Part shown: one piece after another, positions 1-64,000 of the stretch
How positions within the stretch are numbered: the stretch's first letter is position 1
Layout of the letters: each line of letters opens with the position of its first letter
Source of the DNA: Homoserinibacter sp. GY 40078
GTDB taxonomy: Bacteria > Actinomycetota > Actinomycetes > Actinomycetales > Microbacteriaceae
Direction of reading: 5' to 3'
NCBI RefSeq assembly: GCF_008017545.1
Contig: NZ_VRTZ01000002.1
Span: forward strand, 558,001 to 622,000
Length of the DNA: 64,000 nt
The notes under the pieces: model-generated
Told to the model about the DNA's origin: nothing
Database searches by the model: none
The model's input: only the letters and a program-made list of their open reading frames with translations
Position numbers and translations under genes: made by a program

Positions 1-878
1 GGAGTTGCGCCCGCCTGCTCGAGCGCCGCACGCACCGCGCGCGACGCCCCCCAGCCCTCGGGGTCGGGCGCCGTGATGTGGTACGAGTCGCTCGAGACGC
101 CGCCGCCGGCGAGCTCCGCGTAGATGCGTGCTCCACGCGCCTTCGCGTGCTCCTCGGTCTCGAGCACGAGCGAGGCAGCACCCTCGCCCATCACGAACCC
201 GTCGCGAGTGGCGTCGTAAGGTCGCGACGCGGTCTCGGGGGAGTCGTTGCGCTTCGAGAGCGCCTGCATGGCCGCGAAGGAACCGATCGTGATCCCGTGG
301 ATAGCCGACTCCGTGCCTCCCGCGATCACGATGTCGGCGAGGCCCTGCTGCAGGTGGTCGTACGCGTTCGCGATCGCTTCGGTGCTCGACGCGCAGGCCG
401 AGACGTCCGTCCGCGCGAAGGCTCGCGCGTTGAGGTTCATCGAGACCGCGGCGGCGGCCGCGTTCGGCATCAGCATGGGGACCGTCATCGGGAGCACGCG
501 TCGCGGGCCCTTGGCCTTCAGCGTGTCCCAGGCGTCCAGGAGCGTCCACACGCCGCCGATCCCGGTGGAGTAGTCGACGCCGAGGCGCTCCGGCTCGATC
601 TCGGGTGCGCCTGCATCGGCCCACGCCTCTCGGGACGCGATGAGCGCGAACTGGCTCGACGGGTCGAGGCGCTTGATCTCGGTGCGCTCGAGGACCTCCT
701 CGGGGCGCACCTTCGCCTCTGCCGCGAAGGTGACGGGCAGGCCCAGTTCCGCGACCCACTCGTGGGTCAGCGCGCGGGCGCCGGACTCTCCTGCAAGCAG
801 TGCGTTCCAGCTGTCGGAGGCGGTGCCGCCGAGAGGGGAGGACGTGCCGATACCGGTGACGACGATCTTCTTGGTCAT
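1..878 (-). CDS. fabF: 3-oxoacyl-ACP synthase II (FabF), 3' end outside window
   Basis: Condensing enzyme of type II fatty acid elongation (malonyl-ACP + acyl-ACP to 3-oxoacyl-ACP), cytosolic. The ATG at 876-878 opens with MTKKIVVTGIGTSSPLGG, the usual ketosynthase N-terminus. The active-site cysteine is visible at residue 162 in DVSACASSTEA, and a GTESAIHG motif follows. About 292 codons are present; the C-terminal third, with the two catalytic histidines, lies beyond the window start. It is the last visible gene of the minus-strand operon fabD-fabH-acpP-fabF and sits 94 nt downstream of acpP, with a GC-rich stem-loop between them. The family is certain; the FabF rather than FabB label rests on the operon position and sequence resemblance. 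Confidence 0.95.
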   Translation of the reverse strand, partial: MTKKIVVTGIGTSSPLGGTASDSWNALLAGESGARALTHEWVAELGLPVTFAAEAKVRPEEVLERTEIKRLDPSSQFALIASREAWADAGAPEIEPERLGVDYSTGIGGVWTLLDAWDTLKAKGPRRVLPMTVPMLMPNAAAAAVSMNLNARAFARTDVSACASSTEAIANAYDHLQQGLADIVIAGGTESAIHGITIGSFAAMQALSKRNDSPETASRPYDATRDGFVMGEGAASLVLETEEHAKARGARIYAELAGGGVSSDSYHITAPDPEGWGASRAVRAALEQAGAT

Positions 879-937
879 TCGAAGTGCTCCGAGGGGTGGT
901 AGAACGCGCGCCGCGGGGTCTGCGGGCGAAAGGGATC

Positions 938-964
938 GGGCGGGGACGAGGTCAGCCCCCGCCC
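938..964 (-). other. Intercistronic stem-loop between acpP and fabF
   Basis: GGGCGGGG (938-945) pairs perfectly with CCCCGCCC (957-964) across an 11-nt loop, just beyond the acpP stop codon on the minus strand. No T-tract follows. It could act as a partial terminator or processing site that keeps acyl carrier protein transcript above fabF; that role is inferred. Confidence 0.4.
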
Positions 965-972
965 GTCATCGA

Positions 973-1221
973 CTAGCTCTGGGCGTTGACGATGTACGTG
1001 ACGGCGTCGCCGACGGTCTTGAGGTTCTTGACCTCTTCGTCGGGGATCTTCACGTCGAACTTCTCCTCGGCGTTGACCACGATGGTCATCATCGAGATCG
1101 AATCGATGTCGAGGTCGTCGGTGAACGACTTGTCGAGCTCGACGGTGTCCGCCGCGATTCCGGTCTCGTCGTTGATGAGCTCCGCGAGGCCGGCGAGGAC
1201 TTCTTCGGTGGACAGTGCCAT
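973..1221 (-). CDS. acpP: Acyl carrier protein
   Basis: An 82-residue acidic carrier protein that holds growing acyl chains on 4'-phosphopantetheine during fatty acid synthesis. The prosthetic-group serine is Ser41 in the motif DIDSISMM (DSI in place of the commoner DSL). The start is the ATG at 1219-1221, preceded by a good AGGAG; an open frame continues upstream inside fabH but has no homology there. The gene lies between fabH (about 40 nt upstream) and fabF, the standard actinobacterial arrangement. Confidence 0.95.
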   Translation of the reverse strand: MALSTEEVLAGLAELINDETGIAADTVELDKSFTDDLDIDSISMMTIVVNAEEKFDVKIPDEEVKNLKTVGDAVTYIVNAQS

Positions 1222-1261
1222 GTTGATTTCTCCTAGGGGTGTCGAGTGACCGGGGACAAGT

Positions 1262-2260
1262 TTAGGGGAGGCGCACCACTTGGGCCCCGAAGACGAGGCC
1301 CGCGCCGAATCCGATCTGCAGCGCGAGCCCTCCAGAGAGCTCCGGGTGCTCCTCGAGCGCGCGGTGGGTGGCGAGGGGGATCGAGGCGGCCGAGGTGTTG
1401 CCGGTGGTTGCGATGTCACGCGCGATCGCGACCGAATCGGGCAGCGCCAGCTGCTTCGCGAACTCGTCGATGATGCGCATGTTGGCCTGGTGCGGCACGA
1501 AGAGCGCGAGATCCTCGGGCTGAACCCCGGCGACCTCCAGTGCCTGGCGCGCCACCTTGGCCATCTCCCAGACCGCCCAGCGGAAGACGGTCTGGCCCTC
1601 CTGGCGAAGGGTCGGCCAGACCTTCTCGCCGTCGCGGTACTCCACGAGGGTTCCGTTCATGCCCACGGCGTCCGCCTTGGAGCCGTCCGATCCCCAGACG
1701 GGCGCGGCGATGCCGGGCTCATCGGAAGGGCCGATGACGACGGCGCCCGCGCCATCGCCCAGCAGGAACGAGATCGAGCGATCCGTCGGGTCGACGATGT
1801 CGGAGAGCTTCTCGGCGCCGATCACGAGCGCGTTCCGGGCAGCTCCCGCACGGATGAGTGCGTCAGCCTGCGTGACGCCGTAGCTGAAGCCAGCGCATGC
1901 GGCGTTCTCGTCGTAGGCGGCTGCCGGGTTGGCGCCCACCCGATCGGCCACGACCGCGGCCATCGAGGGCGTCTGCTGGACATTGCTGATCGTGGCGATG
2001 ATCACGAGGTCGATCTCGGCAGGATCGATGCCGGAACGCTCGATGGCTTGCTCGGCCGCCGCGGTGGCCAGATCAGTCGCGCTCAGGTCGTGCGAGGCAC
2101 GGGTGCGGGTCACGATCCCCGTGCGCTGGCGGATCCACTCGTCGCTCGAGTCGATCGGGCCGACGAGGTCGTCGTTGGGCACGACGAGGTCTCCGCGTGC
2201 GGCGCCGTAGCTGTAGATCCGGGTGTACCGGGGCCCTTCGGCCTGACGGAGCGTGGTCAC
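1262..2260 (-). CDS. fabH: 3-oxoacyl-ACP synthase III (FabH)
   Basis: Initiates fatty acid synthesis by condensing a short acyl-CoA with malonyl-ACP; in actinobacteria branched acyl-CoA primers are usual. The protein has 332 residues, the family length. The catalytic triad is readable as Cys122 (NAACAGFSYG), His257 (PHQANMRI) and Asn288 (TTGNTSAAS). The GTG start at 2258-2260 overlaps the fabD stop by 4 nt, so translation is probably coupled. Part of fabD-fabH-acpP-fabF. Confidence 0.95.
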   Translation of the reverse strand: MTTLRQAEGPRYTRIYSYGAARGDLVVPNDDLVGPIDSSDEWIRQRTGIVTRTRASHDLSATDLATAAAEQAIERSGIDPAEIDLVIIATISNVQQTPSMAAVVADRVGANPAAAYDENAACAGFSYGVTQADALIRAGAARNALVIGAEKLSDIVDPTDRSISFLLGDGAGAVVIGPSDEPGIAAPVWGSDGSKADAVGMNGTLVEYRDGEKVWPTLRQEGQTVFRWAVWEMAKVARQALEVAGVQPEDLALFVPHQANMRIIDEFAKQLALPDSVAIARDIATTGNTSAASIPLATHRALEEHPELSGGLALQIGFGAGLVFGAQVVRLP

Positions 2261-3186
2261 GCGGCGGACTCCTGATCGATGAGGGCCTGCGCGGCCGAGA
2301 GGTCGTCGGGTGTCTTCACCGCGACGGTGGGGATGCCCTTGAGACCGCGCTTGGCGAGTCCCACGAGTGCGCCGGCGGGAGCGAGCTCCACGAGGCCGGT
2401 GATGCCGGACGCGGCGAAGTTCTCCATTGTCAGGTCCCAGCGGACAGGCGAGGCCACCTGCCCGACGACGAGATCGAGGAACTCGCGGCCGGAGGCCACG
2501 GTGCTGCCGTCGCGGTTCGTCCAGATGCGCAGCCTCGGGTCCGACACGGTCACCTCGGAGGCGGCGGCGCGCAGGGCCTCCACCGCCGACTCCATGAACC
2601 GGGTGTGGAACGCTCCGGCAACCTGCAGCGGGATCACGCGCGCGCCCGCGGGAGGCTCCTCGCGCAGTCGCTCGAGCGCGTCGAGTTCGCCGGCGACCAC
2701 GATCTGGCCGCCGCCGTTGACATTCGCCGCCGCAAGGCCGAGCGCGTTCAGCCGCTCGGTCAGCGCGTCGGCGTCTGCGCCGATCACGGCGCTCATCCCG
2801 GTCGCCACCTGCGCGGCCGCGTCGGCCATGGCGCGCCCCCGGATCGCGACGAGGCGCATCGCGTCGGACTCGTCGATGATCCCGGCACCGGCGGCCGCGG
2901 CGAGCTCTCCGACCGAATGCCCCGCGATCCCGGCGATGCGATCACGGCGTCCGCCGTCGAGCACACCCGCAATCGACAGCAGCGACGCCCCCACGATGAG
3001 CGGCTGGGCAACCGCGGTGTCGCGGATCGTGTCGGCATCCGAGGTCGTGCCGTGCGTCCGCAGATCGACTCCCGCCGCCTCGGCGAGAGCTTCCAGATGA
3101 TCCGAGAACTGCGGCTCGGCGAGCCAGGGCTCGAGGAATCCAGGGGTCTGTGAGCCCTGCCCGGGCGCCACGATCACGACGGTCAC
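2257..3186 (-). CDS. fabD: Malonyl-CoA:ACP transacylase (FabD)
   Basis: Transfers malonyl groups from CoA to acyl carrier protein, supplying the extender for FabH and FabF. The protein has 309 residues. The nucleophile elbow is GHSVGE (His90-Ser91), the catalytic His194 is in GAFHTRFM, and the N-terminal GQGSQ motif is at 9-13. The start is the GTG at 3184-3186. This is the first gene of the fab operon. In most actinobacteria fasR lies directly upstream; here 75 nt of non-coding DNA and then the manA end of a sugar cassette take that place, so any promoter must lie in about 3187-3262 or the operon is read through from the cassette. Confidence 0.95.
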   Translation of the reverse strand: MTVVIVAPGQGSQTPGFLEPWLAEPQFSDHLEALAEAAGVDLRTHGTTSDADTIRDTAVAQPLIVGASLLSIAGVLDGGRRDRIAGIAGHSVGELAAAAGAGIIDESDAMRLVAIRGRAMADAAAQVATGMSAVIGADADALTERLNALGLAAANVNGGGQIVVAGELDALERLREEPPAGARVIPLQVAGAFHTRFMESAVEALRAAASEVTVSDPRLRIWTNRDGSTVASGREFLDLVVGQVASPVRWDLTMENFAASGITGLVELAPAGALVGLAKRGLKGIPTVAVKTPDDLSAAQALIDQESAA

Positions 3187-3262
3187 CTACCCATCCTGCC
3201 AAGCTCGCATGCGTCCGGTCGAATACGAGCCACGGAATACCGGCCGGATCCTTGGGGGATGT

Positions 3263-4249
3263 CTACAGACGGATGCTCGGCGCGGGCGGCCGCGCGACGA
3301 GGAGTTCGCCGTGGCCGTCGACGGCGAGCGGGCCGCCCGCAGCAGGGAGGAGGTGGGTCGCCCCGCGGGGCGTGGGACGGCCTCCGAGCACGACGACGCC
3401 GTCGGTGACCACGATGACGGCGAAGCCCGCGTCGATCAATCCCGGCCCGTCGACCGGAATCCGCTCGAGGCGGAAGTAGCGTTCGGCGTCGGGCGGCAGT
3501 AGCTGGCCCGAGGGTGCGGCAGAGAACACCAGCTCGCGCAGCTCGACGGGAGTGCGTGGCCGGAGATTGACCGCGGCGAGGGCCCGATCGAAGCCGATCC
3601 CCAGATGGCCGCTCGCGGCCCCGTCGATCGCGAAATCGCGCCATTCGAGGAGGATCGACAGGTCTTCGGGTTGTTGGACTTCGACCAGGAACACGCCTTC
3701 ACCGATGGCGTGGAGCTCCCCCGGAGGTACCCACACGACGTCGCCGGGGACGACCACGATGGGATGGAGGAGGGCCAGAAGGGCGTCGGCGTCCTGCCGG
3801 GCTACGAGATCGTCGAGCTCCGACCGGAGGACAGCACGGCGCAGACCGACGTGCACCGTCCCGCCCTCGAGGATGTACCAGGCCTCAGCCTTGCCGTGCT
3901 CGTGCCCGAGCTGCTGCAGGGCGAAGTGATCATCGGGGTGCGCGTGCACCGGCAGGCGTTGCCCCGCGTCGAGCAGCTTGACGAGAAGGCGGATGTCCGA
4001 GCCCCAGCGGAAGGCGTGCTCGACCCCCAACCATTGCGCGGGCGCCTCGCGAACGGCATCCCGGAGGAGCCGCCCGCCCGGCAGGCGGCTGAGCCCCGTC
4101 TGCTGTTCCCCGAAGACGGTCGTGGTCGACGCGACCCAGTCCTCGGGCTCGTAGGGCGCTGCGTCGGCCTCGCCACGGAAGGCCGCGATGCGCGAACCGC
4201 CGCGGTAGAAGCGGTTCGCCGGTCGGTTGGAGACGAGGGGGATGGTCAT
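3263..4249 (-). CDS. manA: Mannose-6-phosphate isomerase, class I
   Basis: A cupin-fold zinc enzyme interconverting mannose 6-phosphate and fructose 6-phosphate. The 328-residue length fits the short (Bacillus-type) class I family. Metal-site motifs are visible: VHAHPDDHFA, KAEAWYIL and PGELHAIG. It is the last gene of the minus-strand sugar operon, 11 nt after the kinase-like gene, and in that setting would feed fructose 6-phosphate to the kinase and aldolase. It is not certain that mannose 6-phosphate is the true substrate; related cupin isomerases act on other hexose phosphates. Confidence 0.85.
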   Translation of the reverse strand: MTIPLVSNRPANRFYRGGSRIAAFRGEADAAPYEPEDWVASTTTVFGEQQTGLSRLPGGRLLRDAVREAPAQWLGVEHAFRWGSDIRLLVKLLDAGQRLPVHAHPDDHFALQQLGHEHGKAEAWYILEGGTVHVGLRRAVLRSELDDLVARQDADALLALLHPIVVVPGDVVWVPPGELHAIGEGVFLVEVQQPEDLSILLEWRDFAIDGAASGHLGIGFDRALAAVNLRPRTPVELRELVFSAAPSGQLLPPDAERYFRLERIPVDGPGLIDAGFAVIVVTDGVVVLGGRPTPRGATHLLPAAGGPLAVDGHGELLVARPPAPSIRL

Positions 4250-4260
4250 CCCGTCGCTCC

Positions 4261-5475
4261 CTATTCTCGCGCCCAGGAGGCGAGGAACCCGCCGACGAAC
4301 GTGTCGCCCAGCCCGATCGTCGTGGGGAAGGGCGCGGCGATCGAGAACGCCGGGACACCGGACGTGTCCGGAAGGGTTGCGAGAACGGTCTCGACCACAT
4401 GTGCTCCCGCTCGATGGTGCGGCAGCGCAGCGGTGGCCGCGAAGTCGGCGGCATCGTGACCGTCACCGCATCGGTAGCGCGTCGCCGCCATCTGGACGGC
4501 GCTCGCCAGCGCTGCCTGATGCCTCCCGGCCTCCGGTCCGTGCCCGATCGCCCAATAGCGCGTGTGCACCACGAGCGTTCGAGCCGGCACCGCCACCGCG
4601 ATCTCCTGGAGGGCGCGGACGACGTCCTCGGGGTCGAGCAGGTCGACGCGGCGCCTCAGGTCCTCCTGCAGCTCGTCCTCGTTCATTCCGTACACATCCG
4701 CACGGGGGAGGAGTGCTTGCCGTACGAGCGAACGGAACTCCGGGACGTAGTAGCCGGCGTCCTCCACGTACACGAGCGCGTCGGATGGCAGGCGTTCCAT
4801 CGCCGAGTGCAGCTCCCGGAGGCGCGTGCGCAGCAACTGCTCATCGCGCATCGTGTTGAAACCCGAGACGAGCAAGATCTCGGCGTTCGCGAGCTCGTCT
4901 CCGAGGTCGGACGCGAGAGCCATCGTCCTGTTGGGCGGGTCGTCCGCGAAGATGAGGCGATTCGCGCCGCCGGAGACGAGAACCGTGTCGCCGACGGTGA
5001 CCCGTGTGCCGGCCGGGTACTGCACGATGAGGTGCGGATGGCGTGAGTCTTCGTGGGCGCTCGAGATCCACCGCATCGAGCGGGGCAGGAGGTCGCGCAC
5101 GGTGTCGTCGATGCTCACGAGATGCTGAACCGACCCGATGCCGAGCGAGTCGAGTGCGATCCCGGCCCGCACTCCCGTGCCGCCGAGGGTGACACGGAGC
5201 GGGAATCGGGCTGCGAACCGCTCGATGAGGTCCGAGTCGCCGACGTGCCGCTCGCCCCCGGCATCCGCCCGCAGGAAGGCCAGGATCACGACGAGCAGCG
5301 ACCGCTCGTCGAGGATCGGCGTCGCGACGTCGAGTTCGTCGGGGGTGATCCCGAACTGCTCGACGAGCGCATCGATCGTGCCCGGCTCCCAGTGGATCTC
5401 GTAGTCCACCGTGCCGCCGAGCCCGAGGACGATGCTTCCGCCCACGACGCCGATCCTCTCCTGCGATCCGATCAA
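4261..5475 (-). CDS. ADP-dependent glucokinase/phosphofructokinase family protein
   Basis: Resembles the ADP-dependent glucokinase/phosphofructokinase family (ribokinase fold, ADP instead of ATP as phosphoryl donor), best known from archaea and animal ADPGK. Supporting landmarks in order: GLGGTVDYEI near the N-terminus, GGTGVRAGIAL, NRLIFADDPPN, LLVSGFNTM, a VYVEDAGYYVPEF strand followed by YGMNEDEL, and the C-terminal anion-hole motif IGLGDTFVGGF with the catalytic aspartate. About 404 residues from the TTG at 5473-5475, which overlaps the aldolase stop. A GTG at 5443-5445 preceded by GGAGAGG is an equally good start and would remove 10 residues. Position between aldolase and manA suggests it phosphorylates a hexose phosphate such as fructose 6-phosphate. 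Substrate and donor are inferred. Confidence 0.75.
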   Translation of the reverse strand: MIGSQERIGVVGGSIVLGLGGTVDYEIHWEPGTIDALVEQFGITPDELDVATPILDERSLLVVILAFLRADAGGERHVGDSDLIERFAARFPLRVTLGGTGVRAGIALDSLGIGSVQHLVSIDDTVRDLLPRSMRWISSAHEDSRHPHLIVQYPAGTRVTVGDTVLVSGGANRLIFADDPPNRTMALASDLGDELANAEILLVSGFNTMRDEQLLRTRLRELHSAMERLPSDALVYVEDAGYYVPEFRSLVRQALLPRADVYGMNEDELQEDLRRRVDLLDPEDVVRALQEIAVAVPARTLVVHTRYWAIGHGPEAGRHQAALASAVQMAATRYRCGDGHDAADFAATAALPHHRAGAHVVETVLATLPDTSGVPAFSIAAPFPTTIGLGDTFVGGFLASWARE

Positions 5476-6335
5476 TACAGAGGTGCCTTGCCGGCCGTCC
5501 CGAACAGCTCGATCTTCTGAGCCGCGACGACCTTCATCGCGGCGAGCGGCTCCGGCTGGATCGCCAGCGGCTCGCGAAGGCGGATGTCGGTGCCGAGCAC
5601 CTCGCGCATCTTGTTGTGGTACGCGACCTTGATGTCGCTCGAGATGTTGATCTTGTTGATGCCGCGCTTCACGGCCTCGGCCAGCTCCGAGTCGGGATTG
5701 GCCGACCCGCCATGCAGGACGAGCGGGATGCCGAGCGCTCCCTTGATCTCGCTCAGCAGCTCGTGCTTGAGCTCGGGGTTCTTGTCGGACGGGTAGAGGC
5801 CGTGCGAGGTGCCGATTGCAACGGCGAGGGAGTCGACCCCCGTCTCCTGCACGAACTGCACGGCGTCGGCCGGATCCGTGTAGATGATCTCGGCGGCCCC
5901 GGACTCCCCGTACGAGTCGTTCGCACCGATCGTGCCGAGCTCACCCTCGACCACGACGCCGACGGCGTGAGCGGCCTCGACGACCTTCCGCGTGAGGGCC
6001 ACGTTCTCGGCGAAGGGCTGCATCGACGCGTCGATCATCACCGAGGTGAACCCTGCCTGGATGGCCTGGATCATCTGCTCGAAGGTGCCGCCGTGGTCCC
6101 AGTGGATCGCGACCGGAACGCTCGAGCGGTGGGCGCGCGCACGCATCGCGGGGATCAGATCCGTCGTGATGTGGCGGACTTCGTCCGGGTGGATCGCGAT
6201 GATCACGGGGGCGTCGAGCTCCTCGCTGATGTCCATGATCCCGGTGAACATCGCCCAGTCGCTGATGTTGAATGCGGGGATCGCGAAGCCGTTCTCGTGA
6301 GCGACGTCGAGGATGGACTTTCCGGTGTAGAGCAC
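5472..6335 (-). CDS. Class II ketose-bisphosphate aldolase
   Basis: Zinc-dependent aldolase of the FbaA/KbaY/GatY family that cleaves a ketose 1,6-bisphosphate to dihydroxyacetone phosphate and an aldehyde. The protein has 287 residues. Readable landmarks are IHWDHGG (catalytic Asp and zinc His), VEGELGTIG (zinc Glu), IGTSHGLY (zinc His), LVLHGGS (zinc His) and KINISSDI (phosphate binding). The GTG start at 6333-6335 has AAGGAGAA seven bases upstream; open frame further upstream is shadow coding inside the permease gene. Downstream the kinase-like gene overlaps its stop codon. In this operon the likely substrate is fructose or tagatose 1,6-bisphosphate; the sequence does not decide which. Confidence 0.85.
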   Translation of the reverse strand: MLYTGKSILDVAHENGFAIPAFNISDWAMFTGIMDISEELDAPVIIAIHPDEVRHITTDLIPAMRARAHRSSVPVAIHWDHGGTFEQMIQAIQAGFTSVMIDASMQPFAENVALTRKVVEAAHAVGVVVEGELGTIGANDSYGESGAAEIIYTDPADAVQFVQETGVDSLAVAIGTSHGLYPSDKNPELKHELLSEIKGALGIPLVLHGGSANPDSELAEAVKRGINKINISSDIKVAYHNKMREVLGTDIRLREPLAIQPEPLAAMKVVAAQKIELFGTAGKAPLY

Positions 6336-6388
6336 GTGATTCTCCTTGTTCGATGTGCGGTTGTCCGGCGGGCGCGGAAGGACGCCCG

Positions 6389-7258
6389 TCAGCTCTTGAC
6401 AGCGCCGGAGGCGAGGCCTCCGATGAAGAAGCGCTGGAAGAAGAGGAAGAGGACCAGGACCGGGATCGAACCGAGGATGCTCATCGCCATCATCTCGTTC
6501 CACTCGTACGAGTGCTGTCCCATGAGGAGTTGGATGCCGATCGGCACCGTCCGCATGTCCGTGGTCTTCGTGAGGGTGAGCGCGAAGAGGTACTCGTTCC
6601 ACGCGATCATGAAGGTGTAGACGCCGACCGACACGATGCCGGGAACCGAGATCGGCACGAGGACGCGCCAGAGCGCGGTCCAGGAGCCGGCGCCGTCGAC
6701 GCGCACCGCCTCGTCGAGCTCGCGAGGCAGGGTGTTGAAGTACCCGGTCATCATGATGATCGCGTAGGGGAGCGTGAACACCATGTAGGTCAAGATCAGC
6801 CCCGGATAGGTGTTGTAGAGCCCCAGGGTGACCATCAGGCCGAAGTACGGGATGAGCAGCGTGATCGGCGGTACCGCCTGCACGCTGACGATGACGACGT
6901 TGAGCGGCCGCTTGAACGGGAACTCGAACCGGCTGAAGGCGTAGGCGGCGAGGATCGCCACCAGCAGCGTCAGGAGCGTCACCGCTCCGGCGACGATGTA
7001 GCTGTTGAGGAAGAAGCGCACCTTCTCCGGATCCGTGAGAATACGCGCGTAGGCGTCGAAGGAGAACGCCTCTGTCACGAGGCGCGGCGGGAACTCGAAG
7101 ATCTGCGTGTTCGGCTTGAACGAGCTCGACAGCATCCACAGCACGGGTGCGAAGGCGAAGGTCGCGCCGGCGACGAGACCCAGGAGCAGGGCGAGGCGCG
7201 CGAGGTTCGTCCGCGTTCCGCGAGAGACGCCTGGACGACGGGAGGTCTGGATGGTCAT
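6389..7258 (-). CDS. ABC sugar transporter permease (MalG/UgpE type)
   Basis: One of two integral membrane subunits of a carbohydrate ABC importer (CUT1 family). 289 residues with about six transmembrane segments, starting with LALLLGLVAGATFAFAPVLW. The cytoplasmic EAA loop that docks the ATPase is readable as DEAVRVDGAGSW. The start is the ATG at 7256-7258, just before the stop of the partner permease (2-nt gap). No ATPase gene is in the cassette, so a shared ATPase of the MsiK type is probably used, as is usual for CUT1 importers in actinobacteria. Confidence 0.92.
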   Translation of the reverse strand: MTIQTSRRPGVSRGTRTNLARLALLLGLVAGATFAFAPVLWMLSSSFKPNTQIFEFPPRLVTEAFSFDAYARILTDPEKVRFFLNSYIVAGAVTLLTLLVAILAAYAFSRFEFPFKRPLNVVIVSVQAVPPITLLIPYFGLMVTLGLYNTYPGLILTYMVFTLPYAIIMMTGYFNTLPRELDEAVRVDGAGSWTALWRVLVPISVPGIVSVGVYTFMIAWNEYLFALTLTKTTDMRTVPIGIQLLMGQHSYEWNEMMAMSILGSIPVLVLFLFFQRFFIGGLASGAVKS

Positions 7259-7260
7259 GG

Positions 7261-8169
7261 TCAGTCCCTCGCTCGCTGATGGCGGACGTAGAGCACCGCG
7301 AGCACCATCGAGAGGAGCAGGATGAGCACGGCGCTGGTCGAGGCGAGCGCGAACTCGTACTTCGCGAACGCCAGCTTGTAGGTGTAGGTGCTGAGCATCT
7401 CGGTGGCCACGATCGGACCGCCGCCCGTGGTCATCCAGATGAGCGCGAACTGCTGCGACGTCCAGATGAAGTCGAGGAGCGCCATCGAGATGATGATCGG
7501 CTTGAGCTGCGGGATGGTGACGTTCCAGAAGCGCTGGATGGGCCCGGCGCCATCGACCTTCGCGGCCTCGTAAAGGTCGGCAGGGATCCCTTGCAGGCCG
7601 GCGAGCAGGCTGATCATGAAGAACGGGTAGCCCGACCAGATGTTGATGAAGGTCACCGACCCGAGGGCGAGACCTGGGTCGGAGAGCCACTCGGTCGTGC
7701 CGTCGCCGAAGCCGAGCGCCCCGAGCAGGTAGTTCACCACCCCGTTGGGCGACAGCAGCATGCGCCACAGAACGGCGACGATCGCCGCGGTGAAGAGCCA
7801 CGGAAGGATGAAGATTCCCCGGAAGGCGGCGAGCACTCGCGGCCCGAGCAGCCGTGAGTTGAGCATCATCGCGAAGGCGAGCCCGATGAGCAGGTGGGCC
7901 GCGACGCTCGCGGTGACGAAGACGAGGGTGTTCGCGATGGCCGTCCCGAAGACCGGATCGGTGATCACCTCGATGTAGTTGTCGAGACCGACGACCTCGG
8001 GATCCTTGTTGAGGATCACGTTGTCGAGGAACGAGTAGCCGATGACCATCGCGATGGGCACGAGCATCAGCACGATCATGAGGGCGGCCGTCGGCGCCAC
8101 GTAGGCGTAGGGCTCGAGCCGCCGTGCCGCTCCGATGCGGCGGGGCGTTCGGGGGAGCGTGGCGCTCAC
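7261..8169 (-). CDS. ABC sugar transporter permease (MalF/UgpA type)
   Basis: Second membrane subunit of the CUT1 carbohydrate importer. 302 residues with six predicted membrane segments; the EAA loop reads YEAAKVDGAGPIQ. The GTG start at 8167-8169 has GGAGGT five bases upstream, a strong ribosome-binding site; the open frame extends upstream without homology. It follows the binding-protein gene after 70 nt that include a strong hairpin, an arrangement that commonly lowers permease expression relative to the binding protein. Confidence 0.92.
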   Translation of the reverse strand: MSATLPRTPRRIGAARRLEPYAYVAPTAALMIVLMLVPIAMVIGYSFLDNVILNKDPEVVGLDNYIEVITDPVFGTAIANTLVFVTASVAAHLLIGLAFAMMLNSRLLGPRVLAAFRGIFILPWLFTAAIVAVLWRMLLSPNGVVNYLLGALGFGDGTTEWLSDPGLALGSVTFINIWSGYPFFMISLLAGLQGIPADLYEAAKVDGAGPIQRFWNVTIPQLKPIIISMALLDFIWTSQQFALIWMTTGGGPIVATEMLSTYTYKLAFAKYEFALASTSAVLILLLSMVLAVLYVRHQRARD

Positions 8170-8196
8170 CGGGTACCTCCGAGTCGATGGGGAATG

Positions 8197-8232
8197 CGGG
8201 GTCGCGCCGCCTGCGGATGCGGCGCGACCCCG
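8197..8232 (-). terminator. GC-rich hairpin after the sugar-binding protein gene
   Basis: Perfect 14-bp inverted repeat (arms 8197-8210 and 8219-8232, 8-nt loop) beginning 7 nt after the binding-protein stop codon on the minus strand. No T-tract follows. Position suggests an attenuator or RNA-stabilising 3' structure giving excess binding protein over permeases. Confidence 0.6.
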
Positions 8233-8239
8233 ACGTGGG

Positions 8240-9529
8240 TCAGAACTCCGCGGTCCAGGAGTCCTGGACGGTCGAGAGCATCTCGTCGACCGATTCATCT
8301 CCGGAGAGGTACTTCTGCAACTCGGTGTCGAACTGGCGCATCAGCTCCTCAGAGACCGGGAGTCCCGTGAACTCGTTGGCCGGGTAGCCGCTCTGGTAGA
8401 TCTCGAACGCCTTCTCGAACAGCTCCTTGCCGTCGCCGAACTCGGGAGTCGAGTCAACGTTGCCGGGGAAGGCGTTGGCGATCGTCGAGAGCTCCGAGTT
8501 CACATCGGCGCTCATGAGGTACTCGACGAGCTTGAGCGCCTCGGCCTGGTGGTCGCTGCCGTCGGCGACTCCGATTCCCCACGAGGCGTAGGGGATGCCC
8601 CGCGACCCGTCATATCCATCTTCCGCGGGGATCGCGGCGATGTCGAAGTTGAGGTCGGGGTTGTTCTCCTGGATGAGGTTGATGTGCGAGAGGGAGTCGA
8701 TCATCATGCCGACACGGCCGTTGGTGAACTCCTCGACCTTGTCCTGCTCCTTCATCGTGAACGAGCCGGCGGCGATCACACCGTCGTCCCACAGGGACTT
8801 GACGTATTCGACTGTGCTCGCGACGTCCGCGTTGGTCACGTCGGGCTGGCCGCTGTCGGTCAGCATCGATCCGCCGGATGCCCAGTTCCACGACATGACG
8901 TCGTTCTGGATCCCGTTGGGCGCTTCGAGCGAGAGGGGGAGCACCCATCCGCTTGCGCCGCTGCCGAGGTCGGTGATGGCCTTCGCCGCGGTCTCGAACT
9001 CGGTCCGCGTGCTGGGGACCTGATCGATCCCGGCCTCGCTCAGGAGGTCGGTGTTGACGAAGAGCGGGTAGACGAAGTTGACGACGGGGATCATGTAGGT
9101 CGCGCCGTCGATCTGAATCTGGCTGGCGAGCTTGCTGTCGTCCATGCCCTGCTCGTTCATGAGCGAGGTGAGGTCGGCGATGGCGCCCTGCTTGGCGAAG
9201 TCGCTCACCCATGCGCCGTCGAGACCGACGACATCGGGCATCGTGCCGGATGCGGCACCGGCGAAGAGCTGCTCCTTGGTGGAGGCGTACGGGCCGCTGA
9301 TGAGCTCCACCGTGATGCCGGGGTTGGCCGCCTCGAAGTCGTCCATGATGGACCGCAGCGCGCCCTCGGGCAGCTCGGGCTCCCACCACTGCGCGAATTC
9401 GATGGTCACGTCGCCGTCGGCGTCGCCCGAGTCGGCCGAGCAGCCAGCGGTCATCAGGACCGCGGCGGCAGCGGTCATCGCGCCGACCGCGGTGAGGGCG
9501 GTGCGACGCCCCCGTGTGGATCTGGACAT
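8240..9529 (-). CDS. Extracellular sugar-binding lipoprotein
   Basis: Solute receptor of the CUT1 importer, anchored on the outer face of the membrane. The N-terminus is a lipoprotein signal: arginines (RSTRGRR), a hydrophobic stretch and the lipobox MTAGC. The mature part, with IEFAQWWEPELPEG and FEAANPGITVELI, is typical of the extracellular solute-binding protein family 1. Two adjacent ATG codons exist; the second (9527-9529) lies 5 nt from GAGGAG and is chosen, the first (9530-9532) adds one residue. It is the first gene of the minus-strand sugar operon. The ligand cannot be told from sequence; the downstream enzymes suggest a mannose- or fructose-related sugar. Confidence 0.92.
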   Translation of the reverse strand: MSRSTRGRRTALTAVGAMTAAAAVLMTAGCSADSGDADGDVTIEFAQWWEPELPEGALRSIMDDFEAANPGITVELISGPYASTKEQLFAGAASGTMPDVVGLDGAWVSDFAKQGAIADLTSLMNEQGMDDSKLASQIQIDGATYMIPVVNFVYPLFVNTDLLSEAGIDQVPSTRTEFETAAKAITDLGSGASGWVLPLSLEAPNGIQNDVMSWNWASGGSMLTDSGQPDVTNADVASTVEYVKSLWDDGVIAAGSFTMKEQDKVEEFTNGRVGMMIDSLSHINLIQENNPDLNFDIAAIPAEDGYDGSRGIPYASWGIGVADGSDHQAEALKLVEYLMSADVNSELSTIANAFPGNVDSTPEFGDGKELFEKAFEIYQSGYPANEFTGLPVSEELMRQFDTELQKYLSGDESVDEMLSTVQDSWTAEF

Positions 9530-9557
9530 CATGTCTCCTCTTTGAGAATGCTGTTTT

Positions 9558-9575
9558 ACGCGCTTCGATGCGCGT
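9558..9575. promoter_or_regulatory. Inverted repeat in sugar-operon leader (candidate operator)
   Basis: ACGCGC-N6-GCGCGT perfect palindrome, downstream of the predicted transcription start of the sugar operon and upstream of its first gene. The position suits a repressor site; the binding protein is unknown, with the divergent DeoR regulator the obvious candidate. Confidence 0.4.
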
Positions 9576-9592
9576 TTCTGCAATGTCTTGTG

Positions 9593-9621
9593 ATCGTATG
9601 CCGGGTTTTGCGGTCAGTCAA
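9593..9621 (-). promoter_or_regulatory. Sigma-A type promoter of the sugar operon
   Basis: Minus strand TTGACT (9621-9616), 17-nt spacer, TACGAT (9598-9593). Both hexamers are close to the vegetative consensus and the spacing is ideal. Transcription would begin near 9586, giving a leader of about 55-60 nt that carries the palindrome at 9558-9575. Confidence 0.65.
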
Positions 9622-9642
9622 CGACCCTGTGGGGAGAAATCC

Positions 9643-9666
9643 CGGCATTCGGGCCAGTGAATGCCG
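9643..9666. promoter_or_regulatory. Perfect inverted repeat in the deoR/sugar-operon intergenic region
   Basis: CGGCATTC-N8-GAATGCCG, 22 nt upstream of the -35 of the sugar operon and between the divergent genes. A further GAATGC lies at 9546-9551. A candidate site for the DeoR-family regulator or a catabolite regulator. Confidence 0.45.
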
Positions 9667-9759
9667 AGCTGTTACCCAATCGTGACCGTTTGCCGTTTTC
9701 TGCTGATTTCTCGTCATTCGGCTGAGGTGATGTCGCTTTCCTGCGGTTATGTGCTAGGC

Positions 9760-10593
9760 ATGTCCAACATGAGCGAGTCCACTGAGAAGGGTCGGCGACT
9801 GCCCGCCGGGCGCAAAGCGGACCTCGCCGCGTACGTTGCGGCCGCGGGCCAGGTCACCGTCGGCGACCTCGCTGCACGGTTCGGAGTCTCCATCGACACG
9901 GTGCGCCGTGACCTCGATCAGCTCGACCGCGAGGGGGTTCTCGTCCGTACGCACGGCGGGGCCGTGAGCGTGCAGGAGGGTGAGCGCAACGACCGCGAGC
10001 TCGACGTGCGCCTCCGGATGCACCCCGCCGAGAAGGAGAAGATCGCGCGGGTCGCCGCGGGTCTCGTCGAGAACGGTTCCGTGATCATGCTGAACGGGGG
10101 CACCACGACCATCGCGGTCGCGCGGGCCCTTCGTGATCACCGGGATCTCACGATCGCCACGAACAATCTGCGGATCCCGTCCGAGGTGTCGCCCAAGGCG
10201 TTCCGTGATCTCTACATCTTCGGCGGCGCCGTACGCTCGATCACCCAGGCGACGACCGGACCTGTGGCGTTCACCATGACGCCGGGCGGCCTCGAGGTCG
10301 AGATCCGGTGCGACCTGGCGCTGATCGCCGTCGGAGGCGTTGCCGAGTCCGGATACTCTACGAGCAACCTCGGAGACGGGGCGATGATGTCGGAGATGAT
10401 CCAGCGGGCCACTCGGACCGCGATCCTCGCCGACTCGAGCAAGTTCGGCCGTCGCCTCTTCGCACAGGTCGCTCCGCTCGACGGCGTGGATTATCTGATC
10501 AGCGACCTCATGCCGGAGCCCGATCTCGCCGCGGCCCTTCAACAGGCCGGGGTGACGATCCTCACCCCCGAGAGCGCGACGACGGCGCGATAG
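9760..10593 (+). CDS. DeoR/GlpR family transcriptional regulator
   Basis: A sugar-phosphate-sensing repressor, divergent from and presumably controlling the sugar operon. 277 residues: N-terminal winged helix-turn-helix at about 31-55 (VGDLAARFGVSIDTVRRDL) with the DeoR signature VRTHGGAV, then the DeoR C-terminal sensor domain with MLNGGTTT (phosphate-binding type loop). The ATG at 9760-9762 was chosen; no ribosome-binding site is seen, but TTATGT at 9747-9752 would start RNA near 9760, consistent with a leaderless message. The alternative ATG at 9769 would shorten it by 3 residues. Its 3' end overlaps the convergent fasR gene by 32 nt. Confidence 0.85.
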   Translation: MSNMSESTEKGRRLPAGRKADLAAYVAAAGQVTVGDLAARFGVSIDTVRRDLDQLDREGVLVRTHGGAVSVQEGERNDRELDVRLRMHPAEKEKIARVAAGLVENGSVIMLNGGTTTIAVARALRDHRDLTIATNNLRIPSEVSPKAFRDLYIFGGAVRSITQATTGPVAFTMTPGGLEVEIRCDLALIAVGGVAESGYSTSNLGDGAMMSEMIQRATRTAILADSSKFGRRLFAQVAPLDGVDYLISDLMPEPDLAAALQQAGVTILTPESATTAR

Positions 10594-11740
10594 CACCCAT
10601 GATCAGGGCCGACTGAAGGATCAGCGCCTCTCGCGCCCCGGTCGCATCCCAGCCGATGATCTCGCTGATGCGCTTGAGGCGATAGCGAACGGTGTTCGCG
10701 TGCACGAAGAGCTCCCGCGCCGTGGCCTCGAGCGAACGGCCGTTGTCGAGATAGGCCCACAACGTCTGCAGGAGTTCGTGCGAGTGGTTCTCGAGCGGGC
10801 TGTAGATCCGCTCGATCAGGGCGACGCGCGCGAGCGGATCGCCCGCGAGCGCACGTTCCGGAAGGAGGTCATCGGCGAGCACAGGTCGAGGCGCGTTCCG
10901 CCACGCCCGCGCGACGGCGAATCCGGCGAGCGCGGCCTTCGCACTTCGGGCGGCTTCGACGAGCGACGCCACCTCGTGCCCGAGCACGAGATGACCGGCA
11001 CCGAACCCGGGCTCGAGCTGACGTGCGATCTCGATGAAGGGAAGCGGATCGTGGACCTCGCCCTCCTCGGGCGGATCGACCCGCCCGATCACGAGGACGA
11101 GACGCGATCCCTGCACTCCGATGAGCACATCCGCGTCGAGGTGCCGGGCGGTCCGGCGGAGCTGGTCGACGTCGAGCATCCGCGGCGCCGTGCCCACGAG
11201 CACCGAGACGGCGCCGTGTCCGTTCCAGCCGAGAGCCGCGACGCGGCTCGGGAGCTCGCTGTCGTACTCGCCCGTGAGGATGGAGTCGACCACGAGCGCC
11301 TCGAGCCGCGCATCCCACAGCCCGCGGGCCTCGGCAGCCCGGGCGTACACGTCGGCCGCCGCGAAGGCGATCTCGCGCGAGTACAGCAGAATCGCCTCGC
11401 GGAGGTCGTCACCGGCGTCGCGGACGCGATCCTCGACGACTTCGACCGTCACCCGGATGAGTTGCAGCGTCTGCTGGAGGCTCACCGAGCGCAGCAGCTC
11501 GCGAGGCGCGGCACCGAACACGTCGGCCGCGATCCACGGGGTCGAGCTCGGGTCGTCGTACCAGGAGATGAACGAGGTGATGCCCGCCTGGGCGACGAGG
11601 CCGACGGCGCTGCGGCGCCCAGGAGGCATCTCGCGATACCACGGAAGGGTCTCGTCGAGGCGCCGAAGCGTCGTCGTCGACAACTCACCCGACAGCGTTC
11701 GCAGCCAGGCGAGCGTCTGTGCCTTCGTCCTCTCCGCCAC
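10562..11740 (-). CDS. fasR: PucR/CdaR-type regulator, FasR-like
   Basis: A 392-residue regulator ending in the PucR-type helix-turn-helix (LLQTLWAYLDNGRSLEATAR and ELFVHANTVRYRLKRISEI, about 322-366). This C-terminus and the position next to aceE match FasR, which in Streptomyces and Mycobacterium activates the adjacent fab operon. Here its target operon has been separated by about 7 kb of sugar genes, yet the regulator is intact. GTG start at 11738-11740, 12 nt after the aceE stop, so the two are probably co-transcribed. The last residues (APSSRSRG) read into the end of the convergent deoR gene, so the C-terminus may have been remade at the insertion junction; that is inference. Confidence 0.85.
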   Translation of the reverse strand: MAERTKAQTLAWLRTLSGELSTTTLRRLDETLPWYREMPPGRRSAVGLVAQAGITSFISWYDDPSSTPWIAADVFGAAPRELLRSVSLQQTLQLIRVTVEVVEDRVRDAGDDLREAILLYSREIAFAAADVYARAAEARGLWDARLEALVVDSILTGEYDSELPSRVAALGWNGHGAVSVLVGTAPRMLDVDQLRRTARHLDADVLIGVQGSRLVLVIGRVDPPEEGEVHDPLPFIEIARQLEPGFGAGHLVLGHEVASLVEAARSAKAALAGFAVARAWRNAPRPVLADDLLPERALAGDPLARVALIERIYSPLENHSHELLQTLWAYLDNGRSLEATARELFVHANTVRYRLKRISEIIGWDATGAREALILQSALIMGAIAPSSRSRG

Positions 11741-11752
11741 CGTGGACCCGGG

Positions 11753-14479
11753 TCAGCTCTCGCCGCCCGCCGATCCGGTCGTCCCGGCGGTGACGTCGTG
11801 CAGCTTGTACTTGTCGATCGCCTGCAGGACGTACGCCGGGTCGATCTGGCCGCGACGGGCGAGCGACTGCAGGGTGCGCACCACGAGCGACGGGCCGTCG
11901 ATCTTGAAGTACCGGCGAGCGGCGGGTCGCGTGTCGCTGAAGCCGAAGTCGTCGGCGCCAAGCGTCGCGTACTCGCCGGGTACCCACGCGCGGATCTGGT
12001 CGGGAACCGCGTGCATGTAGTCGGTCACCGCGAGGAACGGACCCTCCGCGCCGCTCAGCTTCTGCCACACGTAGGGCACCTTCGGCTGCTCGGTGGGGTT
12101 CAGGAAGTTGTGCTCGTCTGCAGCGATGCCGTCGCGGCGCAGTTCGCTCCACGAGGTCACGCTCCATACGTCGGCAGCAACGCCCCAGTCCTTCGCGAGG
12201 AGCTCCTGGGCTTCCAGCGCCCACGGAACCGACACTCCGGATGCGAGCAGCTGGGCCTTCGGGCCGCGCACGGTGGCTTCCTTGAGCTTGTAGATGCCCT
12301 TGAGCAGGCCCTCCACGTCGAGCTCCTCGGGCTCGGCCGGCTGGAGGATCGGCTCGTTGTAGACCGTCAGGTAGTACATGACGTTCGGGCGATCGTGCTG
12401 CCCGCCGTACATGCGCTCGAGGCCGGCGCGGACGATGTGCCCGATCTCGTAGCCGTATGCGGGGTCGTAGCTCACGACCGCCGGGTTCGTCGAGGCGAGC
12501 AGCGGCGAGTGTCCGTCGGCGTGCTGCAGCCCCTCGCCCGTGAGCGTGGTGCGGCCGGCGGTCGCCCCGATGATGAAGCCGCGCGCCATCTGGTCGCCGG
12601 CTGCCCACATCGCGTCACCGGTGCGCTGGAAGCCGAACATCGAATAGAACACGTACACCGGGATGAGCGGCTGGCCGTGCGTCGAGTAGGAGGTGCCGAT
12701 CGCCGTGAACGCGGAGAACGCGCCCGCCTCGTTGATCCCGACATGCACGATCTGCCCCTGCGGGCTCTCCTTGTAGGCCAGGAGCAGCTCGCGGTCGACC
12801 GAGGTGTAGTGCTGACCGTTGGGGTTGTAGATCTTGGCCGTCGGGAAGTAGGCGTCCATTCCGAAGGTGCGCGCCTCATCCGGGATGATCGGCACGATGC
12901 GCTCGCCGATGCCGGGAGCACGCAGCAGGTCCTTCAGGATGCGCGCGAACGCCATCGTGGTGGCGACCTCCTGCTTGCCCGACCCCTTCTTGGCGACGGC
13001 GTAGGCGGAGTCGTCCGGCAGCTGGATGTCCACGTGGCTGCTGCGCCGCTCGGGGAGGTAGCCGCCGAGCTCACGTCGGCGCTCCTGCAGGTACTGAACC
13101 GCCGGGTCGTCCTGACCCGGGTGGTAGTACGGCGGCAGGTAGGGGTTCTCTTCGAGTTGGGCGTCCGAGATGGGGATGCGCAGCTCGTCGCGGAACTGCT
13201 TGAGGTTGTCGAGCGTGAGCTTCTTCATCTGGTGGGTCGCGTTGCGTCCCTCGAAGCTCTTGCCGAGCCCGTAGCCCTTGATGGTCTTCGCGAGGATGAC
13301 GGTCGGCTGACCCTCGTGCTCGACGGCAGCCTTGAAGGCCGCGTAGACCTTGCGGTAGTCGTGCCCACCGCGCTTGAGGTTCCAGATCTGCTCGTCGCTG
13401 TAGCCCTCGACGAGCTTGAGCGCCTCGGGGTCGCGGCCGAAGAAGTTCTCACGCACGTAGGCGCCATCTTCGGTCTTGTAGGTCTGGTAGTCGCCGTCGG
13501 GCGTGACGTTCATCAGGTTCACGAGAGCGCCCGTCGAGTCGCGCGAGAGCAGCTCGTCCCACTCACGACCCCAGACGACCTTGATGACGTTCCAACCTGC
13601 GCCGCGGAAGAAGCTCTCGAGCTCCTGGATGATCTTGCCGTTGCCGCGCACCGGACCGTCGAGCCGCTGCAGGTTGCAGTTGACGACGAACGTCAGGTTG
13701 TCGAGCTTCTCGTTCGCGGCCCACTGGAGCGCACCGCGGCTCTCGACCTCGTCCATCTCGCCGTCACCGAGGAACGCCCACACGCGGCTGTCGCTGCGGT
13801 CCACGATGCCGCGGTTGGTGAGGTACTTGTTGTTCTGCGCCTGCCAGATGGCGTTGATCGGCCCGAGGCCCATCGACACGGTCGGGAACTGCCAGAACTC
13901 GGGCATGAGGCGCGGGTGCGGGTACGAGCTGAGCCCGTGCGGCGCCTTGGACTTCTCCTGTCGGAAGCCGTCGAGGTCGTCTTCCGAGAGACGCCCCTCG
14001 AGGAACGCGCGCGCGTACATGCCGGGGGAGGCGTGGCCCTGGTAGAAGATCTGGTCACCGCCGGAGGGGTGATCCTGTCCCCGGAAGAACCAGTTGTGAC
14101 CCACCTCGTAGAGCGACGAACTGGAGGCGTAGGTCGAGATGTGACCGCCCACGGCGATCTCCGGCCGCTGGGCTCGATGCACCGTGATGGCGGCGTTCCA
14201 GCGGATCCAGCGCCGGTACTGCCGCTCGAGGTCCTCATCTCCGGGGAAATCGGGCTCGTTCTCCGGCGCGATCGTGTTGATGTAGTCGGTGGTCGGCACC
14301 ATGGGAACACCCAGGTGCAGTTCCTTCGATCGCTTCAGCAGGCTGAGCATGACCTCACGGCCACGCTGGTTGCCCTTCTCCTCGACGAGTGCGTCGAGGG
14401 ACTCCTGCCATTCGGCGGTCTCTTCCGGATCCTGGTCGGTGTTGTTCACCGAGTACGGGTCCTGGTCGTTCACCGTCAC
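11753..14479 (-). CDS. aceE: Pyruvate dehydrogenase E1 component, homodimeric type
   Basis: Decarboxylates pyruvate with thiamine diphosphate and reductively acetylates the lipoyl group of E2, linking glycolysis to the citric acid cycle. The 908-residue length fits the single-chain E1 of actinobacteria and proteobacteria. The thiamine diphosphate motif [14 protein letters not shown] begins near residue 238 and is completed by VVNCNLQ. The start is the GTG at 14477-14479. Its E2 and E3 partners are plausibly the lipoyl acyltransferase and lpd encoded at 46957-49807, since actinobacteria often share one E2 between pyruvate and 2-oxoglutarate complexes. It leads into fasR. Confidence 0.95.
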
Positions 14480-14580
14480 CCTTGACCTCTTCCTGATCGT
14501 GTCTGGCCGTGGACGAGTCTATTCCGCTGCGCGAGCGACGGCCTGCACGGCACCGTCAGGCGGCGGCAGCAAACCCGGCG

Positions 14581-14586
14581 TATGAT
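14581..14586 (+). promoter_or_regulatory. -10 element of the peroxiredoxin gene
   Basis: TATGAT, 8 nt upstream of the GTG at 14595, with no ribosome-binding site at normal distance. Predicts a leaderless or near-leaderless mRNA. Confidence 0.45.
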
Positions 14587-14594
14587 CCCTCCTC

Positions 14595-15068
14595 GTGGCT
14601 TTGGAGAACGACACGCAGGCACCCGACTTCGACCTGCCCAACCAATACGGCGAGCATGTGCGGCTGAGCGACTTCCGCGGACGGAAGCCGGTCGCGCTGG
14701 TCTTCTTCCCTCTCGCCTTCTCGAGCACCTGCACGGGTGAGCTGTGCGCCCTCCGCGACAACCTCGCGCTCTTCGCGGATCACGGGGTCGAGCTGCTCGG
14801 CATCTCGGTGGACTCGAAGGCGACGTTGCGTGCCTGGGCTGAAGAGGAAGGCTACGACTTCACGCTGCTGGCCGATTTCTGGCCGCACGGTGCGGTTGCC
14901 AAGGAGTACGGCGTGTTCCTGGAGGAGAAGGGCTTCGCCAACCGGGCGACCTTCGTGATCGACGAGACGGGCATCATCCGGGCCTCCTTCATCACGGCCC
15001 CCGGCGAAGCGCGCTCGCTCGAGGACTATCGCGCCGCGCTCGACCTCGTTCGCCCGGTCTCGGTCTGA
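14595..15068 (+). CDS. Peroxiredoxin, AhpE-like
   Basis: A 157-residue thiol peroxidase of the AhpC/TSA superfamily that reduces peroxides in the cytosol. The peroxidatic cysteine is Cys46 in PLAFSSTCTGELC; Cys51 lies five residues on, as in AhpE-type proteins, and the supporting arginine is in FANRATFVID. No C-terminal resolving domain is seen, so it is probably a 1-Cys enzyme recycled by mycothiol or mycoredoxin. It is divergent from aceE, the neighbourhood AhpE has in mycobacteria. The GTG at 14595 is preceded by TATGAT. Confidence 0.9.
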   Translation: MALENDTQAPDFDLPNQYGEHVRLSDFRGRKPVALVFFPLAFSSTCTGELCALRDNLALFADHGVELLGISVDSKATLRAWAEEEGYDFTLLADFWPHGAVAKEYGVFLEEKGFANRATFVIDETGIIRASFITAPGEARSLEDYRAALDLVRPVSV

Positions 15069-15080
15069 GATCGGGGCGGG

Positions 15081-15764
15081 TCAGCCGATCACGCTGACCG
15101 CCCGCGCGATCACGAGCGCGAGGATCACGAATCCCGACAGCGCCTCCACGAGCATGAGCGACTTCGCCCTCGTGGTGAGGGGCATGGTGTCGGTCGGGCT
15201 GAACGCCATCGTGTTGGTGCTCGAGAAGTACAGGTAGTCGATGAATGCGGGCGTCCAGCCGCTGTTCTTGGACGACCCGGCCGCGACCTCGGCCACGGTG
15301 TCGTGGTCCTCGTCCTGCGGGAAGCGGAAGTCCGCGAGGGGCAGCGCGTCGCGCGGCTCGCGGCGTCGCACGACCGGCCCACCTCGATCGATCTCCCAAT
15401 AGACGAATGCGTACGCGATCACGTTGGTGACCCATACCTGCACGGCTGCGAGCAGGATGCGGCCCGCATCCGAGGAATCCGAGTAGAGGAGGTCGATGAT
15501 CAACTGGACGAGCGCGACCTGATTTGCGAGCAGCAGCAGCAGCGCGAGGCTCAGCCCGGCGACGCGCGACCATCGCGTCTCTCGATTGAGGCGGTGGGGG
15601 TTGAGGGTCACGAGCGCCGCGAGGATGCCGAGGCCGAGAGCGGCGACCACGACGCGGATCCAGATCAGCACGCCGGGCCCCGTGAGGTAGAGGGCGAGAG
15701 CGAGAGCCATCGCCGCCGCCACCGGCCAGCGGTGCTCTGGCTGGGTGCGGAAGCCGTGACTCAC
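15081..15764 (-). CDS. DUF1345-like integral membrane protein
   Basis: Function unknown. 227 residues with about five hydrophobic segments (about 16-34, 39-52, 69-88, 104-122 and 205-222). The C-terminal stretch, FIDYLYFSSTNTMAFSPTDT, then TRAKSLMLVEALSGFVILAL, matches the pattern of DUF1345 membrane proteins, in which a pore-like TxDT segment precedes the last helix. That pore-like look suggests transport or channel activity, but nothing in the sequence proves it. GTG start at 15762-15764 with TAGGCT six bases upstream. Confidence 0.6.
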   Translation of the reverse strand: MSHGFRTQPEHRWPVAAAMALALALYLTGPGVLIWIRVVVAALGLGILAALVTLNPHRLNRETRWSRVAGLSLALLLLLANQVALVQLIIDLLYSDSSDAGRILLAAVQVWVTNVIAYAFVYWEIDRGGPVVRRREPRDALPLADFRFPQDEDHDTVAEVAAGSSKNSGWTPAFIDYLYFSSTNTMAFSPTDTMPLTTRAKSLMLVEALSGFVILALVIARAVSVIG

Positions 15765-15770
15765 GCTCGG

Positions 15771-15776
15771 AGCCTA
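15771..15776 (-). promoter_or_regulatory. -10 element of the DUF1345 gene (leaderless)
   Basis: TAGGCT on the minus strand, exactly 6 nt from the GTG start at 15764; no ribosome-binding site. Predicts transcription starting at the start codon. Confidence 0.45.
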
Positions 15777-15787
15777 GCCCTCGGCGC

Positions 15788-15793
15788 TACGAT
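15788..15793 (+). promoter_or_regulatory. -10 element of tRNA-Val
   Basis: TACGAT, 9 nt upstream of the mature tRNA 5' end. Confidence 0.4.
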
Positions 15794-15802
15794 CGGAGAT
15801 CC

Positions 15803-15875
15803 GGGCCCTTAGCTCAGCTGGAAGAGCACCTCGTTTACACCGAGGGGGTCGGGGGATCGAAACCCTCAGGGCCCA
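15803..15875 (+). tRNA. tRNA-Val (UAC anticodon)
   Basis: Complete cloverleaf. Acceptor GGGCCCT pairs with AGGGCCC, the D arm GCTC/GAGC, and the anticodon stem CCTCG/CGAGG encloses TTTACAC with anticodon TAC (15836-15838). The T stem GGGGG/CCCTC has one G-U pair and the loop is ATCGAAA. The discriminator base is A at 15875. The CCA end is not encoded, so it must be added after transcription. Confidence 0.95.
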
Positions 15876-15916
15876 CGACAGGCGCAGTGGCGCGTACTCG
15901 GACGGAGAGGATCTCT

Positions 15917-16831
15917 GTGGAGGCAGGTCGTGCGCGCGCGACGAGTGCGATCGCAGTCGCTGCTCTGCTGTGGGGAACCACCGGGACGGCGGCGAGTTTC
16001 GTCGATGGCTCGGTGAGCCCGTTCGCCATCGGTGCCGCCACGATGGGGTTCGGTGGATTGCTCCTCGCCCTCACCGCTCCGCGAGCCACTGTGGCGGTGC
16101 TCCGCGACCCGGGATCGCGCCGGTGGGTCGCACTCGGGGCCCTCGGTGTCTTCGTCTACCCGCTCGCCTTCTATTCCGGCATGGATCTCGCGGGAGTCGC
16201 CATCGGCAATGTCGTCGCTCTGGGGACGGGACCGGTGGTCACGGCGGTGCTCGAGCGTGCGATCGACCGGCACCCGCTCTCGCGCGCGTGGGCGATTGCC
16301 ACAGCGTTGGCGATCGCGGGGATGATCCTGCTCGCGACCGCCCGCCATCCGAGTGCGGGCGAAGACGTCGTCGCAGGCGTGCTCCTCGGCCTCACCGCGG
16401 GCATCGCGTACGCGCTTTACACGTTCGCGTCAGCGCGCGCGATCGGCGCCGGGCATGCGTCGCGCGGTGTGGTCGGGGCCGTTTTCGGATGCGGCGCTGT
16501 CGGCCTGGTCCTTGTCCTGATCGTCACGGGCGGGCCGTTGCTCGATGCGCCCGGCTCCTGGCCGATCGTCGGATATCTGGTGCTCGGTCCGATGTTCGTG
16601 GCATATCTCCTGGTGGGGTTCGCGCTGCGGACCCTTCGCTCGTCAGCCGTCGCGACCATCGCCCTCCTCGAGCCCGTGACGGCGACGGTGCTCGCTGTCG
16701 TCGTGGTGGGGGAGCGGCTGGAGCCACTCGCGTGGATCGGAGTCGCGTCGATCCTGATCGGCATCGTCCTCCTGGTCTCGGCCCGTCCTCCCCGGATGCG
16801 CGAAGGTGCGGGCCTAGACTCCGAGCCATGA
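15917..16831 (+). CDS. EamA/DMT family transporter
   Basis: A drug/metabolite-superfamily permease with two EamA repeats (about ten transmembrane helices, 304 residues). The second repeat ends with the typical LEPVTATVLAVVVVGERLEP. The start chosen is the GTG at 15917, which has GGAGAGG six bases upstream; an in-frame GTG at 15887 would lie only 12 nt from the tRNA and has no ribosome-binding site. Its stop overlaps the following gene (ATGA). Substrate unknown; the family exports amino acids and other small metabolites. Confidence 0.85.
   Translation: MEAGRARATSAIAVAALLWGTTGTAASFVDGSVSPFAIGAATMGFGGLLLALTAPRATVAVLRDPGSRRWVALGALGVFVYPLAFYSGMDLAGVAIGNVVALGTGPVVTAVLERAIDRHPLSRAWAIATALAIAGMILLATARHPSAGEDVVAGVLLGLTAGIAYALYTFASARAIGAGHASRGVVGAVFGCGAVGLVLVLIVTGGPLLDAPGSWPIVGYLVLGPMFVAYLLVGFALRTLRSSAVATIALLEPVTATVLAVVVVGERLEPLAWIGVASILIGIVLLVSARPPRMREGAGLDSEP
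16815..16820 (+). promoter_or_regulatory. -10 element inside the end of the EamA gene
   Basis: TAGACT, 7 nt upstream of the ATG at 16828. It fits the leaderless pattern seen elsewhere here and would allow the NCS1 permease to be transcribed independently. Confidence 0.35.
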
Positions 16832-19503
16832 CCGACGTGCCATCGAGCGGGGCCGAACACCCGCCCGGGGAGGACCCGGACGCGGGGACGTCGCGGCCTG
16901 GAATCCCCCCATTCGCGCGCGGCTCGTATCCCGCTCCGTTCGGCAATGACGCACGGACGAGCGACGACGAGCTCGCTGCAGCTCTCGCGGCGCAAGCCGC
17001 TATGTACACCGGGCCGATCTCGCTCCCGGTGGTCAACGAGGAGCCGGCGATGCGGCCGAATCCCGCCGACGCCGTCGTGGGAATGCCCCCGCCCGCCTCG
17101 CTTCCTCCCGTGCCTGTTCCGCCGCCACCCGCGCCCGCCGAGTACGTGGCGCCGGATGACATCGCCGCTGATCCCGAGCCGGGCGCGCCCGCTACCGGCG
17201 TCGGTCTCGGCGACGACGAGTTGAGCCGCACCGTAGAGAACGAGGCGGCGTCATCGTCGACTCTCGACGCGATCCTGCTTCTCGAGAACGAGCTGAGGCG
17301 GAGGCAGGGGCTGGCCCCCGTGAGCCCATCGGATGAGCCTCCTCTGAGCGCGGGCGCGGCGATCAGCCAGAGCGAGGCGTTCCGGTCTCCCGTGAGCGCC
17401 CCTCCCGTGACGGCGTCGCCGGCTGTGAGTGCGGAGGAGTCCGGGCCGAGCACGGATGAGGGGCGGATCCCGGGCTGGACTCCGGCGCCCGATCCGGAGC
17501 GCGAGGGGATGTCGGGTGACGATCCGTCGGCCGACATCTACGCCCAACCGCTCGTGGTGGCCGGAGACGAGTTCCACGACGAGGCCGTGCCAGCCGCGCC
17601 CACCGAAGCCGACGACCTGCTGGACGACGCACCGTGGCGCAGCGCGCCGCCGCCCGTCTTCGAACCCACGCCGCTTGTGGAGCCGGAGGCGGCTGCGACC
17701 GGAGCACTGCCGACGGGTGCTCCTGTCGTCGCGGATCCGCCGAATCATCCGATCGGGACGGGTGAACAGGTAGACGTCTCGACGTTGCCGCCGCCGTCAC
17801 CGGATACGGCGGTCGGCCAGGTCCCGCCGACATCGCTCGACACGCCCGCGAGCCCGGTGGATCTGCAGGATGCCCCGCCCCCCGTGGTTCCGGCAATGCC
17901 TCTCGCGCCGCCCGTCGTGGATGCCTCGGATGCCTCGGATGCCGCCGAGACGGCAGACGACGTTGCGCATGACGCGCCACCGCCTGCCGAGCCGATCTCG
18001 GATGCGGGCGCGGGTGGCGCGTCGACCGTCGAGGATTCGGACGACACCCTCTCCGTCGAAACGGCAGGGGCGGAGCCGACCCCGATCGAGCAGCGTGCAG
18101 GCGTCGCCGCGCGCATGTTCTGGATGTGGTTCGCCCCGAACTCCTCGTTCGTGATGATCGCGGTCGGTGCGACGCTCGTCACGCTGGGGATGAGCCTTCG
18201 GCAGGTGCTGGTCGCCATCGTCGTGGGCGTCGGCTTCTCGGCGTTGCCCCTTGGTCTCGGCACCCTCGCGGGGCGCTGGAGCGGGCTCCCGACCATGGTG
18301 ATCTCGCGAGCGACGTTCGGCGTGCGGGGCAACCTCGTCCCGGCGCTGCTCGCGGTGCTCGGCCGCGTCTTCTGGGCCGCGGTCATGCTGTGGCTGCTGG
18401 CTGTGGCGGTTGCGGGGACGCTCGATCACGGCGAACCTCTCGCACAGGTGACGGTCATCGTCGTGGTCGCGGCGGGGACGGTCGTCGCCGGCCTCGTCGC
18501 GGTCGTCGGCTATGGGGTGCTGTACCGGCTGCAACGCATCCTCACCCTCCTGGCCGCCGTGCTTCTCGCTGTCACCATCGCCGCGACCTGGGAACGCCTC
18601 GATCTCGCGACCGCCATCGCCAAGGATGACGGCTCGTGGGTGCTCGTGATCGGCGGGGCGGCCCTCGTGTTCAGCGTCGTCGGGTTGGCGTGGGCGCAGT
18701 CGAGTTCCGATGTCGCCCGCTACCAGCGGCCCACGAGCTCGGGCGGGGCCAACATGATCTGGGCTGCCGTGGGAGCCATGCTCCCGGCGCTGGGGGTGCT
18801 CGCCTGGGGTGGGCTCCTCGCCGCCTCCGATCCGGAGCTCGCGGCGGCATTCGCCGCGGCGCCTGTGTCGACGGTGTTGGGTATGGCTCCCGGATGGCTC
18901 ACTGTGCCGCTCCTCGCGGCAGCCGGACTCGGTCTGCTGTCGGCCGCAACGCTCGCCATCTATTCGGCGGGTCTCGCGGTGGTCTCGACGGGGGCCAAGC
19001 TGCCACGACCCGCGGCGGCTGCTGTCGGGGCGCTGGCGGCGGGTGTGCTGGCTGCCACCTTCGTCGGATTCGGCACGGGGATGGGCGGGGTGCTCCGCGA
19101 CCTCGCAACGACGCTCGCTGTGCCCGTCGCGGCATGGACGGGAATCTTCGCCGCTGAGATGATGCTGCGCGAGCGTCGGTTCCACACGCCATCGCTGCTC
19201 GCGACGGGTGGCGTCTACGCGTCGGTGCGCTGGGTGAACGTCGTGGGGCTCGTCCTCGTGTCGGTCGTCGGATTCGGCCTCACGAGTGCGACCGTGTCGG
19301 GACTCGACTGGCAGGGCTATCTGTTCCGCGCGATCGATGCTAACGAGCCCTGGATGTCGAGCGACCTCGGCGTGTTCGTGGCACTCGGCCTGGGGCTGCT
19401 GCTTCCGGTCGTCGCAGGCATCCCGGCCATCCGTCGCCAGGAGCGTCCTCTCGAGCGGACTCCCGCCGGCGGGATGCCGACCGTGGACGCGCTCGTAGAC
19501 TGA
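16828..19503 (+). CDS. NCS1-type permease with long disordered N-terminal extension
   Basis: 891 residues in two very different parts. Residues 1 to about 425 are Pro/Ala/Asp/Glu-rich, with few hydrophobic blocks and no recognised domain. From about 426 (RMFWMWFAPNSSFVM) to 880 the protein is a multi-pass permease, about 12 segments, resembling the purine-cytosine/nucleobase:cation symporter-1 family: an early WFAPN motif, GLPTMVISRATFGVRGN, and WAQSSSDVARYQRP. Family members are normally about 450-500 residues, so the extension nearly doubles the protein. It may be a cytoplasmic regulatory or protein-binding tail. The start overlaps the EamA stop by 4 nt. Substrate is inferred only from family. 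Confidence 0.8.
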   Translation: MTDVPSSGAEHPPGEDPDAGTSRPGIPPFARGSYPAPFGNDARTSDDELAAALAAQAAMYTGPISLPVVNEEPAMRPNPADAVVGMPPPASLPPVPVPPPPAPAEYVAPDDIAADPEPGAPATGVGLGDDELSRTVENEAASSSTLDAILLLENELRRRQGLAPVSPSDEPPLSAGAAISQSEAFRSPVSAPPVTASPAVSAEESGPSTDEGRIPGWTPAPDPEREGMSGDDPSADIYAQPLVVAGDEFHDEAVPAAPTEADDLLDDAPWRSAPPPVFEPTPLVEPEAAATGALPTGAPVVADPPNHPIGTGEQVDVSTLPPPSPDTAVGQVPPTSLDTPASPVDLQDAPPPVVPAMPLAPPVVDASDASDAAETADDVAHDAPPPAEPISDAGAGGASTVEDSDDTLSVETAGAEPTPIEQRAGVAARMFWMWFAPNSSFVMIAVGATLVTLGMSLRQVLVAIVVGVGFSALPLGLGTLAGRWSGLPTMVISRATFGVRGNLVPALLAVLGRVFWAAVMLWLLAVAVAGTLDHGEPLAQVTVIVVVAAGTVVAGLVAVVGYGVLYRLQRILTLLAAVLLAVTIAATWERLDLATAIAKDDGSWVLVIGGAALVFSVVGLAWAQSSSDVARYQRPTSSGGANMIWAAVGAMLPALGVLAWGGLLAASDPELAAAFAAAPVSTVLGMAPGWLTVPLLAAAGLGLLSAATLAIYSAGLAVVSTGAKLPRPAAAAVGALAAGVLAATFVGFGTGMGGVLRDLATTLAVPVAAWTGIFAAEMMLRERRFHTPSLLATGGVYASVRWVNVVGLVLVSVVGFGLTSATVSGLDWQGYLFRAIDANEPWMSSDLGVFVALGLGLLLPVVAGIPAIRRQERPLERTPAGGMPTVDALVD
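19496..19501 (+). promoter_or_regulatory. -10 element of the Nif3-like gene (leaderless)
   Basis: TAGACT, 6 nt before the GTG at 19508; it overlaps the permease stop codon. No ribosome-binding site. Confidence 0.45.
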
Positions 19504-19507
19504 GGAC

Positions 19508-20326
19508 GTGACCCCCACCCTGTCCCACGTGGTCGACGTGGCCCACGAGCTGTGGCCGCTCGACGGCGCGGAGCCGTGGGACGCGCCCGGGCTGGTCGTC
19601 GGCGACCCCGCTGCCGAGGTGCTGCGGATCCATCTCGCCGTCGATGCGGTCGCAGAGACCGTCGATGAGGCGCTCGAGGTGGGCGCGCAGCTGCTGCTCG
19701 TGCATCATCCGCTTCTGTTGCGGGGCGTGACGAGCGTCGCTGAGGACCGCTACAAGGGCAGCGTGGTCGCACGACTCATCCGGGGCGGATGCGGCCTGCT
19801 CGCCGCGCACACCAACGCGGACATCGTCGAAGACGGCACGTCGGCGGTGCTCGCCCGAGCTCTCGGCATGCTCGATGCGCGACCGATCGTTCCGTCGTCC
19901 TGGAATGCCGCGCGGGGGCTCGGGCGCGTCGGAGAGCTGGAGACTCCGATGGCGCTCGGCGATCTGGCTCGCAAGCTGATGGATGTGCTTCCCCCGACGG
20001 CCCAGGGCATCCGCGGTGCCGGTGACTTCTCGACGCCCATCCGGCGGGTGGCGCTGTGCGCGGGTGCGGGCGACTCCTTGATCGAGAACCCCGCCGTGTC
20101 GGGAGCCGACGTCTACATCACGAGCGACCTGCGCCATCACCCTGCCTCCGAGGCGCGCGAGAACGCCCGCGTCGCTGGTGGTCCGGCGCTGCTCGACATC
20201 TCGCACTGGGCCGCCGAGTGGCTCTGGCTCGAACCCGCAGCTGCGGCGCTTCGCGACGCCCTGCCCGGCGTCGAGGTGACGGTGAGCGAGCTGCGCACCG
20301 ACCCCTGGGATTTCGCCCTCATCTGA
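19508..20326 (+). CDS. Nif3-like dinuclear metal-centre protein
   Basis: A 272-residue member of the Nif3/YbgI/YqfO family, which assemble as hexameric toroids with a two-metal site. Metal-ligand motifs are all readable: LLVHHPL, AAHTNAD, a SDLRHH motif and DISHWAAEW near the C-terminus. Family function is debated (hydrolase, possibly GTP cyclohydrolase-type). The order Nif3-like, Zn-ribbon-like, RNase H is the usual actinobacterial one. The GTG start follows a leaderless-type -10. Confidence 0.88.
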   Translation: MTPTLSHVVDVAHELWPLDGAEPWDAPGLVVGDPAAEVLRIHLAVDAVAETVDEALEVGAQLLLVHHPLLLRGVTSVAEDRYKGSVVARLIRGGCGLLAAHTNADIVEDGTSAVLARALGMLDARPIVPSSWNAARGLGRVGELETPMALGDLARKLMDVLPPTAQGIRGAGDFSTPIRRVALCAGAGDSLIENPAVSGADVYITSDLRHHPASEARENARVAGGPALLDISHWAAEWLWLEPAAAALRDALPGVEVTVSELRTDPWDFALI

Positions 20327-20362
20327 CTGCGGCCTCGCCGCTCGAACGAAACGGATTTGCTG

Positions 20363-21103
20363 ATGGGCCTCAAGGCCGCCCCCGCCGACCAGGCGCTCCT
20401 TCTCGACCTGCAGGAGTTCGACACGCGTCTCCAGCGTCTCGGCAATGTCGCCCGATCCCTGCCCGAGGCGGCAGCCCTGGCGGCACTGGAGGCCGAGCTC
20501 GAGGCGGCGCGGCGTCTGGCGTCGGAGCGCTTGGGGATCGAAGAGGACATTCAGGCCGAGCTCGGCCGTGTCGACTCGGATGTGAAGGTCGTCGAGGCGC
20601 GAATCGAACGCGACCGGGGGCGTCTGCAGGGCACGAGCTCGGTGAAGGACGTACAGGCGCTCGAACAGGAGCTCGCCGCGCTGGCGAAGAGGCAGGACGA
20701 GCTGGAAGAGATCGAGCTCGTGGTGATGGAGCGCCTCGAGGAGGCCCAGACCGCCCTTTCCTCCGCGCGCGCCGAGGTCACCGAACTCGAGAGTCGCGTG
20801 GGCGAGACCGCGGAGAACCGCGACCTCGCCGTGACCGCGCTCGAGACCGAGCGCCGAGCCGTCGAAGAGAGCCGGGAGGCACTGGCCGCGCGCATCCCCG
20901 CGGATCTCCTCGCGCTGTACGAGAAGCAGCGCGCGCGGTACGGCGTGGGCGCGTCGCTTCTCCGCGGCGGGGTGTCCGCGGCCAGCGGAGTCGCGCTTAC
21001 TGCGACCGACCTGGGAGCTGTACGGACAGCGGCCCCAGACGACGTGCTGCTGTGCCCTGACTCGAGCGCGATCCTCGTGCGCACCGCGGAGTCCGGCCTG
21101 TGA
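20363..21103 (+). CDS. Coiled-coil protein of the C4-type zinc-ribbon family, ribbon degenerate
   Basis: 246 residues. Residues about 10-185 form a long charged helix pair rich in Glu, Leu, Ala and Arg (RLASERLGIEEDIQAEL, LEQELAALAKRQDELEE), typical of the DUF164/Zn-ribbon family next to Nif3. The C-terminus should carry two CxxC pairs, but only one cysteine remains (VLLCPDSSAILVRT) and the first pair is replaced by Ser/Ala, so metal binding is unlikely. ATG at 20363 chosen over the in-frame TTG at 20357. The downstream RNase H start overlaps its stop by 4 nt. Function unknown; the family is thought to bind nucleic acid or proteins. Confidence 0.8.
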   Translation: MGLKAAPADQALLLDLQEFDTRLQRLGNVARSLPEAAALAALEAELEAARRLASERLGIEEDIQAELGRVDSDVKVVEARIERDRGRLQGTSSVKDVQALEQELAALAKRQDELEEIELVVMERLEEAQTALSSARAEVTELESRVGETAENRDLAVTALETERRAVEESREALAARIPADLLALYEKQRARYGVGASLLRGGVSAASGVALTATDLGAVRTAAPDDVLLCPDSSAILVRTAESGL

Positions 21104-21525
21104 GCCCGCGCGAGCTGATCGTCGAGGCCGACGGGGGCTCTCGTGGGAATCCCGGTCAGGCGGGATCCGGTGCCGTCGTGATCGATGCGACGAGTGGGGA
21201 GATCCTCGCCGAGATCGGCGTTTACGTGGGGGTGGCGAGCAACAACGTTGCCGAGTACCGCGGGATGCTCGCGGGCGTCGGGCGCGCGATCGCCCTCGAC
21301 CCGGAGGCGGTTCTCCGAGTGCGAATGGACTCGAAGCTCGTTGTGGAGCAGATGTCCGGCCGCTGGAAGATCAAGCACCCGGCGATGGCGGAGCTCGCGG
21401 CCGAGGCGCGGGAGCTGTTGACGGGGACGCCGGTGCGGTTCGAGTGGGTGCCGCGCCTCGAGAACGCCCGCGCCGACCGCCTCGCGAACGAGGCGATGGA
21501 CCGCCGCGAGAGCTTCGAGCGCTGA
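21100..21525 (+). CDS. Ribonuclease HI family protein
   Basis: Cleaves the RNA strand of RNA-DNA hybrids. 141 residues covering one RNase H domain, with the four acidic catalytic residues in place: Asp11 (EADGGSRGNPG), Glu52 (NVAEYRG), Asp77 (MDSKL) and Asp126 (ARADRLANEAM). In mycobacteria the homologue is fused to an acid-phosphatase/CobC domain; here the protein stops after RNase H. The GTG start overlaps the preceding stop (GTGA). The promoter of rnpB lies across its 3' end. Confidence 0.9.
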   Translation: MSPRELIVEADGGSRGNPGQAGSGAVVIDATSGEILAEIGVYVGVASNNVAEYRGMLAGVGRAIALDPEAVLRVRMDSKLVVEQMSGRWKIKHPAMAELAAEARELLTGTPVRFEWVPRLENARADRLANEAMDRRESFER

Positions 21526-21529
21526 CCGG

Positions 21530-21535
21530 TATCCT
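21530..21535 (+). promoter_or_regulatory. -10 element of rnpB
   Basis: TATCCT, with the likely RNase P RNA 5' end six to seven bases downstream. Confidence 0.5.
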
Positions 21536-21540
21536 GGGGG

Positions 21541-21926
21541 CGCGAACGGGTCGGCCAGACGGTCGCGTCGTGCGCCTTCGGGCGTACGCCGAGGAACGTC
21601 CGGGCTCCACAGAGCAGGGCGGTGGGTAACGCCCACCCGGAGTGATCCGCGAGAAAGTGCAACAGAGAGTAGACCGCCTCCGTCGTCCTTCGGGATGGCG
21701 GCGGTAAGGGTGAAACGGTGGTGTAAGAGACCACCAGGGGTCCGAGCGATCGGATCCGCTGGGTAAACCTCGCCTGGAGCAAGGTCAGACAGACGCCGAT
21801 GAGGCTGCTCGCCGAGGCGTCGGGTAGACCGCTGGAGGGCTGCGGCAACGCATCCCCGAGAGAGATGGCCGTCCGGTCGGAGAGATCCGACCGACAGAAC
21901 CCGGCGTATCGGCCGGCCCGTTCGCA
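21541..21926 (+). ncRNA. rnpB: RNase P RNA, bacterial type A
   Basis: Catalytic RNA that trims 5' leaders of tRNA precursors. Recognised by the conserved blocks GAGGAACGTCCGGGCTCC, then ACAGAGCAGGG, GTGCAACAGAGAGTAGACCG, GGGTGAAACGGTGG and, near the 3' end, CGACAGAACCCGGCGTAT. The terminal helix P1 is visible: the 5' GCGAACGGG pairs with the 3' CCCGTTCGC at 21917-21925. Ends are estimated from P1. About 385 nt, normal for actinobacteria. Confidence 0.95.
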
Positions 21927-21947
21927 TCCATCTCGCCCCGGACATGA

Positions 21948-21979
21948 CGACGCCCCCGGAACGGATTCCGGGGGCGTCG
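21948..21979. terminator. Bidirectional hairpin between rnpB and csp
   Basis: Perfect 14-bp inverted repeat (arms 21948-21961 and 21966-21979, loop CGGA), placed between the convergent rnpB and cold-shock genes. There is no clear T-tract on either strand, which is common for actinobacterial terminators. Confidence 0.75.
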
Positions 21980-21988
21980 ATACAGGGG

Positions 21989-22192
21989 TCAGGCGACGCG
22001 GATGTTTGCGGCCTGCGGCCCCTTGTCGCCCTGTGCGACCTCGAACTCAACCCGCTGACCCTCTTCGAGAGTCTTGTAACCCCGGCCGTCGATGGCCGAG
22101 TAGTGCGCGAAGAGGTCCTGAGGGCCATCGTCGGGGGTGATGAAGCCGAAACCCTTTTCGGCATTGAACCATTTGACGGTTCCAGTGGGCAT
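21989..22192 (-). CDS. Cold-shock protein, CspA family
   Basis: A 67-residue OB-fold RNA chaperone. RNP1 (KGFGFI) and RNP2-like (DLFAHYSAI) nucleic-acid-binding motifs are present, and the start [14 protein letters not shown] is the family signature. The ATG at 22190-22192 was chosen; upstream open frame is leader sequence. A stem-loop in the leader (22215-22232) may influence its expression. Confidence 0.95.
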
Positions 22193-22214
22193 GTGACTGC
22201 TTTCGTCGAACTGC

Positions 22215-22232
22215 ATGCCCCTTATGGGGCAT
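22215..22232. other. Stem-loop in the csp 5' leader
   Basis: ATGCCCC-TTAT-GGGGCAT: perfect 7-bp arms with a 4-nt loop, 23-40 nt upstream of the csp start codon. Cold-shock mRNAs often carry structured leaders; a regulatory role here is inferred. Confidence 0.35.
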
Positions 22233-22238
22233 TCGCCC

Positions 22239-22269
22239 ACCGTAGTGCACCTCCGCGTGGTTTGGTCAA
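22239..22269 (-). promoter_or_regulatory. Candidate csp promoter
   Basis: Minus strand TTGACC (22269-22264), a 19-nt spacer and TACGGT (22244-22239). The -35 is good, the spacer slightly long. A leader of about 45 nt would result. Confidence 0.4.
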
Positions 22270-22325
22270 CGGCTGACGACAGATGTCATCGAACCGAAAC
22301 CCGTCGGCAACCTGGGCAGCAGGCG

Positions 22326-23075
22326 TCAGTGACGTGCCGCAAGCCACGCCGCGCCGAGGATGCCGGCGTTGTTCCGCAGCACCGCGGGGACGATCGGCGT
22401 CTGGATGTCGAGGAGGGGGAGGAACTCTTCGTGATGCTTCGAAACCCCGCCGCCGACGATGAGAAGCTCCGGCGAGAACAGGTATTCCACGTGTCCGTAG
22501 AAGCGCTGGAGCCGCGCCGCCCAGTCGGGCCAGTCGAGCTCCTCGCGCTCCTTGGCCGCGTAGGAGGCACGATGCTCGGCGTCGGTGCCGTCGATCTCCA
22601 GGTGACCGAGTTCTGAGTTCGGGATGAGCACCCCGTCATGAAGGAATGCGCTCCCGATGCCGGTCCCAAGCGTCGTCATGATCACGAGTCCGTCGGTGTC
22701 GCGGGCTGCCCCGAAGCGCACTTCGGCCACCCCCGCGGCATCCGCGTCGTTGACGAAGTGGATGCCCCGGCCGAGCTTCTTCTCGAACAGCGCTTCGGCC
22801 TCGAGTCCGATCCAGCGATCCGAGACGTTGGCGGCCGAGAGTGTCCTGCCGTGGCGCACGATCGCGGGGAAGCACACGCCCACCGGAAGACCGCTCGCCT
22901 CCTCGCCGAGTCCGTCGACCATCTCGGCGACCGCATCGAGTACCGCATCCGGGTCCCCGCCCTCTGGCGTCGGGACCTTCACGCGCTCGCTCGCCAGCTC
23001 ACCCGCCGAGACATCGACGAGTGCCCCCTTGATGCCGGTTCCTCCGATGTCGATGCCGACGGCGAGCGTGCTCAT
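22326..23075 (-). CDS. ppgK: Polyphosphate glucokinase (ROK family)
   Basis: Phosphorylates glucose with inorganic polyphosphate (and usually ATP). 249 residues. The N-terminal phosphate loop DIGGTGIKGA, the sugar-binding SELGHLEIDG segment and the C-terminal VGGGVSK and NNAGILGAA match PpgK rather than ordinary ROK repressors or kinases. The ATG start at 23075 has GGAGGT upstream. It follows map by 22 nt on the same strand, so the two are probably co-transcribed. With a PEP-system-independent importer nearby, it gives the cell an intracellular route to glucose 6-phosphate. Confidence 0.92.
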   Translation of the reverse strand: MSTLAVGIDIGGTGIKGALVDVSAGELASERVKVPTPEGGDPDAVLDAVAEMVDGLGEEASGLPVGVCFPAIVRHGRTLSAANVSDRWIGLEAEALFEKKLGRGIHFVNDADAAGVAEVRFGAARDTDGLVIMTTLGTGIGSAFLHDGVLIPNSELGHLEIDGTDAEHRASYAAKEREELDWPDWAARLQRFYGHVEYLFSPELLIVGGGVSKHHEEFLPLLDIQTPIVPAVLRNNAGILGAAWLAARH

Positions 23076-23097
23076 GGGGTTACCTCCGGGGTGCGGG

Positions 23098-23982
23098 TCA
23101 CGGCAGGGTCAGGATGTCGGCACCGTTCTCGGTGACGACGAGGGTGTGCTCGAACTGTGCGGTGAGGCTGAGGTCGCGCGTGGTGATCGTCCAGTCGTCG
23201 TCCCAGGCGTCCCACTCGGCGGTGCCCGGGGTGTCGGGGGTGCCGAGGGTCAGCATCGGCTCAATCGTGAACACCATGCCCACCCGCATCTCGGTGGCGT
23301 AGCGGGGGGCCGCGTCGTAGTGCGGGATGATGAGGCCGGTGTGGAACGCACTGCCCACACCGTGGCCGGTGTAGTCGCGCACGACGCCGTAGCCGAAGCG
23401 GCGCGCGTAGCTCTCGATCGTGCGCCCGATGACGTTCACGGCGCGGCCGGGCGCGACCGCCCGGATGCCCCGCCGGAGCGCCTCCTCGGTGCGCTCGACG
23501 AGATCGCGGGCTTCGGGTGCGACGTCACCCACCAGGAAGGTGCGGTTGAGATCGCCGTGCATGCCGTCGTGGAACGCGGTGATGTCGATGTTGACGATGT
23601 CGCCGTTCCGCAGGGTGGTGTCGTCGGGGATGCCGTGGCAGATCACCTCGTTGAGCGAGGTGCACGACGACTTCGGGAAGCCCCGATAGCCGAGAGTCGA
23701 CGGATAGGCGTCGTGCGCGATGAGGAACTCGTGGGCGATCTGATCGAGCTCGTCGGTCGTGATGCCGGGCCGGATCGCCGCGCCGACCGCCTCGACCGCC
23801 TGAGCCGCGATCCGGCCGCTGACGCGGATGCGCTCGATCTCCTCCGGGGTGTACACATCAGAGCCGGTGAAGGGCCGCGGTCCCGGGCGCCCGACGTACT
23901 CGGGTCGGGGAATCGATGTGGGGACGGCACGCAACGGAGAGATCCGGCCCGCGACGAGGTGACCGGCAGCGTCGCGAGGCAT
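23098..23982 (-). CDS. map: Methionine aminopeptidase, type I
   Basis: Removes the initiator methionine from new proteins; a dinuclear metal enzyme. 294 residues with an N-terminal extension of about 40 residues before the pita-bread domain, as in the longer actinobacterial MetAPs. Metal ligands are visible in order: Asp ([19 protein letters not shown], two Asp), His (YTGHGVG), Glu (FTIEPML) and Glu (QFEHTLVV). ATG at 23980-23982 with TATTCT 7 nt upstream on the minus strand. Confidence 0.95.
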
Positions 23983-23989
23983 AGGCTCA

Positions 23990-23995
23990 AGAATA
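23990..23995 (-). promoter_or_regulatory. -10 element of map
   Basis: TATTCT on the minus strand, 7 nt from the ATG at 23982; suggests a leaderless transcript for map-ppgK. Confidence 0.4.
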
Positions 23996-24014
23996 CCGAG
24001 CGGAAGGCGGCCAG

Positions 24015-24185
24015 ATGTCCGAGTGGTGGTACAACCACAAGACCGGCGAGGTCGAAGAGGGCCCGCAATCTCTTGGATCGGACCGGGACGGCCCCTTCGC
24101 GACACGCGAGGAGGCGGCACGCGCACCGGAGATCGCCCGAGAGCGTGCTCGCGCCTGGGCCGCCGAGGAGGAGGGCGACCGCTGA
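24015..24185 (+). CDS. Small conserved-type acidic protein (56 residues)
   Basis: A short gene divergent from map. It begins [19 protein letters not shown], preceded by GGAAGGCGG, and ends [13 protein letters not shown](H)KTGEVEEG start followed by a [20 protein letters not shown] helix is the pattern of small SPOR-like proteins found beside map in actinobacteria. No membrane segment or cysteine. The function is unknown; the good ribosome-binding site, the aromatic/charged composition and position support a real gene. Confidence 0.65.
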
Positions 24186-24213
24186 CGTAACGCGATCGTC
24201 ACGAGCGTCGGCG

Positions 24214-24219
24214 TACTCT
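24214..24219 (+). promoter_or_regulatory. -10 element of the AraC-family gene (leaderless)
   Basis: TACTCT, 6 nt before the GTG at 24226; no ribosome-binding site. Confidence 0.4.
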
Positions 24220-24225
24220 GACGAC

Positions 24226-25161
24226 GTGACGCCCGCGGCGGTCCGTTCGTTCGCCGGCGAGCAGGGCCTGCTCGCCTTCAATGACGCGCTCGTCGACACC
24301 CTCGTCGCACAGCGTGTCGAGGGCATCCGGGATTCCGCATCGTTCGGCGCTCGGCTGATGGCATCCGAGGTCGCCGGCGTGGGGCTCGTCGACGCGCGTG
24401 TGTCGGCGGTCCGGTCGACGAGGCGAGCCTCGACAGATGACGACGACGGGAGCGTCTTCGTGCTGCTCAGCCGTCACGCCGACGGCTGGATCGAGCACCG
24501 CCGAGGGCGCGAGCGGATCGCGCGCGACAGGATCGTGGTGGTTCCGGCGGGGGAGTCGTTCGAGGTGGCATACGCCGGGACGGCCGAGGTCACCTTCGTC
24601 GTTCTGCCCCCGGGGGTCGTGGGGGGCCGCTACGACGGTCTCAGGGGTCCGATCCGATCGCGCCCGCTGACCTCGGTGGGGCTCGCAGTGGCGAGTGTCG
24701 TCCGCTCTGTCGTCGCGGGCGCGGGCGATGCCGGAGAACATACGGACGAGGCCCTAGGGCGCATCCTCGTGGGTGCTCTCGATGCTCTCGCGGGTGACGG
24801 GCTCGTCGATGAGAGCTCCCGCCTGCGTCTCGCCATCGAGCGGATGATCGACGACGACCTCGAGAATCCCCGACTGGGCGTGCCGTGGCTTGCGAGGCGC
24901 CTCGCGGTCTCGCCCCGGACCCTGCAGCGGGCGTTCTCGGCGTACGGCGAGAGCATCTCGACTCGGATCCGCGAGCGTCGCCTCGATCGGGCGGCAGAAC
25001 TGTTGCGGTCGCGTCCGGATCTCACCGCGACGGAGGTGGGTGCTCTCCTCGGGTTCGCGACGCCGTCGCAGTTCGGCGCCGCCTTCCGCGCGCGCTTCGG
25101 GGCGCCGCCCTCCGCGTGGCGCGCATCCGAGATCGACCTGTCGTCGCCTCGACAGTCCTGA
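24226..25161 (+). CDS. AraC family transcriptional regulator
   Basis: 311 residues. The C-terminal third carries the two AraC helix-turn-helix motifs: PWLARRLAVSPRTLQRAFSA, then ATEVGALLGFATPSQFGAAF followed by RARFGAPPSAWR. The N-terminal half is a cupin-like ligand/dimerisation region (RHADGWIEHRRGRERI, PAGESFEV). It probably controls the downstream hydrolase and amidase, which start 49 nt later on the same strand. Effector unknown. GTG start chosen from the leaderless-type -10 and the loss of similarity upstream. Confidence 0.87.
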   Translation: MTPAAVRSFAGEQGLLAFNDALVDTLVAQRVEGIRDSASFGARLMASEVAGVGLVDARVSAVRSTRRASTDDDDGSVFVLLSRHADGWIEHRRGRERIARDRIVVVPAGESFEVAYAGTAEVTFVVLPPGVVGGRYDGLRGPIRSRPLTSVGLAVASVVRSVVAGAGDAGEHTDEALGRILVGALDALAGDGLVDESSRLRLAIERMIDDDLENPRLGVPWLARRLAVSPRTLQRAFSAYGESISTRIRERRLDRAAELLRSRPDLTATEVGALLGFATPSQFGAAFRARFGAPPSAWRASEIDLSSPRQS

Positions 25162-25209
25162 ACGCCCGGGTTTCCTACGGTGGTCGCCATCGACCCCAAG
25201 GAGGCTCAC

Positions 25210-25926
25210 ATGCGTTTCGTTCTGATTCACGGTTCCTGGCACGACGGCTCGGGCTGGGACGGCGTGCGCGCCGCTCTCGAACGTGACGGTCACGAGGTCC
25301 ACACGCCCACACTTCCGGGCAATGGGGCGGGTGGGGATCCGACCGTCACCATGAGCGAGACCGTGCAGGCGGTGGTCGACCTCTTCGAGAACCTCGACCT
25401 GCGCGACGTTGTTCTCGTCGGCCACAGCTTCGGCGGCGCGGTCGTGCAGCTCGCGGCGCTCCGGGTTGCGGATCGCCTCCGCCGCATGGTCTTCCACAAC
25501 GCCTACGTCATCGCCGATGGGCAGGCGGTGTTCTCGTATGTGCCCGAGTCGATCGCGGGAGCCTTCACCGCCCTCGCCTCGCCCGACGGCACGCTGTCGC
25601 TGCCGTATGCGTACTTCCGTGACCACCTCATCAACGATGCGGACGCCGAGACGGCCACAGCCGCCTTCGCGCAGATGTCGCCCGAGCCTCTCGGGCGCTC
25701 GGCCGAGCCGCTCGACCTCGCGGGCTTCGCCGAGCTGCCCGTGCCGCGCTCCTACCTCTACGCGACCGACGACAACGTCTTCCCCGCGCACGAGTTCAGC
25801 TGGCACCCCGGCATGTCGCAGCGTCTGGGGGACTTCCGGCTGGTGCAGCTGCCCGGATCCCACGAGTTGCTCTTCTCGGATCCCGAGGCTCTCGCCGTCG
25901 GTATCGTGGCCGCCGGCCGTGACTGA
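25210..25926 (+). CDS. Alpha/beta hydrolase
   Basis: A 238-residue serine hydrolase of the alpha/beta fold. Oxyanion-side HGSWHDGSGW at 7-16, nucleophile Ser73 in GHSFGG, and the catalytic histidine in LPGSHELLF near the C-terminus, as in the AB_hydrolase_6 esterases. A textbook AAGGAGG lies 5 nt before the ATG at 25210, with a TACGGT -10 just upstream. The following amidase gene overlaps it, so both may act on the same ester/amide substrate, which is not known. Confidence 0.85.
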   Translation: MRFVLIHGSWHDGSGWDGVRAALERDGHEVHTPTLPGNGAGGDPTVTMSETVQAVVDLFENLDLRDVVLVGHSFGGAVVQLAALRVADRLRRMVFHNAYVIADGQAVFSYVPESIAGAFTALASPDGTLSLPYAYFRDHLINDADAETATAAFAQMSPEPLGRSAEPLDLAGFAELPVPRSYLYATDDNVFPAHEFSWHPGMSQRLGDFRLVQLPGSHELLFSDPEALAVGIVAAGRD

Positions 25927-27274
25927 GCCGGGGATCCTCGAGCTCTCGCTCGCCGAGATCGCGGCGGCGGTTCGCGCCGGGGAGGCGGATGGGCGCGAGC
26001 TGGCATCCGTCGCGCGCGAGCGCATCGCACGCAGCCGGACCGGAGCCGTGGTCGGACGGCTGGTCGAGCCCGTCGTGTCCTCGTCGGGCCCGCTCGCCGG
26101 GATCCCCACGCTGTTGAAGGATCTCCAGGCCGATGCCGCGGATCTCCCGCTCGTCCGAGGCAGTCGTGCGTTCGCCGAGGCGACCCCGCGTGGCGACTCC
26201 ACGCTCGTCGCCCGACTGCGATCGGCGGGGGCGTCGATCCTGGGGCGCACCAACACCCCCGAGTTCGGTCTGAACCTGACGACCGAGCCGCTCCAGTGGG
26301 GGCCGACCCGCAATCCGGTGGATCCGCAGCGATCCGCCGGTGGATCGAGCGGAGGCGCCGCGGCCGCCGTCGCCGAGGGGCTCGTGCCTTTTGCTCACGC
26401 GACCGACTCGGGAGGATCGATCCGCATCCCCTCGGCGTGGTGCGGCGTCGTCGGCTTCAAGCCGTCCCGCGGGGCTATCCCTGCGGGGCCCTATCGGCTG
26501 GATGACTGGCAGGGGATGAGCCACGAGTTCGCGATCACGCGCACGGTCGCAGACGCGGCGTATCTGTTCCGCGTGGTCCGCGGGCCGGCGCCCGGGGAGT
26601 GGCAGCCGCCGGTCGCGGAGCTTCCCGGGAGCATGAGGTCCCGGGTCGGCGTCGTCGTTTCCTCACCGGTCGGCGAGGTCGACCCGGTCTGGGCAGGCGC
26701 GGCTGCGGCCGCCGCGACGACGCTGCGCGATCGGGGCCACGAGATCGTTGAGCTGGGGCCGGTCGGCTGCGCGACGCGCATCGGGCCGGTCTTCGGTCGG
26801 GTCGTGGCGGCGCATCTTGCCCGGCTGCTTCCGGATCCGAGCCGCGATCGGCTGCTGGAACCGGCGGTCGCTGAGGTGGTCCAGCTCGGGCGGTCGATGT
26901 CGGCGGCGCAGTTCATCGAGACCGTCGACGAACTCCACGACCTGGGACGAGAGCTGGCGGACGGCTTCGCCGACGTCGATCTCGTGCTCAGCCCGACGAC
27001 CGCCGTGGGGGCACCGGCGATCGGCGAGGTCCGCACGGACCGTCCGTCGGTCGAGCTGTTCCGCGACATCTTCCGGATCTCGCCGTTCGCGGCCATGTTC
27101 AACGTGACGGGTGGGCCCGCGATCAGCGTGCCGTGGGGGAGAGGCCCGGATGGCATGCCCGTCGGCGTGCAGCTCGGGGCCGCGCCGGGTCAGGACGCGC
27201 GCGTGCTGTCGGTTGCCTTGGAGATCGAAGACGCCGCGGCGGCGGCCGGCCACTCGCGCGCGAGCAGGCCATAG
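25919..27274 (+). CDS. Amidase (amidase signature family)
   Basis: Hydrolyses a carboxamide. 451 residues with the complete Ser-cisSer-Lys triad: Lys67 (TLLKDLQA), the cis-serine in [12 protein letters not shown] (about 143-144) and the nucleophile Ser167 in [11 protein letters not shown]. The GTG start overlaps the hydrolase stop by 8 nt, indicating translational coupling. Not GatA: no gatB or gatC is adjacent. The last 85 nt overlap a convergent acetyltransferase gene on the other strand, which is unusual. Confidence 0.88.
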
Positions 27275-27834
27275 TCGAGCTCGTCGCCCCAGCGGCCCGC
27301 GAACCAGGTGTTCTCAACCAGGTGGGCCTCCAGGCGCATGCCCACGCGCTCGGCGAGCTGGGCGGACGCGCGGTTCTCGGCGTCGATGCGCGCGACGACG
27401 CGACGGATGCCGTAGATCCGGAATGCCGCGTCGACGAGCGCTGTCACCGCCTCGGTGGCGTACCCCTGGCCAGTGGCGCCGGGATGCAGCACCCATCCGA
27501 TCTCGACGCTGCCGTTCTGCTCGTCGAGATGGAAGAGCACCAGGTCACCGATCAGCTGGTCGTCCGATGCGCGGAAGATCCCCACCGGGATGCCTCCGTT
27601 CTCGCCGAGGAGAGTCGACGATCCGAGAATGTGGCCGATGCGCGCCCGGATGTCGTCTGCGCTCTGCGGCGGGAACGGCAGGTACCGGCACACTTCCGGG
27701 TCCCCGCGGTATGCGACCATCCGGTCCACGTCATCGTCGATGAGCGGGCGCAGGACAAGGCGCTCGGTCTCGATGCGCAGCTGCTGCGGAGCGGGCGGCA
27801 GGGCGAACGGCGACGGCGGGTGTGGGGAGCTCAT
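27190..27834 (-). CDS. GNAT family N-acetyltransferase
   Basis: 214 residues of the RimJ/RimL type: RLVLRPLIDDDVDRM at the N-terminus, HPGATGQGYATEAVTALVD as the acetyl-CoA pyrophosphate loop, and GMRLEAHLVENTWFAGRWGD at the end. It is the last gene of the minus-strand operon nadE-lysoplasmalogenase-panB-DUF72-GNAT, its start overlapping the DUF72 stop by 4 nt. The final about 28 codons ([18 protein letters not shown]) are antisense to the amidase 3' end and look like a low-complexity tail rather than part of the fold. Substrate unknown. Confidence 0.88.
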   Translation of the reverse strand: MSSPHPPSPFALPPAPQQLRIETERLVLRPLIDDDVDRMVAYRGDPEVCRYLPFPPQSADDIRARIGHILGSSTLLGENGGIPVGIFRASDDQLIGDLVLFHLDEQNGSVEIGWVLHPGATGQGYATEAVTALVDAAFRIYGIRRVVARIDAENRASAQLAERVGMRLEAHLVENTWFAGRWGDELDYGLLAREWPAAAAASSISKATDSTRAS

Positions 27835-28646
27835 CGTGCGAGCCTTTCGTTGAGAGCCATCGCGTCGTACGGTGCGCGGACCTTCTGATCGTTGTCGAAG
27901 TAGACGTACACATCGCGATCGCGGTCGAGATTATCGCGCACCCACTCCTCCCATTCGGCGAGGGAGGGCTCGTCGTAGCCGGAGGTGTAGATCTCTTCGT
28001 CGCCGTGCAGCCGCGCATAGACGAAGTCGGCCGTGATCCAGTCGAGTCGTGGCCAGCGGCCGGCATTGTCGCCGAGCACCACCGCGACCCGCGCCTCGGC
28101 CGCCTGGTCGGCGAACTGCTGGTCGTCGAAGCTGAACGCCCGGGGCTCGAGCGCGTGCCGGACCGGCCGATTCGCGTCGATCTCGAGATGTTCGCGACCC
28201 GACATGCGCTCGCTCCTGCCCTTCGCGATCTCAAGCGCGGTCGCCGTGTCGTGTGGCAGCAGGTCGAGGAAGCGGCCGACGACCTCCGGGTCGTATTCGA
28301 GGCTGGGTGGCAGCTGCCAGAGGATCGGCCCGAGCTTGGGTCCGAGCGCGAGGATCCCGGATGCCAGGAAGTTCGCGAGGGGCTCCTCGACATCCTGCAG
28401 GCGGCGGATGTGCGTCATGAACCGGGGCGCCTTGACCGCGAAGACGAATCCGTCGGGCGTCTCGTCGCGCCACTTCGTCCAACTGCTGGGCTTCTGTAGT
28501 GAGTAGAACGATCCGTTCAGCTCGATCGAGGTCACCTTCTCGGCCGCGTAACGCAGTTCATCGGCCTGTCGAAGGCCACGTGGATAGAACTCGCCGCGCC
28601 ACGGGGCGTAGGTCCACCCCGACATCCCCACGCGTGCCTCCGGCAT
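27831..28646 (-). CDS. DUF72 family protein
   Basis: 271 residues, TIM-barrel-like family of unknown function. It begins RVGMSGWTYAPWRGEFYP and contains FVFAVKAPRFMTHIRRL, LWQLPPSLEYD and VYVYFDNDQ, the conserved DUF72 positions. The ATG start at 28644-28646 has GGGAGGA seven bases upstream. It lies in the nadE-panB operon. Confidence 0.85.
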   Translation of the reverse strand: MPEARVGMSGWTYAPWRGEFYPRGLRQADELRYAAEKVTSIELNGSFYSLQKPSSWTKWRDETPDGFVFAVKAPRFMTHIRRLQDVEEPLANFLASGILALGPKLGPILWQLPPSLEYDPEVVGRFLDLLPHDTATALEIAKGRSERMSGREHLEIDANRPVRHALEPRAFSFDDQQFADQAAEARVAVVLGDNAGRWPRLDWITADFVYARLHGDEEIYTSGYDEPSLAEWEEWVRDNLDRDRDVYVYFDNDQKVRAPYDAMALNERLAR

Positions 28647-28684
28647 CGGATCGTCCTCCCGTGGCAGCGTCGCGGCCCTGCGCG

Positions 28685-29500
28685 TCAGTCGTCGTAGGAG
28701 TGCTCGGGGCCGGGATAGGCACCGGCGGCGACGTCCGCGGTCCAGGCGCGCGCTGCGGCGTCGAGGACCCCGGCGAGGTCGGCGTACTTCTTGACGAACT
28801 TGGGGATACGGCCGGTGGTGAGTCCCGCCCAGTCGGTCCAGACGAGCAGCTGCCCGTCTGTGTGGGGGCCGGCACCGACCGAGATCGTCGGGATCGTGAG
28901 CTGCTCGGTCACCTGCTTCGCGGCCTCGGCGGGCACCATCTCGAGGACCACCGCGAAGGCACCCGCATCTTGGACGGCACGGGCGTCCGCGAGGAGCTGC
29001 TCTACCCGCTCGCCCCGCCCCTGGATGACGTGGCCGCCGAGCTGATGCTCGCTCTGCGGCGTGAAGCCGATATGTGCCATCACGGGAATACCTGCGGATA
29101 CGATCCTGCGGATCTGCTCCGCCGACCGCACGCCGCCTTCGAGCTTGACGGCGTGGGCTCCTGTCTCCTTCATGAACCGGAATGCGGTGTGGAGCGCCTC
29201 ATCGGGGCCTGTCTCGTAGGAGCCGAACGGCATGTCGGCGACCACGAACGCACGCTGGACTGCACCCGCGACCGCGCGCGTGAGCGGGATGAGTTCGTCG
29301 ATCGTGACCGGGATCGTCGTGTCGTAGCCCAGCACGTTGTTGCCCGCGGAGTCGCCGACGAGGAGGAAGTCGATGCCTGCACGGTCGAAGATCGCGGCCG
29401 TCAGCTGGTCGTAACTCGTGAGGCCGGTGATCTTGATCCCATTGGCCTTGGCGTTCTGGAAATGCCGGGTGCGGACTCGCTTGACGACCTCGACTGCCAT
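28685..29500 (-). CDS. panB: 3-methyl-2-oxobutanoate hydroxymethyltransferase (PanB)
   Basis: First committed step of pantothenate synthesis: transfers a hydroxymethyl group from methylenetetrahydrofolate to 2-oxoisovalerate. 271 residues, family length. Landmarks are [30 protein letters not shown] with the metal Asp, DMPFGSYE, and KLEGG with the substrate lysine/glutamate. ATG start with TAGACT 6 nt upstream, so it probably has its own leaderless promoter although it also lies 9 nt behind the lysoplasmalogenase gene. Confidence 0.95.
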
Positions 29501-29506
29501 TGCGTC

Positions 29507-29512
29507 AGTCTA
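29507..29512 (-). promoter_or_regulatory. -10 element of panB (leaderless)
   Basis: TAGACT on the minus strand, 6 nt from the ATG at 29500; it overlaps the lysoplasmalogenase stop codon. Confidence 0.4.
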
Positions 29513-30199
29513 GGCCGGTGCCCCGACCGCTGCTCGGCGGGGTACCCGCGGGACGCTCGTGCGCATCACGCCGAGAGCGATACAGAACTGCGCGCCCAGG
29601 TAGAGACCCATGATGATGACGTCCTCGGGGGGCGTCTGGAACAGCGGCGTGAAGAGTCGGAAGGCGAGAAGCGAGTCGCTCGCGACGAAGAGCGCGCCGC
29701 CGATCGTCGTGAGCGCGTTGCCGCGAGATGCCGAAGTGGCCATATATCCGAGCACCGCGCCGTAGATCCCGACGATCGGTGCGAGCTCGCCGAGGTAGGG
29801 CCAGAGCGCGAGGAGCAGGCCGGCGAACCAGGGGATGAGACCGACGGTCCACCACGACGGACGACGGAGGAAAGCGAGGTGGAACAGGACGATGTAGGCG
29901 ACATGCGCAGCCAGGAAGAAGCTGAGCCCGAGCACGAAGAAGGGCAGCATGACGTCTCCCAGCCAGGAGAGCGCGAGTGCCGCGACGAGCAGGGCGAGCA
30001 CGGGCCCACTGATGCGCCGACGGGTCACGATCAACCACAGCACGACGCCGAGCAGCAGGGCGGGCATCGTGAGTCCCTTGGTCCAGCGGTCCAGCTCCAC
30101 GATGCCCATGAGCTTGACCGTGAGATGGAACACCGAGACGGCGACGAATGGAAGGAAGGCGATGGCGGCGATGGCGGGTCGTGCGCCGACGCGGCTCAT
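29510..30199 (-). CDS. YhhN-family lysoplasmalogenase-like membrane protein
   Basis: 229 residues with about eight hydrophobic helices. The motifs SWLGDVMLPFF, LAAHVAYIVLF and ALFVASDSLLAF (the last two with conserved His and Asp) are those of the YhhN/TMEM86 family, whose animal member hydrolyses the vinyl-ether bond of lysoplasmalogens. The bacterial role is less clear. The ATG at 30197-30199 overlaps the nadE stop by 4 nt; longer open frame upstream is antisense and lacks homology. Confidence 0.8.
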   Translation of the reverse strand: MSRVGARPAIAAIAFLPFVAVSVFHLTVKLMGIVELDRWTKGLTMPALLLGVVLWLIVTRRRISGPVLALLVAALALSWLGDVMLPFFVLGLSFFLAAHVAYIVLFHLAFLRRPSWWTVGLIPWFAGLLLALWPYLGELAPIVGIYGAVLGYMATSASRGNALTTIGGALFVASDSLLAFRLFTPLFQTPPEDVIIMGLYLGAQFCIALGVMRTSVPRVPRRAAVGAPA

Positions 30200-31929
30200 C
30201 CGATCGTCCGAGACGTGATGGGGAGGCGGCGGTCGCGGCCGAAGGCCATCCCCGAGATCTTCGGTCCGATCGCCCCCTGGCGACGCTTCCACTCCGAGCG
30301 ATCGACCAGCCCGGCGACGAAGTCCACGACCTCAGCGTCATAGCCGCGGGCGGTGATGTCGGCGCGGCCGAGACGCTCGGTGATGTAGAGCTCGAGGATC
30401 GCGTCGAGCAGCGGATACGGCGGAAGCGTGTCCTGATCGGTCTGATCGGGTCTCAGCTCGGCACTCGGCGGCTTGCTGATGGAGTTCTCCGGAATCGGGG
30501 GAGTCTCGCCGTGTGAGGCGGCGTACTCATTGCGCCAGCGCGCGAGCTCCCAGACGAGCATCTTCGGAACGTCCTTGATGGGTGCGAAGCCGCCAGCGGA
30601 GTCGCCGTAGATCGTCGAATAGCCGACCGCGAGCTCCGTCTTGTTCCCTGTGGTGAGCACCAGGTGACCGTGTGAGTTGGACGCGGCCATCAGGATGATG
30701 CCGCGGATGCGCGCCTGCAGGTTCTCCGCGGCGACCCCCGCGAGCCCGAGCTGCTCTTCGATCGGGGCGACGAGACCGGCGATCGGCTCCACGGTGTAGT
30801 GGAGCCCGATCCTCTCGGCGAGCTCGTCGGCGTCCGTCTTCGACCCCTCGGAACTCCACCGGCTCGGCATGCTCACGCCGTGCACGCGATCTGCGCCGAT
30901 TGCATCGGCGGCGAGCGCCGCGCACACGGACGAGTCGATTCCTCCCGAGAGTCCGAGTACGACGCTCGGGAACCGGTTCTTCTCGACGTAGTCGCGAAGG
31001 CCCAGCACGAGCGCATCCCAGAGCTGTTGGCGATCGTCCGGAAGCTCGACGATGTCCGGAGCGAGCCGACGGGGACCTGTGGGTTCGTGGGTGTCGATGC
31101 GGACCCGGCGGACCGCGGGCAGCTCGAGCTCGCCCTCCGCGGCGTCCGGATCGACGTCGACGATGAGCAGGTGCTCGCGGAATTGGGGTGCGCGCGCAAG
31201 GATCCGGCCGTCTTCGTCGACGACGACGCTGTCGCCGTCGAACACGAGGTCGTCCTGCCCGCCCACGATGTTGACGTAGGCCACGATCGTGCTGGTCTCG
31301 GTGGCGCGCCGCGTCACGAGCGGGAGTCGCACCTCGTCCTTGTCGCGCTCGAACGGCGACGCGTTGATCACGAGCAGCAGGCCGGCCTCCGCGTCGAGCA
31401 CCCGGCCCACCGGTCCGCCGTCACGCCACAGGTCCTCGCAGATGATGAGTGCGACATCCGCACCGCGCATGCGCAGCACGAGCAGCTCGTCACCGGGGAT
31501 GAAGACGCGGTACTCGTCGAACACCGAGTAGTTCGGCAGGTGGTGCTTCGCGTACCGCGCGACCACTTCGCCACGATGGAGAACGGATGCGCAATTCTGT
31601 GCGATCGCGGTGGGCGCGTTGCTCGTACCGAGGAGGCGCGGTTCGAACGGGCCGTCGGCATGTCCGACGACCACGACGAGTTCGCCGAGGCCTTCCTCCT
31701 GAAGCTGCCTCGCCAGCTCCGGCACCGCATCCGCGGATGCGCGCAGGAAGCTGGGCTGCGCGGCGAGATCCTCGATCGGGTAGCCCGTGAGCGCCATCTC
31801 ACCGGTGGCGAGCAGGTCCGCACCGGCGAGGTGCGCCTCCCGCGCCGCAGCGACGATGAGGGCGGCGTTTCCCGGGAGGTCGCCGACGACCGGGTTGGAC
31901 TGGGCCAGTGCCAATCGCAGACGAGGCAT
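30196..31929 (-). CDS. nadE: Glutamine-dependent NAD+ synthetase
   Basis: Converts deamido-NAD to NAD with ATP, using ammonia released from glutamine. 577 residues in two domains: an N-terminal nitrilase-type glutaminase with the triad Glu44 (ATGEMALTGY), Lys128 (YAKHHLPNY) and Cys164 (IICEDLWRD), and a C-terminal synthetase with the PP-loop LSGGIDSS. ATG at 31927-31929 with TAGGCT six bases upstream. First gene of the five-gene minus-strand operon; divergent from glnA2. Confidence 0.95.
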   Translation of the reverse strand: MPRLRLALAQSNPVVGDLPGNAALIVAAAREAHLAGADLLATGEMALTGYPIEDLAAQPSFLRASADAVPELARQLQEEGLGELVVVVGHADGPFEPRLLGTSNAPTAIAQNCASVLHRGEVVARYAKHHLPNYSVFDEYRVFIPGDELLVLRMRGADVALIICEDLWRDGGPVGRVLDAEAGLLLVINASPFERDKDEVRLPLVTRRATETSTIVAYVNIVGGQDDLVFDGDSVVVDEDGRILARAPQFREHLLIVDVDPDAAEGELELPAVRRVRIDTHEPTGPRRLAPDIVELPDDRQQLWDALVLGLRDYVEKNRFPSVVLGLSGGIDSSVCAALAADAIGADRVHGVSMPSRWSSEGSKTDADELAERIGLHYTVEPIAGLVAPIEEQLGLAGVAAENLQARIRGIILMAASNSHGHLVLTTGNKTELAVGYSTIYGDSAGGFAPIKDVPKMLVWELARWRNEYAASHGETPPIPENSISKPPSAELRPDQTDQDTLPPYPLLDAILELYITERLGRADITARGYDAEVVDFVAGLVDRSEWKRRQGAIGPKISGMAFGRDRRLPITSRTIG

Positions 31930-31935
31930 GGCGAT

Positions 31936-31941
31936 AGCCTA
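31936..31941 (-). promoter_or_regulatory. -10 element of nadE (leaderless)
   Basis: TAGGCT on the minus strand, 6 nt from the ATG at 31929. Confidence 0.45.
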
Positions 31942-31975
31942 GGACGAGCGCGGATGCGTCGAGGAGGAGACCCGT

Positions 31976-33313
31976 ATGGACAAGCAGCGAGACTTCGTTC
32001 TTCGCACCATCGAGGAGCGCGGAGTGAAGTTCGTGCGGCTGTGGTTCACGGACGTCGTGGGCACGCTGAAGTCCGTGGCCCTCGCTCCCGCCGAGGTCGA
32101 GGGTGCCTTCTCCGAAGGCGTCGGCATCGACGGCTCGGCCATCGAGGGACTGACGCGCGCGTCGGAGGCCGACGTGCTCGCGCATCCCGATCCCACCACG
32201 TTCCAGATTCTGCCCTGGCGGGGCGAGGTCGACCCGACCGCGCGCATGTTCTGCGACATCACGACCCCTGATGGTCAGCCGGCGGTCGCCGACCCGAGGA
32301 ACGTGCTGAAGCGCACCCTCGCGAAGGCCGCCGATCGCGGGTTCACGTTCTACACGCATCCGGAGATCGAGTTCTACCTGCTGCAGTCGAGCAAGCTGAA
32401 GAACGGTCGGCCTGTGCCTGTCGACTCCGCGGGCTACTTCGACAACGTTCCCGGCGGGACCGCACACGACTTCCGGCGCCGAAGCGTGCGCATGCTGGAG
32501 GACCTCGGCATCTCGGTCGAGTTCAGCCATCACGAGGCCGGGCCGGGTCAGAACGAGATCGATCTGCGCTACGCGGACGCGCTCACGACTGCCGACAACA
32601 TCATGACCTTCCGCACCGTCGTGAAGGAGGTCGCGATCGAGCAGGGCTCGTACGCGACGTTCATGCCGAAGCCGTTCTCGGAGCACCCCGGATCGGGCAT
32701 GCACACGCACGTGTCGCTCTTCGAGGGCGACGCCAACGCCTTCTTCGACGCGGGCAACGAGTACCAGCTGTCGCAGATCGGTCGTCAGTTCGTCGCCGGA
32801 CTGCTCCGCCACGCGCCGGAGATCACGGCGGTGACGAACCAGTTCGTGAACTCGTACAAGCGGCTCTGGGGCGGTGACGAGGCCCCGAGCTACGTCACCT
32901 GGGGGCACAACAACCGTTCCGCGCTCGTTCGTGTGCCGCTCTACAAGCCCGGCAAGGGGCAGAGCGCGCGTGTCGAGTACCGCGCCATCGACTCGGCGGC
33001 GAACCCGTACCTCAGCTTCTCGCTCATCCTCGCCGCCGGCCTCAAGGGCATCGAAGAGGGCTACGAGCTGCCCGCCGAGGCTGACGCCGATGTGTTCGAC
33101 ATGTCGGGTGCCGAGCGCCGCGCGCTCGGGTACGGCGCACTTCCGTCGAGCCTCGATCGCGCGCTGCTCATCATGGAGGAGAGCGAGCTCGTCGCCGAGA
33201 CCCTCGGCGAGCAGGTGTTCAACTACGTCCTGCTCAACAAGCGGCGCGAGTGGGCGGGCTACCGCTCGCAGGTGACGCCGTTCGAGCTGGAAGCGAACCT
33301 GGAGGCGCTCTGA
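31976..33313 (+). CDS. glnA2: Glutamine synthetase, GlnA2-like
   Basis: Type I-beta-like glutamine synthetase family protein, 445 residues (shorter than GlnA1). Active-site segments are present: FYTHPEIEFYLL, GPGQNEIDLRYADAL, GSGMHTHVSLFEG, NSYKRLWGG and RVEYRAIDSAANPYL. At the position where GlnA1 has the adenylylated tyrosine (DLYELPPEE) this protein has DVFDMSGAE, that is phenylalanine. ATG with GAGGAGGAGA upstream. Directly followed by glnE, as in mycobacteria. Some GlnA2-type proteins act on gamma-glutamyl-polyamines rather than ammonia; sequence alone does not decide. Confidence 0.9.
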   Translation: MDKQRDFVLRTIEERGVKFVRLWFTDVVGTLKSVALAPAEVEGAFSEGVGIDGSAIEGLTRASEADVLAHPDPTTFQILPWRGEVDPTARMFCDITTPDGQPAVADPRNVLKRTLAKAADRGFTFYTHPEIEFYLLQSSKLKNGRPVPVDSAGYFDNVPGGTAHDFRRRSVRMLEDLGISVEFSHHEAGPGQNEIDLRYADALTTADNIMTFRTVVKEVAIEQGSYATFMPKPFSEHPGSGMHTHVSLFEGDANAFFDAGNEYQLSQIGRQFVAGLLRHAPEITAVTNQFVNSYKRLWGGDEAPSYVTWGHNNRSALVRVPLYKPGKGQSARVEYRAIDSAANPYLSFSLILAAGLKGIEEGYELPAEADADVFDMSGAERRALGYGALPSSLDRALLIMEESELVAETLGEQVFNYVLLNKRREWAGYRSQVTPFELEANLEAL

Positions 33314-36234
33314 CCCGCAGCGCGGTCACCCTGACGGAACTCGCCCGTCTGGGATTCATGGATCTGGGCGGCGCCGCCGAGGCCCTCCCCGAGGTGCCCG
33401 CTGACCTCGTCCCGTTGTTCTCGGGCGCGGCGGATCCGGATCAGGCGCTGCGGCTGCTGCTCGCGCTCCTGGAGCGCTCATCCGAGGTCCGATCGGAGCT
33501 GGACGATCCGCACGTCGCGCGCTGCCTCATCGCCGTGCTCGGAGCATCGGAGGGCCTCGGCGAGTTCCTCCTGCGGCACCCGGAAGAGGTCGGTGCCCTG
33601 CGCGACGCGCTGGATGGTCCCGAGTCCGCGAGCACCTACCGCGAGACACTCGCAGCGGCGGTCGACGGGGCGGAGGGCGAGCACGCACGCAATCGGCTGC
33701 GGATCGCGTACCGCCGCGAGCTCCTGCGACTCGCGTCGTGGGATCTCGACCACCCTCAACCTCTCGACATCGTGCCCCGGGTCGCCGCCGCGCTGGCCGA
33801 CCTCGCGGCGGCGGCGCTCGACGCCGCCCTGATCGTGGCGCGACGCGCATCCCGGTTCCCCGCGGCAGAGGTCGACGCGACGCGTCTCGCGATCATCGGG
33901 ATGGGCAAGGCCGGAGCGCGCGAGCTCAACTACGTGAGCGATGTCGACGTCATCTTCGTCGGTGCGGGCGACGGCGGGGAGCTCTCCGACGGCCGCGCGA
34001 TCGAGATTGCGACTCGGCTCGCGATCGATACGATGCACGCGATCCACGACCTCGCGGTCGAGCCGCCGCTGTGGGAGGTCGACGCCAACCTGCGACCCGA
34101 GGGTAAGGATGGCGCACTCGTGCGCACTCTCGAGTCGCATCTCGCGTACTACGACCGGTGGGCGAAGGGCTGGGAGTTCCAGGCCCTCCTCAAGGCTCGG
34201 GCGATGGCGGGCGATCGAGAGCTGGGGGAGGGATTCGTCGCCGGCGTGGCCCCGAAGGTGTGGGCGGCATCCGGCCGGGAGGGATTTGTCGAGTCCGTCC
34301 AGCGGATGCGCGAACGCGTGATGGCGCACATCCCGTCCGACGAGGTCGACGTGCAGTTGAAGCTCGGCCCCGGGGGTCTGCGCGACGTCGAGTTCACGAT
34401 CCAGCTCCTCCAGCTCGTCCACGGCCAAGCCGACGACGGCATCCATCAGCGGGGAACTCTCGAAGCCCTGGCGGCACTCGCCGATCGCGGATACATCGGC
34501 CGGGTGGAGGCCGCGGAATTCGGGCTCGACTACCGCTTCCTGCGGACGATCGAGCACCGGCTGCAGCTCGGGCGGTTGCGCCGAACGCACCTGATGCCGC
34601 GTGACGAGTCCGAGTTGAGGGTGCTCGCACGCAGCACGCGTATCTCGACGACCGCGGATGGCCTCGTCACGGCGTGGCGCGAGGTGCAGCAGAAGGTCCG
34701 GGGACTCCACGAGCGCCTGTTCTACCGGCCGCTGCTCTCGGCGGTCGCCGCTCTTCCGGAGGACGGCTACGCCCTGACGAGCGAGCAGGCCGAGGTGCGC
34801 CTCGCGGCGATCGGGTTCCAGGATCCGCGCGGCGCGCTCCACCACATCGCGGCGCTCACGGGTGGCGTCTCGCGTCGGGCGGCGATCCAGCGGACTCTCG
34901 TGCCGGTCATGCTGCAGTGGTTCGCCGATGGCGCCGACCCGGATCACGGACTGCTCGCGTTCCGCAGACTCTCCGACGATCTCGGCGAGGCCTACTGGTT
35001 CCTGCGGATGCTGCGCGACTCCTCGGGCGCCGCGTACCGACTCAGTCAGGTGCTCGCGGGCTCGCGTTACGTCGGAGGTCTGCTCGAGCTTCTGCCGGAG
35101 GCGGTCGCCTGGCTTGAAAGCGATGCCGATCTTCGCCCTCGCAGCATCGACGAGTTGCTCGCCGAGACGACGGCGACCGTCGCGCGACATGCCGACGACA
35201 TCGAGCAGGCGGCGAAGGCGCTGCGTACCGCGCGCAGGCGGGAGGTGCTCCGGCTGTCGCTCGCGGGCATCGTGGGGGTCATCGGGATCGAGCAGCTGGG
35301 CCCCGCGCTGACCGCGGTCACCACCGCGATCCTCACCGGCGCGGTGACGCTCGCACGACTCGGTGACGACCCGGGCGACATCGAGTTCGGCGTGATCGCC
35401 ATGGGGCGGTACGGGGGTGCCGAGCTCGGATTCGGCAGCGACGCGGACATCATGTACGTCTATCGTGCGGGCACGGCCCATCCGGAGGATGCTCAGCGTC
35501 GGGCGGAGCGGATCGTCCATGAGGTCAAGCGGCTCACCGAAGACCTCCGCCTGCCGTTCGACCTCGACCTGGGGCTGCGCCCCGAGGGCAAGAATGGCGC
35601 GGTTGTGCGTTCGCTCGACTCCTATCGGGCGTACTACGACCGATGGTCGCTCACGTGGGAGGCGCAGGCCCTGTTGCGCGCCCGCGGGGCGGTGGGCGAC
35701 CCGGAGCTGCTGGCAGACTTCGAGGCGATGGCCGACGCTATCCGCTACCCGGAGCGGATCACCGCGGATGCCGTCCGTGAGGTGAAGCGCATCAAAGCGC
35801 GGGTGGAGTCGGAGCGGTTGCCGCAGGGGGCCGACCCCGCCCGCCACCTGAAGCTCGGGCGCGGGTCGCTCTCGGACGTGGAGTGGTTCGTTCAGCTCCT
35901 TCAGCTCGAGCATGCTCATCGGGTACCCGCGCTGCGGACCACGTCGACCTTGAGCGCGCTGGAGGCGGCGGTCGAGGCCGAGCTCGTCACCGCAGGGGAC
36001 GGAACCCGACTGCGTGCCGCGTGGATCATCGCGTCCCGTGCGCGTTCTGCGCTCACCCTGTGGTCGGCCAAGACGACCGACGTCCTTCCCACCGAACGCC
36101 GTGCACTCGAGGGTGTTGCGCGGCTGCTGGAGTACCCGCCGCACTCGGCGACGCAGTTCGAAGAGGACTATCTGCGGACCACGCGCATCGCGCGACAGGT
36201 CTTCGAGAGGGGCTTCTACGGCGCTCGTGTCTGA
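33310..36234 (+). CDS. glnE: Glutamine synthetase adenylyltransferase (GlnE)
   Basis: Bifunctional regulator that adenylylates and deadenylylates glutamine synthetase. About 974 residues with two nucleotidyltransferase domains: GMGKAGARELNYVSDVDVIF (near residue 200-215) and AMGRYGGAELGFGSDADIMY (near 700-712), each with the DxD metal pair, separated by helical linkers (LGPGGLRDVEFTIQLLQL, LGRGSLSDVEWFVQLLQLEH). The start is uncertain. The best ribosome-binding site (GGAGG) precedes a CTG at 33310 that overlaps the glnA2 stop (CTGA); the nearest standard in-frame starts are a GTG at 33250, deep in glnA2, and an ATG at 33358 with no ribosome-binding site. Confidence 0.93.
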   Translation: MTRSAVTLTELARLGFMDLGGAAEALPEVPADLVPLFSGAADPDQALRLLLALLERSSEVRSELDDPHVARCLIAVLGASEGLGEFLLRHPEEVGALRDALDGPESASTYRETLAAAVDGAEGEHARNRLRIAYRRELLRLASWDLDHPQPLDIVPRVAAALADLAAAALDAALIVARRASRFPAAEVDATRLAIIGMGKAGARELNYVSDVDVIFVGAGDGGELSDGRAIEIATRLAIDTMHAIHDLAVEPPLWEVDANLRPEGKDGALVRTLESHLAYYDRWAKGWEFQALLKARAMAGDRELGEGFVAGVAPKVWAASGREGFVESVQRMRERVMAHIPSDEVDVQLKLGPGGLRDVEFTIQLLQLVHGQADDGIHQRGTLEALAALADRGYIGRVEAAEFGLDYRFLRTIEHRLQLGRLRRTHLMPRDESELRVLARSTRISTTADGLVTAWREVQQKVRGLHERLFYRPLLSAVAALPEDGYALTSEQAEVRLAAIGFQDPRGALHHIAALTGGVSRRAAIQRTLVPVMLQWFADGADPDHGLLAFRRLSDDLGEAYWFLRMLRDSSGAAYRLSQVLAGSRYVGGLLELLPEAVAWLESDADLRPRSIDELLAETTATVARHADDIEQAAKALRTARRREVLRLSLAGIVGVIGIEQLGPALTAVTTAILTGAVTLARLGDDPGDIEFGVIAMGRYGGAELGFGSDADIMYVYRAGTAHPEDAQRRAERIVHEVKRLTEDLRLPFDLDLGLRPEGKNGAVVRSLDSYRAYYDRWSLTWEAQALLRARGAVGDPELLADFEAMADAIRYPERITADAVREVKRIKARVESERLPQGADPARHLKLGRGSLSDVEWFVQLLQLEHAHRVPALRTTSTLSALEAAVEAELVTAGDGTRLRAAWIIASRARSALTLWSAKTTDVLPTERRALEGVARLLEYPPHSATQFEEDYLRTTRIARQVFERGFYGARV

Positions 36235-36658
36235 CCGCGACACGCCGATGGCGCGCGTGACGGCAGATTAATTTCCGCGCGACATTCTGCGCGGTTGTGC
36301 CTGTACCCCGAATGGGGGAGACAGCTCGGTCCACTCCGCGAGCATCCCCCGGACGGCGGAGCCGCATATGCCCGTTGCAGGCGGCGAGATATGGCTCCGG
36401 ACCGGCCATTTTTCTTTCGCCGGCGGGAGTCCTCCGCGTGCCTCGGTCGGCCGACCTGATGTGTCGGCGCTTCGGCGGACACCCCGCGCTTCCCTAAATC
36501 TGAGCATCCTACGTCTATGAGAGCGCATGGGCTCAGCGCGTGCCGATGGGTCTTGCAGGCCCTCCGAAGGCTCTCCAGAATCGACCCATCCGATCAGTCA
36601 GGAAGTCCCCAGCGTCGCGGATGCACCACTTGGTGCGACACGAGGAGGGGGATCCCGG
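36235..36658 (+). other. 424-nt non-coding region upstream of the polysaccharide cassette
   Basis: No supported gene. It is visibly less GC-rich and more structured than its surroundings: CCCC-GAAT-GGGG near 36307-36318, a large hairpin at 36357-36399 with a T-tract after it, and a mixed-composition stretch near 36495-36520 (TAAATCTGAGCATCCTACG) where a promoter for the downstream operon could lie, although no convincing -35/-10 pair was found. I could not match it to a known riboswitch class. The last 20 nt before the synthase gene contain GAGGAGGGGG, a strong ribosome-binding site. Confidence 0.5.
36357..36417 (+). terminator. Candidate terminator after glnE
   Basis: CGGAGCC and ATAT on the left (36357-36369, two unpaired bases between) pair with ATAT and GGCTCCG on the right (36389-36399), with a GCC/GGC inner stem. 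The T-rich run ATTTTTCTTT follows at 36408-36417, 8 nt after the hairpin. One of the few T-tracts in the window. Confidence 0.55.
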
Positions 36659-38158
36659 ATGTTCATCTTTCTGCTGCAGCTGCGGCACATGGTGGAGGGC
36701 CACCCAGAGCTGTACCTGTTCGCCGTCTACTCGGCGCTCATCTGGGGCTTGTGGGTCCTGAAGGTCGTGATCTCGTGGCGGTATCGACCGTTCACGGGGC
36801 GGTTCCGGGGCACGACCAGCGTCGTCGTTCCGGTGGTCGACGAGCCGCTTGACCTCTTCCGTGACGTGATCGGACGCATGGTCGAGCAGCGCCCGGACGA
36901 GATCATCGTCGTCATCAACGGAGCCCCGAACCCGGGACTCGTGGAGGTGTGCGAAGAGTTCGCACCGCTGGTCCGCTGGGTGCATACACCGGTGCCGGGT
37001 AAGCGGAATGCGGTGAGGATCGGAACGGAACTGTCGACCGGCGACATCACGGTGCTCGTCGACTCCGACACGGTCTGGACGGACGGGACGCTCGCTGAAC
37101 TCGTGAAGCCGTTCGCCGATCCGAGCATCGGGGGCGTGACCACACGGCAACGGATCCTGCAGCCCGAGCGCAGCTGGATCACCCGGTGGGCCGACTGGCT
37201 GGAGAACTCGCGCGCGCTGTACTCCATGCCGGCGCAGAGTGTCCTCGGCCAGGTGGGGTGCTTGCCGGGACGCACGATCGCATTCCGCCGCCACATCCTG
37301 ATGCGGGTGATGCCCGACTTCATGACCCAGCGCTTCTTGGGGGTGTTCCTCGAGGTGTCCGACGACCGCACGCTGACGAACCTGACCCTGAAAGCCGGCT
37401 ATCGGACGGTGTACCAATACACGAGCCTCGTCTACACGGACGCTCCACTGAAGGTGAAGAAGCTCTTCAAGCAGCAGCTTCGGTGGGCGCGCGGAAGCCA
37501 GTACAACACCCTCCGGATGCTCCCGTGGATGCTGGGGCACGCGCCGGTACTCGCGCTCTTCTTCGTGATGGACATCATCCTGCCGTTCCTGCTCTGGGGC
37601 GTCATCGCGGGATGGACCTACCGGGCGTTCACGGGTCAGGGCTACAACTTCTACGCGGGTTTCCTCGAGGAGTACGGTCTGCAGTCCGGCGTCATCTTCG
37701 TGGCGTGTCTCATGGTCGCCTCGTCGGTCATCAGCATGGCCATCCGCCAGCTGCGCCACCTCTCCGAGAAGCCGAGCGACTTCTTCCGCCTGCCCGCGTT
37801 CATCCTCGTCTCGACCTTCTTCCTCATGCCCGTCCGGCTCTTGGGATTCTTCCGCCTGGCGCACGCGAGCGGGTGGGGAACTCGTGACGGGGCATACGCC
37901 GGAGGAGACGCGCCCGTCGAGGGTTCGGCCCTGCCCGGGCCGCACGAGTCCTCCGCCGGAGAGATCCAGCCAGCGCCGATCGGCGCCGGGGGAACCGCGA
38001 CGCTCACCCGGCCTGCGCCATCCGCGGTTCGCGCGACGGCGCTCCACGGGCTCGCCCCGACGCCTCGACCGCGACGGCGCAGGCTCAATCCGCTTGCCGC
38101 GATCCCGTATCTGATCGGAACTGCCGTGTTCGTCCTGGAGGCGATGCTCCTTGTCTAG
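36659..38158 (+). CDS. Processive family 2 glycosyltransferase (hyaluronan-synthase-like)
   Basis: Membrane synthase expected to polymerise and export a beta-linked polysaccharide. 499 residues: N-terminal membrane helix (about 19-41), a cytoplasmic GT-A domain, then about four to five C-terminal helices. Catalytic signatures are TSVVVPVVDE, the metal-binding D135-S-D137 (LVDSDTVW), GCLPGRTIAFRR, EVSDDRTLTN with the likely general-base Asp, and the processivity motif QQLRW (272-276). The C-terminal about 100 residues before the last helix are Pro/Ala-rich and poorly conserved in look. First gene of a three-gene operon with GH26 and UDP-glucose dehydrogenase, which suggests a glucuronate-containing product; that is inferred. 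Confidence 0.85.
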   Translation: MFIFLLQLRHMVEGHPELYLFAVYSALIWGLWVLKVVISWRYRPFTGRFRGTTSVVVPVVDEPLDLFRDVIGRMVEQRPDEIIVVINGAPNPGLVEVCEEFAPLVRWVHTPVPGKRNAVRIGTELSTGDITVLVDSDTVWTDGTLAELVKPFADPSIGGVTTRQRILQPERSWITRWADWLENSRALYSMPAQSVLGQVGCLPGRTIAFRRHILMRVMPDFMTQRFLGVFLEVSDDRTLTNLTLKAGYRTVYQYTSLVYTDAPLKVKKLFKQQLRWARGSQYNTLRMLPWMLGHAPVLALFFVMDIILPFLLWGVIAGWTYRAFTGQGYNFYAGFLEEYGLQSGVIFVACLMVASSVISMAIRQLRHLSEKPSDFFRLPAFILVSTFFLMPVRLLGFFRLAHASGWGTRDGAYAGGDAPVEGSALPGPHESSAGEIQPAPIGAGGTATLTRPAPSAVRATALHGLAPTPRPRRRRLNPLAAIPYLIGTAVFVLEAMLLV

Positions 38159-39593
38159 TCTGACCGCAACCGGGTCCTGGTGGGCCGGCTCCCGAACGCG
38201 ATCACGCGCGACCGCTGTCGCCGCCGGCGGACTGGTCGCCGTGCTCGCCGCACTGAGCGTGATCGTGTGGACCTCACCCGACATCTCGCCGGTCGAGCAG
38301 ACCATCCGTGCAGCCGAGAACCTCGACAAGGCCGCGCGAGCGGCGGAAGAGCGCGAGCAGCTTCTGGCGCGCATCGACGCACTGGAAGCCGAAGTCGATG
38401 CCGCGACCGATGCGCAGTCGGTTGCCGAGGCGCAGTTGTCGACCGCTCATGACGACCTCGCGGACTCAGACGGTGCGCTCCAGGCGGCGCTTCGCGAGCT
38501 CGCGGTGCTGCAGCAGGTGCGCACTGCATCGTCGGAGGAGTCGTCCTCGAGCACGCCAGTGTCAAGTGGTGGCGCCGCTGCTCCCGTGGCCCCGGCGCCG
38601 ACTCCTGTCACCGCGCCCTCTCGCGCGTCGCTCCTGAACCCCGACGCGATGTACTACGGGATGTACACCGAGCAGGCGCCCCACAACTGGGCGACGCTCG
38701 ATGCGACATCGCTGAAGGCCGGAGGGCTGCCCTCCCTCGTCGGCTACTTCGGCGGATGGGATGAGGACTTCCGTTCCTCCGCGGTCACGCGGGCGTGGTC
38801 GCGCGGGATGCTGCCCATGCTCACCTGGGAGTCGCGGCCGATCGGCGCACAGAACGATGTGGTCGACGAGCCCGAGTACTCGCTGCCCAAGATCATCGAC
38901 GGCGAGTTCGACAGCTATCTGCGCAAGTACGCACGCGACATCGTCGCCACCGGACTGTCTCTCGCGATCCGGCTCGATCACGAGATGAACGGCACCTGGT
39001 ATCCGTGGTCCGAGACCCGGAGCGACGGCACCTCGATCAACGGCAACGGGCCGGGGGACTACGTGAAGATGTGGCAGCACGTGCATGACATCTTCGAAGC
39101 CGAGGGCGCGGGCGACCTGGTCATCTGGGTCTGGGCTCCGAACCGTATAGACCGCCTGCCCTCGTCGCTCAGTTCTCTCGAGCGGATGCAGAGTCTCTAC
39201 CCGGGTGACGACTACGTCGACTGGATCGGCATGTCCGGTTACCTGCGACCGCCCTACGACGAGGGCAGCATCGGCTTCGATACGACCTTCGGGGCGACGC
39301 TCAGCCAGCTGCGTCAGGTGGCCGACAAGCCGATCATCCTCGCGGAGGTGGGAGCCTCCGAGATCGAGGGGCACAAGCCGGAATGGGTGACGAGCTTCTT
39401 CGAGGGGCTCGCCGATCCGGCGAACGACGACATCGTCGGCTTCGCCTGGTTCAGCCTCGCCATCACGACCTACGTGCAGGGGGAGCGGGCCACGAACGAC
39501 TGGCGGATCGACTCGCGGGCGGATTCGCTCGCCGCGTTCCGCGAGGGCCTCGCGTCGCTCGGCGACGGGGTGCAGGTGCAGGACGTCGGCTGA
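38151..39593 (+). CDS. Membrane-anchored glycoside hydrolase, GH26-like
   Basis: 480 residues. Layout: short cytoplasmic N-terminus, one membrane helix (about 22-42), a coiled-coil region (about 50-125, ENLDKAARAAEEREQLLARI), a Ser/Pro/Ala linker, then a TIM-barrel hydrolase domain from about 160. The two catalytic glutamates expected of clan GH-A are Glu278 (RLDHEMNGTWYPW, acid/base) and Glu399 (IILAEVGAS, nucleophile); WVWAPNRID and WIGMSGYLR fit family 26. The TTG start overlaps the synthase gene by 8 nt and has GGAGG nine bases upstream. It probably trims or releases the polymer made by the adjacent synthase on the cell surface. Specificity (mannan, xylan, other) is unknown. Confidence 0.82.
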   Translation: MSSLTATGSWWAGSRTRSRATAVAAGGLVAVLAALSVIVWTSPDISPVEQTIRAAENLDKAARAAEEREQLLARIDALEAEVDAATDAQSVAEAQLSTAHDDLADSDGALQAALRELAVLQQVRTASSEESSSSTPVSSGGAAAPVAPAPTPVTAPSRASLLNPDAMYYGMYTEQAPHNWATLDATSLKAGGLPSLVGYFGGWDEDFRSSAVTRAWSRGMLPMLTWESRPIGAQNDVVDEPEYSLPKIIDGEFDSYLRKYARDIVATGLSLAIRLDHEMNGTWYPWSETRSDGTSINGNGPGDYVKMWQHVHDIFEAEGAGDLVIWVWAPNRIDRLPSSLSSLERMQSLYPGDDYVDWIGMSGYLRPPYDEGSIGFDTTFGATLSQLRQVADKPIILAEVGASEIEGHKPEWVTSFFEGLADPANDDIVGFAWFSLAITTYVQGERATNDWRIDSRADSLAAFREGLASLGDGVQVQDVG

Positions 39594-39615
39594 CGTCCGG
39601 AAGAAGGGGGACACC

Positions 39616-41031
39616 ATGGACGAGATCATCGAGGGGATCAGCGACGAGTCGGAGCGCCCGCCGATCCGACCGCGGATCAGTGTGATCGGCACCGGATACC
39701 TGGGAGCCACTCATGCGGCGGCGATGGCGGAGCTCGGCTTCGACGTCGTGGGCGTGGACGCGGATCCTGCGAAGGTCGCGCTCCTGCAGGCCGGCCGCCT
39801 GCCGTTCAGTGAACCGGGGCTCGACGAGCTTGTGCAGACGCATCTCGCCTCGGGGCGCCTCCGGTTCACGACCGACCTCGCGGAGGCCGTGGCGGTGAGC
39901 GACATCCACTTCGTCTGCGTCGGCACGCCGCAGCAGTCCACGAGCCACGCCGCCGACCTGCGGTTCGTGGAGGGCGCGGTGGCGGGGATCGCGCGGGCTC
40001 TCAGCCACGACGGGATCGTGGTCGGCAAGTCGACCGTGCCCGTCGGCACCGCGGCACGCCTGCGCGAGCTGCTGGGGGCGCTCGCGCCGGAGGGCGTCTC
40101 CGCGGAGTTGATCTGGAATCCGGAGTTCCTTCGCGAGGGCAAGGCGGTCGACGACACCCTGCATCCCGACCGGGTGGTGATCGGCGGAGCGTCGGCCGAA
40201 GCGGAGGCCGTGATGCGCGAGGTCTACGCGCGCCCGATCTCCGAGGGGGCGCCGTTCCTCTCGGTCGATCTCCCGACGGCAGAGCTCGTGAAGGTGAGCG
40301 CGAACGCATTCCTCGCGACGAAGATCTCGTTCATCAACGCGATCGCGGAACTCTGCACGGCGGCGGGCGCCGACGTCGGTGTGCTCGCGGACGCGATCGG
40401 CGTCGACGCGAGAATCGGCAGGCGGTTCCTGGATGCGGGCCTCGGCTTCGGCGGAGGCTGCCTTCCGAAGGACATCCGGGCTCTCATGCACCGTGCCGGT
40501 GAGCTGGGCGCAGTGGATGTGGTCGGGCTGATGCAGCAGGTGGATGAGATCAACATGCGCCAGCGCCAGCGCGTCATCCAGCTCGCGATCGATGCGTGCG
40601 GCGGGTCGGTACTGAACGCGCGCATCGGGGTGCTCGGCGCTGCGTTCAAGCCGCTCACCGATGACGTGCGCGACTCTCCGGCGCTCAACGTCGCGGCAGC
40701 CCTGCACCTCCAGGGCGCTCAGGTGACCGTCTGCGACCCGGAGGCGACGGAACCCGGACGCCGCATGTTCCCGACGCTGACGTTCGCCGAGGATGCCACC
40801 GAGGCGGTCGCGGGTGCGCACGTCGTGCTGCTGCTCACCGAGTGGGAGCAGTTCCTCGGCCTCGACCCGGTGGATCTGGCCCGCCGTGTGCGGGCCCGGA
40901 TCATCATCGACGCACGCAACAAGCTCGACACGGAGCTGTGGTCCGCCGCCGGGTGGACGGTCATCGGACTCGGCACCGGTGTGACGCCGGCGTCGGCCGA
41001 CACGTCGCTCCTGCAGCTCGCGGGAGCCTAG
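39616..41031 (+). CDS. UDP-glucose 6-dehydrogenase
   Basis: Oxidises UDP-glucose to UDP-glucuronate with two NAD+. 471 residues, typical UDPGDH layout: N-terminal Rossmann domain (ISVIGTGYLGATHAAAMAEL), VGTPQQ, STVPVGTA, the NPEFLREGKAVDD segment, the catalytic Cys282 in GFGGGCLPKD, and a C-terminal Rossmann-like domain (GVLGAAFKPLTDDVRDSPAL). ATG preceded by AAGGGGGAC. Third gene of the synthase-GH26-dehydrogenase operon; a terminator follows. GDP-mannose dehydrogenase is a less likely alternative. Confidence 0.92.
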   Translation: MDEIIEGISDESERPPIRPRISVIGTGYLGATHAAAMAELGFDVVGVDADPAKVALLQAGRLPFSEPGLDELVQTHLASGRLRFTTDLAEAVAVSDIHFVCVGTPQQSTSHAADLRFVEGAVAGIARALSHDGIVVGKSTVPVGTAARLRELLGALAPEGVSAELIWNPEFLREGKAVDDTLHPDRVVIGGASAEAEAVMREVYARPISEGAPFLSVDLPTAELVKVSANAFLATKISFINAIAELCTAAGADVGVLADAIGVDARIGRRFLDAGLGFGGGCLPKDIRALMHRAGELGAVDVVGLMQQVDEINMRQRQRVIQLAIDACGGSVLNARIGVLGAAFKPLTDDVRDSPALNVAAALHLQGAQVTVCDPEATEPGRRMFPTLTFAEDATEAVAGAHVVLLLTEWEQFLGLDPVDLARRVRARIIIDARNKLDTELWSAAGWTVIGLGTGVTPASADTSLLQLAGA

Positions 41032-41054
41032 CCCGCGACATCGATCCGCAACGC

Positions 41055-41090
41055 CAGGCGGGCCGCCTCCCGAAGGAGACGGCCCGCCTG
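41055..41090. terminator. Bidirectional terminator between the polysaccharide operon and glnA1
   Basis: CAGGCGGGCC (41055-41064) pairs with GGCCCGCCTG (41081-41090), extended by CTCC/GGAG around a short internal mismatch. It sits between convergent genes. Confidence 0.75.
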
Positions 41091-41118
41091 TGTGTATGCG
41101 TAGATCAGACCGCGTGGA

Positions 41119-42555
<1,437 letters not shown>

Positions 42556-42626
42556 AGGGCATTTCTCCAAGGGCGTGGAACGTTGGTTGGCTGCGGGTGC
42601 AGCCGCTCCGAGGCTAGGCCGACGGC

Positions 42627-42664
42627 ATTTCCCGACCATGACCGAATTGTTTCGGGCATGTTAC
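42627..42664 (-). promoter_or_regulatory. Tandem GlnR-type operator upstream of glnA1
   Basis: Minus strand reads GTAAC-N6-GAAAC-N6-GTCAT-N6-GAAAT with exactly 6-nt spacers. This matches the repeated gTnAc-n6-GaAAc box described for the actinobacterial nitrogen regulator GlnR; the first unit is perfect, the second has one base changed per half-site. It lies in the divergent region between glnA1 and the RDD-protein gene and ends 23 nt from the latter's start. Confidence 0.75.
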
Positions 42665-42675
42665 GAGCGGCTCCC

Positions 42676-42681
42676 TAGAGT
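42676..42681 (+). promoter_or_regulatory. -10 element of the RDD-protein gene (leaderless)
   Basis: TAGAGT, 6 nt before the GTG at 42688. The GlnR-type operator lies immediately upstream, where it could affect this promoter too. Confidence 0.45.
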
Positions 42682-42687
42682 GGTCGA

Positions 42688-43110
42688 GTGAGCAGTGAAT
42701 CCGGCGCCTCGTCCACCGGCGAGTGGCCGGGGGAGCGCCTGGGACTTCCCGAACAGGGGCCGCGGTCGATCGCCCGAGTCGGTCGGCGGATCGTCGCACT
42801 CGTGATCGACTGGGCTGTCGCCTACTTCTTGTCGTGGGCGTTGTTCCCCACACCCGAGGGAGCCGCGCCGTTCGTGACGCTCGGGATCTTCGCGCTCCTG
42901 CAGTACCTGTTCCTGCTGGTCGTGAACGGGGGACTCGGGCACCTCATCCTCGGTATCAGGCTCGTGCCGATCCGCGGTGGGTATCTGGGGCTTTGGCGTC
43001 CGCTCGTGCGCACCGTGCTGCTGTGCCTCGTGATCCCCGCCGTGATCTGGGATCGCGATCAGCGCGGCCTTCACGACAAGGCTGCGGGAACGGTCCTCGT
43101 TCGCATCTGA
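42688..43110 (+). CDS. RDD family membrane protein
   Basis: 140 residues with three hydrophobic segments (about 33-52, 60-79 and 104-122). The defining RDD pattern is present: ARVGRRIVALVIDWAVAYF (Arg and Asp in helix 1) and WDRDQRGLHDKAAGTVLVRI at the end. Function unknown; some RDD proteins affect ion transport. Divergent from glnA1, as in mycobacteria, and sharing its nitrogen-regulator site region. Confidence 0.88.
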   Translation: MSSESGASSTGEWPGERLGLPEQGPRSIARVGRRIVALVIDWAVAYFLSWALFPTPEGAAPFVTLGIFALLQYLFLLVVNGGLGHLILGIRLVPIRGGYLGLWRPLVRTVLLCLVIPAVIWDRDQRGLHDKAAGTVLVRI

Positions 43111-43140
43111 ACGCAACGTGCCCGCGGGGCGACCGGAAGG

Positions 43141-43842
43141 TCAGCGCGGACGCGGAGCCCGCAGACGCTGGGGGTCGATCCCAGCCGGGATGCCGAAGCC
43201 CTTGGTCTTGCCGACCGACGTGAGGCGCTTGTCGACCTGGATGACCTCGGCCTTGGTGAGCTTGCGGGGGAACTTGCGCAGCGCCGTCGGGATGCGGTGC
43301 AGGGCGAGCGATTCCGCATCCGGCCCCACGTGCAGCTGGTGCACGGGCACGTTCGGCAGCAGGCGCGCGACGTTGGCCCGCTCCTTGTCGAGCATGGGCT
43401 GGGTGCGTGAGCGCGGGCCCTCACCGATGAGCACCACCCCGGGGCGGCCGATCGCACGGTAGACGGCGTCCTTGGTGCGCGGGCTGAAGGCGATCGGCTC
43501 CTCCGAGCCGATCCAGCTGCGACGCAGGCCATTCTTGAGCACGGCACCGACCGCGCCGGGCTGACCGCTGATCTGCGTGTAGGCGGCCCGCTCCGCACGG
43601 CGGCCGAGGATCACGAGGGCCAGCAGAAGTCCGCCGAGCACACCCGAGACGACCCACAGGATGATCCCGATGACGTTGCCCGGCGAGAAGATCACCGAGA
43701 CGACGACCGCGACCGCGATCGGCAGGATGAACGCCAGGATGAGGTACCACGTGATGCCCGGGTCGGAGCGCCGGGTCATCTGGAAGACCTGCCACATCTG
43801 ACGGATGCGGCCGGGCTCCTTCTCGGGGGTGCTGCGTGCCAT
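43141..43842 (-). CDS. DUF4191 family membrane protein
   Basis: 233 residues: a basic N-terminus (RIRQMWQVFQMTRRSDPG), two close membrane helices (about 32-52 and 56-77), and a cytoplasmic C-terminal domain with AVYRAIGRPGVVLIGEGP and LTKAEVIQVDKRL. The family is restricted to actinobacteria and lies next to lipA; function unknown. ATG at 43842, TAGGCT 7 nt upstream, so it may be transcribed separately from lipB-lipA. Confidence 0.85.
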   Translation of the reverse strand: MARSTPEKEPGRIRQMWQVFQMTRRSDPGITWYLILAFILPIAVAVVVSVIFSPGNVIGIILWVVSGVLGGLLLALVILGRRAERAAYTQISGQPGAVGAVLKNGLRRSWIGSEEPIAFSPRTKDAVYRAIGRPGVVLIGEGPRSRTQPMLDKERANVARLLPNVPVHQLHVGPDAESLALHRIPTALRKFPRKLTKAEVIQVDKRLTSVGKTKGFGIPAGIDPQRLRAPRPR

Positions 43843-43849
43843 GCCTTCC

Positions 43850-43855
43850 AGCCTA
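43850..43855 (-). promoter_or_regulatory. -10 element of the DUF4191 gene
   Basis: TAGGCT on the minus strand, 7 nt from the ATG at 43842, in the short lipA-DUF4191 gap. Confidence 0.35.
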
Positions 43856-43862
43856 CGGTGTG

Positions 43863-44852
43863 TCAGCCCACCGCTTGCGCGAAGCCCATTTCGCTGTCCG
43901 CGAGATGCCGCAGCTGCTCCGGCAGCTCCCGACCGTGCGCCGCCATCGATCGTGCCCACAGCCGCCCCGCGCGGTAACTGGACCGCACGAGCGGTCCGGC
44001 GAGGACCCCCAGGAAGCCGAGCGCCTCGGCCTCCTCCTTGATCTCGACGAACTCTTCCGGCCGCACCCAGCGGGCCACGGGGAGGTGACGGGCGCTCGGC
44101 CGCAGGTACTGGGTGACCGTGATGATGTCGCATCCCGCTGCACGGAGATCGCTCAGAGCCTGGCTGATCTCCGCGCGCTCTTCGCCCATTCCGAGGATCA
44201 GGTTCGACTTCGTGATGAGTCCCGCGTCGCGGGCGGCCGTGATGACGCCGAGCGAGCGGTCGTAGCGGAACGCGGGGCGGATCCGCTTGAAGATCCGCGG
44301 GACGGTTTCGACGTTGTGCGCGAAGACCTCGGGGCGCGAGTCGAACACCTCCGCGAGCAGGGTGAGATTCCCCGAGAAGTCGGTGGCGAGAATCTCGACG
44401 CCGGTGCCCGGGCTCGCCGCGTGGATGGCGCGGACGGTCTCGGCGTGCAGCCACGCCCCCTCGTCGGGCAGGTCGTCGCGGGCGACTCCCGTCACTGTCG
44501 CGTACCGCAGCCCCATCTGCACGACCGACTCGGCGACGCGACGCGGCTCGTCGGTGTCGTAATCGGCGGGGCGACCCGTGTCGATCTGGCAGAAGTCGCA
44601 CCGACGCGTGCACTGCGAGCCGCCGATGAGGAAGGTCGCTTCGCGGTCCTCCCAGCACTCGTAGATGTTGGGGCAGCCGGCCTCCTGGCAGACCGTGTGC
44701 AGGTTCTCGGACGACACCAGCGAGCGAAGCGCCGTGTATTCGGGGCCCATCTTCGCAGTGGTTCGGATCCACGAGGGCTTGCGCTCGATCGGCGTCTCGG
44801 CGTTGCGGACCTCGAGGCGGAGCATCTTTCGCCCCTCCGGTGCCGCGGTCAT
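43863..44852 (-). CDS. lipA: Lipoyl synthase (LipA)
   Basis: Radical-SAM enzyme that inserts two sulfurs into the octanoyl group on lipoyl domains. 329 residues with both iron-sulfur clusters readable: auxiliary cluster Cys55, Cys60, Cys66 ([12 protein letters not shown]) and the radical-SAM cluster Cys81, Cys85, Cys88 (CTRRCDFC). The ATG overlaps the lipB stop by 4 nt. Serves the E2 lipoyl domain encoded nearby at 46957-48387. Confidence 0.96.
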
Positions 44853-45508
44853 GCGAGCACCTCCACGGGGGCGAGGCTCTCGGCCAGGAAGCTCTCGAAC
44901 CTCTCGATCACGAGCGGCGCGACGTCGGAGGGCGTGACCTCCCGGCCGAGCTCGCGCGAGATCGTCGTGACACCCGCATCACGGATCCCGCACGCGATGA
45001 TCGAGCGATAGGGCTCCAGGTCGTTGCTGCAGTTGAGGGCGAAGCCGTGCATGGTGACCCCGTCCGCGACCCGGATGCCGATGGCCGCGATCTTGTCGGC
45101 AGGAGCACCGGGGCGCTCGATCCAGACTCCGCTCCGGCCCTCGATCCGGACACCGCGGACGCCGACCGCCGAGAGCACATCGATCAGCATGCTCTCAAGG
45201 CGACGCACGTACGCCACGACATCAATCGGATCGGCGAGGCGCAGGATCGGGTATCCCACGAGTTGGCCGGGGCCGTGCCAGGTGATCTTGCCCCCTCGAT
45301 CGACGTCGATCACGGGCGTGCCGTCGACGGGCCGTTCGTGCGGCTCCGTGCGCTTGCCTGCGGTGTAGACGGAGGGATGCTCCAGAAGGAGCACGGTATC
45401 GGGCGCCCGGCCGCTGGCGACCGCGGCGTGCACCGCACGCTGCTGTTCCAGGGCCGTCGAATACGACACGGAGTTGGCGCTTAGCCCCGTGACGACGTAG
45501 TCGACCAC
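44849..45508 (-). CDS. lipB: Lipoyl(octanoyl) transferase (LipB)
   Basis: Moves octanoyl from acyl carrier protein to E2 lipoyl domains. 219 residues; catalytic Lys139 ([11 protein letters not shown]) and Cys173 (SIIACGI) are present, with the conserved [21 protein letters not shown] start at 45506-45508 with TAGGCT 6 nt upstream: a leaderless promoter for lipB-lipA. Confidence 0.95.
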
Positions 45509-45514
45509 GCGATC

Positions 45515-45520
45515 AGCCTA
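45515..45520 (-). promoter_or_regulatory. -10 element of lipB-lipA (leaderless)
   Basis: TAGGCT on the minus strand, 6 nt from the GTG at 45508. Confidence 0.45.
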
Positions 45521-45605
45521 GTCGGCTCCTCCCCGTGGCGCGTGACGCCCGATGCTTCCTCTCTTGCGTTCAAGAGGAGCTGATCGACCCGTGCGGGAGC
45601 CGATC

Positions 45606-45617
45606 ATGCCGTTGTGA
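45606..45617 (+). other. Three-codon open frame overlapping the pseudokinase start
   Basis: ATG-CCG-TTG-TGA, with GGGAG (45595-45599) at good distance. Its stop overlaps the GTG start of the pseudokinase gene, which has no ribosome-binding site of its own. It could deliver ribosomes by stop-start coupling; this is inference. Confidence 0.3.
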
Positions 45618-46960
45618 CTTCTCTTGCTGACACTCTCCCCGCGGGGATCCGTCCTGTCCGGATGCTCGGCCGTGGCGCCCACGTCGATCGGCACCTCGTT
45701 CACGTCGGTGGAGAGGAGGGTTCGATGCCCGCAGTGCTCGTGCGCGCAACGAGCACGGAGGGTGTGGCGACAGTGCTCGGGGAGATGGCGGCCCTGGAAC
45801 GGGCGGCGGGCGCGGGTGTTGTGAAGATCATCGATGTCATCGATGACGGAGCGAGACCGGCCCTGCTCATCGAGCACGTTCGCGGAGTCGGCCTCGGAAC
45901 GCTCATGGGGTTGCGGGATCGGTGGACCGCGGGAGAGGCGGTCGGGGTACTCGGGCCTCTCGCGGGCGCCGTCGCCCGGATGCACAGGGCGGGCGTCGCG
46001 TGCGGAGGTCTCCGCGGCAGCGAGGTGCTGCTGAGCGATGGAGGACCCGTGATCGTGGACATGGCGCGGGCCGATTTGATCACTGCGGGCCTGCCCGAAG
46101 TCGAACTGGCGCGTGTGGAGTCGGTCGGGGCGGACCGCGATGCCCTTCGAGCCGTATCGCTCGACGTGCTGGCGCGGGTCTCCGGCGGGCGAGCAGCTGC
46201 GGCCTCAGCACTCGCCGAGTCCGTGATGGCTGTCGATCCCTGGCGGCTCTGCGCTGCTCTGGAAAGTGGACTCTCCGAGCTCGCCGCCCCGATGCGAATC
46301 GTGGAGCCGGCTCCTTCGCGGGACACCGACACGTCCGACGCGGCGACGCCGCGTCCGGCGCCGGGGGATGATGCCCTGAACCGCCCGAGGGCTCTGGTTC
46401 GGCGCCTCTGGGCGGTGCTTGCGATCGACCGACTGCGCGACATCGTCCCACGCATTGCACCGCGACGGCGTCGCCTCGTCGTCGGGGGTGCGGCGGCAGT
46501 GGCCGTCGCCGCCTTCCTCATGTCGGTGCTTCCGGATCCGGAGTCGCGGGTGGAGCCGGGGTTCGATCCGCCTGCGACGCCCGGCGGCGAGCACCCGGCG
46601 GCCGTCGCAGAAGGCGATCTGGAGAGTCCGGATCCTGTGATGGACGAGGATCCGATCGTCGCCGCTGTGGCGCTGCTCGACCAGCGGGAGGAGTGCTTCC
46701 GCGAGCTCTCGATGCTGTGTCTGGAGACGGTCGACCAGGCGGGTTCAGCGGCGCTTGGCGCAGATCGTGCGGCGATCAGCGGCATGATCGCGGGGGATGA
46801 GTCGAGTGCGATCCCACGGCCCGCCGGTGAGGTGCGGGTGGTGGAGCGGCTCGGTGACGCCGCTCTGCTCGCTTTCGGGCCGGAGACGGCCCCGGCCTCG
46901 CTCCTGCTGATGAGGAGCGAGGCCGGGTGGCGGATCCGCGACTGGGTCGCGGAGCCTTAG
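45614..46960 (+). CDS. Membrane protein with degenerate protein-kinase domain (pseudokinase)
   Basis: 448 residues. Residues about 14-245 follow a Ser/Thr-kinase fold: RMLGRGAHVDRHLVHV as the glycine loop, PALLIEHVRGVGLGTLM as the hinge, HRAGVACGGLRGSEVLL in place of the catalytic loop and GGPVIVDMARADL in place of DFG. Key residues are lost: Arg44 replaces the VAIK lysine, the HRD aspartate and following asparagine are absent (CGGLRGSEV), and DFG is DMA. One membrane helix follows (about 290-308), then an extracytoplasmic domain of about 140 residues with two cysteines and a C-terminal SAGWRIRDW-like strand. Probably a signalling scaffold. It interrupts the otherwise conserved lipB to E2 gene order. 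Confidence 0.75.
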   Translation: MTSLADTLPAGIRPVRMLGRGAHVDRHLVHVGGEEGSMPAVLVRATSTEGVATVLGEMAALERAAGAGVVKIIDVIDDGARPALLIEHVRGVGLGTLMGLRDRWTAGEAVGVLGPLAGAVARMHRAGVACGGLRGSEVLLSDGGPVIVDMARADLITAGLPEVELARVESVGADRDALRAVSLDVLARVSGGRAAAASALAESVMAVDPWRLCAALESGLSELAAPMRIVEPAPSRDTDTSDAATPRPAPGDDALNRPRALVRRLWAVLAIDRLRDIVPRIAPRRRRLVVGGAAAVAVAAFLMSVLPDPESRVEPGFDPPATPGGEHPAAVAEGDLESPDPVMDEDPIVAAVALLDQREECFRELSMLCLETVDQAGSAALGADRAAISGMIAGDESSAIPRPAGEVRVVERLGDAALLAFGPETAPASLLLMRSEAGWRIRDWVAEP

Positions 46961-48387
46961 ATGCCGAGCGAGCCGCGGAAGTCGCCCGCCTCGAGTCGCG
47001 CCTTGATGGCGCCGAGGAAGCGAGCCGCGTCGGCTCCGTCGATGATCCGGTGGTCGTACGAGAGCGCGAGGTACACCGTCGAGCGGATGGCGATCGCGTC
47101 GGAACCGCTGTCGCTCACGACCACGGGCTTCTTCGCGACGACGCCGGTGCCCAGGATCGCGACCTGAGGCAGGAACACGACAGGCGTGTCGAACAGCGCG
47201 CCGCGCGAGCCGGTGTTCGTGAGCGTGAACGTGCCACCCGCGAGCTCATCGGGCTTCAGGCGGTTGTCGCGCGTGCGCTCTGCGAGATCGGCGATCTGTG
47301 CCGCGAGGCCCGCGATGTCGAGGTCGCCCGCATTGCGGATCACCGGAGTGAGCAGACCCCGCTCAGTGTCGACTGCGATCGAGATGTTCTCGGTCTCGGG
47401 ATAGACGATGTTGTCGCCGTCCACGGTCGAATTGATGATCGGGAACGCACGAAGCGCCTCGGCCGCGGCAAGGGCGAAGAACGGCATGAACGAGAGCTTG
47501 TTGCCCGTCTTCGCCAGGAAGTCGCCCTTCACCTCGTCGCGCAAGGCGGCGATACGCGTGACGTCTGCCTCGACCACGGTCGTGAGCTGTGCGGTGGAGT
47601 TCATGGACACCACGGCGCGCTCGGCGACCACCTTGCGCAGGCGAGTCATCGGCTGAGTGGTACCGCGCAGCGGCGAGACCTCGAGAGCCGGAGCCGCGGG
47701 GGCCGCAGCGGCGGGCGCGGCGGACGAACCCGCGTCGGCGGCGGCCAGCACGTCCTGCTTGCGGATTCGACCGCCGACGCCGGTGCCGGTGAGCTCGTCG
47801 AGCGCGATGCCCTTTTCGTTGGCGAGCTTGCGGACGATGGGCGTGACGTACCCGGCGTGCGACGACGGGGCGGCAGCCTCGGTGACCGCCGCTGCGGGAG
47901 CGGGCTCCGGCGCAGCAGCGGGCTCCGGCGCAGGCGCAACAGCAGGCTCAGGTTCGGGCGCAGCTGTATCGGCGGCGGGAGCAGCTGGTTCAGGCTCGGG
48001 CGCAGGGGCGACCTCAGCCTCGGGCTCCGAAGCGGCCGGCGCGGGCTCAGGCTGCGGTTCTGGCTCGGGAGCCGGAGCCTCCGGCTCGGCAGGTGCTTCG
48101 GGGGCTGGCTCCTCGGCGGGCGCGGCGGGTGCCGCATCTCCACCACCGGTGCCGTCGCCGATCCGCACGAGCGGCGCGCCGACCTCGACGGTCTCGTCTT
48201 CGGCGACGAGGATCTCCTCCACGACGCCCGCGATGGGCGACGGGATCTCAGTGTCGACCTTGTCGGTGGAAACCTCGAGCAGAGGCTCGTCGACCTCCAC
48301 GCGGTCGCCGACCTTCTTCAGCCAGCGGGTCACCGTACCTTCCGTGACGCTCTCGCCAAGCGCCGGAAGGCTTACGGATTCGCTCAT
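46957..48387 (-). CDS. sucB: 2-oxoacid dehydrogenase E2 (dihydrolipoyl acyltransferase)
   Basis: Core of a pyruvate/2-oxoglutarate dehydrogenase complex. 476 residues: one lipoyl domain (1-77) with lipoyl-Lys43 in EVSTDKVDTE, a long Ala/Pro/Glu linker (about 78-165), a peripheral-subunit-binding domain (VTPIVRKLANEKGIALDELT, about 173-210) and the catalytic domain ending in LSYDHRIIDGADAARF with the active-site His. In actinobacteria this protein can serve both AceE and the 2-oxoglutarate complex. It follows lpd by 49 nt. The symbol sucB is by family; dlaT is an equally fair name. Its end overlaps the convergent pseudokinase gene by 4 nt. Confidence 0.92.
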   Translation of the reverse strand: MSESVSLPALGESVTEGTVTRWLKKVGDRVEVDEPLLEVSTDKVDTEIPSPIAGVVEEILVAEDETVEVGAPLVRIGDGTGGGDAAPAAPAEEPAPEAPAEPEAPAPEPEPQPEPAPAASEPEAEVAPAPEPEPAAPAADTAAPEPEPAVAPAPEPAAAPEPAPAAAVTEAAAPSSHAGYVTPIVRKLANEKGIALDELTGTGVGGRIRKQDVLAAADAGSSAAPAAAAPAAPALEVSPLRGTTQPMTRLRKVVAERAVVSMNSTAQLTTVVEADVTRIAALRDEVKGDFLAKTGNKLSFMPFFALAAAEALRAFPIINSTVDGDNIVYPETENISIAVDTERGLLTPVIRNAGDLDIAGLAAQIADLAERTRDNRLKPDELAGGTFTLTNTGSRGALFDTPVVFLPQVAILGTGVVAKKPVVVSDSGSDAIAIRSTVYLALSYDHRIIDGADAARFLGAIKARLEAGDFRGSLGI

Positions 48388-48436
48388 CGGTGATGCTCCT
48401 TATTCAGCCGTGTCGTTCTAGCTTATGCCGCTGCGA

Positions 48437-49807
48437 TCAGACGTGGAGGGACTTGCCCGCGAGAGCCAGGAAGGTCTCGCCGAGGGCCTCGTTCTGAGTC
48501 GGGTGCGCGTGGATGTAGGGCGCGATGTCCTCGGGGTAGGCCTCCCAATCGACGACAAGCTGCGCTTCACCGATCAGCTCGCCCACGCGCGCGCCGATCA
48601 TGTGCACGCCGACCACGGGGCCGTCCTTCACTCGGACGGCCTTCACGATGCCGGCGGTTCCGATGATGTGGCTCTTGCCGTTGCCCGCGAGGTTGTACTC
48701 GAAGGCGGTCACGTTGTCGGCCCCGTACTGCTCTACGGCCTTCGCTTCGGTAAGACCGACAGAGGCGACCTCGGGGTCGGAGTAGGTCACCTTCGGGATG
48801 TTGACGTCCTCGACGCGGATGGGGTCGAGCCCCGCGAGGACCTCGGCGACGAAGATTCCCTGCTGGAAGCCGCGGTGCGCGAGCTGCAGGCCCGGGACGA
48901 TGTCGCCGACCGCGTAGACGCCCGGCACGGTGGTCTGGAGCTTGTCGTCGACGACGACGAAGCCGCGGTCGAGCTGAACGCCGACCTCTTCGTATCCGAT
49001 GTTGGCCGTCAGCGGGCCGCGGCCCACCGCGACGAGCAGGATGTCGGCCTCGACGGTCTCACCGTTCTCGAGGGTGACCACAACACCGGACTCGTTCTGC
49101 GTCACGCCCGAGAAGCGAACTCCGAGCTTGTAGTCGATCCCGCGACGGCGGAACGCGCGCTCGAAGTGCTTGGAGATCGTCTCGTCCTCGTTGGGAACCA
49201 GGTGGGGGAGTGCCTCGATGATGGTCACGTCCGCACCCCAGCTCTTCCAGACACTGGAGAACTCGACGCCGATGACACCGCCGCCGAGGACGGCGACCTT
49301 CTTCGGCACGAAGTCGAGCGAGAGCGCCTGCTCGGAGGTGATGACTCGACCGCCGATCTCGAGACCGGGCAGCGTCCGCGAGTACGAGCCGGTCGCGAGG
49401 ATGACGTTGGTTCCCGTGATCGTCTGGTCGCCGACCTGGACGGTCGTGGGGGAGGTCAGTCGGCCGGCGCCCTCGATGGTGGTGATGCCGCGCCCCTTGA
49501 GGTGCGCCTGAAGGCCCTTGTACTTGCCCGACACGATGCCCTCGCGGTACGCCGTGACCGCGGCGATGTCGACGCCGGTGAACTCGGCGGTCACGCCGTA
49601 CTTCGCGGCGTCGCGGGTCGCGTCGGCGATCTCGGCCGAGTGGAGCAGCGCCTTCGTCGGGATGCAACCGACGTGGAGGCAGGTGCCTCCGACCTTGTCC
49701 TTCTCGATGAGGGCCACGGACTTGCCGAGCTGGGCGTATCGGAGGGCGGCGGCGTATCCGCCGCTTCCCGCTCCCAGGACGACGAGGTCGAAGTTCTGCT
49801 CGGACAC
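48437..49807 (-). CDS. lpd: Dihydrolipoyl dehydrogenase (E3)
   Basis: FAD enzyme that reoxidises the dihydrolipoyl groups of E2 with NAD+. 456 residues: FAD site VVLGAGSGGYAAA, redox disulfide Cys43/Cys48 in GGTCLHVGC, NAD site VAVLGGGVIGVEFSSVW, second FAD motif VYAVGDIV, and the C-terminal base HAHPTQNEAL. GTG start at 49805-49807 with GGGAG 8 nt upstream; longer open frame upstream is not coding. Followed by the E2 gene. Confidence 0.96.
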   Translation of the reverse strand: MSEQNFDLVVLGAGSGGYAAALRYAQLGKSVALIEKDKVGGTCLHVGCIPTKALLHSAEIADATRDAAKYGVTAEFTGVDIAAVTAYREGIVSGKYKGLQAHLKGRGITTIEGAGRLTSPTTVQVGDQTITGTNVILATGSYSRTLPGLEIGGRVITSEQALSLDFVPKKVAVLGGGVIGVEFSSVWKSWGADVTIIEALPHLVPNEDETISKHFERAFRRRGIDYKLGVRFSGVTQNESGVVVTLENGETVEADILLVAVGRGPLTANIGYEEVGVQLDRGFVVVDDKLQTTVPGVYAVGDIVPGLQLAHRGFQQGIFVAEVLAGLDPIRVEDVNIPKVTYSDPEVASVGLTEAKAVEQYGADNVTAFEYNLAGNGKSHIIGTAGIVKAVRVKDGPVVGVHMIGARVGELIGEAQLVVDWEAYPEDIAPYIHAHPTQNEALGETFLALAGKSLHV

Positions 49808-49914
49808 CGGAGAAACTCCCTTGCGCTTCACGTGTCGGAACCCCGCGAGATCGGTGGTGTCGCGAGGAGGGGAAGATGGGGCAAGATTTGTTCTTTGCCG
49901 CCCCGACGACCCTA

Positions 49915-51408
49915 CTACGCGGTCGCGAGTTCCGCGGCCAGAGCGACGAGCGTCCGGACCGCGACACCGGTGGGTCCGCGACCGACGCCGCCATAGGGCG
50001 AGCCTGAATTGAAGGCGGGTCCCGCGATGTCCAGATGAGCCCATCCTGTCCGCGCTCCGGGGCCGTCGCCGCCCGCGGTGCCGACGAATCCTCGAAGGAA
50101 GTGGCCCGCCACGAGCATGCCGCCGGCGGTGTGGCCCGGCTTCGCGTTCGCGATGTCCGCGACGTCGCTGTCGAGCACGCTCCGCAGCTCGGGCGGCAGG
50201 GGCATCGGCCACATCGGTTCGTCGGCTCGGGATGCAGCGGCGAGCACCGCCTGCACGGCCTCGTCATCGCCCATGACGGCGGTGGTGCGGTCGCCCATCG
50301 CCACCCGAGCGGCGCCTGTCAACGTCGCGACGTCCACGAGGAGATCGGGACGCTCGGCGGCGGCGGACGCCAGGCCGTCGGCGAGCACGAGCCGACCCTC
50401 GGCATCCGTGTTCGTCACTTCGACGGTCGTGCCGTTCCACATGTGCAGGACGTCGCCGGGGCGGATCGCGGTGCCGGACGGCATGTTCTCGGCGAGGCAC
50501 AGCCAGGCGGTGATCTGCACGTCGAGCCGCTGTCGCGCCGCGGCGAGCAGCACGGCCAGAGCCGTCGCGGCGCCCGTCATGTCGTACTTCATGGTGGGCA
50601 TGGAGGCGGGAGGCTTGAGCGAGAGCCCGCCTGAATCGAAGGTGATGCCCTTGCCGACGAGTGCGAGGTGTTGGCGTGCGTTCCCCGGGGTGTATCGAGC
50701 GACGAGAAGTCGCGGGGGTCGCGCGGACCCGGAACCCACTCCGAGGATGCCCCCGTAGCCGCCGTCGGCGAGAGCCGTCTCGTCCAGCTCCTCGAAGGTG
50801 ATCGGCAGCTCGCGTGCGAGCGAGCGTGCGCGCTCGACGAAGGTCGCCGGGTAGAGGTCGGACGCGGGCTCGTTCACGAGATTCCGGACGGCGTGCATCG
50901 CCTCGCAGGTCGCGGTCGCTCGTTCGGCGATTCCCGTGATCTCGAGAGGACCCGATACGTGCAGCACGATCTCCTCCGGCGGACGCTTCGTGTCGGCACT
51001 GCCCGTCTTGTAGGCCAGATACGCGTAGGCCCCGCTACCCGCTGCCTCGAGGACCGCCTCGGCCTGCTCCGCATCATCGACAGGGAGGAAGAGCGCCAGG
51101 CGCTGGATGCCTGCGGACTGACGGGCGGCCGCACCCGCCGCGCGTCGGAGAGAATCCCTCCTCACCTCGGGGCCGACTCCGATGAGCGCCACCGGCACGG
51201 CCAGCCCGTCGACCGCGGGCAGACGCCGGTACTCGTCCGCGGCACCCGTCACGCCGAGTTGACCGAGCATGCCCTGCAACTCGGAGAAGGCTCCCGCGGG
51301 AGCGAGCAGTGTCGGCCCATCGTCTCCGCGAGCGACGCCCAGGACGAGCACGTCGGCATCGATGTCGGAGAGAGGGTCGGTCGTGATGCGGAGCGCGGGA
51401 GCAGACAT
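49915..51408 (-). CDS. pepA: Leucyl aminopeptidase (M17)
   Basis: Dinuclear zinc exopeptidase releasing N-terminal residues in the cytosol. 497 residues, with metal and catalytic motifs VGKGITFDSGGLSLKP (Lys, Asp), KYDMTGAAT (Asp), and NTDAEGRLVLADGL (Asp, Glu, Arg). ATG start with TAGCCT 6 nt upstream on the minus strand. Upstream of lpd and the E2 gene, the same neighbourhood as in mycobacteria. Confidence 0.95.
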   Translation of the reverse strand: MSAPALRITTDPLSDIDADVLVLGVARGDDGPTLLAPAGAFSELQGMLGQLGVTGAADEYRRLPAVDGLAVPVALIGVGPEVRRDSLRRAAGAAARQSAGIQRLALFLPVDDAEQAEAVLEAAGSGAYAYLAYKTGSADTKRPPEEIVLHVSGPLEITGIAERATATCEAMHAVRNLVNEPASDLYPATFVERARSLARELPITFEELDETALADGGYGGILGVGSGSARPPRLLVARYTPGNARQHLALVGKGITFDSGGLSLKPPASMPTMKYDMTGAATALAVLLAAARQRLDVQITAWLCLAENMPSGTAIRPGDVLHMWNGTTVEVTNTDAEGRLVLADGLASAAAERPDLLVDVATLTGAARVAMGDRTTAVMGDDEAVQAVLAAASRADEPMWPMPLPPELRSVLDSDVADIANAKPGHTAGGMLVAGHFLRGFVGTAGGDGPGARTGWAHLDIAGPAFNSGSPYGGVGRGPTGVAVRTLVALAAELATA

Positions 51409-51414
51409 GAGGTC

Positions 51415-51420
51415 AGGCTA
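51415..51420 (-). promoter_or_regulatory. -10 element of pepA (leaderless)
   Basis: TAGCCT on the minus strand, 6 nt from the ATG at 51408. Confidence 0.4.
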
Positions 51421-51498
51421 TCCGCGACGGGCGGCGTTGTTCGCTGTGAGCGCCATGCGGCACACCCCCGGTCTCCGGCAGCGTCCAGCGGCGGCTCG

Positions 51499-51504
51499 TA
51501 GACT
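51499..51504 (+). promoter_or_regulatory. -10 element of the PAC2 gene (leaderless)
   Basis: TAGACT, 6 nt before the ATG at 51511. Confidence 0.45.
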
Positions 51505-51510
51505 CGCTGC

Positions 51511-52425
51511 ATGCGAGATCCCGGTGCCCTGTACGAGCTGGTGGGCGATTCCGATGATGTGCCCGCGGGCCTGCATCTCGTCGCCGGGCTCACGGGATTC
51601 ACGGATTCCGGTTCTGCGGTCTCGCAGCTGATCGACTATCTCGGCGAGACCATCGAGACACGCGACATCGCTGTGTTCGAGAACGACGCGCTGCTCGATT
51701 ACCGGGCGCGCCGACCGTCGATGTATTTCGATGGTGATCACCTTTCCGAGTACCGTCCCGCGCGCCTCGTGCTGCAGCTCGCGCACGACGAGCTGCACCG
51801 ACCGTTCCTGCTGTTGACGGGCTACGAACCCGACTTCCAGTGGGAGGCGTTCACTCAGGCGGTCGTGGACCTCGTCGACCGCTTCCAGGTCGCCGACACG
51901 ACGTGGATCCACTCCATCCCGATGCCGACACCGCACACACGACCGATCGGCGTGACGGTGAGCGGCAACCGGACGGACCTCACCGACGCCTACTCGATCT
52001 GGCGCCCTCGCACCCAGGTGCCTGGGAACGCGCTGCATCTCGTGGAGTACCGACTGCAACAGAAGGGCCATCTGACAGCGGGGTTCGTCCTGCTGATCCC
52101 GCACTACCTGGCCGACACGGAGTATCCGGCTGCCGCCGTGGCCGCTCTCGAGAGCATCAGCGCGGCCACGGGTCTCATCTTCCCGACGGACGACCTCCGC
52201 GAGCAGAGCAGGGAGTTCATGCAGAAGGTGGAGGAGCAGGTCGGAGGCAACGCCGAGCTCGAGCGCCTCGTGGCGACGCTGGAGGCGCGGCACGACAGCT
52301 ACATGGAGGAGAACCCCATTCCGTCGCCCCTCGTCGACGAGTCCGGGGAGCTGCCCAACGCCGAGACGATCGCGGCGGAGCTGGAGCGTTTCCTCGCGTC
52401 ACGGCGTGAGGATCCGCGCGCGTAG
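51511..52425 (+). CDS. PAC2 family protein
   Basis: 304 residues related to the PAC2/proteasome-assembly-chaperone family. Conserved landmarks are VAGLTGFTDSGSAVSQLIDY, FLLLTGYEPDFQWEAF, IHSIPMPTPHTRPIGVT and VLLIPHYLADTEYP. Whether this organism has a 20S proteasome cannot be seen here, so a chaperone role is only possible. The C-terminal about 70 residues are acidic and helical. The leaderless-type -10 lies 6 nt upstream. Confidence 0.88.
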   Translation: MRDPGALYELVGDSDDVPAGLHLVAGLTGFTDSGSAVSQLIDYLGETIETRDIAVFENDALLDYRARRPSMYFDGDHLSEYRPARLVLQLAHDELHRPFLLLTGYEPDFQWEAFTQAVVDLVDRFQVADTTWIHSIPMPTPHTRPIGVTVSGNRTDLTDAYSIWRPRTQVPGNALHLVEYRLQQKGHLTAGFVLLIPHYLADTEYPAAAVAALESISAATGLIFPTDDLREQSREFMQKVEEQVGGNAELERLVATLEARHDSYMEENPIPSPLVDESGELPNAETIAAELERFLASRREDPRA

Positions 52426-52428
52426 CCT
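52423..52428 (+). promoter_or_regulatory. -10 element of the MFS gene (leaderless)
   Basis: TAGCCT, overlapping the PAC2 stop codon and 6 nt before the GTG at 52435. Confidence 0.4.
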
Positions 52429-52434
52429 GGGAGC

Positions 52435-53775
52435 GTGAACTCCGCGAAGTCCTGGATCGTCTTCGCGGGCGCCTCGCTCGCCTATCTCGTGGCGGTGGTG
52501 CAGCGCACCTCGTTCGGGGTGGCGAGCGTCGAGGCGACCGACCGCTTCGCGGTCAACGCCGCAGCGATCTCGATGGTCGCTGTGGTCCAGATCGTCGTGT
52601 ACGCGGCCCTGCAGATCCCGGTCGGAGTGCTCGCGGACCGGGTCGGCCCGTCGCTGCTCATCCTCGTTGGAGCGATCGTCATCGCGGGAGGCCAGGTGAT
52701 GCTCGCGTTCGCGGGCGGAGTCGGCTGGGCGATCGTCGCGCGGATCCTTGTCGGCGCGGGTGACGCCGCGACGTTCGTGAGCGTCATCCGGCTGCTCCCG
52801 GGATGGTTCAGGGGCCCGATCGTCCCGCAGCTATCGCAATGGGTCGGGATGACGGGTCAGCTCGGGCAGGTCGTGTCCACCGTGCCGTTCGCGCTGCTCC
52901 TCCACTCTGTGGGATGGACGCCCGCGTTCCTCGTCGCGGCGATCGGCTCGGGTGTGGCCGCGCTCGTGGCGGCGGTGGCCATCCGCAATGGCGCGCGGCT
53001 CACGACGACCGCAGAACTGATCGTGATCGATCCCGCCGAGATGGGGCTGCGTGCAAGTCTCGGACGCGCTGGGACGCGCCTGGGTTTCTGGGCTCACCTG
53101 CTCGGTGGCACGACGCCCGCGATGCTCGGGATCCTCTGGGGATACCCCTTCCTGACAGCAGGGCTCGGATACGAACCCGCACTGGCCTCGGTGATCTTCT
53201 CGCTGATGGTCGTCGGAACGCTCGTGTCGGGTCCGATTGTCGGACTCGTGGTGTCGCGGGTGCCGACGCGGCGCAGCGATCTCGTGCTGGGCATCACGTG
53301 GACGATGGTCGCGATCTGGACGGCCGTCCTGCTCTGGCCGTCGGCGCCGCCGGTGCCGCTCGTCATGCTGCTGTTCGTCGCGGTGGGAGTCTGCAGTCCG
53401 GCCTCGCTGATCGGTCTCGACGTCGCGCGCACGCTCAACCCCCACCATGCCCATGGCTCGGCGACGGGTGTTGCGAATTCGGGCGGTTTCGTCGGCGGGT
53501 TCCTGGGCATGTTGATCGTCGGAGTCGTGCTCGACCTCGTCGACGAATTGCGCGTCGCAGGGGGAGCGCCCTCGCAGCTCTACAGCCTCGACGGCTTCCG
53601 CGTCGCATTCTTCGCGAGCTTCCTCATCTTCGTCGTGGGGACCGTCGGTGTGGTCTGGACCCGCACGCACACCCGGCGCCGTCTTCTCGAGGAGGAGGGA
53701 ATACAGATAGCCCCTCTGTGGGTTGTACTGTTCCGTGCGCGCGGCCGGAGACGTCGTCCGGATGTGCGACAATGA
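52435..53775 (+). CDS. MFS transporter
   Basis: 446 residues with about 12 membrane helices, a major facilitator superfamily permease. The first cytoplasmic loop carries VGVLADRVGPSLLILVGA, close to the family signature GxLaDrxGrr; VSRVPTRRSDLVLG is its counterpart in the second half. The N-terminus is short, the C-terminus ends in a basic tail (RARGRRRRPDVRQ). Substrate unknown. GTG start with a leaderless-type -10. A small hairpin (AGACCCG/CGGGTCT, 53783-53798) follows the stop. Confidence 0.87.
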   Translation: MNSAKSWIVFAGASLAYLVAVVQRTSFGVASVEATDRFAVNAAAISMVAVVQIVVYAALQIPVGVLADRVGPSLLILVGAIVIAGGQVMLAFAGGVGWAIVARILVGAGDAATFVSVIRLLPGWFRGPIVPQLSQWVGMTGQLGQVVSTVPFALLLHSVGWTPAFLVAAIGSGVAALVAAVAIRNGARLTTTAELIVIDPAEMGLRASLGRAGTRLGFWAHLLGGTTPAMLGILWGYPFLTAGLGYEPALASVIFSLMVVGTLVSGPIVGLVVSRVPTRRSDLVLGITWTMVAIWTAVLLWPSAPPVPLVMLLFVAVGVCSPASLIGLDVARTLNPHHAHGSATGVANSGGFVGGFLGMLIVGVVLDLVDELRVAGGAPSQLYSLDGFRVAFFASFLIFVVGTVGVVWTRTHTRRRLLEEEGIQIAPLWVVLFRARGRRRRPDVRQ

Positions 53776-53907
53776 AGGACGAAGACCCGGTCGGGTCTCC
53801 GCGCCAGTGATTCCCACTCACCCCCGTGAGCAGGAAGGAGCGCGGGGGACTTGACACGGGTCTACGTACTGCCCAGACGTACGTTTCCACCCGAGAAAGG
53901 GGTCAGC

Positions 53908-55314
53908 ATGGCCACCGCCTCGAAGTCCGCGACGAGCGCCACCCCGGAGGGCGCCACCAAGACCCGTGCGAAGACTGCGGCCGGCGCCAAGTCGGCCGGT
54001 ACCAAGTCGTCGGCATCAGAGAAGCCCGCATCAGAGAAGACGGCCGCCGCGACCAAGACGCCTGCGAAGACGAAGGCGTCGAGCCGTTCCGCCGCGAAGA
54101 AGCCGACCTCGAAGGCTGGCCCTGCGACTGCCTCCGACGATGAGGAGGTCGACGAGGAGCTCGAAGCGGAGCCCGCGGAGATCGCCGAAGACGAGGACAG
54201 CGACGACCAGAGCGATTCGGACGACACGGACGCAGACGACGAGTCGCCGTCGGACGAGAAGGAAGACGACGACAAGGACGACGACAAGGACGACTCCGGT
54301 CCGATCACTATCACCGAGCCGCTGCCGACGGGCGCTCTTCGCCTGTCGATGGCTGAGGACGACGACGAGGTCCCGGTCTACTCCGCGACGATCACCGGTG
54401 CCACCGCCGACCCCGTCAAGGACTACCTGAAGCAGATCGGTAAGGTCGCGCTGCTCAACGCTGAGCAGGAGGTCGAGCTCGCGATGCGCATCGAGGCCGG
54501 CCTGTTCGCCGAAGAGAAGCTGTCGCAGATGTCGGACACCGAGAAGCGCTCTCAGCTGGGGCGTGAGCTTGCCTGGGTCGCTCGGGACGGCCAGCGCGCC
54601 AAGAGCCACCTGCTCGGTGCGAACCTGCGTCTCGTGGTTTCGTTGGCGAAGCGCTACACGGGTCGCGGTATGCAGTTCCTCGACCTGATCCAGGAAGGCA
54701 ACCTCGGTCTGATCCGTGCGGTCGAGAAGTTCGACTACACCAAGGGCTTCAAGTTCTCGACGTACGCGACGTGGTGGATCCGCCAGGCGATCACGCGAGC
54801 CATGGCCGACCAGGCACGCACGATCCGTATCCCGGTTCACATGGTCGAGGTCATCAACAAGCTCGCGCGCGTCCAGCGGCAGATGCTGCAGGATCTGGGC
54901 CGCGAGCCCACTCCGGAAGAGCTCTCGCGCGAGCTCGACATGACCCCCGAGAAGGTCATCGAGGTGCAGAAGTACGGCCGCGAGCCGATCTCGCTGCACA
55001 CGCCTCTCGGAGAGGACGGCGACAGCGAGTTCGGTGACCTGATCGAGGACACCGAGGCGGTCGTGCCGGCGGACGCGGTCGGGTTCACGATGCTGCAGAA
55101 GCAGCTCGAATCGCTCCTGGACTCGCTGTCCGAGCGCGAGGCGGGCGTGATCCGTATGCGCTTCGGACTGGGCGACGGCATGCCGAAGACGCTCGATCAG
55201 ATCGGCGACACGTTCGGTGTCACGCGCGAGCGCATCCGTCAGATCGAGTCGAAGACGATGGCGAAGCTGCGTCACCCGTCGCGGTCGCAGTCGCTCCGCG
55301 ACTACCTGGAGTAA
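53908..55314 (+). CDS. rpoD: Primary RNA polymerase sigma factor (RpoD/SigA/HrdB)
   Basis: Housekeeping sigma-70. 468 residues. The first about 140 are Ala/Lys/Thr-rich then strongly acidic ([15 protein letters not shown]), as in actinobacterial SigA. Region 1.2-2 follows, [20 protein letters not shown], with the -10-binding segment [20 protein letters not shown]; region 3 ([12 protein letters not shown]) and region 4 ([20 protein letters not shown]) complete it. The ATG at 53908 has GAAAGGGG upstream. A TTGACA at 53851-53856 lies in the leader, without a convincing -10. Confidence 0.96.
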
Positions 55315-55321
55315 GAACCGG

Positions 55322-56038
55322 ATGGCCCACCGCCCCTATCAGGAGCGCAACCGCCCGCGCGTCGTCGAGATCGACGGCGTCTCGTTCGAGCGCATTCCGA
55401 TCAAGACGCACGTCGTTCTTCCTGGCGAGCCGCTGGAGCCGGTGGTCGAGACCTACGGGCTCGAGCACCTGCGCGACGGCGATTGGTTCTTCATGACCGA
55501 GAAGATGGTGGCCGCCTCCCAGGGGCGCGCATACCCCGTCTCGGAGGTCGCGGCGCGTCCGTTGGCGACGTGGCTGTCGAAGCACGTGGTGAAGACTCCG
55601 TGGGGTGTCGGCCTCGGCATCCCGGAGACGATGGAGATGGCGATCCGCGAAGTCGGGACGCCTCGGATCCTCGTCGCTGCCGCGGTCTCGGTCGTCTCGA
55701 AGCTGTTCGGCCGCACCGGCGACTTCTACCGTGTGGCGGGAAAGAAGGCCCGGGGAATCGACGGCCCGGGCTACCCCACGATTCCTCCCTACGACGAGAT
55801 GGTCGTGCTGACGGCGGCGGAGCCGTATCGCGTGAGCGAGCGCATTCGCGAGCTTCTCGCCGGTCACGGGCTCGACGTGCAGGTGCTGCTCGTCGACATC
55901 AACGACCTCGGCGGGAACATCCTCGGATCCACGGTGAGTGCCGACGACGAGAAGCTCGCGGTCCGCGTGCTGAAGGACAATCCGATCGGTCAAGGGCACG
56001 AATCCACGCCGCTCGGCGTCATCCGCCGCGTCGGCTGA
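55322..56038 (+). CDS. CofE-like coenzyme F420-0:L-glutamate ligase family protein
   Basis: 238 residues resembling the F420-0:gamma-glutamyl ligase fold: PIKTHVVLPGEPLEPVVETY, DWFFMTEKMVAASQGRAYP, GPGYPTIPPYDEMVVL and VLLVDINDLGGNILGST, with the metal-binding Asp and Glu residues of the family. It starts 7 nt after rpoD and is probably co-transcribed. No other F420 biosynthesis gene is in the window, and this family also has members in organisms that lack F420, so the acceptor is unknown. Confidence 0.75.
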   Translation: MAHRPYQERNRPRVVEIDGVSFERIPIKTHVVLPGEPLEPVVETYGLEHLRDGDWFFMTEKMVAASQGRAYPVSEVAARPLATWLSKHVVKTPWGVGLGIPETMEMAIREVGTPRILVAAAVSVVSKLFGRTGDFYRVAGKKARGIDGPGYPTIPPYDEMVVLTAAEPYRVSERIRELLAGHGLDVQVLLVDINDLGGNILGSTVSADDEKLAVRVLKDNPIGQGHESTPLGVIRRVG

Positions 56039-56039
56039 C

Positions 56040-57107
56040 TCAGCCCGTGTAGTGCCGGGGGAGTCGGCGCGACGATCGGGCGAGGATCTCGTCGCCGATC
56101 GTTGCGGCCCAGTGCGCCCAGTCCTCCACGGACGGTGCGCCGGCGTGCGGGCCGTACACGACGGCCTCGTCGCCCAGCGCGACGGTCGTGCCTTCGGGGA
56201 TCCGGACGCGGAGAGTGTCGAGTCCGACCTCGAGCACTGCGGCGCGTGACCCTGCGAGCAAGATCTCCGCGCCACGCCCACTCGCACCCAGCACGGACGG
56301 GGGGATGCCGTCCGCTGACCCCACCTCGAGCACCGCGACGTCGCCGTCGACGCCGATGACATCGGCGAACATACTGAGCGTGCCGCGCATGCCGAGGCCT
56401 GGCGCATCGACATCGTCGAACGGCGAGACACCATATGCGGCGATCCCGAAGCGAACGAGGTCGAGTCGCGCCTCCGGGAAGCGGATGCCCGCGGAACTCG
56501 CCGCGAGATGCAGGACCGGGCGACGTTCACCCTCGAGCGGCACGCCCATCTCCCCAGCGATGTCGACGGCAGCCCGGAAGCGGTCGAGAGCGGCTCGGTC
56601 ATCGGCGGGCGACGCATCCGCGAGGTGCGACCAGATCCCCGCGATGCGCACGCGCCCGTGACGTTCCAGATCCAGTGCGGCGCCGACGAGCGCCGGCCAA
56701 TCCTTCGGGTCGGCGCCGTTGCGGTGAAGCCCGGTGTCGATCTTCAGATGTACCTCAGCCGCACGCTCCGCACCTGCAGTTGCGATCCGTTCGAGTTCGC
56801 GGAGGGACGACACACCGAGGTCGACGCGGGAATCGATGGCGGGCCGAAACTCGGTGTCCGCTCCGTGCAGCCAGGCGAACAGCGGCACCTCGATTCCTGC
56901 GTCGCGCACGGCCAGGGCTGCCGGGACATCCAGGACGGCGAGCGAGTCGGCTCCCGCATCGAGACCCGCACGTGCCACGGGCAGAAGCCCATGACCGTAG
57001 GCGTCCGCCTTCACGGCGAACATCGTCCGGGCGGGCGCCGCGAGCGCCGCGAGAGCACTCACGTTCTCCCGGATGGCGTCGAGGTGTACGACGATCCGCG
57101 ACGTCAT
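56040..57107 (-). CDS. Alanine racemase paralogue B: barrel intact, catalytic-Tyr segment missing
   Basis: 355 residues of fold-type III PLP enzyme. The N-terminal barrel is complete: PLP-lysine Lys33 in AVKADAYGHG, HLKIDTGLHRNG, a GIWSHLADAS segment, HLAASSAG and the closing LVRFGIAAYGVSP. In the C-terminal beta domain the segment VSYGxTY, which carries the second catalytic base (Tyr265 of Geobacillus Alr), is deleted: FADVIGV runs directly into DGDVAVLEVGSADGIPP. The GRxxMDQ motif is also gone (VLEVGLDTLRV). On its own this protein should be a poor racemase. Its ATG overlaps the upstream paralogue's stop by 4 nt. See paralogue A: the two look complementary. Confidence 0.85.
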   Translation of the reverse strand: MTSRIVVHLDAIRENVSALAALAAPARTMFAVKADAYGHGLLPVARAGLDAGADSLAVLDVPAALAVRDAGIEVPLFAWLHGADTEFRPAIDSRVDLGVSSLRELERIATAGAERAAEVHLKIDTGLHRNGADPKDWPALVGAALDLERHGRVRIAGIWSHLADASPADDRAALDRFRAAVDIAGEMGVPLEGERRPVLHLAASSAGIRFPEARLDLVRFGIAAYGVSPFDDVDAPGLGMRGTLSMFADVIGVDGDVAVLEVGSADGIPPSVLGASGRGAEILLAGSRAAVLEVGLDTLRVRIPEGTTVALGDEAVVYGPHAGAPSVEDWAHWAATIGDEILARSSRRLPRHYTG

Positions 57108-57772
57108 GCGGCCTCCCGCGAGACGCGTTCGGCGATACCCGAGGTGAGGGCAGGGGCCGAGCGCTCGGTCCACGCGCCCCATTCGAGCGCGGAGGGCGCT
57201 CCACGGGTGGTGTCGCCGAATACCGTGACCTCGTCGCCGACCGTCACCTCTGCGTCGTGACAGTCGAGGACGAACTGATCCATCGCGATCCGGCCGACGA
57301 GCGGATGTCTGTGCCCGCCGATGAACGCCTCTCCGCGGTTGGACGCGAGGCGGGGCACGCCGTCTGCGTATCCGAGACCGACGAGTGCGAGTGTCGTCTC
57401 CGAGGCCGTGCGATACGTGTAGCCGTAGGAGACACCCTCGCCGCCGTTGACCCGCCGAACGGCGATGACCTCACCGACGAGTGTCATCAGAGGGCTGAAG
57501 CCCTCGCGGAGCCCGTAGGTCGCCTCTCCCCACTGGGGGTCGACCGCGATACTGCGGTCGCTGAGGACCTCGCGGAAACCCCACTCTCGGGACCGCGCGG
57601 CTGCAGCCTCGTCACTCACGACAATGCTCGTGACACCATGCGCGAGAGCGATGGGCGCGACGAGCGCGAGGCCGTGACCGTAGGCGTCGGCACGGCCGTC
57701 GAGAAACGGTGGATCGAGCCGGTCGAGATTCTGGATCAGAGCATCGAGATCGATGCGTGCCAGGCGGAGCAA
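57104..57772 (-). CDS. Alanine racemase paralogue A: catalytic-Tyr domain intact, barrel truncated
   Basis: 222 residues from a TTG at 57770-57772; a CTG at 57803-57805 with GGAG upstream would add 11 residues (SERPSAARSG context). Only the first about 85 residues resemble the racemase barrel (ARIDLDALIQNLDRL, RADAYGHG), with Arg27 where the PLP-binding lysine should be; barrel strands from about the third onward, including the DTGxHR motif, are absent. The C-terminal domain is complete: EGVSYGYTYRT with the catalytic tyrosine at 116, GLGYADGVPRLASNRG, GRIAMDQFVLD and GDEVTVFGD. A lone protein could not bind PLP normally. It precedes paralogue B with a 4-nt overlap. Confidence 0.82.
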   Translation of the reverse strand: MLRLARIDLDALIQNLDRLDPPFLDGRADAYGHGLALVAPIALAHGVTSIVVSDEAAAARSREWGFREVLSDRSIAVDPQWGEATYGLREGFSPLMTLVGEVIAVRRVNGGEGVSYGYTYRTASETTLALVGLGYADGVPRLASNRGEAFIGGHRHPLVGRIAMDQFVLDCHDAEVTVGDEVTVFGDTTRGAPSALEWGAWTERSAPALTSGIAERVSREAA

Positions 57773-57797
57773 GCCGGATCGCGCCGCCGACGGTCGT

Positions 57798-58025
57798 TCA
57801 CTCAGCGACAGGCTCCTGGAGCCGGCTGGACTCGTCGTGCCAGTCGAGGGCGGTCTCGATGAGCTTCGGCTTGTACTCCGTGCCGTGGTGCGCGCAGAAC
57901 AGCAGCTCGCCCGAGGCCAGGGTCACACGGACGTAGGCCTGGGCTCCACACATGTCGCACCGGTCGAGGGCACTGAGCGCGGGACGCTCCAGCTCGACGG
58001 TGCCATCACTCGCGATCTGGGACAT
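57798..58025 (-). CDS. DUF3039 family protein
   Basis: 75 residues, actinobacterial family of unknown function. The signature is present: RCDMCGAQAYVRVTL, then GELLFCAHHGTEY, giving a CxxC plus CxHH cluster that probably binds zinc. ATG at 58023-58025 with AAGGAGCAGG upstream. It is the first gene of a minus-strand set with the two racemase paralogues; its stop lies within 25 nt of, or overlaps, the paralogue A start. Confidence 0.85.
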   Translation of the reverse strand: MSQIASDGTVELERPALSALDRCDMCGAQAYVRVTLASGELLFCAHHGTEYKPKLIETALDWHDESSRLQEPVAE

Positions 58026-58198
58026 GGGTCCTGCTCCTTCCCTCGGGTGCGGTTGCGGTGCGTTGGTCCATGTAAGCACGAGCGGTGCGGAGATTCTGGA
58101 TGTGGCGGGGTATTTCGCCCGTGGCGTAGCTGTGCTGACGCCGTGCAGAACCTGGGAAGGCTTGGATGCTGGCGCGGGAATACGTAGTCTCGCTCGTC

Positions 58199-58705
58199 AT
58201 GGGGGAAATCAACTTGACTACATCTGTGCGCCCGAATCGTCGTCAACGACGCACACTGGCATCCGTGGCCATGGCGGCCGTTCTCGTTTCCACGGTCGTG
58301 GCCGGAGGTCCGGCGGTGGCCGCGTCAGAGACTCGAGCGGCCAGTGGATCGGTGGTCAAGGTGGTGAAGGCGGGCAAGCTCTTGTCCATCACGAACACGC
58401 AGCGAGTCGCGCGGGGGCTGAAGCCGCTGAAGGACAGCCCGGCGCTCACACGCGCCGCGTGCGCCTGGGCGCAGAAGCTCGCCGCGAAGCGAACCCTCAA
58501 GCACAGCACGAACGTCACGTCCTATCGCCTCTGGGGTGAGAACGTCGCGTACGGCTACTCGACGTCGGCGTCGGTGACGAACGCCTGGATGAAGTCGCCC
58601 GGGCACCGTGCGAACATCCTCGAGCCTCGCTACACACGCATGGGGGCGTGCTGGGCGAAGTCCTCGAACGGAACAGTTCACTGGGTTCAGCAGTTCGGCG
58701 GCTGA
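58199..58705 (+). CDS. Secreted CAP-domain (SCP/PR1-like) protein
   Basis: About 168 residues with a signal peptide (basic RPNRRQRR, then LASVAMAAVLVSTVVAGG, cleavage near AVAA-S) and a CAP domain: ITNTQRVARGLKPL, WAQKLAAKRTLKHS, the GENVAYGYS motif and AWMKSPGHRANIL. Two cysteines could pair. CAP proteins are extracellular; their biochemical role in bacteria is uncertain. Two starts are possible: the ATG at 58199, 8 nt after TAGTCT (leaderless type), or the TTG at 58214 with GGGGGAA upstream. Confidence 0.85.
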   Translation: MGEINLTTSVRPNRRQRRTLASVAMAAVLVSTVVAGGPAVAASETRAASGSVVKVVKAGKLLSITNTQRVARGLKPLKDSPALTRAACAWAQKLAAKRTLKHSTNVTSYRLWGENVAYGYSTSASVTNAWMKSPGHRANILEPRYTRMGACWAKSSNGTVHWVQQFGG

Positions 58706-58757
58706 GCGTCACTGCGGTGGCGCGGTGTGCCGCACGGCCGGCCGCGGTGGTGCCGGA

Positions 58758-58763
58758 TAGTCT
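58758..58763 (+). promoter_or_regulatory. -10 element of parE (leaderless)
   Basis: TAGTCT, 6 nt before the GTG at 58770. Confidence 0.45.
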
Positions 58764-58769
58764 CGGTCG

Positions 58770-60842
58770 GTGACCGACTACAACGCCCGACATCTCTCCG
58801 TTCTCGAGGGTCTCGAGGCCGTCCGGAAACGACCGGGGATGTACATCGGGTCGACCGATTCCCGGGGTCTGATGCACTGCCTCTGGGAGATCATCGACAA
58901 CTCGGTCGATGAGGCCCTCGCCGGGCACGGCGACAACATCGAGGTCATCCTGCACCCCGACTCGTCGGTGGAGGTGCGCGACCGAGCGCGCGGCATCCCG
59001 GTCGACATCGAGCCGAAGACGGGACTCTCGGGCGTCGAGGTGGTCTTCACCAAGCTTCACGCGGGCGGCAAGTTCGGCTCCGGATCGTATGCAGCGTCCG
59101 GTGGTCTTCATGGCGTCGGCGCATCCGTCGTCAATGCTCTCTCGGAGCGGCTCGACGTCGAGGTCGACAGGGACGGCAAGACATGGGCCATGTCGTTCCA
59201 CCGAGGCGAGCCGGGCATCTTCGCCGACGCGGGGGAGCCGACCCCGGACGCCCCGTTCAGCCCGTTCGTCTCGGGGAGCGAACTGCGCGTCGTCGGCAAG
59301 GTGGCCAAGGGCGTCACCGGCACGCGCATCCGTTATTGGTCCGACCGTCAGATCTTCACCAAGGGTGCGGGTTTCCAGGCGGAGGAACTCATCGGTCGCG
59401 CCCGGCAGACGGCCTTCCTCGTTCCCGGACTCGGCCTCGAAATCCGCGACGAGCGGGGCGAGGAGTCGACGGTCGAGAGCTTCCGCTTCGACGGGGGCAT
59501 CAGCGAGTTCGTGGAGCACCTTGCGCCGGATTCCGGGGTCACCGACATCTGGCGGATCCAGGGCACGGGTTCTTACACCGAGACGGTCCCGGTTCTTCAA
59601 GAGAACGGCCACATGGTTCCGACCGAGTTGTCACGCGAGTGCGAGGTCGATCTCGCCCTGCGCTGGGGGACCGGATACGACACCGTCTTCAAGAGCTTCG
59701 TGAACATCATCGCGACGCCCAAGGGGGGAACTCACCAGACCGGGTTCGAGCAGGGCCTTCTGAAGTTCCTGCGCGCCGAGGTGGAGCGCAATGCTCGCCG
59801 GTTGAAGGCCGGTAACGACAAGCTCGAGAAGGATGACGCCCTCGCGGGCCTCACGGCGGTCCTCACCGTCCGGTTGCCCGAGCCTCAGTTCGAGGGGCAG
59901 ACGAAGGAGGTACTGGGCACGCCCGCTGTGCGAGCGATCGTGTCGAGCGCCGTCGTCAAGGGCCTGCAGGAGCGGTTCGCGAGTACCAAGCGCGATGACA
60001 AGGCGCAGACCTCGCTCGTGCTCGACAAGGTCGTCGCCGAGATGAAGTCCCGAATCTCGGCACGCGCGCACAAGGAGACGCAGCGCCGGAAGAACGCCCT
60101 CGAGAGCTCGTCGCTGCCGGCGAAGCTCGTCGACTGTCGATCGACGGATGTCGCGGACACCGAGCTGTTCATCGTCGAGGGTGATTCGGCACTCGGAACG
60201 GCGAAGCTCGCTCGCGACAGCGAACATCAGGCGCTGCTGCCGATCCGGGGGAAGATCCTCAACGTTCAGAAGGCCTCGGTGGCCGACATGCTGGGCAACG
60301 CGGAGTGCGCCTCGATCATCCAGGTGGTCGGAGCGGGATCGGGGCGTAGCTTCGACATCGACGCCGCACGCTACGGCAAGGTCATCATCATGAGCGACGC
60401 GGACGTCGACGGTGCCCACATCCGGACGCTCCTGCTCACTCTCTTCTTCCGCTACATGCGTCCGATGATCGAGGAAGGTCGGGTCTTCGCGGCTGTCCCT
60501 CCGCTCCACCGGGTGGTCGTCACGAACCCCGGCTCAAAGCCGAACGAGGTGATCTACACCTACTCCGAGCAGGAGCTCACGAATGTCCTCGCGACCATCA
60601 AACGGCAGGGTAAGCGGTACCAGGATCCGATCCAGCGGTACAAGGGCCTCGGTGAGATGGATGCCGATCAGCTGGCGGAGACCACGATGAGCAGAGCGCA
60701 TCGGACCTTGCGGCGGGTGCGGATCGAGGATGCCGACGCGGCGAACCGGGTGTTCGAACTGCTCATGGGCAACGATGTCGCCCCCCGCAAGGAGTTCATC
60801 GTGGCCGGTCAGGGGCTCGACCGGTCGCGCGTGGACGTCTGA
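58770..60842 (+). CDS. parE: DNA topoisomerase subunit B, type IIA (ParE/GyrB-like)
   Basis: ATPase subunit of a type IIA topoisomerase. 690 residues: GHKL ATPase with IIDNSVDEALAGHG, DRARGIPV, GASGG-type lid (SYAASGGLHGVGASVVNAL), transducer with ATPKGGTHQTGFE, and the TOPRIM domain with LFIVEGDSALGTAK and SDADVDGAHIRTLL. Not next to dnaN-recF-gyrA, so it is probably the topoisomerase IV-type subunit rather than GyrB; the parC partner is not in the window. GTG start with a leaderless-type -10. Confidence 0.88.
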   Translation: MTDYNARHLSVLEGLEAVRKRPGMYIGSTDSRGLMHCLWEIIDNSVDEALAGHGDNIEVILHPDSSVEVRDRARGIPVDIEPKTGLSGVEVVFTKLHAGGKFGSGSYAASGGLHGVGASVVNALSERLDVEVDRDGKTWAMSFHRGEPGIFADAGEPTPDAPFSPFVSGSELRVVGKVAKGVTGTRIRYWSDRQIFTKGAGFQAEELIGRARQTAFLVPGLGLEIRDERGEESTVESFRFDGGISEFVEHLAPDSGVTDIWRIQGTGSYTETVPVLQENGHMVPTELSRECEVDLALRWGTGYDTVFKSFVNIIATPKGGTHQTGFEQGLLKFLRAEVERNARRLKAGNDKLEKDDALAGLTAVLTVRLPEPQFEGQTKEVLGTPAVRAIVSSAVVKGLQERFASTKRDDKAQTSLVLDKVVAEMKSRISARAHKETQRRKNALESSSLPAKLVDCRSTDVADTELFIVEGDSALGTAKLARDSEHQALLPIRGKILNVQKASVADMLGNAECASIIQVVGAGSGRSFDIDAARYGKVIIMSDADVDGAHIRTLLLTLFFRYMRPMIEEGRVFAAVPPLHRVVVTNPGSKPNEVIYTYSEQELTNVLATIKRQGKRYQDPIQRYKGLGEMDADQLAETTMSRAHRTLRRVRIEDADAANRVFELLMGNDVAPRKEFIVAGQGLDRSRVDV

Positions 60843-60928
60843 CGAGCGCGAACCTATGTGGGATGTTTCGGCTCTGTAAAAGGTTCATTGCGTATTGAAT
60901 CTTCGCGAGGTTCAGCACACATCGCTCC

Positions 60929-60934
60929 CATAAT
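60929..60934 (+). promoter_or_regulatory. Candidate -10 element of the peptide-binding lipoprotein gene
   Basis: CATAAT, 83 nt upstream of the ATG at 61018, in the least GC-rich part of the 175-nt gap. No clear -35 was found. Confidence 0.3.
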
Positions 60935-61017
60935 CTGTTGCTGCACCTTGAGATCCCCATTTCGGTGATCCCGAATCCGACGACGGCCGAGGCGTGCCGT
61001 CGGCCAAGGGAGGCACT

Positions 61018-62610
61018 ATGCAAAAGCCCCGTACCGTGCGCGCTCTCGTGATCGCGTCCGTTGCACTGATCGGCCTGACCGCCTGTGCCACAGGCGGTTC
61101 CGAGCCCGAGACGAGCGACGACATCCTCATCTTCGCCGGCGGCGAGCCGGACCACCTGACGCCCGGGCGTCAGACGGTCGCATTCGATCAGGTGATGAGT
61201 GTGTTCTCGCCGCTGGTCGATCTCGACGCGGAGGGAAACACCTCGATGCTCGCGGCCGAGTCGGTCGAGAGCGATGACGCGACGACGTGGACCATCACGT
61301 TGAAGGACGGTTGGACGTTCCACAACGGTGAGCCGGTCACCGCGCAGAGCTACGTCGACGCCTGGAATTTCACGGCCTACGGACCCAACGCCTGGGAGAA
61401 CAGCTGGGAGCTCGCGTCGATCGTCGGCTACGACGACCTGAACCCCGCCGAGGGCGACCCGACGACCGACGCCATGTCGGGGCTCACGGTCGTCGACGAC
61501 CTGACGTTCACCGTCGAGCTCGTCGGGCCGGACAGCCAGTTCCCTCTCCAGCTCACGGGCGCACAGACGGGCTTCTACCCGATGCCCGAGGCCGCCTACG
61601 ACGACCTGGATGCCTATGACCGCGAGCCCATCGGCAACGGTCCGTTCGAGATGACGGAGCCCTGGAAGGACACCGAGGAGTACACGGTCACCGCGTACGA
61701 GGACTACGCCGGCCCTGCGCCGACCATCGCCGGGATCACCTTCCGTCCGTACACCGACAACCTCACGGGATATAACGATGTGCTCGCGGGCAACGCTGAT
61801 CTCGAATACCTCCCGACCGCGAAGATGACGAGTGCGATCGCCGACTTCGGCGAGGACCACGTCTACTCCCTCCAGGCACCGGGCGTCGACTACATCGGGT
61901 TCCCGCTCTGGGATGAGAAGTGGCAGAACAAGGAGCTCCGAGAGGCCATCTCGATGGCGATCGACCGCGACGCGATCAACGAGGCGATCTACGGAGGCCT
62001 CTACGCCCCGGCCAACTCGCTGACCGCACCCAACATGAACGGTGACCCCGCCGGGATCTGCGCGGAGCTCTGCGAGTTCGATGTGGACGCGGCGCAGGCG
62101 AAGCTCGCGGAGGCGGGCGGCTACGAGGGCACGATGACCATCGTGTACCCGGGCGGAAGCGGTCTCGACGAGCTGTTCGAGGCGTACGCGAACCAGATCC
62201 GTCAGAACCTCGGGATCGACGCGGTCGCGTCGCCGACGACCGACTGGGCCGAGTACTGGCAGTCGCTCGTCGACCACACGGTGGCCGGACCTCACTTCGG
62301 TCACTGGGGCGCGCTCTACCCGAGCCAGCAGAGCACCCTTCGTGCGCTGTTCACCGAGGGCGGCGGCTGCTACCTCTGCACCGGGTACTCCTCTCCGGAG
62401 GTCGACGAGCTGCTTCTCGAGGCGGACGCCTCGCAGACTCTCGACGACTCCTACGAGGGCTACGCCGCGGTGCAGGAGTTCGTGCTCGACGCGTTCCCGA
62501 CAGTCCCCACGTTCTCCGCCACGTACAACTACGTGACCTCGGATCGCGTGGTCGAGCTGCCCGCCGTGTCCGGCAGCCCGGTCCTGTCGAAGATCGTGCT
62601 GGCCGACTGA
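61018..62610 (+). CDS. Peptide/nickel-type ABC substrate-binding lipoprotein (SBP family 5)
   Basis: 530 residues. Lipoprotein signal: KPRTVRALVIASVALIGLTAC, cut before the lipobox cysteine (LTAC). The mature part follows the DppA/OppA pattern: SPLVDLDAEGNTSML, WTITLKDGWTFHNGEPVTAQ, NGPFEMTEPW, NKELREAISMAIDRDAIN and a C-terminal SATYNYVTSDRVVEL. Such proteins capture di- or oligopeptides. The ATG has AAGGGAGG five bases upstream. The importer's permease and ATPase genes are not in the window and may follow beyond it. A very strong hairpin lies 41 nt after the stop. Confidence 0.92.
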   Translation: MQKPRTVRALVIASVALIGLTACATGGSEPETSDDILIFAGGEPDHLTPGRQTVAFDQVMSVFSPLVDLDAEGNTSMLAAESVESDDATTWTITLKDGWTFHNGEPVTAQSYVDAWNFTAYGPNAWENSWELASIVGYDDLNPAEGDPTTDAMSGLTVVDDLTFTVELVGPDSQFPLQLTGAQTGFYPMPEAAYDDLDAYDREPIGNGPFEMTEPWKDTEEYTVTAYEDYAGPAPTIAGITFRPYTDNLTGYNDVLAGNADLEYLPTAKMTSAIADFGEDHVYSLQAPGVDYIGFPLWDEKWQNKELREAISMAIDRDAINEAIYGGLYAPANSLTAPNMNGDPAGICAELCEFDVDAAQAKLAEAGGYEGTMTIVYPGGSGLDELFEAYANQIRQNLGIDAVASPTTDWAEYWQSLVDHTVAGPHFGHWGALYPSQQSTLRALFTEGGGCYLCTGYSSPEVDELLLEADASQTLDDSYEGYAAVQEFVLDAFPTVPTFSATYNYVTSDRVVELPAVSGSPVLSKIVLAD

Positions 62611-62647
62611 GATCGTGATCCACAGCTCCACCGCATCGGAGCACCCG

Positions 62648-64000
62648 ATGCCCGGCTCGCCGGAGGACATCCTCCGGCGAGCCGGCCGGGTGCCTCGCGC
62701 CGACGGCTTTCCCGAGATCGACACGTTGCTCGCCGAGTTCGATCGCCTCGCATCAGAGCATCCCGCCCTCATGACGGGTCGCCGCATCGGCACCAGCAGG
62801 CGTGGCGAGCCGATCCCCGGATACACCATCGGGAGTGGACAGCGCTCGTTCCTCATCGTGGGGGGAGTCCATCCCAATGAGCCGATCGGATTCCGCACTG
62901 CGCTCCACCTCGTCGGCGAACTCCTCGCCGACCCTGAGCTGCTCCGTGCGAGCGACGCCACCTGGCACATCGTGCCGTGCATCGACCCGGACGGAGCGCG
63001 ACTGAACGAGGAGTGGTATCCGACGCCGGAGGACCGCATCTTCTACGCCCGACGCTTCTACCGGCCCGAGCCCGACCAGCAGGTCGAGTGGACCTTCCCG
63101 ACCTCCTACAAGCGCGCCTATTTCGACCGGATGATGCCCGAGACTCAGGCGCTCGCCCGCGAGATCGATCGCGTGCGACCGGATCTCTACGTGGCACTCC
63201 ACAACGGTGAGATGGGCGGCGTCTACTACTACCTGTCTCGACCCGTTCCGGAGTTGTACGGACTCCTGCACGAGCTCCCCGCATCGCTCGGGCTGCCCCT
63301 CGACACGGGCGAGCCGGAAGCCCCCTACCTCGAGACCTACGCTCCCGCGATCTTCGGGACCGGGTCGATCACGGACGCCTACGACTATCTCGAGGCGCTC
63401 GGGCTCGACCCGACCACGATGGTCGGAGGGTCGAGCTCGAGCGAGTACGCGGCTCGGTACGGCACGCTCTCGCTCGTCGCGGAGCTGCCGTACTGGTCCC
63501 ACCCGGACGCGAACGACCCGTCTCCAGCGGGGGAGTCGTACGCCGAGCTTCTGAACCGCACGAGCGGTCAACTCATCGAGGCGTCCGAGGTCCTCGGCGA
63601 CGTGCTGGCGTCGGCGTCCGAGCATCTGAGCATCCGATCGCCCTTCCTGAGCGCGTCGGAGGTATTCGTCCCCATGCTCGCGGACATCGGCCGCGTCGAC
63701 CGGGCGCGAGCATCAGAGCCCGCTTCGCAGCGGGCGGCCACCGTCGCCGAGCGATTCGGATGCGAGGACCTGGTCCACTGCTTCCGCCTCCGCTACGGCG
63801 GGATGCTGCTTCGGGCGCTCGACGCGGAGAGCGTCGCGGGGGTCGCACCCGCTCCGCTTCGACGACTGCGTTCGCGTCTGGAGTCGATCTATTCCGAGTG
63901 GCAGGACGCCGCGGCGGCTGCGAGCACAGCTGCGGTCATCCCGGTGTCCGACCTCGTCGGGGTGCAGTACGGTGCGGTGCTCGCGGCGGCGTTCCACGGC
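62648..64000 (+). CDS. M14-type zinc carboxypeptidase, 3' end outside window
   Basis: At least 451 residues. Zinc-peptidase landmarks: VGGVHPNEPIG (His and Glu ligands), IVPCIDPDGARLNEEW, LYVALHNGEMGGVYYYL (third ligand His) and LVAELPYW (likely general-base Glu). This is the M14 carboxypeptidase/deacylase-like pattern. No signal peptide, so cytosolic. Start options are the ATG at 62648 (CGGAG upstream), whose first codons lie inside a perfect hairpin, or the GTG at 62690 just after it. It lies behind the peptide-binding lipoprotein gene, so it may process imported peptides. Confidence 0.8.
   Translation, partial: MPGSPEDILRRAGRVPRADGFPEIDTLLAEFDRLASEHPALMTGRRIGTSRRGEPIPGYTIGSGQRSFLIVGGVHPNEPIGFRTALHLVGELLADPELLRASDATWHIVPCIDPDGARLNEEWYPTPEDRIFYARRFYRPEPDQQVEWTFPTSYKRAYFDRMMPETQALAREIDRVRPDLYVALHNGEMGGVYYYLSRPVPELYGLLHELPASLGLPLDTGEPEAPYLETYAPAIFGTGSITDAYDYLEALGLDPTTMVGGSSSSEYAARYGTLSLVAELPYWSHPDANDPSPAGESYAELLNRTSGQLIEASEVLGDVLASASEHLSIRSPFLSASEVFVPMLADIGRVDRARASEPASQRAATVAERFGCEDLVHCFRLRYGGMLLRALDAESVAGVAPAPLRRLRSRLESIYSEWQDAAAAASTAAVIPVSDLVGVQYGAVLAAAFHG
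62652..62685 (+). terminator. 16-bp perfect hairpin between the peptide-binding protein and M14 genes
   Basis: Arms 62652-62667 and 62670-62685 are exact reverse complements around a 2-nt loop. It begins 41 nt after the lipoprotein stop, has no T-tract, and overlaps the first codons of the downstream gene if that starts at 62648. Likely an attenuator or mRNA 3'-end stabiliser. Confidence 0.6.

Follow-up and report, generated by a model that had tools for sequence, protein, structure and literature searches.

Overlapping, reciprocally incomplete alanine racemase genes in Homoserinibacter sp. GY 40078, a probable heterodimer with one composite active site

The window, that is the whole stretch of 64,000 nucleotides that was analysed, comes from the 2.98 Mb genome of Homoserinibacter sp. 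GY 40078 (99.9% completeness). Its minus strand carries a DUF7455 gene, gene A and gene B in this order, head to tail (Table 1). In brief, the product of gene A has the motifs DGRADAYGHG (with Arg27), VSYGYTY (with Tyr116) and GRIAMDQ (with Met164-Asp165). It matches the Pfam family Ala_racemase_C with 117.7 bits, and of Ala_racemase_N a remnant of 60 residues is left, scoring 21.8 bits and thus below the cut-off of 24.1. The product of gene B has the motif VKADAYGHG (with Lys33), lacks VSYGxTY and has VGLDT in place of AMDQ. Ala_racemase_N matches it across the whole profile (177.2 bits) and Ala_racemase_C from profile position 32 on (53.4 bits). Since the latter match begins at position 32, the C-domain is kept in B and the loss is limited to its partner-facing part. 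Single chains of A and of B gave confident models, each predicted to have the overall Alr fold.

Table 1. Positions of the genes, the overlap and the key codons in the window, and of the fused open reading frames of genus g21
Feature	Position	Strand	Description
DUF7455 gene	57798..58025	-	ATG at 58025; Pfam match on 57798-58019; directly upstream of A
Gene A	57104..57772	-	222 aa; putative partner subunit; few beta-alpha barrel units and racemase C-domain; PLP lysine absent
ATGA overlap, stop of A and start of B	57104..57107	-	From sequence; translational coupling probable
Gene B	56040..57107	-	355 aa; putative catalytic-barrel subunit; PLP lysine present; C-domain without partner-facing loop
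A Arg27 codon	57692..57694	-	Replaces PLP lysine (Lys39 of B. stearothermophilus Alr)
A Tyr116 codon	57425..57427	-	Equivalent of catalytic Tyr265', probably lent to partner site; from alignment, role as described in PMC3245724
A Met164-Asp165 codons	57278..57283	-	Equivalent of Met312'-Asp313'; from alignment
B Lys33 codon	57009..57011	-	Equivalent of Lys39, PLP Schiff-base lysine; from alignment
B Asp339 codon	56091..56093	-	Replaces specificity-gating Tyr354; aligned with S. lavendulae Alr Tyr361
B-A fusion ORFs, genus g21	L107:6790-8679 and L108:6878-8683		alr locus

A sequence-only reading of the window had described these genes as two overlapping, complementary, half-defective racemases, A having kept the two C-domain motifs and lost the PLP lysine together with most of the barrel, and B having kept the full barrel with its lysine and lost the C-domain motifs. 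Both open reading frames are present as described, and sequence and Pfam matches agree with this account of A and B. The 4-nucleotide overlap said to couple the two genes is found as well. The alternative end of A at 57805 is unsupported. The first ATG, GTG or TTG of the open frame of A is the TTG at 57772 and its stop is at 57106-57104; a longer A was rejected, as no earlier ATG, GTG or TTG occurs in the frame. On the plus strand, a gene weakly similar to an F420 ligase (55271-56038; 28.5 bits, cut-off 25) is convergent with gene B and ends 2 bases from its end.

A separate canonical alr, whose presence the sequence-only reading had considered, was found elsewhere in the window genome (L001); it has both Lys39 and Tyr265, and its residue set is complete. 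The same genome holds a further Alr-like gene (L002, C1:1276534-1277574) that adjoins a D-Ala-D-Ala ligase gene and has His at position 354. L002 and the ligase gene are possibly a peptidoglycan-modifying or resistance-type pair.

Active-site columns, 17 positions in the numbering of B. stearothermophilus Alr, were read from an alignment of A, B and full-length relatives. The census comprises 60 non-redundant pairs, 56 of the window type and four of other kinds (fused forms and Agreia), after removal of seven genomes present twice. The frameshifted pair L116 was left out of the residue censuses, and B of G112 and G038 is cut by contig ends. Lys is found at position 39 of A in 0/60 pairs; the position holds Arg in 44, Thr in five, Ser in three, Gly in two and Ala in one, and the segment is absent in five. 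The trans residues are kept in A, with Tyr265, Tyr/Phe284, Arg290, Met312 and Asp/Asn313 present in 60/60 and Arg309 in 54/60. Positions 312 and 313 are ones that we take to have an active-site role. The cis residues Lys39, Tyr43, Arg136, His166, Arg219 and Gly221 are each present in B in 60/60, and of the trans residues B holds Tyr265 in 0/60, Arg290 in 5/60, Arg309 in 6/60 and Met312 in 1/60 (G104). This reciprocity is imperfect, which was counted against the pairing, for B holds Tyr/Phe284 in many rows and Asp313 in most, and A is without Arg309 in 6/60. Glu355, a C-domain residue of the chain's own site, is present in 59/59 readable B sequences versus 14/60 A sequences, and position 352 is Ile, Val, Leu or Met in 59/59 readable B sequences versus 0/60 A sequences. 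Lys39 and Tyr265 occur together in all 111 full-length rows used for comparison, a redundant set in which some genomes are counted twice. In the window pair, PLP lysine and catalytic tyrosine are not on one polypeptide, A being without Lys39 and B without Tyr265; across A and B together the Alr active-site residues are complete, position 354 apart.

In known Alr, as described in PMC3245724, each active site is shared between two monomers, one contributing its N-domain and its partner the C-domain. As the site is built from domains of different chains, A and B together would give one complete site, and as the same complementary pattern is found in 60/60 pairs, the pattern in the window is not due to chance. 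We suggest that A and B work as an obligate heterodimer whose single active site is composite, and put the probability of this at about 0.86. The two proteins would pair 1:1 in the head-to-tail geometry of alanine racemase. B would contribute Lys33 as the PLP lysine, along with the barrel and the residues acting on PLP in cis, and A would give the residues reaching across the dimer, namely the catalytic Tyr116 together with Tyr135, Arg141, Arg161, Met164 and Asp165. The second, reciprocal site would be dead, and the barrel of A would have shrunk along with it. An obligate heterodimer with one working site had been proposed from the window itself, and the proposal has gained from the reciprocal loss of Lys and Tyr in all 60 pairs, the co-inheritance of the genes, the ATGA coupling in most pairs, a natural fusion and two genera in which the only Alr-family proteins found are split. 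The complete alr in the same genome was counted against a need for A-B in growth, A-B then being a second, putative racemase beside it.

Among 120 genomes drawn from Microbacteriaceae the A-B pair is present in at least 33, the window genome included, a count taken from the matches listed, with some 70 of the 120 genomes entering without individual inspection. The pair directly adjoins the DUF7455 gene, which is co-directional or convergent, in 30 of the 33 and lies about 2.5 kb from it in the remaining three (G057, G073 and G077). DUF7455 is a conserved neighbour of the pair and may or may not be linked to it in function. In the window genus, B is present in 5/9 genomes and absent from 4/9, which was counted against the heterodimer. 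The best 80 of 593 relatives, from named genomes, comprise 30 A-B pairs (Leifsonia, Pseudoclavibacter, Pseudolysinimonas, Homoserinibacter, Agreia, Frigoribacterium, Pontimonas and others), 19 full-length Alr tandems (Herbiconiux, Clavibacter, Subtercola and Planctomonas) and 31 single alr genes. Each of the 30 B-type loci in this set has an A immediately before it, and the set contains no lone B-type gene; co-conservation, which the sequence-only reading had proposed as a check, is observed here, and an orthologue with one gene missing, named earlier as an argument against it, was found at none of the loci examined. The 4-nucleotide overlap is present in 24/33 family pairs (the window included) and in 19/27 named loci, seven genomes being in both sets and L116, L144 and L147 being left out of the latter count.

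Full-length Alr tandems, whose first and second copies are here called T1 and T2, are found in 15 of the 120 genomes, of which one (G105) was judged by coordinates alone. None of these is among the at least 33 genomes with A-B (hypergeometric p 0.006, kinship ignored), as if the one had taken the place of the other. In L071, L073, L076 (Subtercola vilae) and L078 the frame of the second copy runs on into a sequence with a TsaE-like P-loop motif, the label being based on the motif, and these tandem second copies, e.g. that of L076, look like fusions of Alr with TsaE.

The size of A varies: in G008 and G080 it is of full length but lacks the lysine, others have a shortened barrel, and in G001, G084, G085 and G089 (with uncertain starts) it is hardly longer than the C-domain. 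In L060, L062, L064 and L069, A corresponds roughly to the C-domain alone, and a different short N-terminal segment replaces the barrel remnant. Arg at the lysine position, found in 44/56 window-type rows, usually lies inside a still conserved RADAYGHG-like motif, and the dead site of A seems to be retained for some structural reason.

Split racemases were also found in the place of alr itself. In genus g21 (G020 and G100) B and A are one polypeptide of 629 and 602 aa, respectively, in the order B-A. It follows glmS and precedes tsaE (the latter recognised by Pfam in G100 and by the same P-loop motif in G020), the place of alr, and no other ORF in these genomes has an Ala_racemase_C domain. 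Four further PF01168 matches in each of them score 70 bits or less and have no C-domain. In Agreia (G077 and G139, loci L193 and L194) alr is a split pair, B'-A', of 370/371 and 258 aa, located between glmS and tsaE, with an acpS gene between glmS and the pair (shown in G077). The Agreia genomes carry the usual A-B pair elsewhere. A search with B as query gave no intact full-length Alr in either Agreia genome, all matches being the four split-pair genes. The D-amino-acid aminotransferase model TIGR01121, with a cut-off of 277 bits, reached at best 50 and 53 bits in G020 and G100 and at most 64 bits in Agreia. D-alanine is needed for peptidoglycan. Given this need, and as no intact Alr was found, the split sites must work, unless an unrecognised source of D-alanine exists; other PF01168 or aminotransferase-like matches in the fused and Agreia genomes, below cut-offs or without the C-domain, were counted against this. 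Judged by locus and gene content, the split site is very probably competent, and the g21 fusion and the Agreia B'-A' pair very probably make D-alanine.

Trees were calculated under one simple model, LG+G4, for groups named by residues and gene order, quick trees having been seen beforehand. The long second racemase L002 was left out of the careful trees, and the long A rows G106, G067, G030 and G104 out of the C-domain tree. A single clade for the 34 B sequences was rejected (p-AU 0.001), as was a single clade for B, fused and Agreia forms (p-AU 4e-67). A single clade of fused and Agreia forms was not rejected (p 0.25), nor was one of all A (p 0.40); for A with Agreia A' the value was p 0.041. 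The barrel of Agreia B' is placed with first copies, those of two tandems with the Subtercola genus code (98/82), and Agreia A' falls among the second copies (99/87). The window-type pair has A before B, and its B barrel is placed with second copies (92/82, not starred). Inspected by eye, the trees of A and of B have many small clades in common. The reversal of roles between Agreia and the window-type pair argues that reciprocal loss took place independently two or more times, although how many origins there were apart from the two polarities is uncertain.

The inner-gate residue at position 354 bears on the substrate choice of Alr (PMC4517790, PMC3485190). Asp339 of B aligns with Tyr361 of S. 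lavendulae Alr, which PMC3485190 equates with Tyr354 of the B. stearothermophilus enzyme. The tyrosine gate of Alr is thus absent from B of the window, and a non-tyrosine residue, as in the lysine racemase Lyr and the broad-specificity racemase Bar, is in its place. In window-type B the position is Asp in 41 and Glu in 14 of 55 readable rows. It is likewise Asp or Glu in 13/13 readable T2 rows, and Asp in 19 named T2. Canonical, T1 and single alr sequences have Tyr or Trp, save for the one His of L002, and the four split B that belong to a sole alr (fused and Agreia) have Tyr. This goes beyond what the sequence-only reading had noticed, and suggests that A-B is likely a second racemase, for a substrate other than alanine. 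From the acidic residue at the substrate gate we infer a cationic one. At roughly even odds, A-B would racemise a cationic (diamino) acid, e.g. the D-diamino acid of type-B peptidoglycan, while the separate alr would make D-alanine; this makes A-B a candidate racemase for the D-diamino acids of such walls. Charged residues at 354 lowered the activity of T. tengcongensis Alr, according to PMC4517790, which fits another substrate but names none. Clavibacter is described as having B-type walls with diaminobutyrate (PMC5882085), and Agromyces walls contain diaminobutyric acid, as described for A. arachidis (PMC3855984). The alr match of A. bauzanensis is, however, single and has Tyr354, so that a simple link to peptidoglycan type is unsupported. 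We found no literature joining Homoserinibacter with peptidoglycan and, in a narrow search, none on the racemase behind the D-diamino acids of type-B peptidoglycan.

Alternatively, A-B may be a heterodimeric alanine racemase isozyme, the split dimer serving as a second source of D-alanine. We regard this as the less favoured possibility, although all Alr active-site residues read, 354 apart, are present across the two chains and the splits at the alr locus very probably make D-alanine. An isozyme is difficult to reconcile with an acidic residue at 354 in 55/55 readable window-type B versus Tyr in the four sole-alr splits, and with the lowered activity of T. tengcongensis Alr when this position is charged (PMC4517790). 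Moreover, apart from Agreia, whose second split pair keeps Tyr354, the A-B genomes checked have a separate Alr match, with Lys39 and Tyr265 in the seven that were read.

It is improbable that B is an enzyme on its own, whether as a homodimer using a different acid/base or as a PLP enzyme other than a racemase, e.g. a lyase or decarboxylase, with A as a regulatory or stabilising pseudo-subunit. B does have a complete cis PLP site, and activation of an enzyme by a paralogue that is itself catalytically dead has a precedent in the trypanosome prozymes (PMC5201418). A mere regulator would, however, have no need of the trans residues Tyr265, Arg290 and Met312, which A keeps in 60/60; no Alr besides the fused and the Agreia forms was found in the genomes that carry them, and T2, the full-length relatives of B, retain the tyrosine. 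A non-racemase B helped by A, the other option offered by the sequence-only reading, is less likely than the heterodimer. Decay into pseudogenes, which that reading had also raised for A, we rule out almost completely, both for A and for the two genes together. A has lost most of its barrel, and in Homoserinibacter gongjuensis (L116/G120, a record of 89% completeness) both genes carry frameshifts, whether real or from sequencing errors. In all other fetched pairs, from 25 genus codes of the 120-genome draw, A is nevertheless open, the catalytic columns are invariant, the fold of A is confident, and NG86 dN/dS is 0.30-0.45 for A and 0.21-0.43 for B (the somewhat higher value of A was counted against the heterodimer, and YN00 gave values for 2/20 comparisons).

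Returning to the heterodimer and its wider history, we regard the following as about as likely as not. In the fold-III racemases of Microbacteriaceae a tandem duplicate would have become an obligate heterodimer at least twice, in opposite orders, its two members losing opposite halves of one active site; window-type pairs and T2 would be acidic-gated, the window-type pair being dedicated to a cationic diamino acid, and Agreia would have both racemases split, the essential one for alanine included, and no intact Alr. The forms at hand would make up a graded series, from a full-length lysine-less partner via a shortened barrel and little more than a C-domain to a fusion in one chain.

Alanine racemase, a classical target of antibacterial drugs, is also a textbook homodimer with its active sites at the interface. 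An active fragmentary B. stearothermophilus Alr was reportedly described long ago. The enzyme family itself is known; among the titles and abstract openings of the best-ranked results, we found no description of a heterodimeric or split alanine racemase. A-B shares with Alr/DadX (PLP fold type III; PF01168 and PF00842, TIGR00492) the fold, the PLP site, the trans tyrosine loop and the composite site of two domains. Known Alr are, however, homodimers with two equal sites, whereas A and B each hold half of the residues and B has Asp at 354; both score below the TIGR00492 equivalog cut-off (109.4 bits for A and 158.2 for B versus 168). Lyr and Bar (4dza, 4dyj) also have the Alr fold with Tyr354 replaced, by Thr391 in Lyr and Ala393 in Bar as given in PMC3485190. 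They are homodimers with a small residue at this position, whereas A-B is acidic there, is split over two chains and is nearer to actinobacterial Alr in sequence. The AdoMetDC-prozyme of trypanosomes likewise includes a paralogue without an active site of its own that its partner needs, as described in PMC5201418. That prozyme relieves autoinhibition, whereas A would bring in the catalytic tyrosine, and both chains have lost residues, in a reciprocal manner; the two genes are genetically coupled, and a prozyme-type requirement for A is possible. The replacement of homomers by heteromers after duplication, treated in PMC11066126 with a biophysical model and simulations, follows the same general route from duplicated homodimer to heterodimer. 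A-B would be a concrete natural case of it, with reciprocal active-site loss in both polarities, and thus a rare worked example of a duplicated homodimer turned obligate heteromer, in which the reciprocal split is conserved and repeated with opposite polarity.
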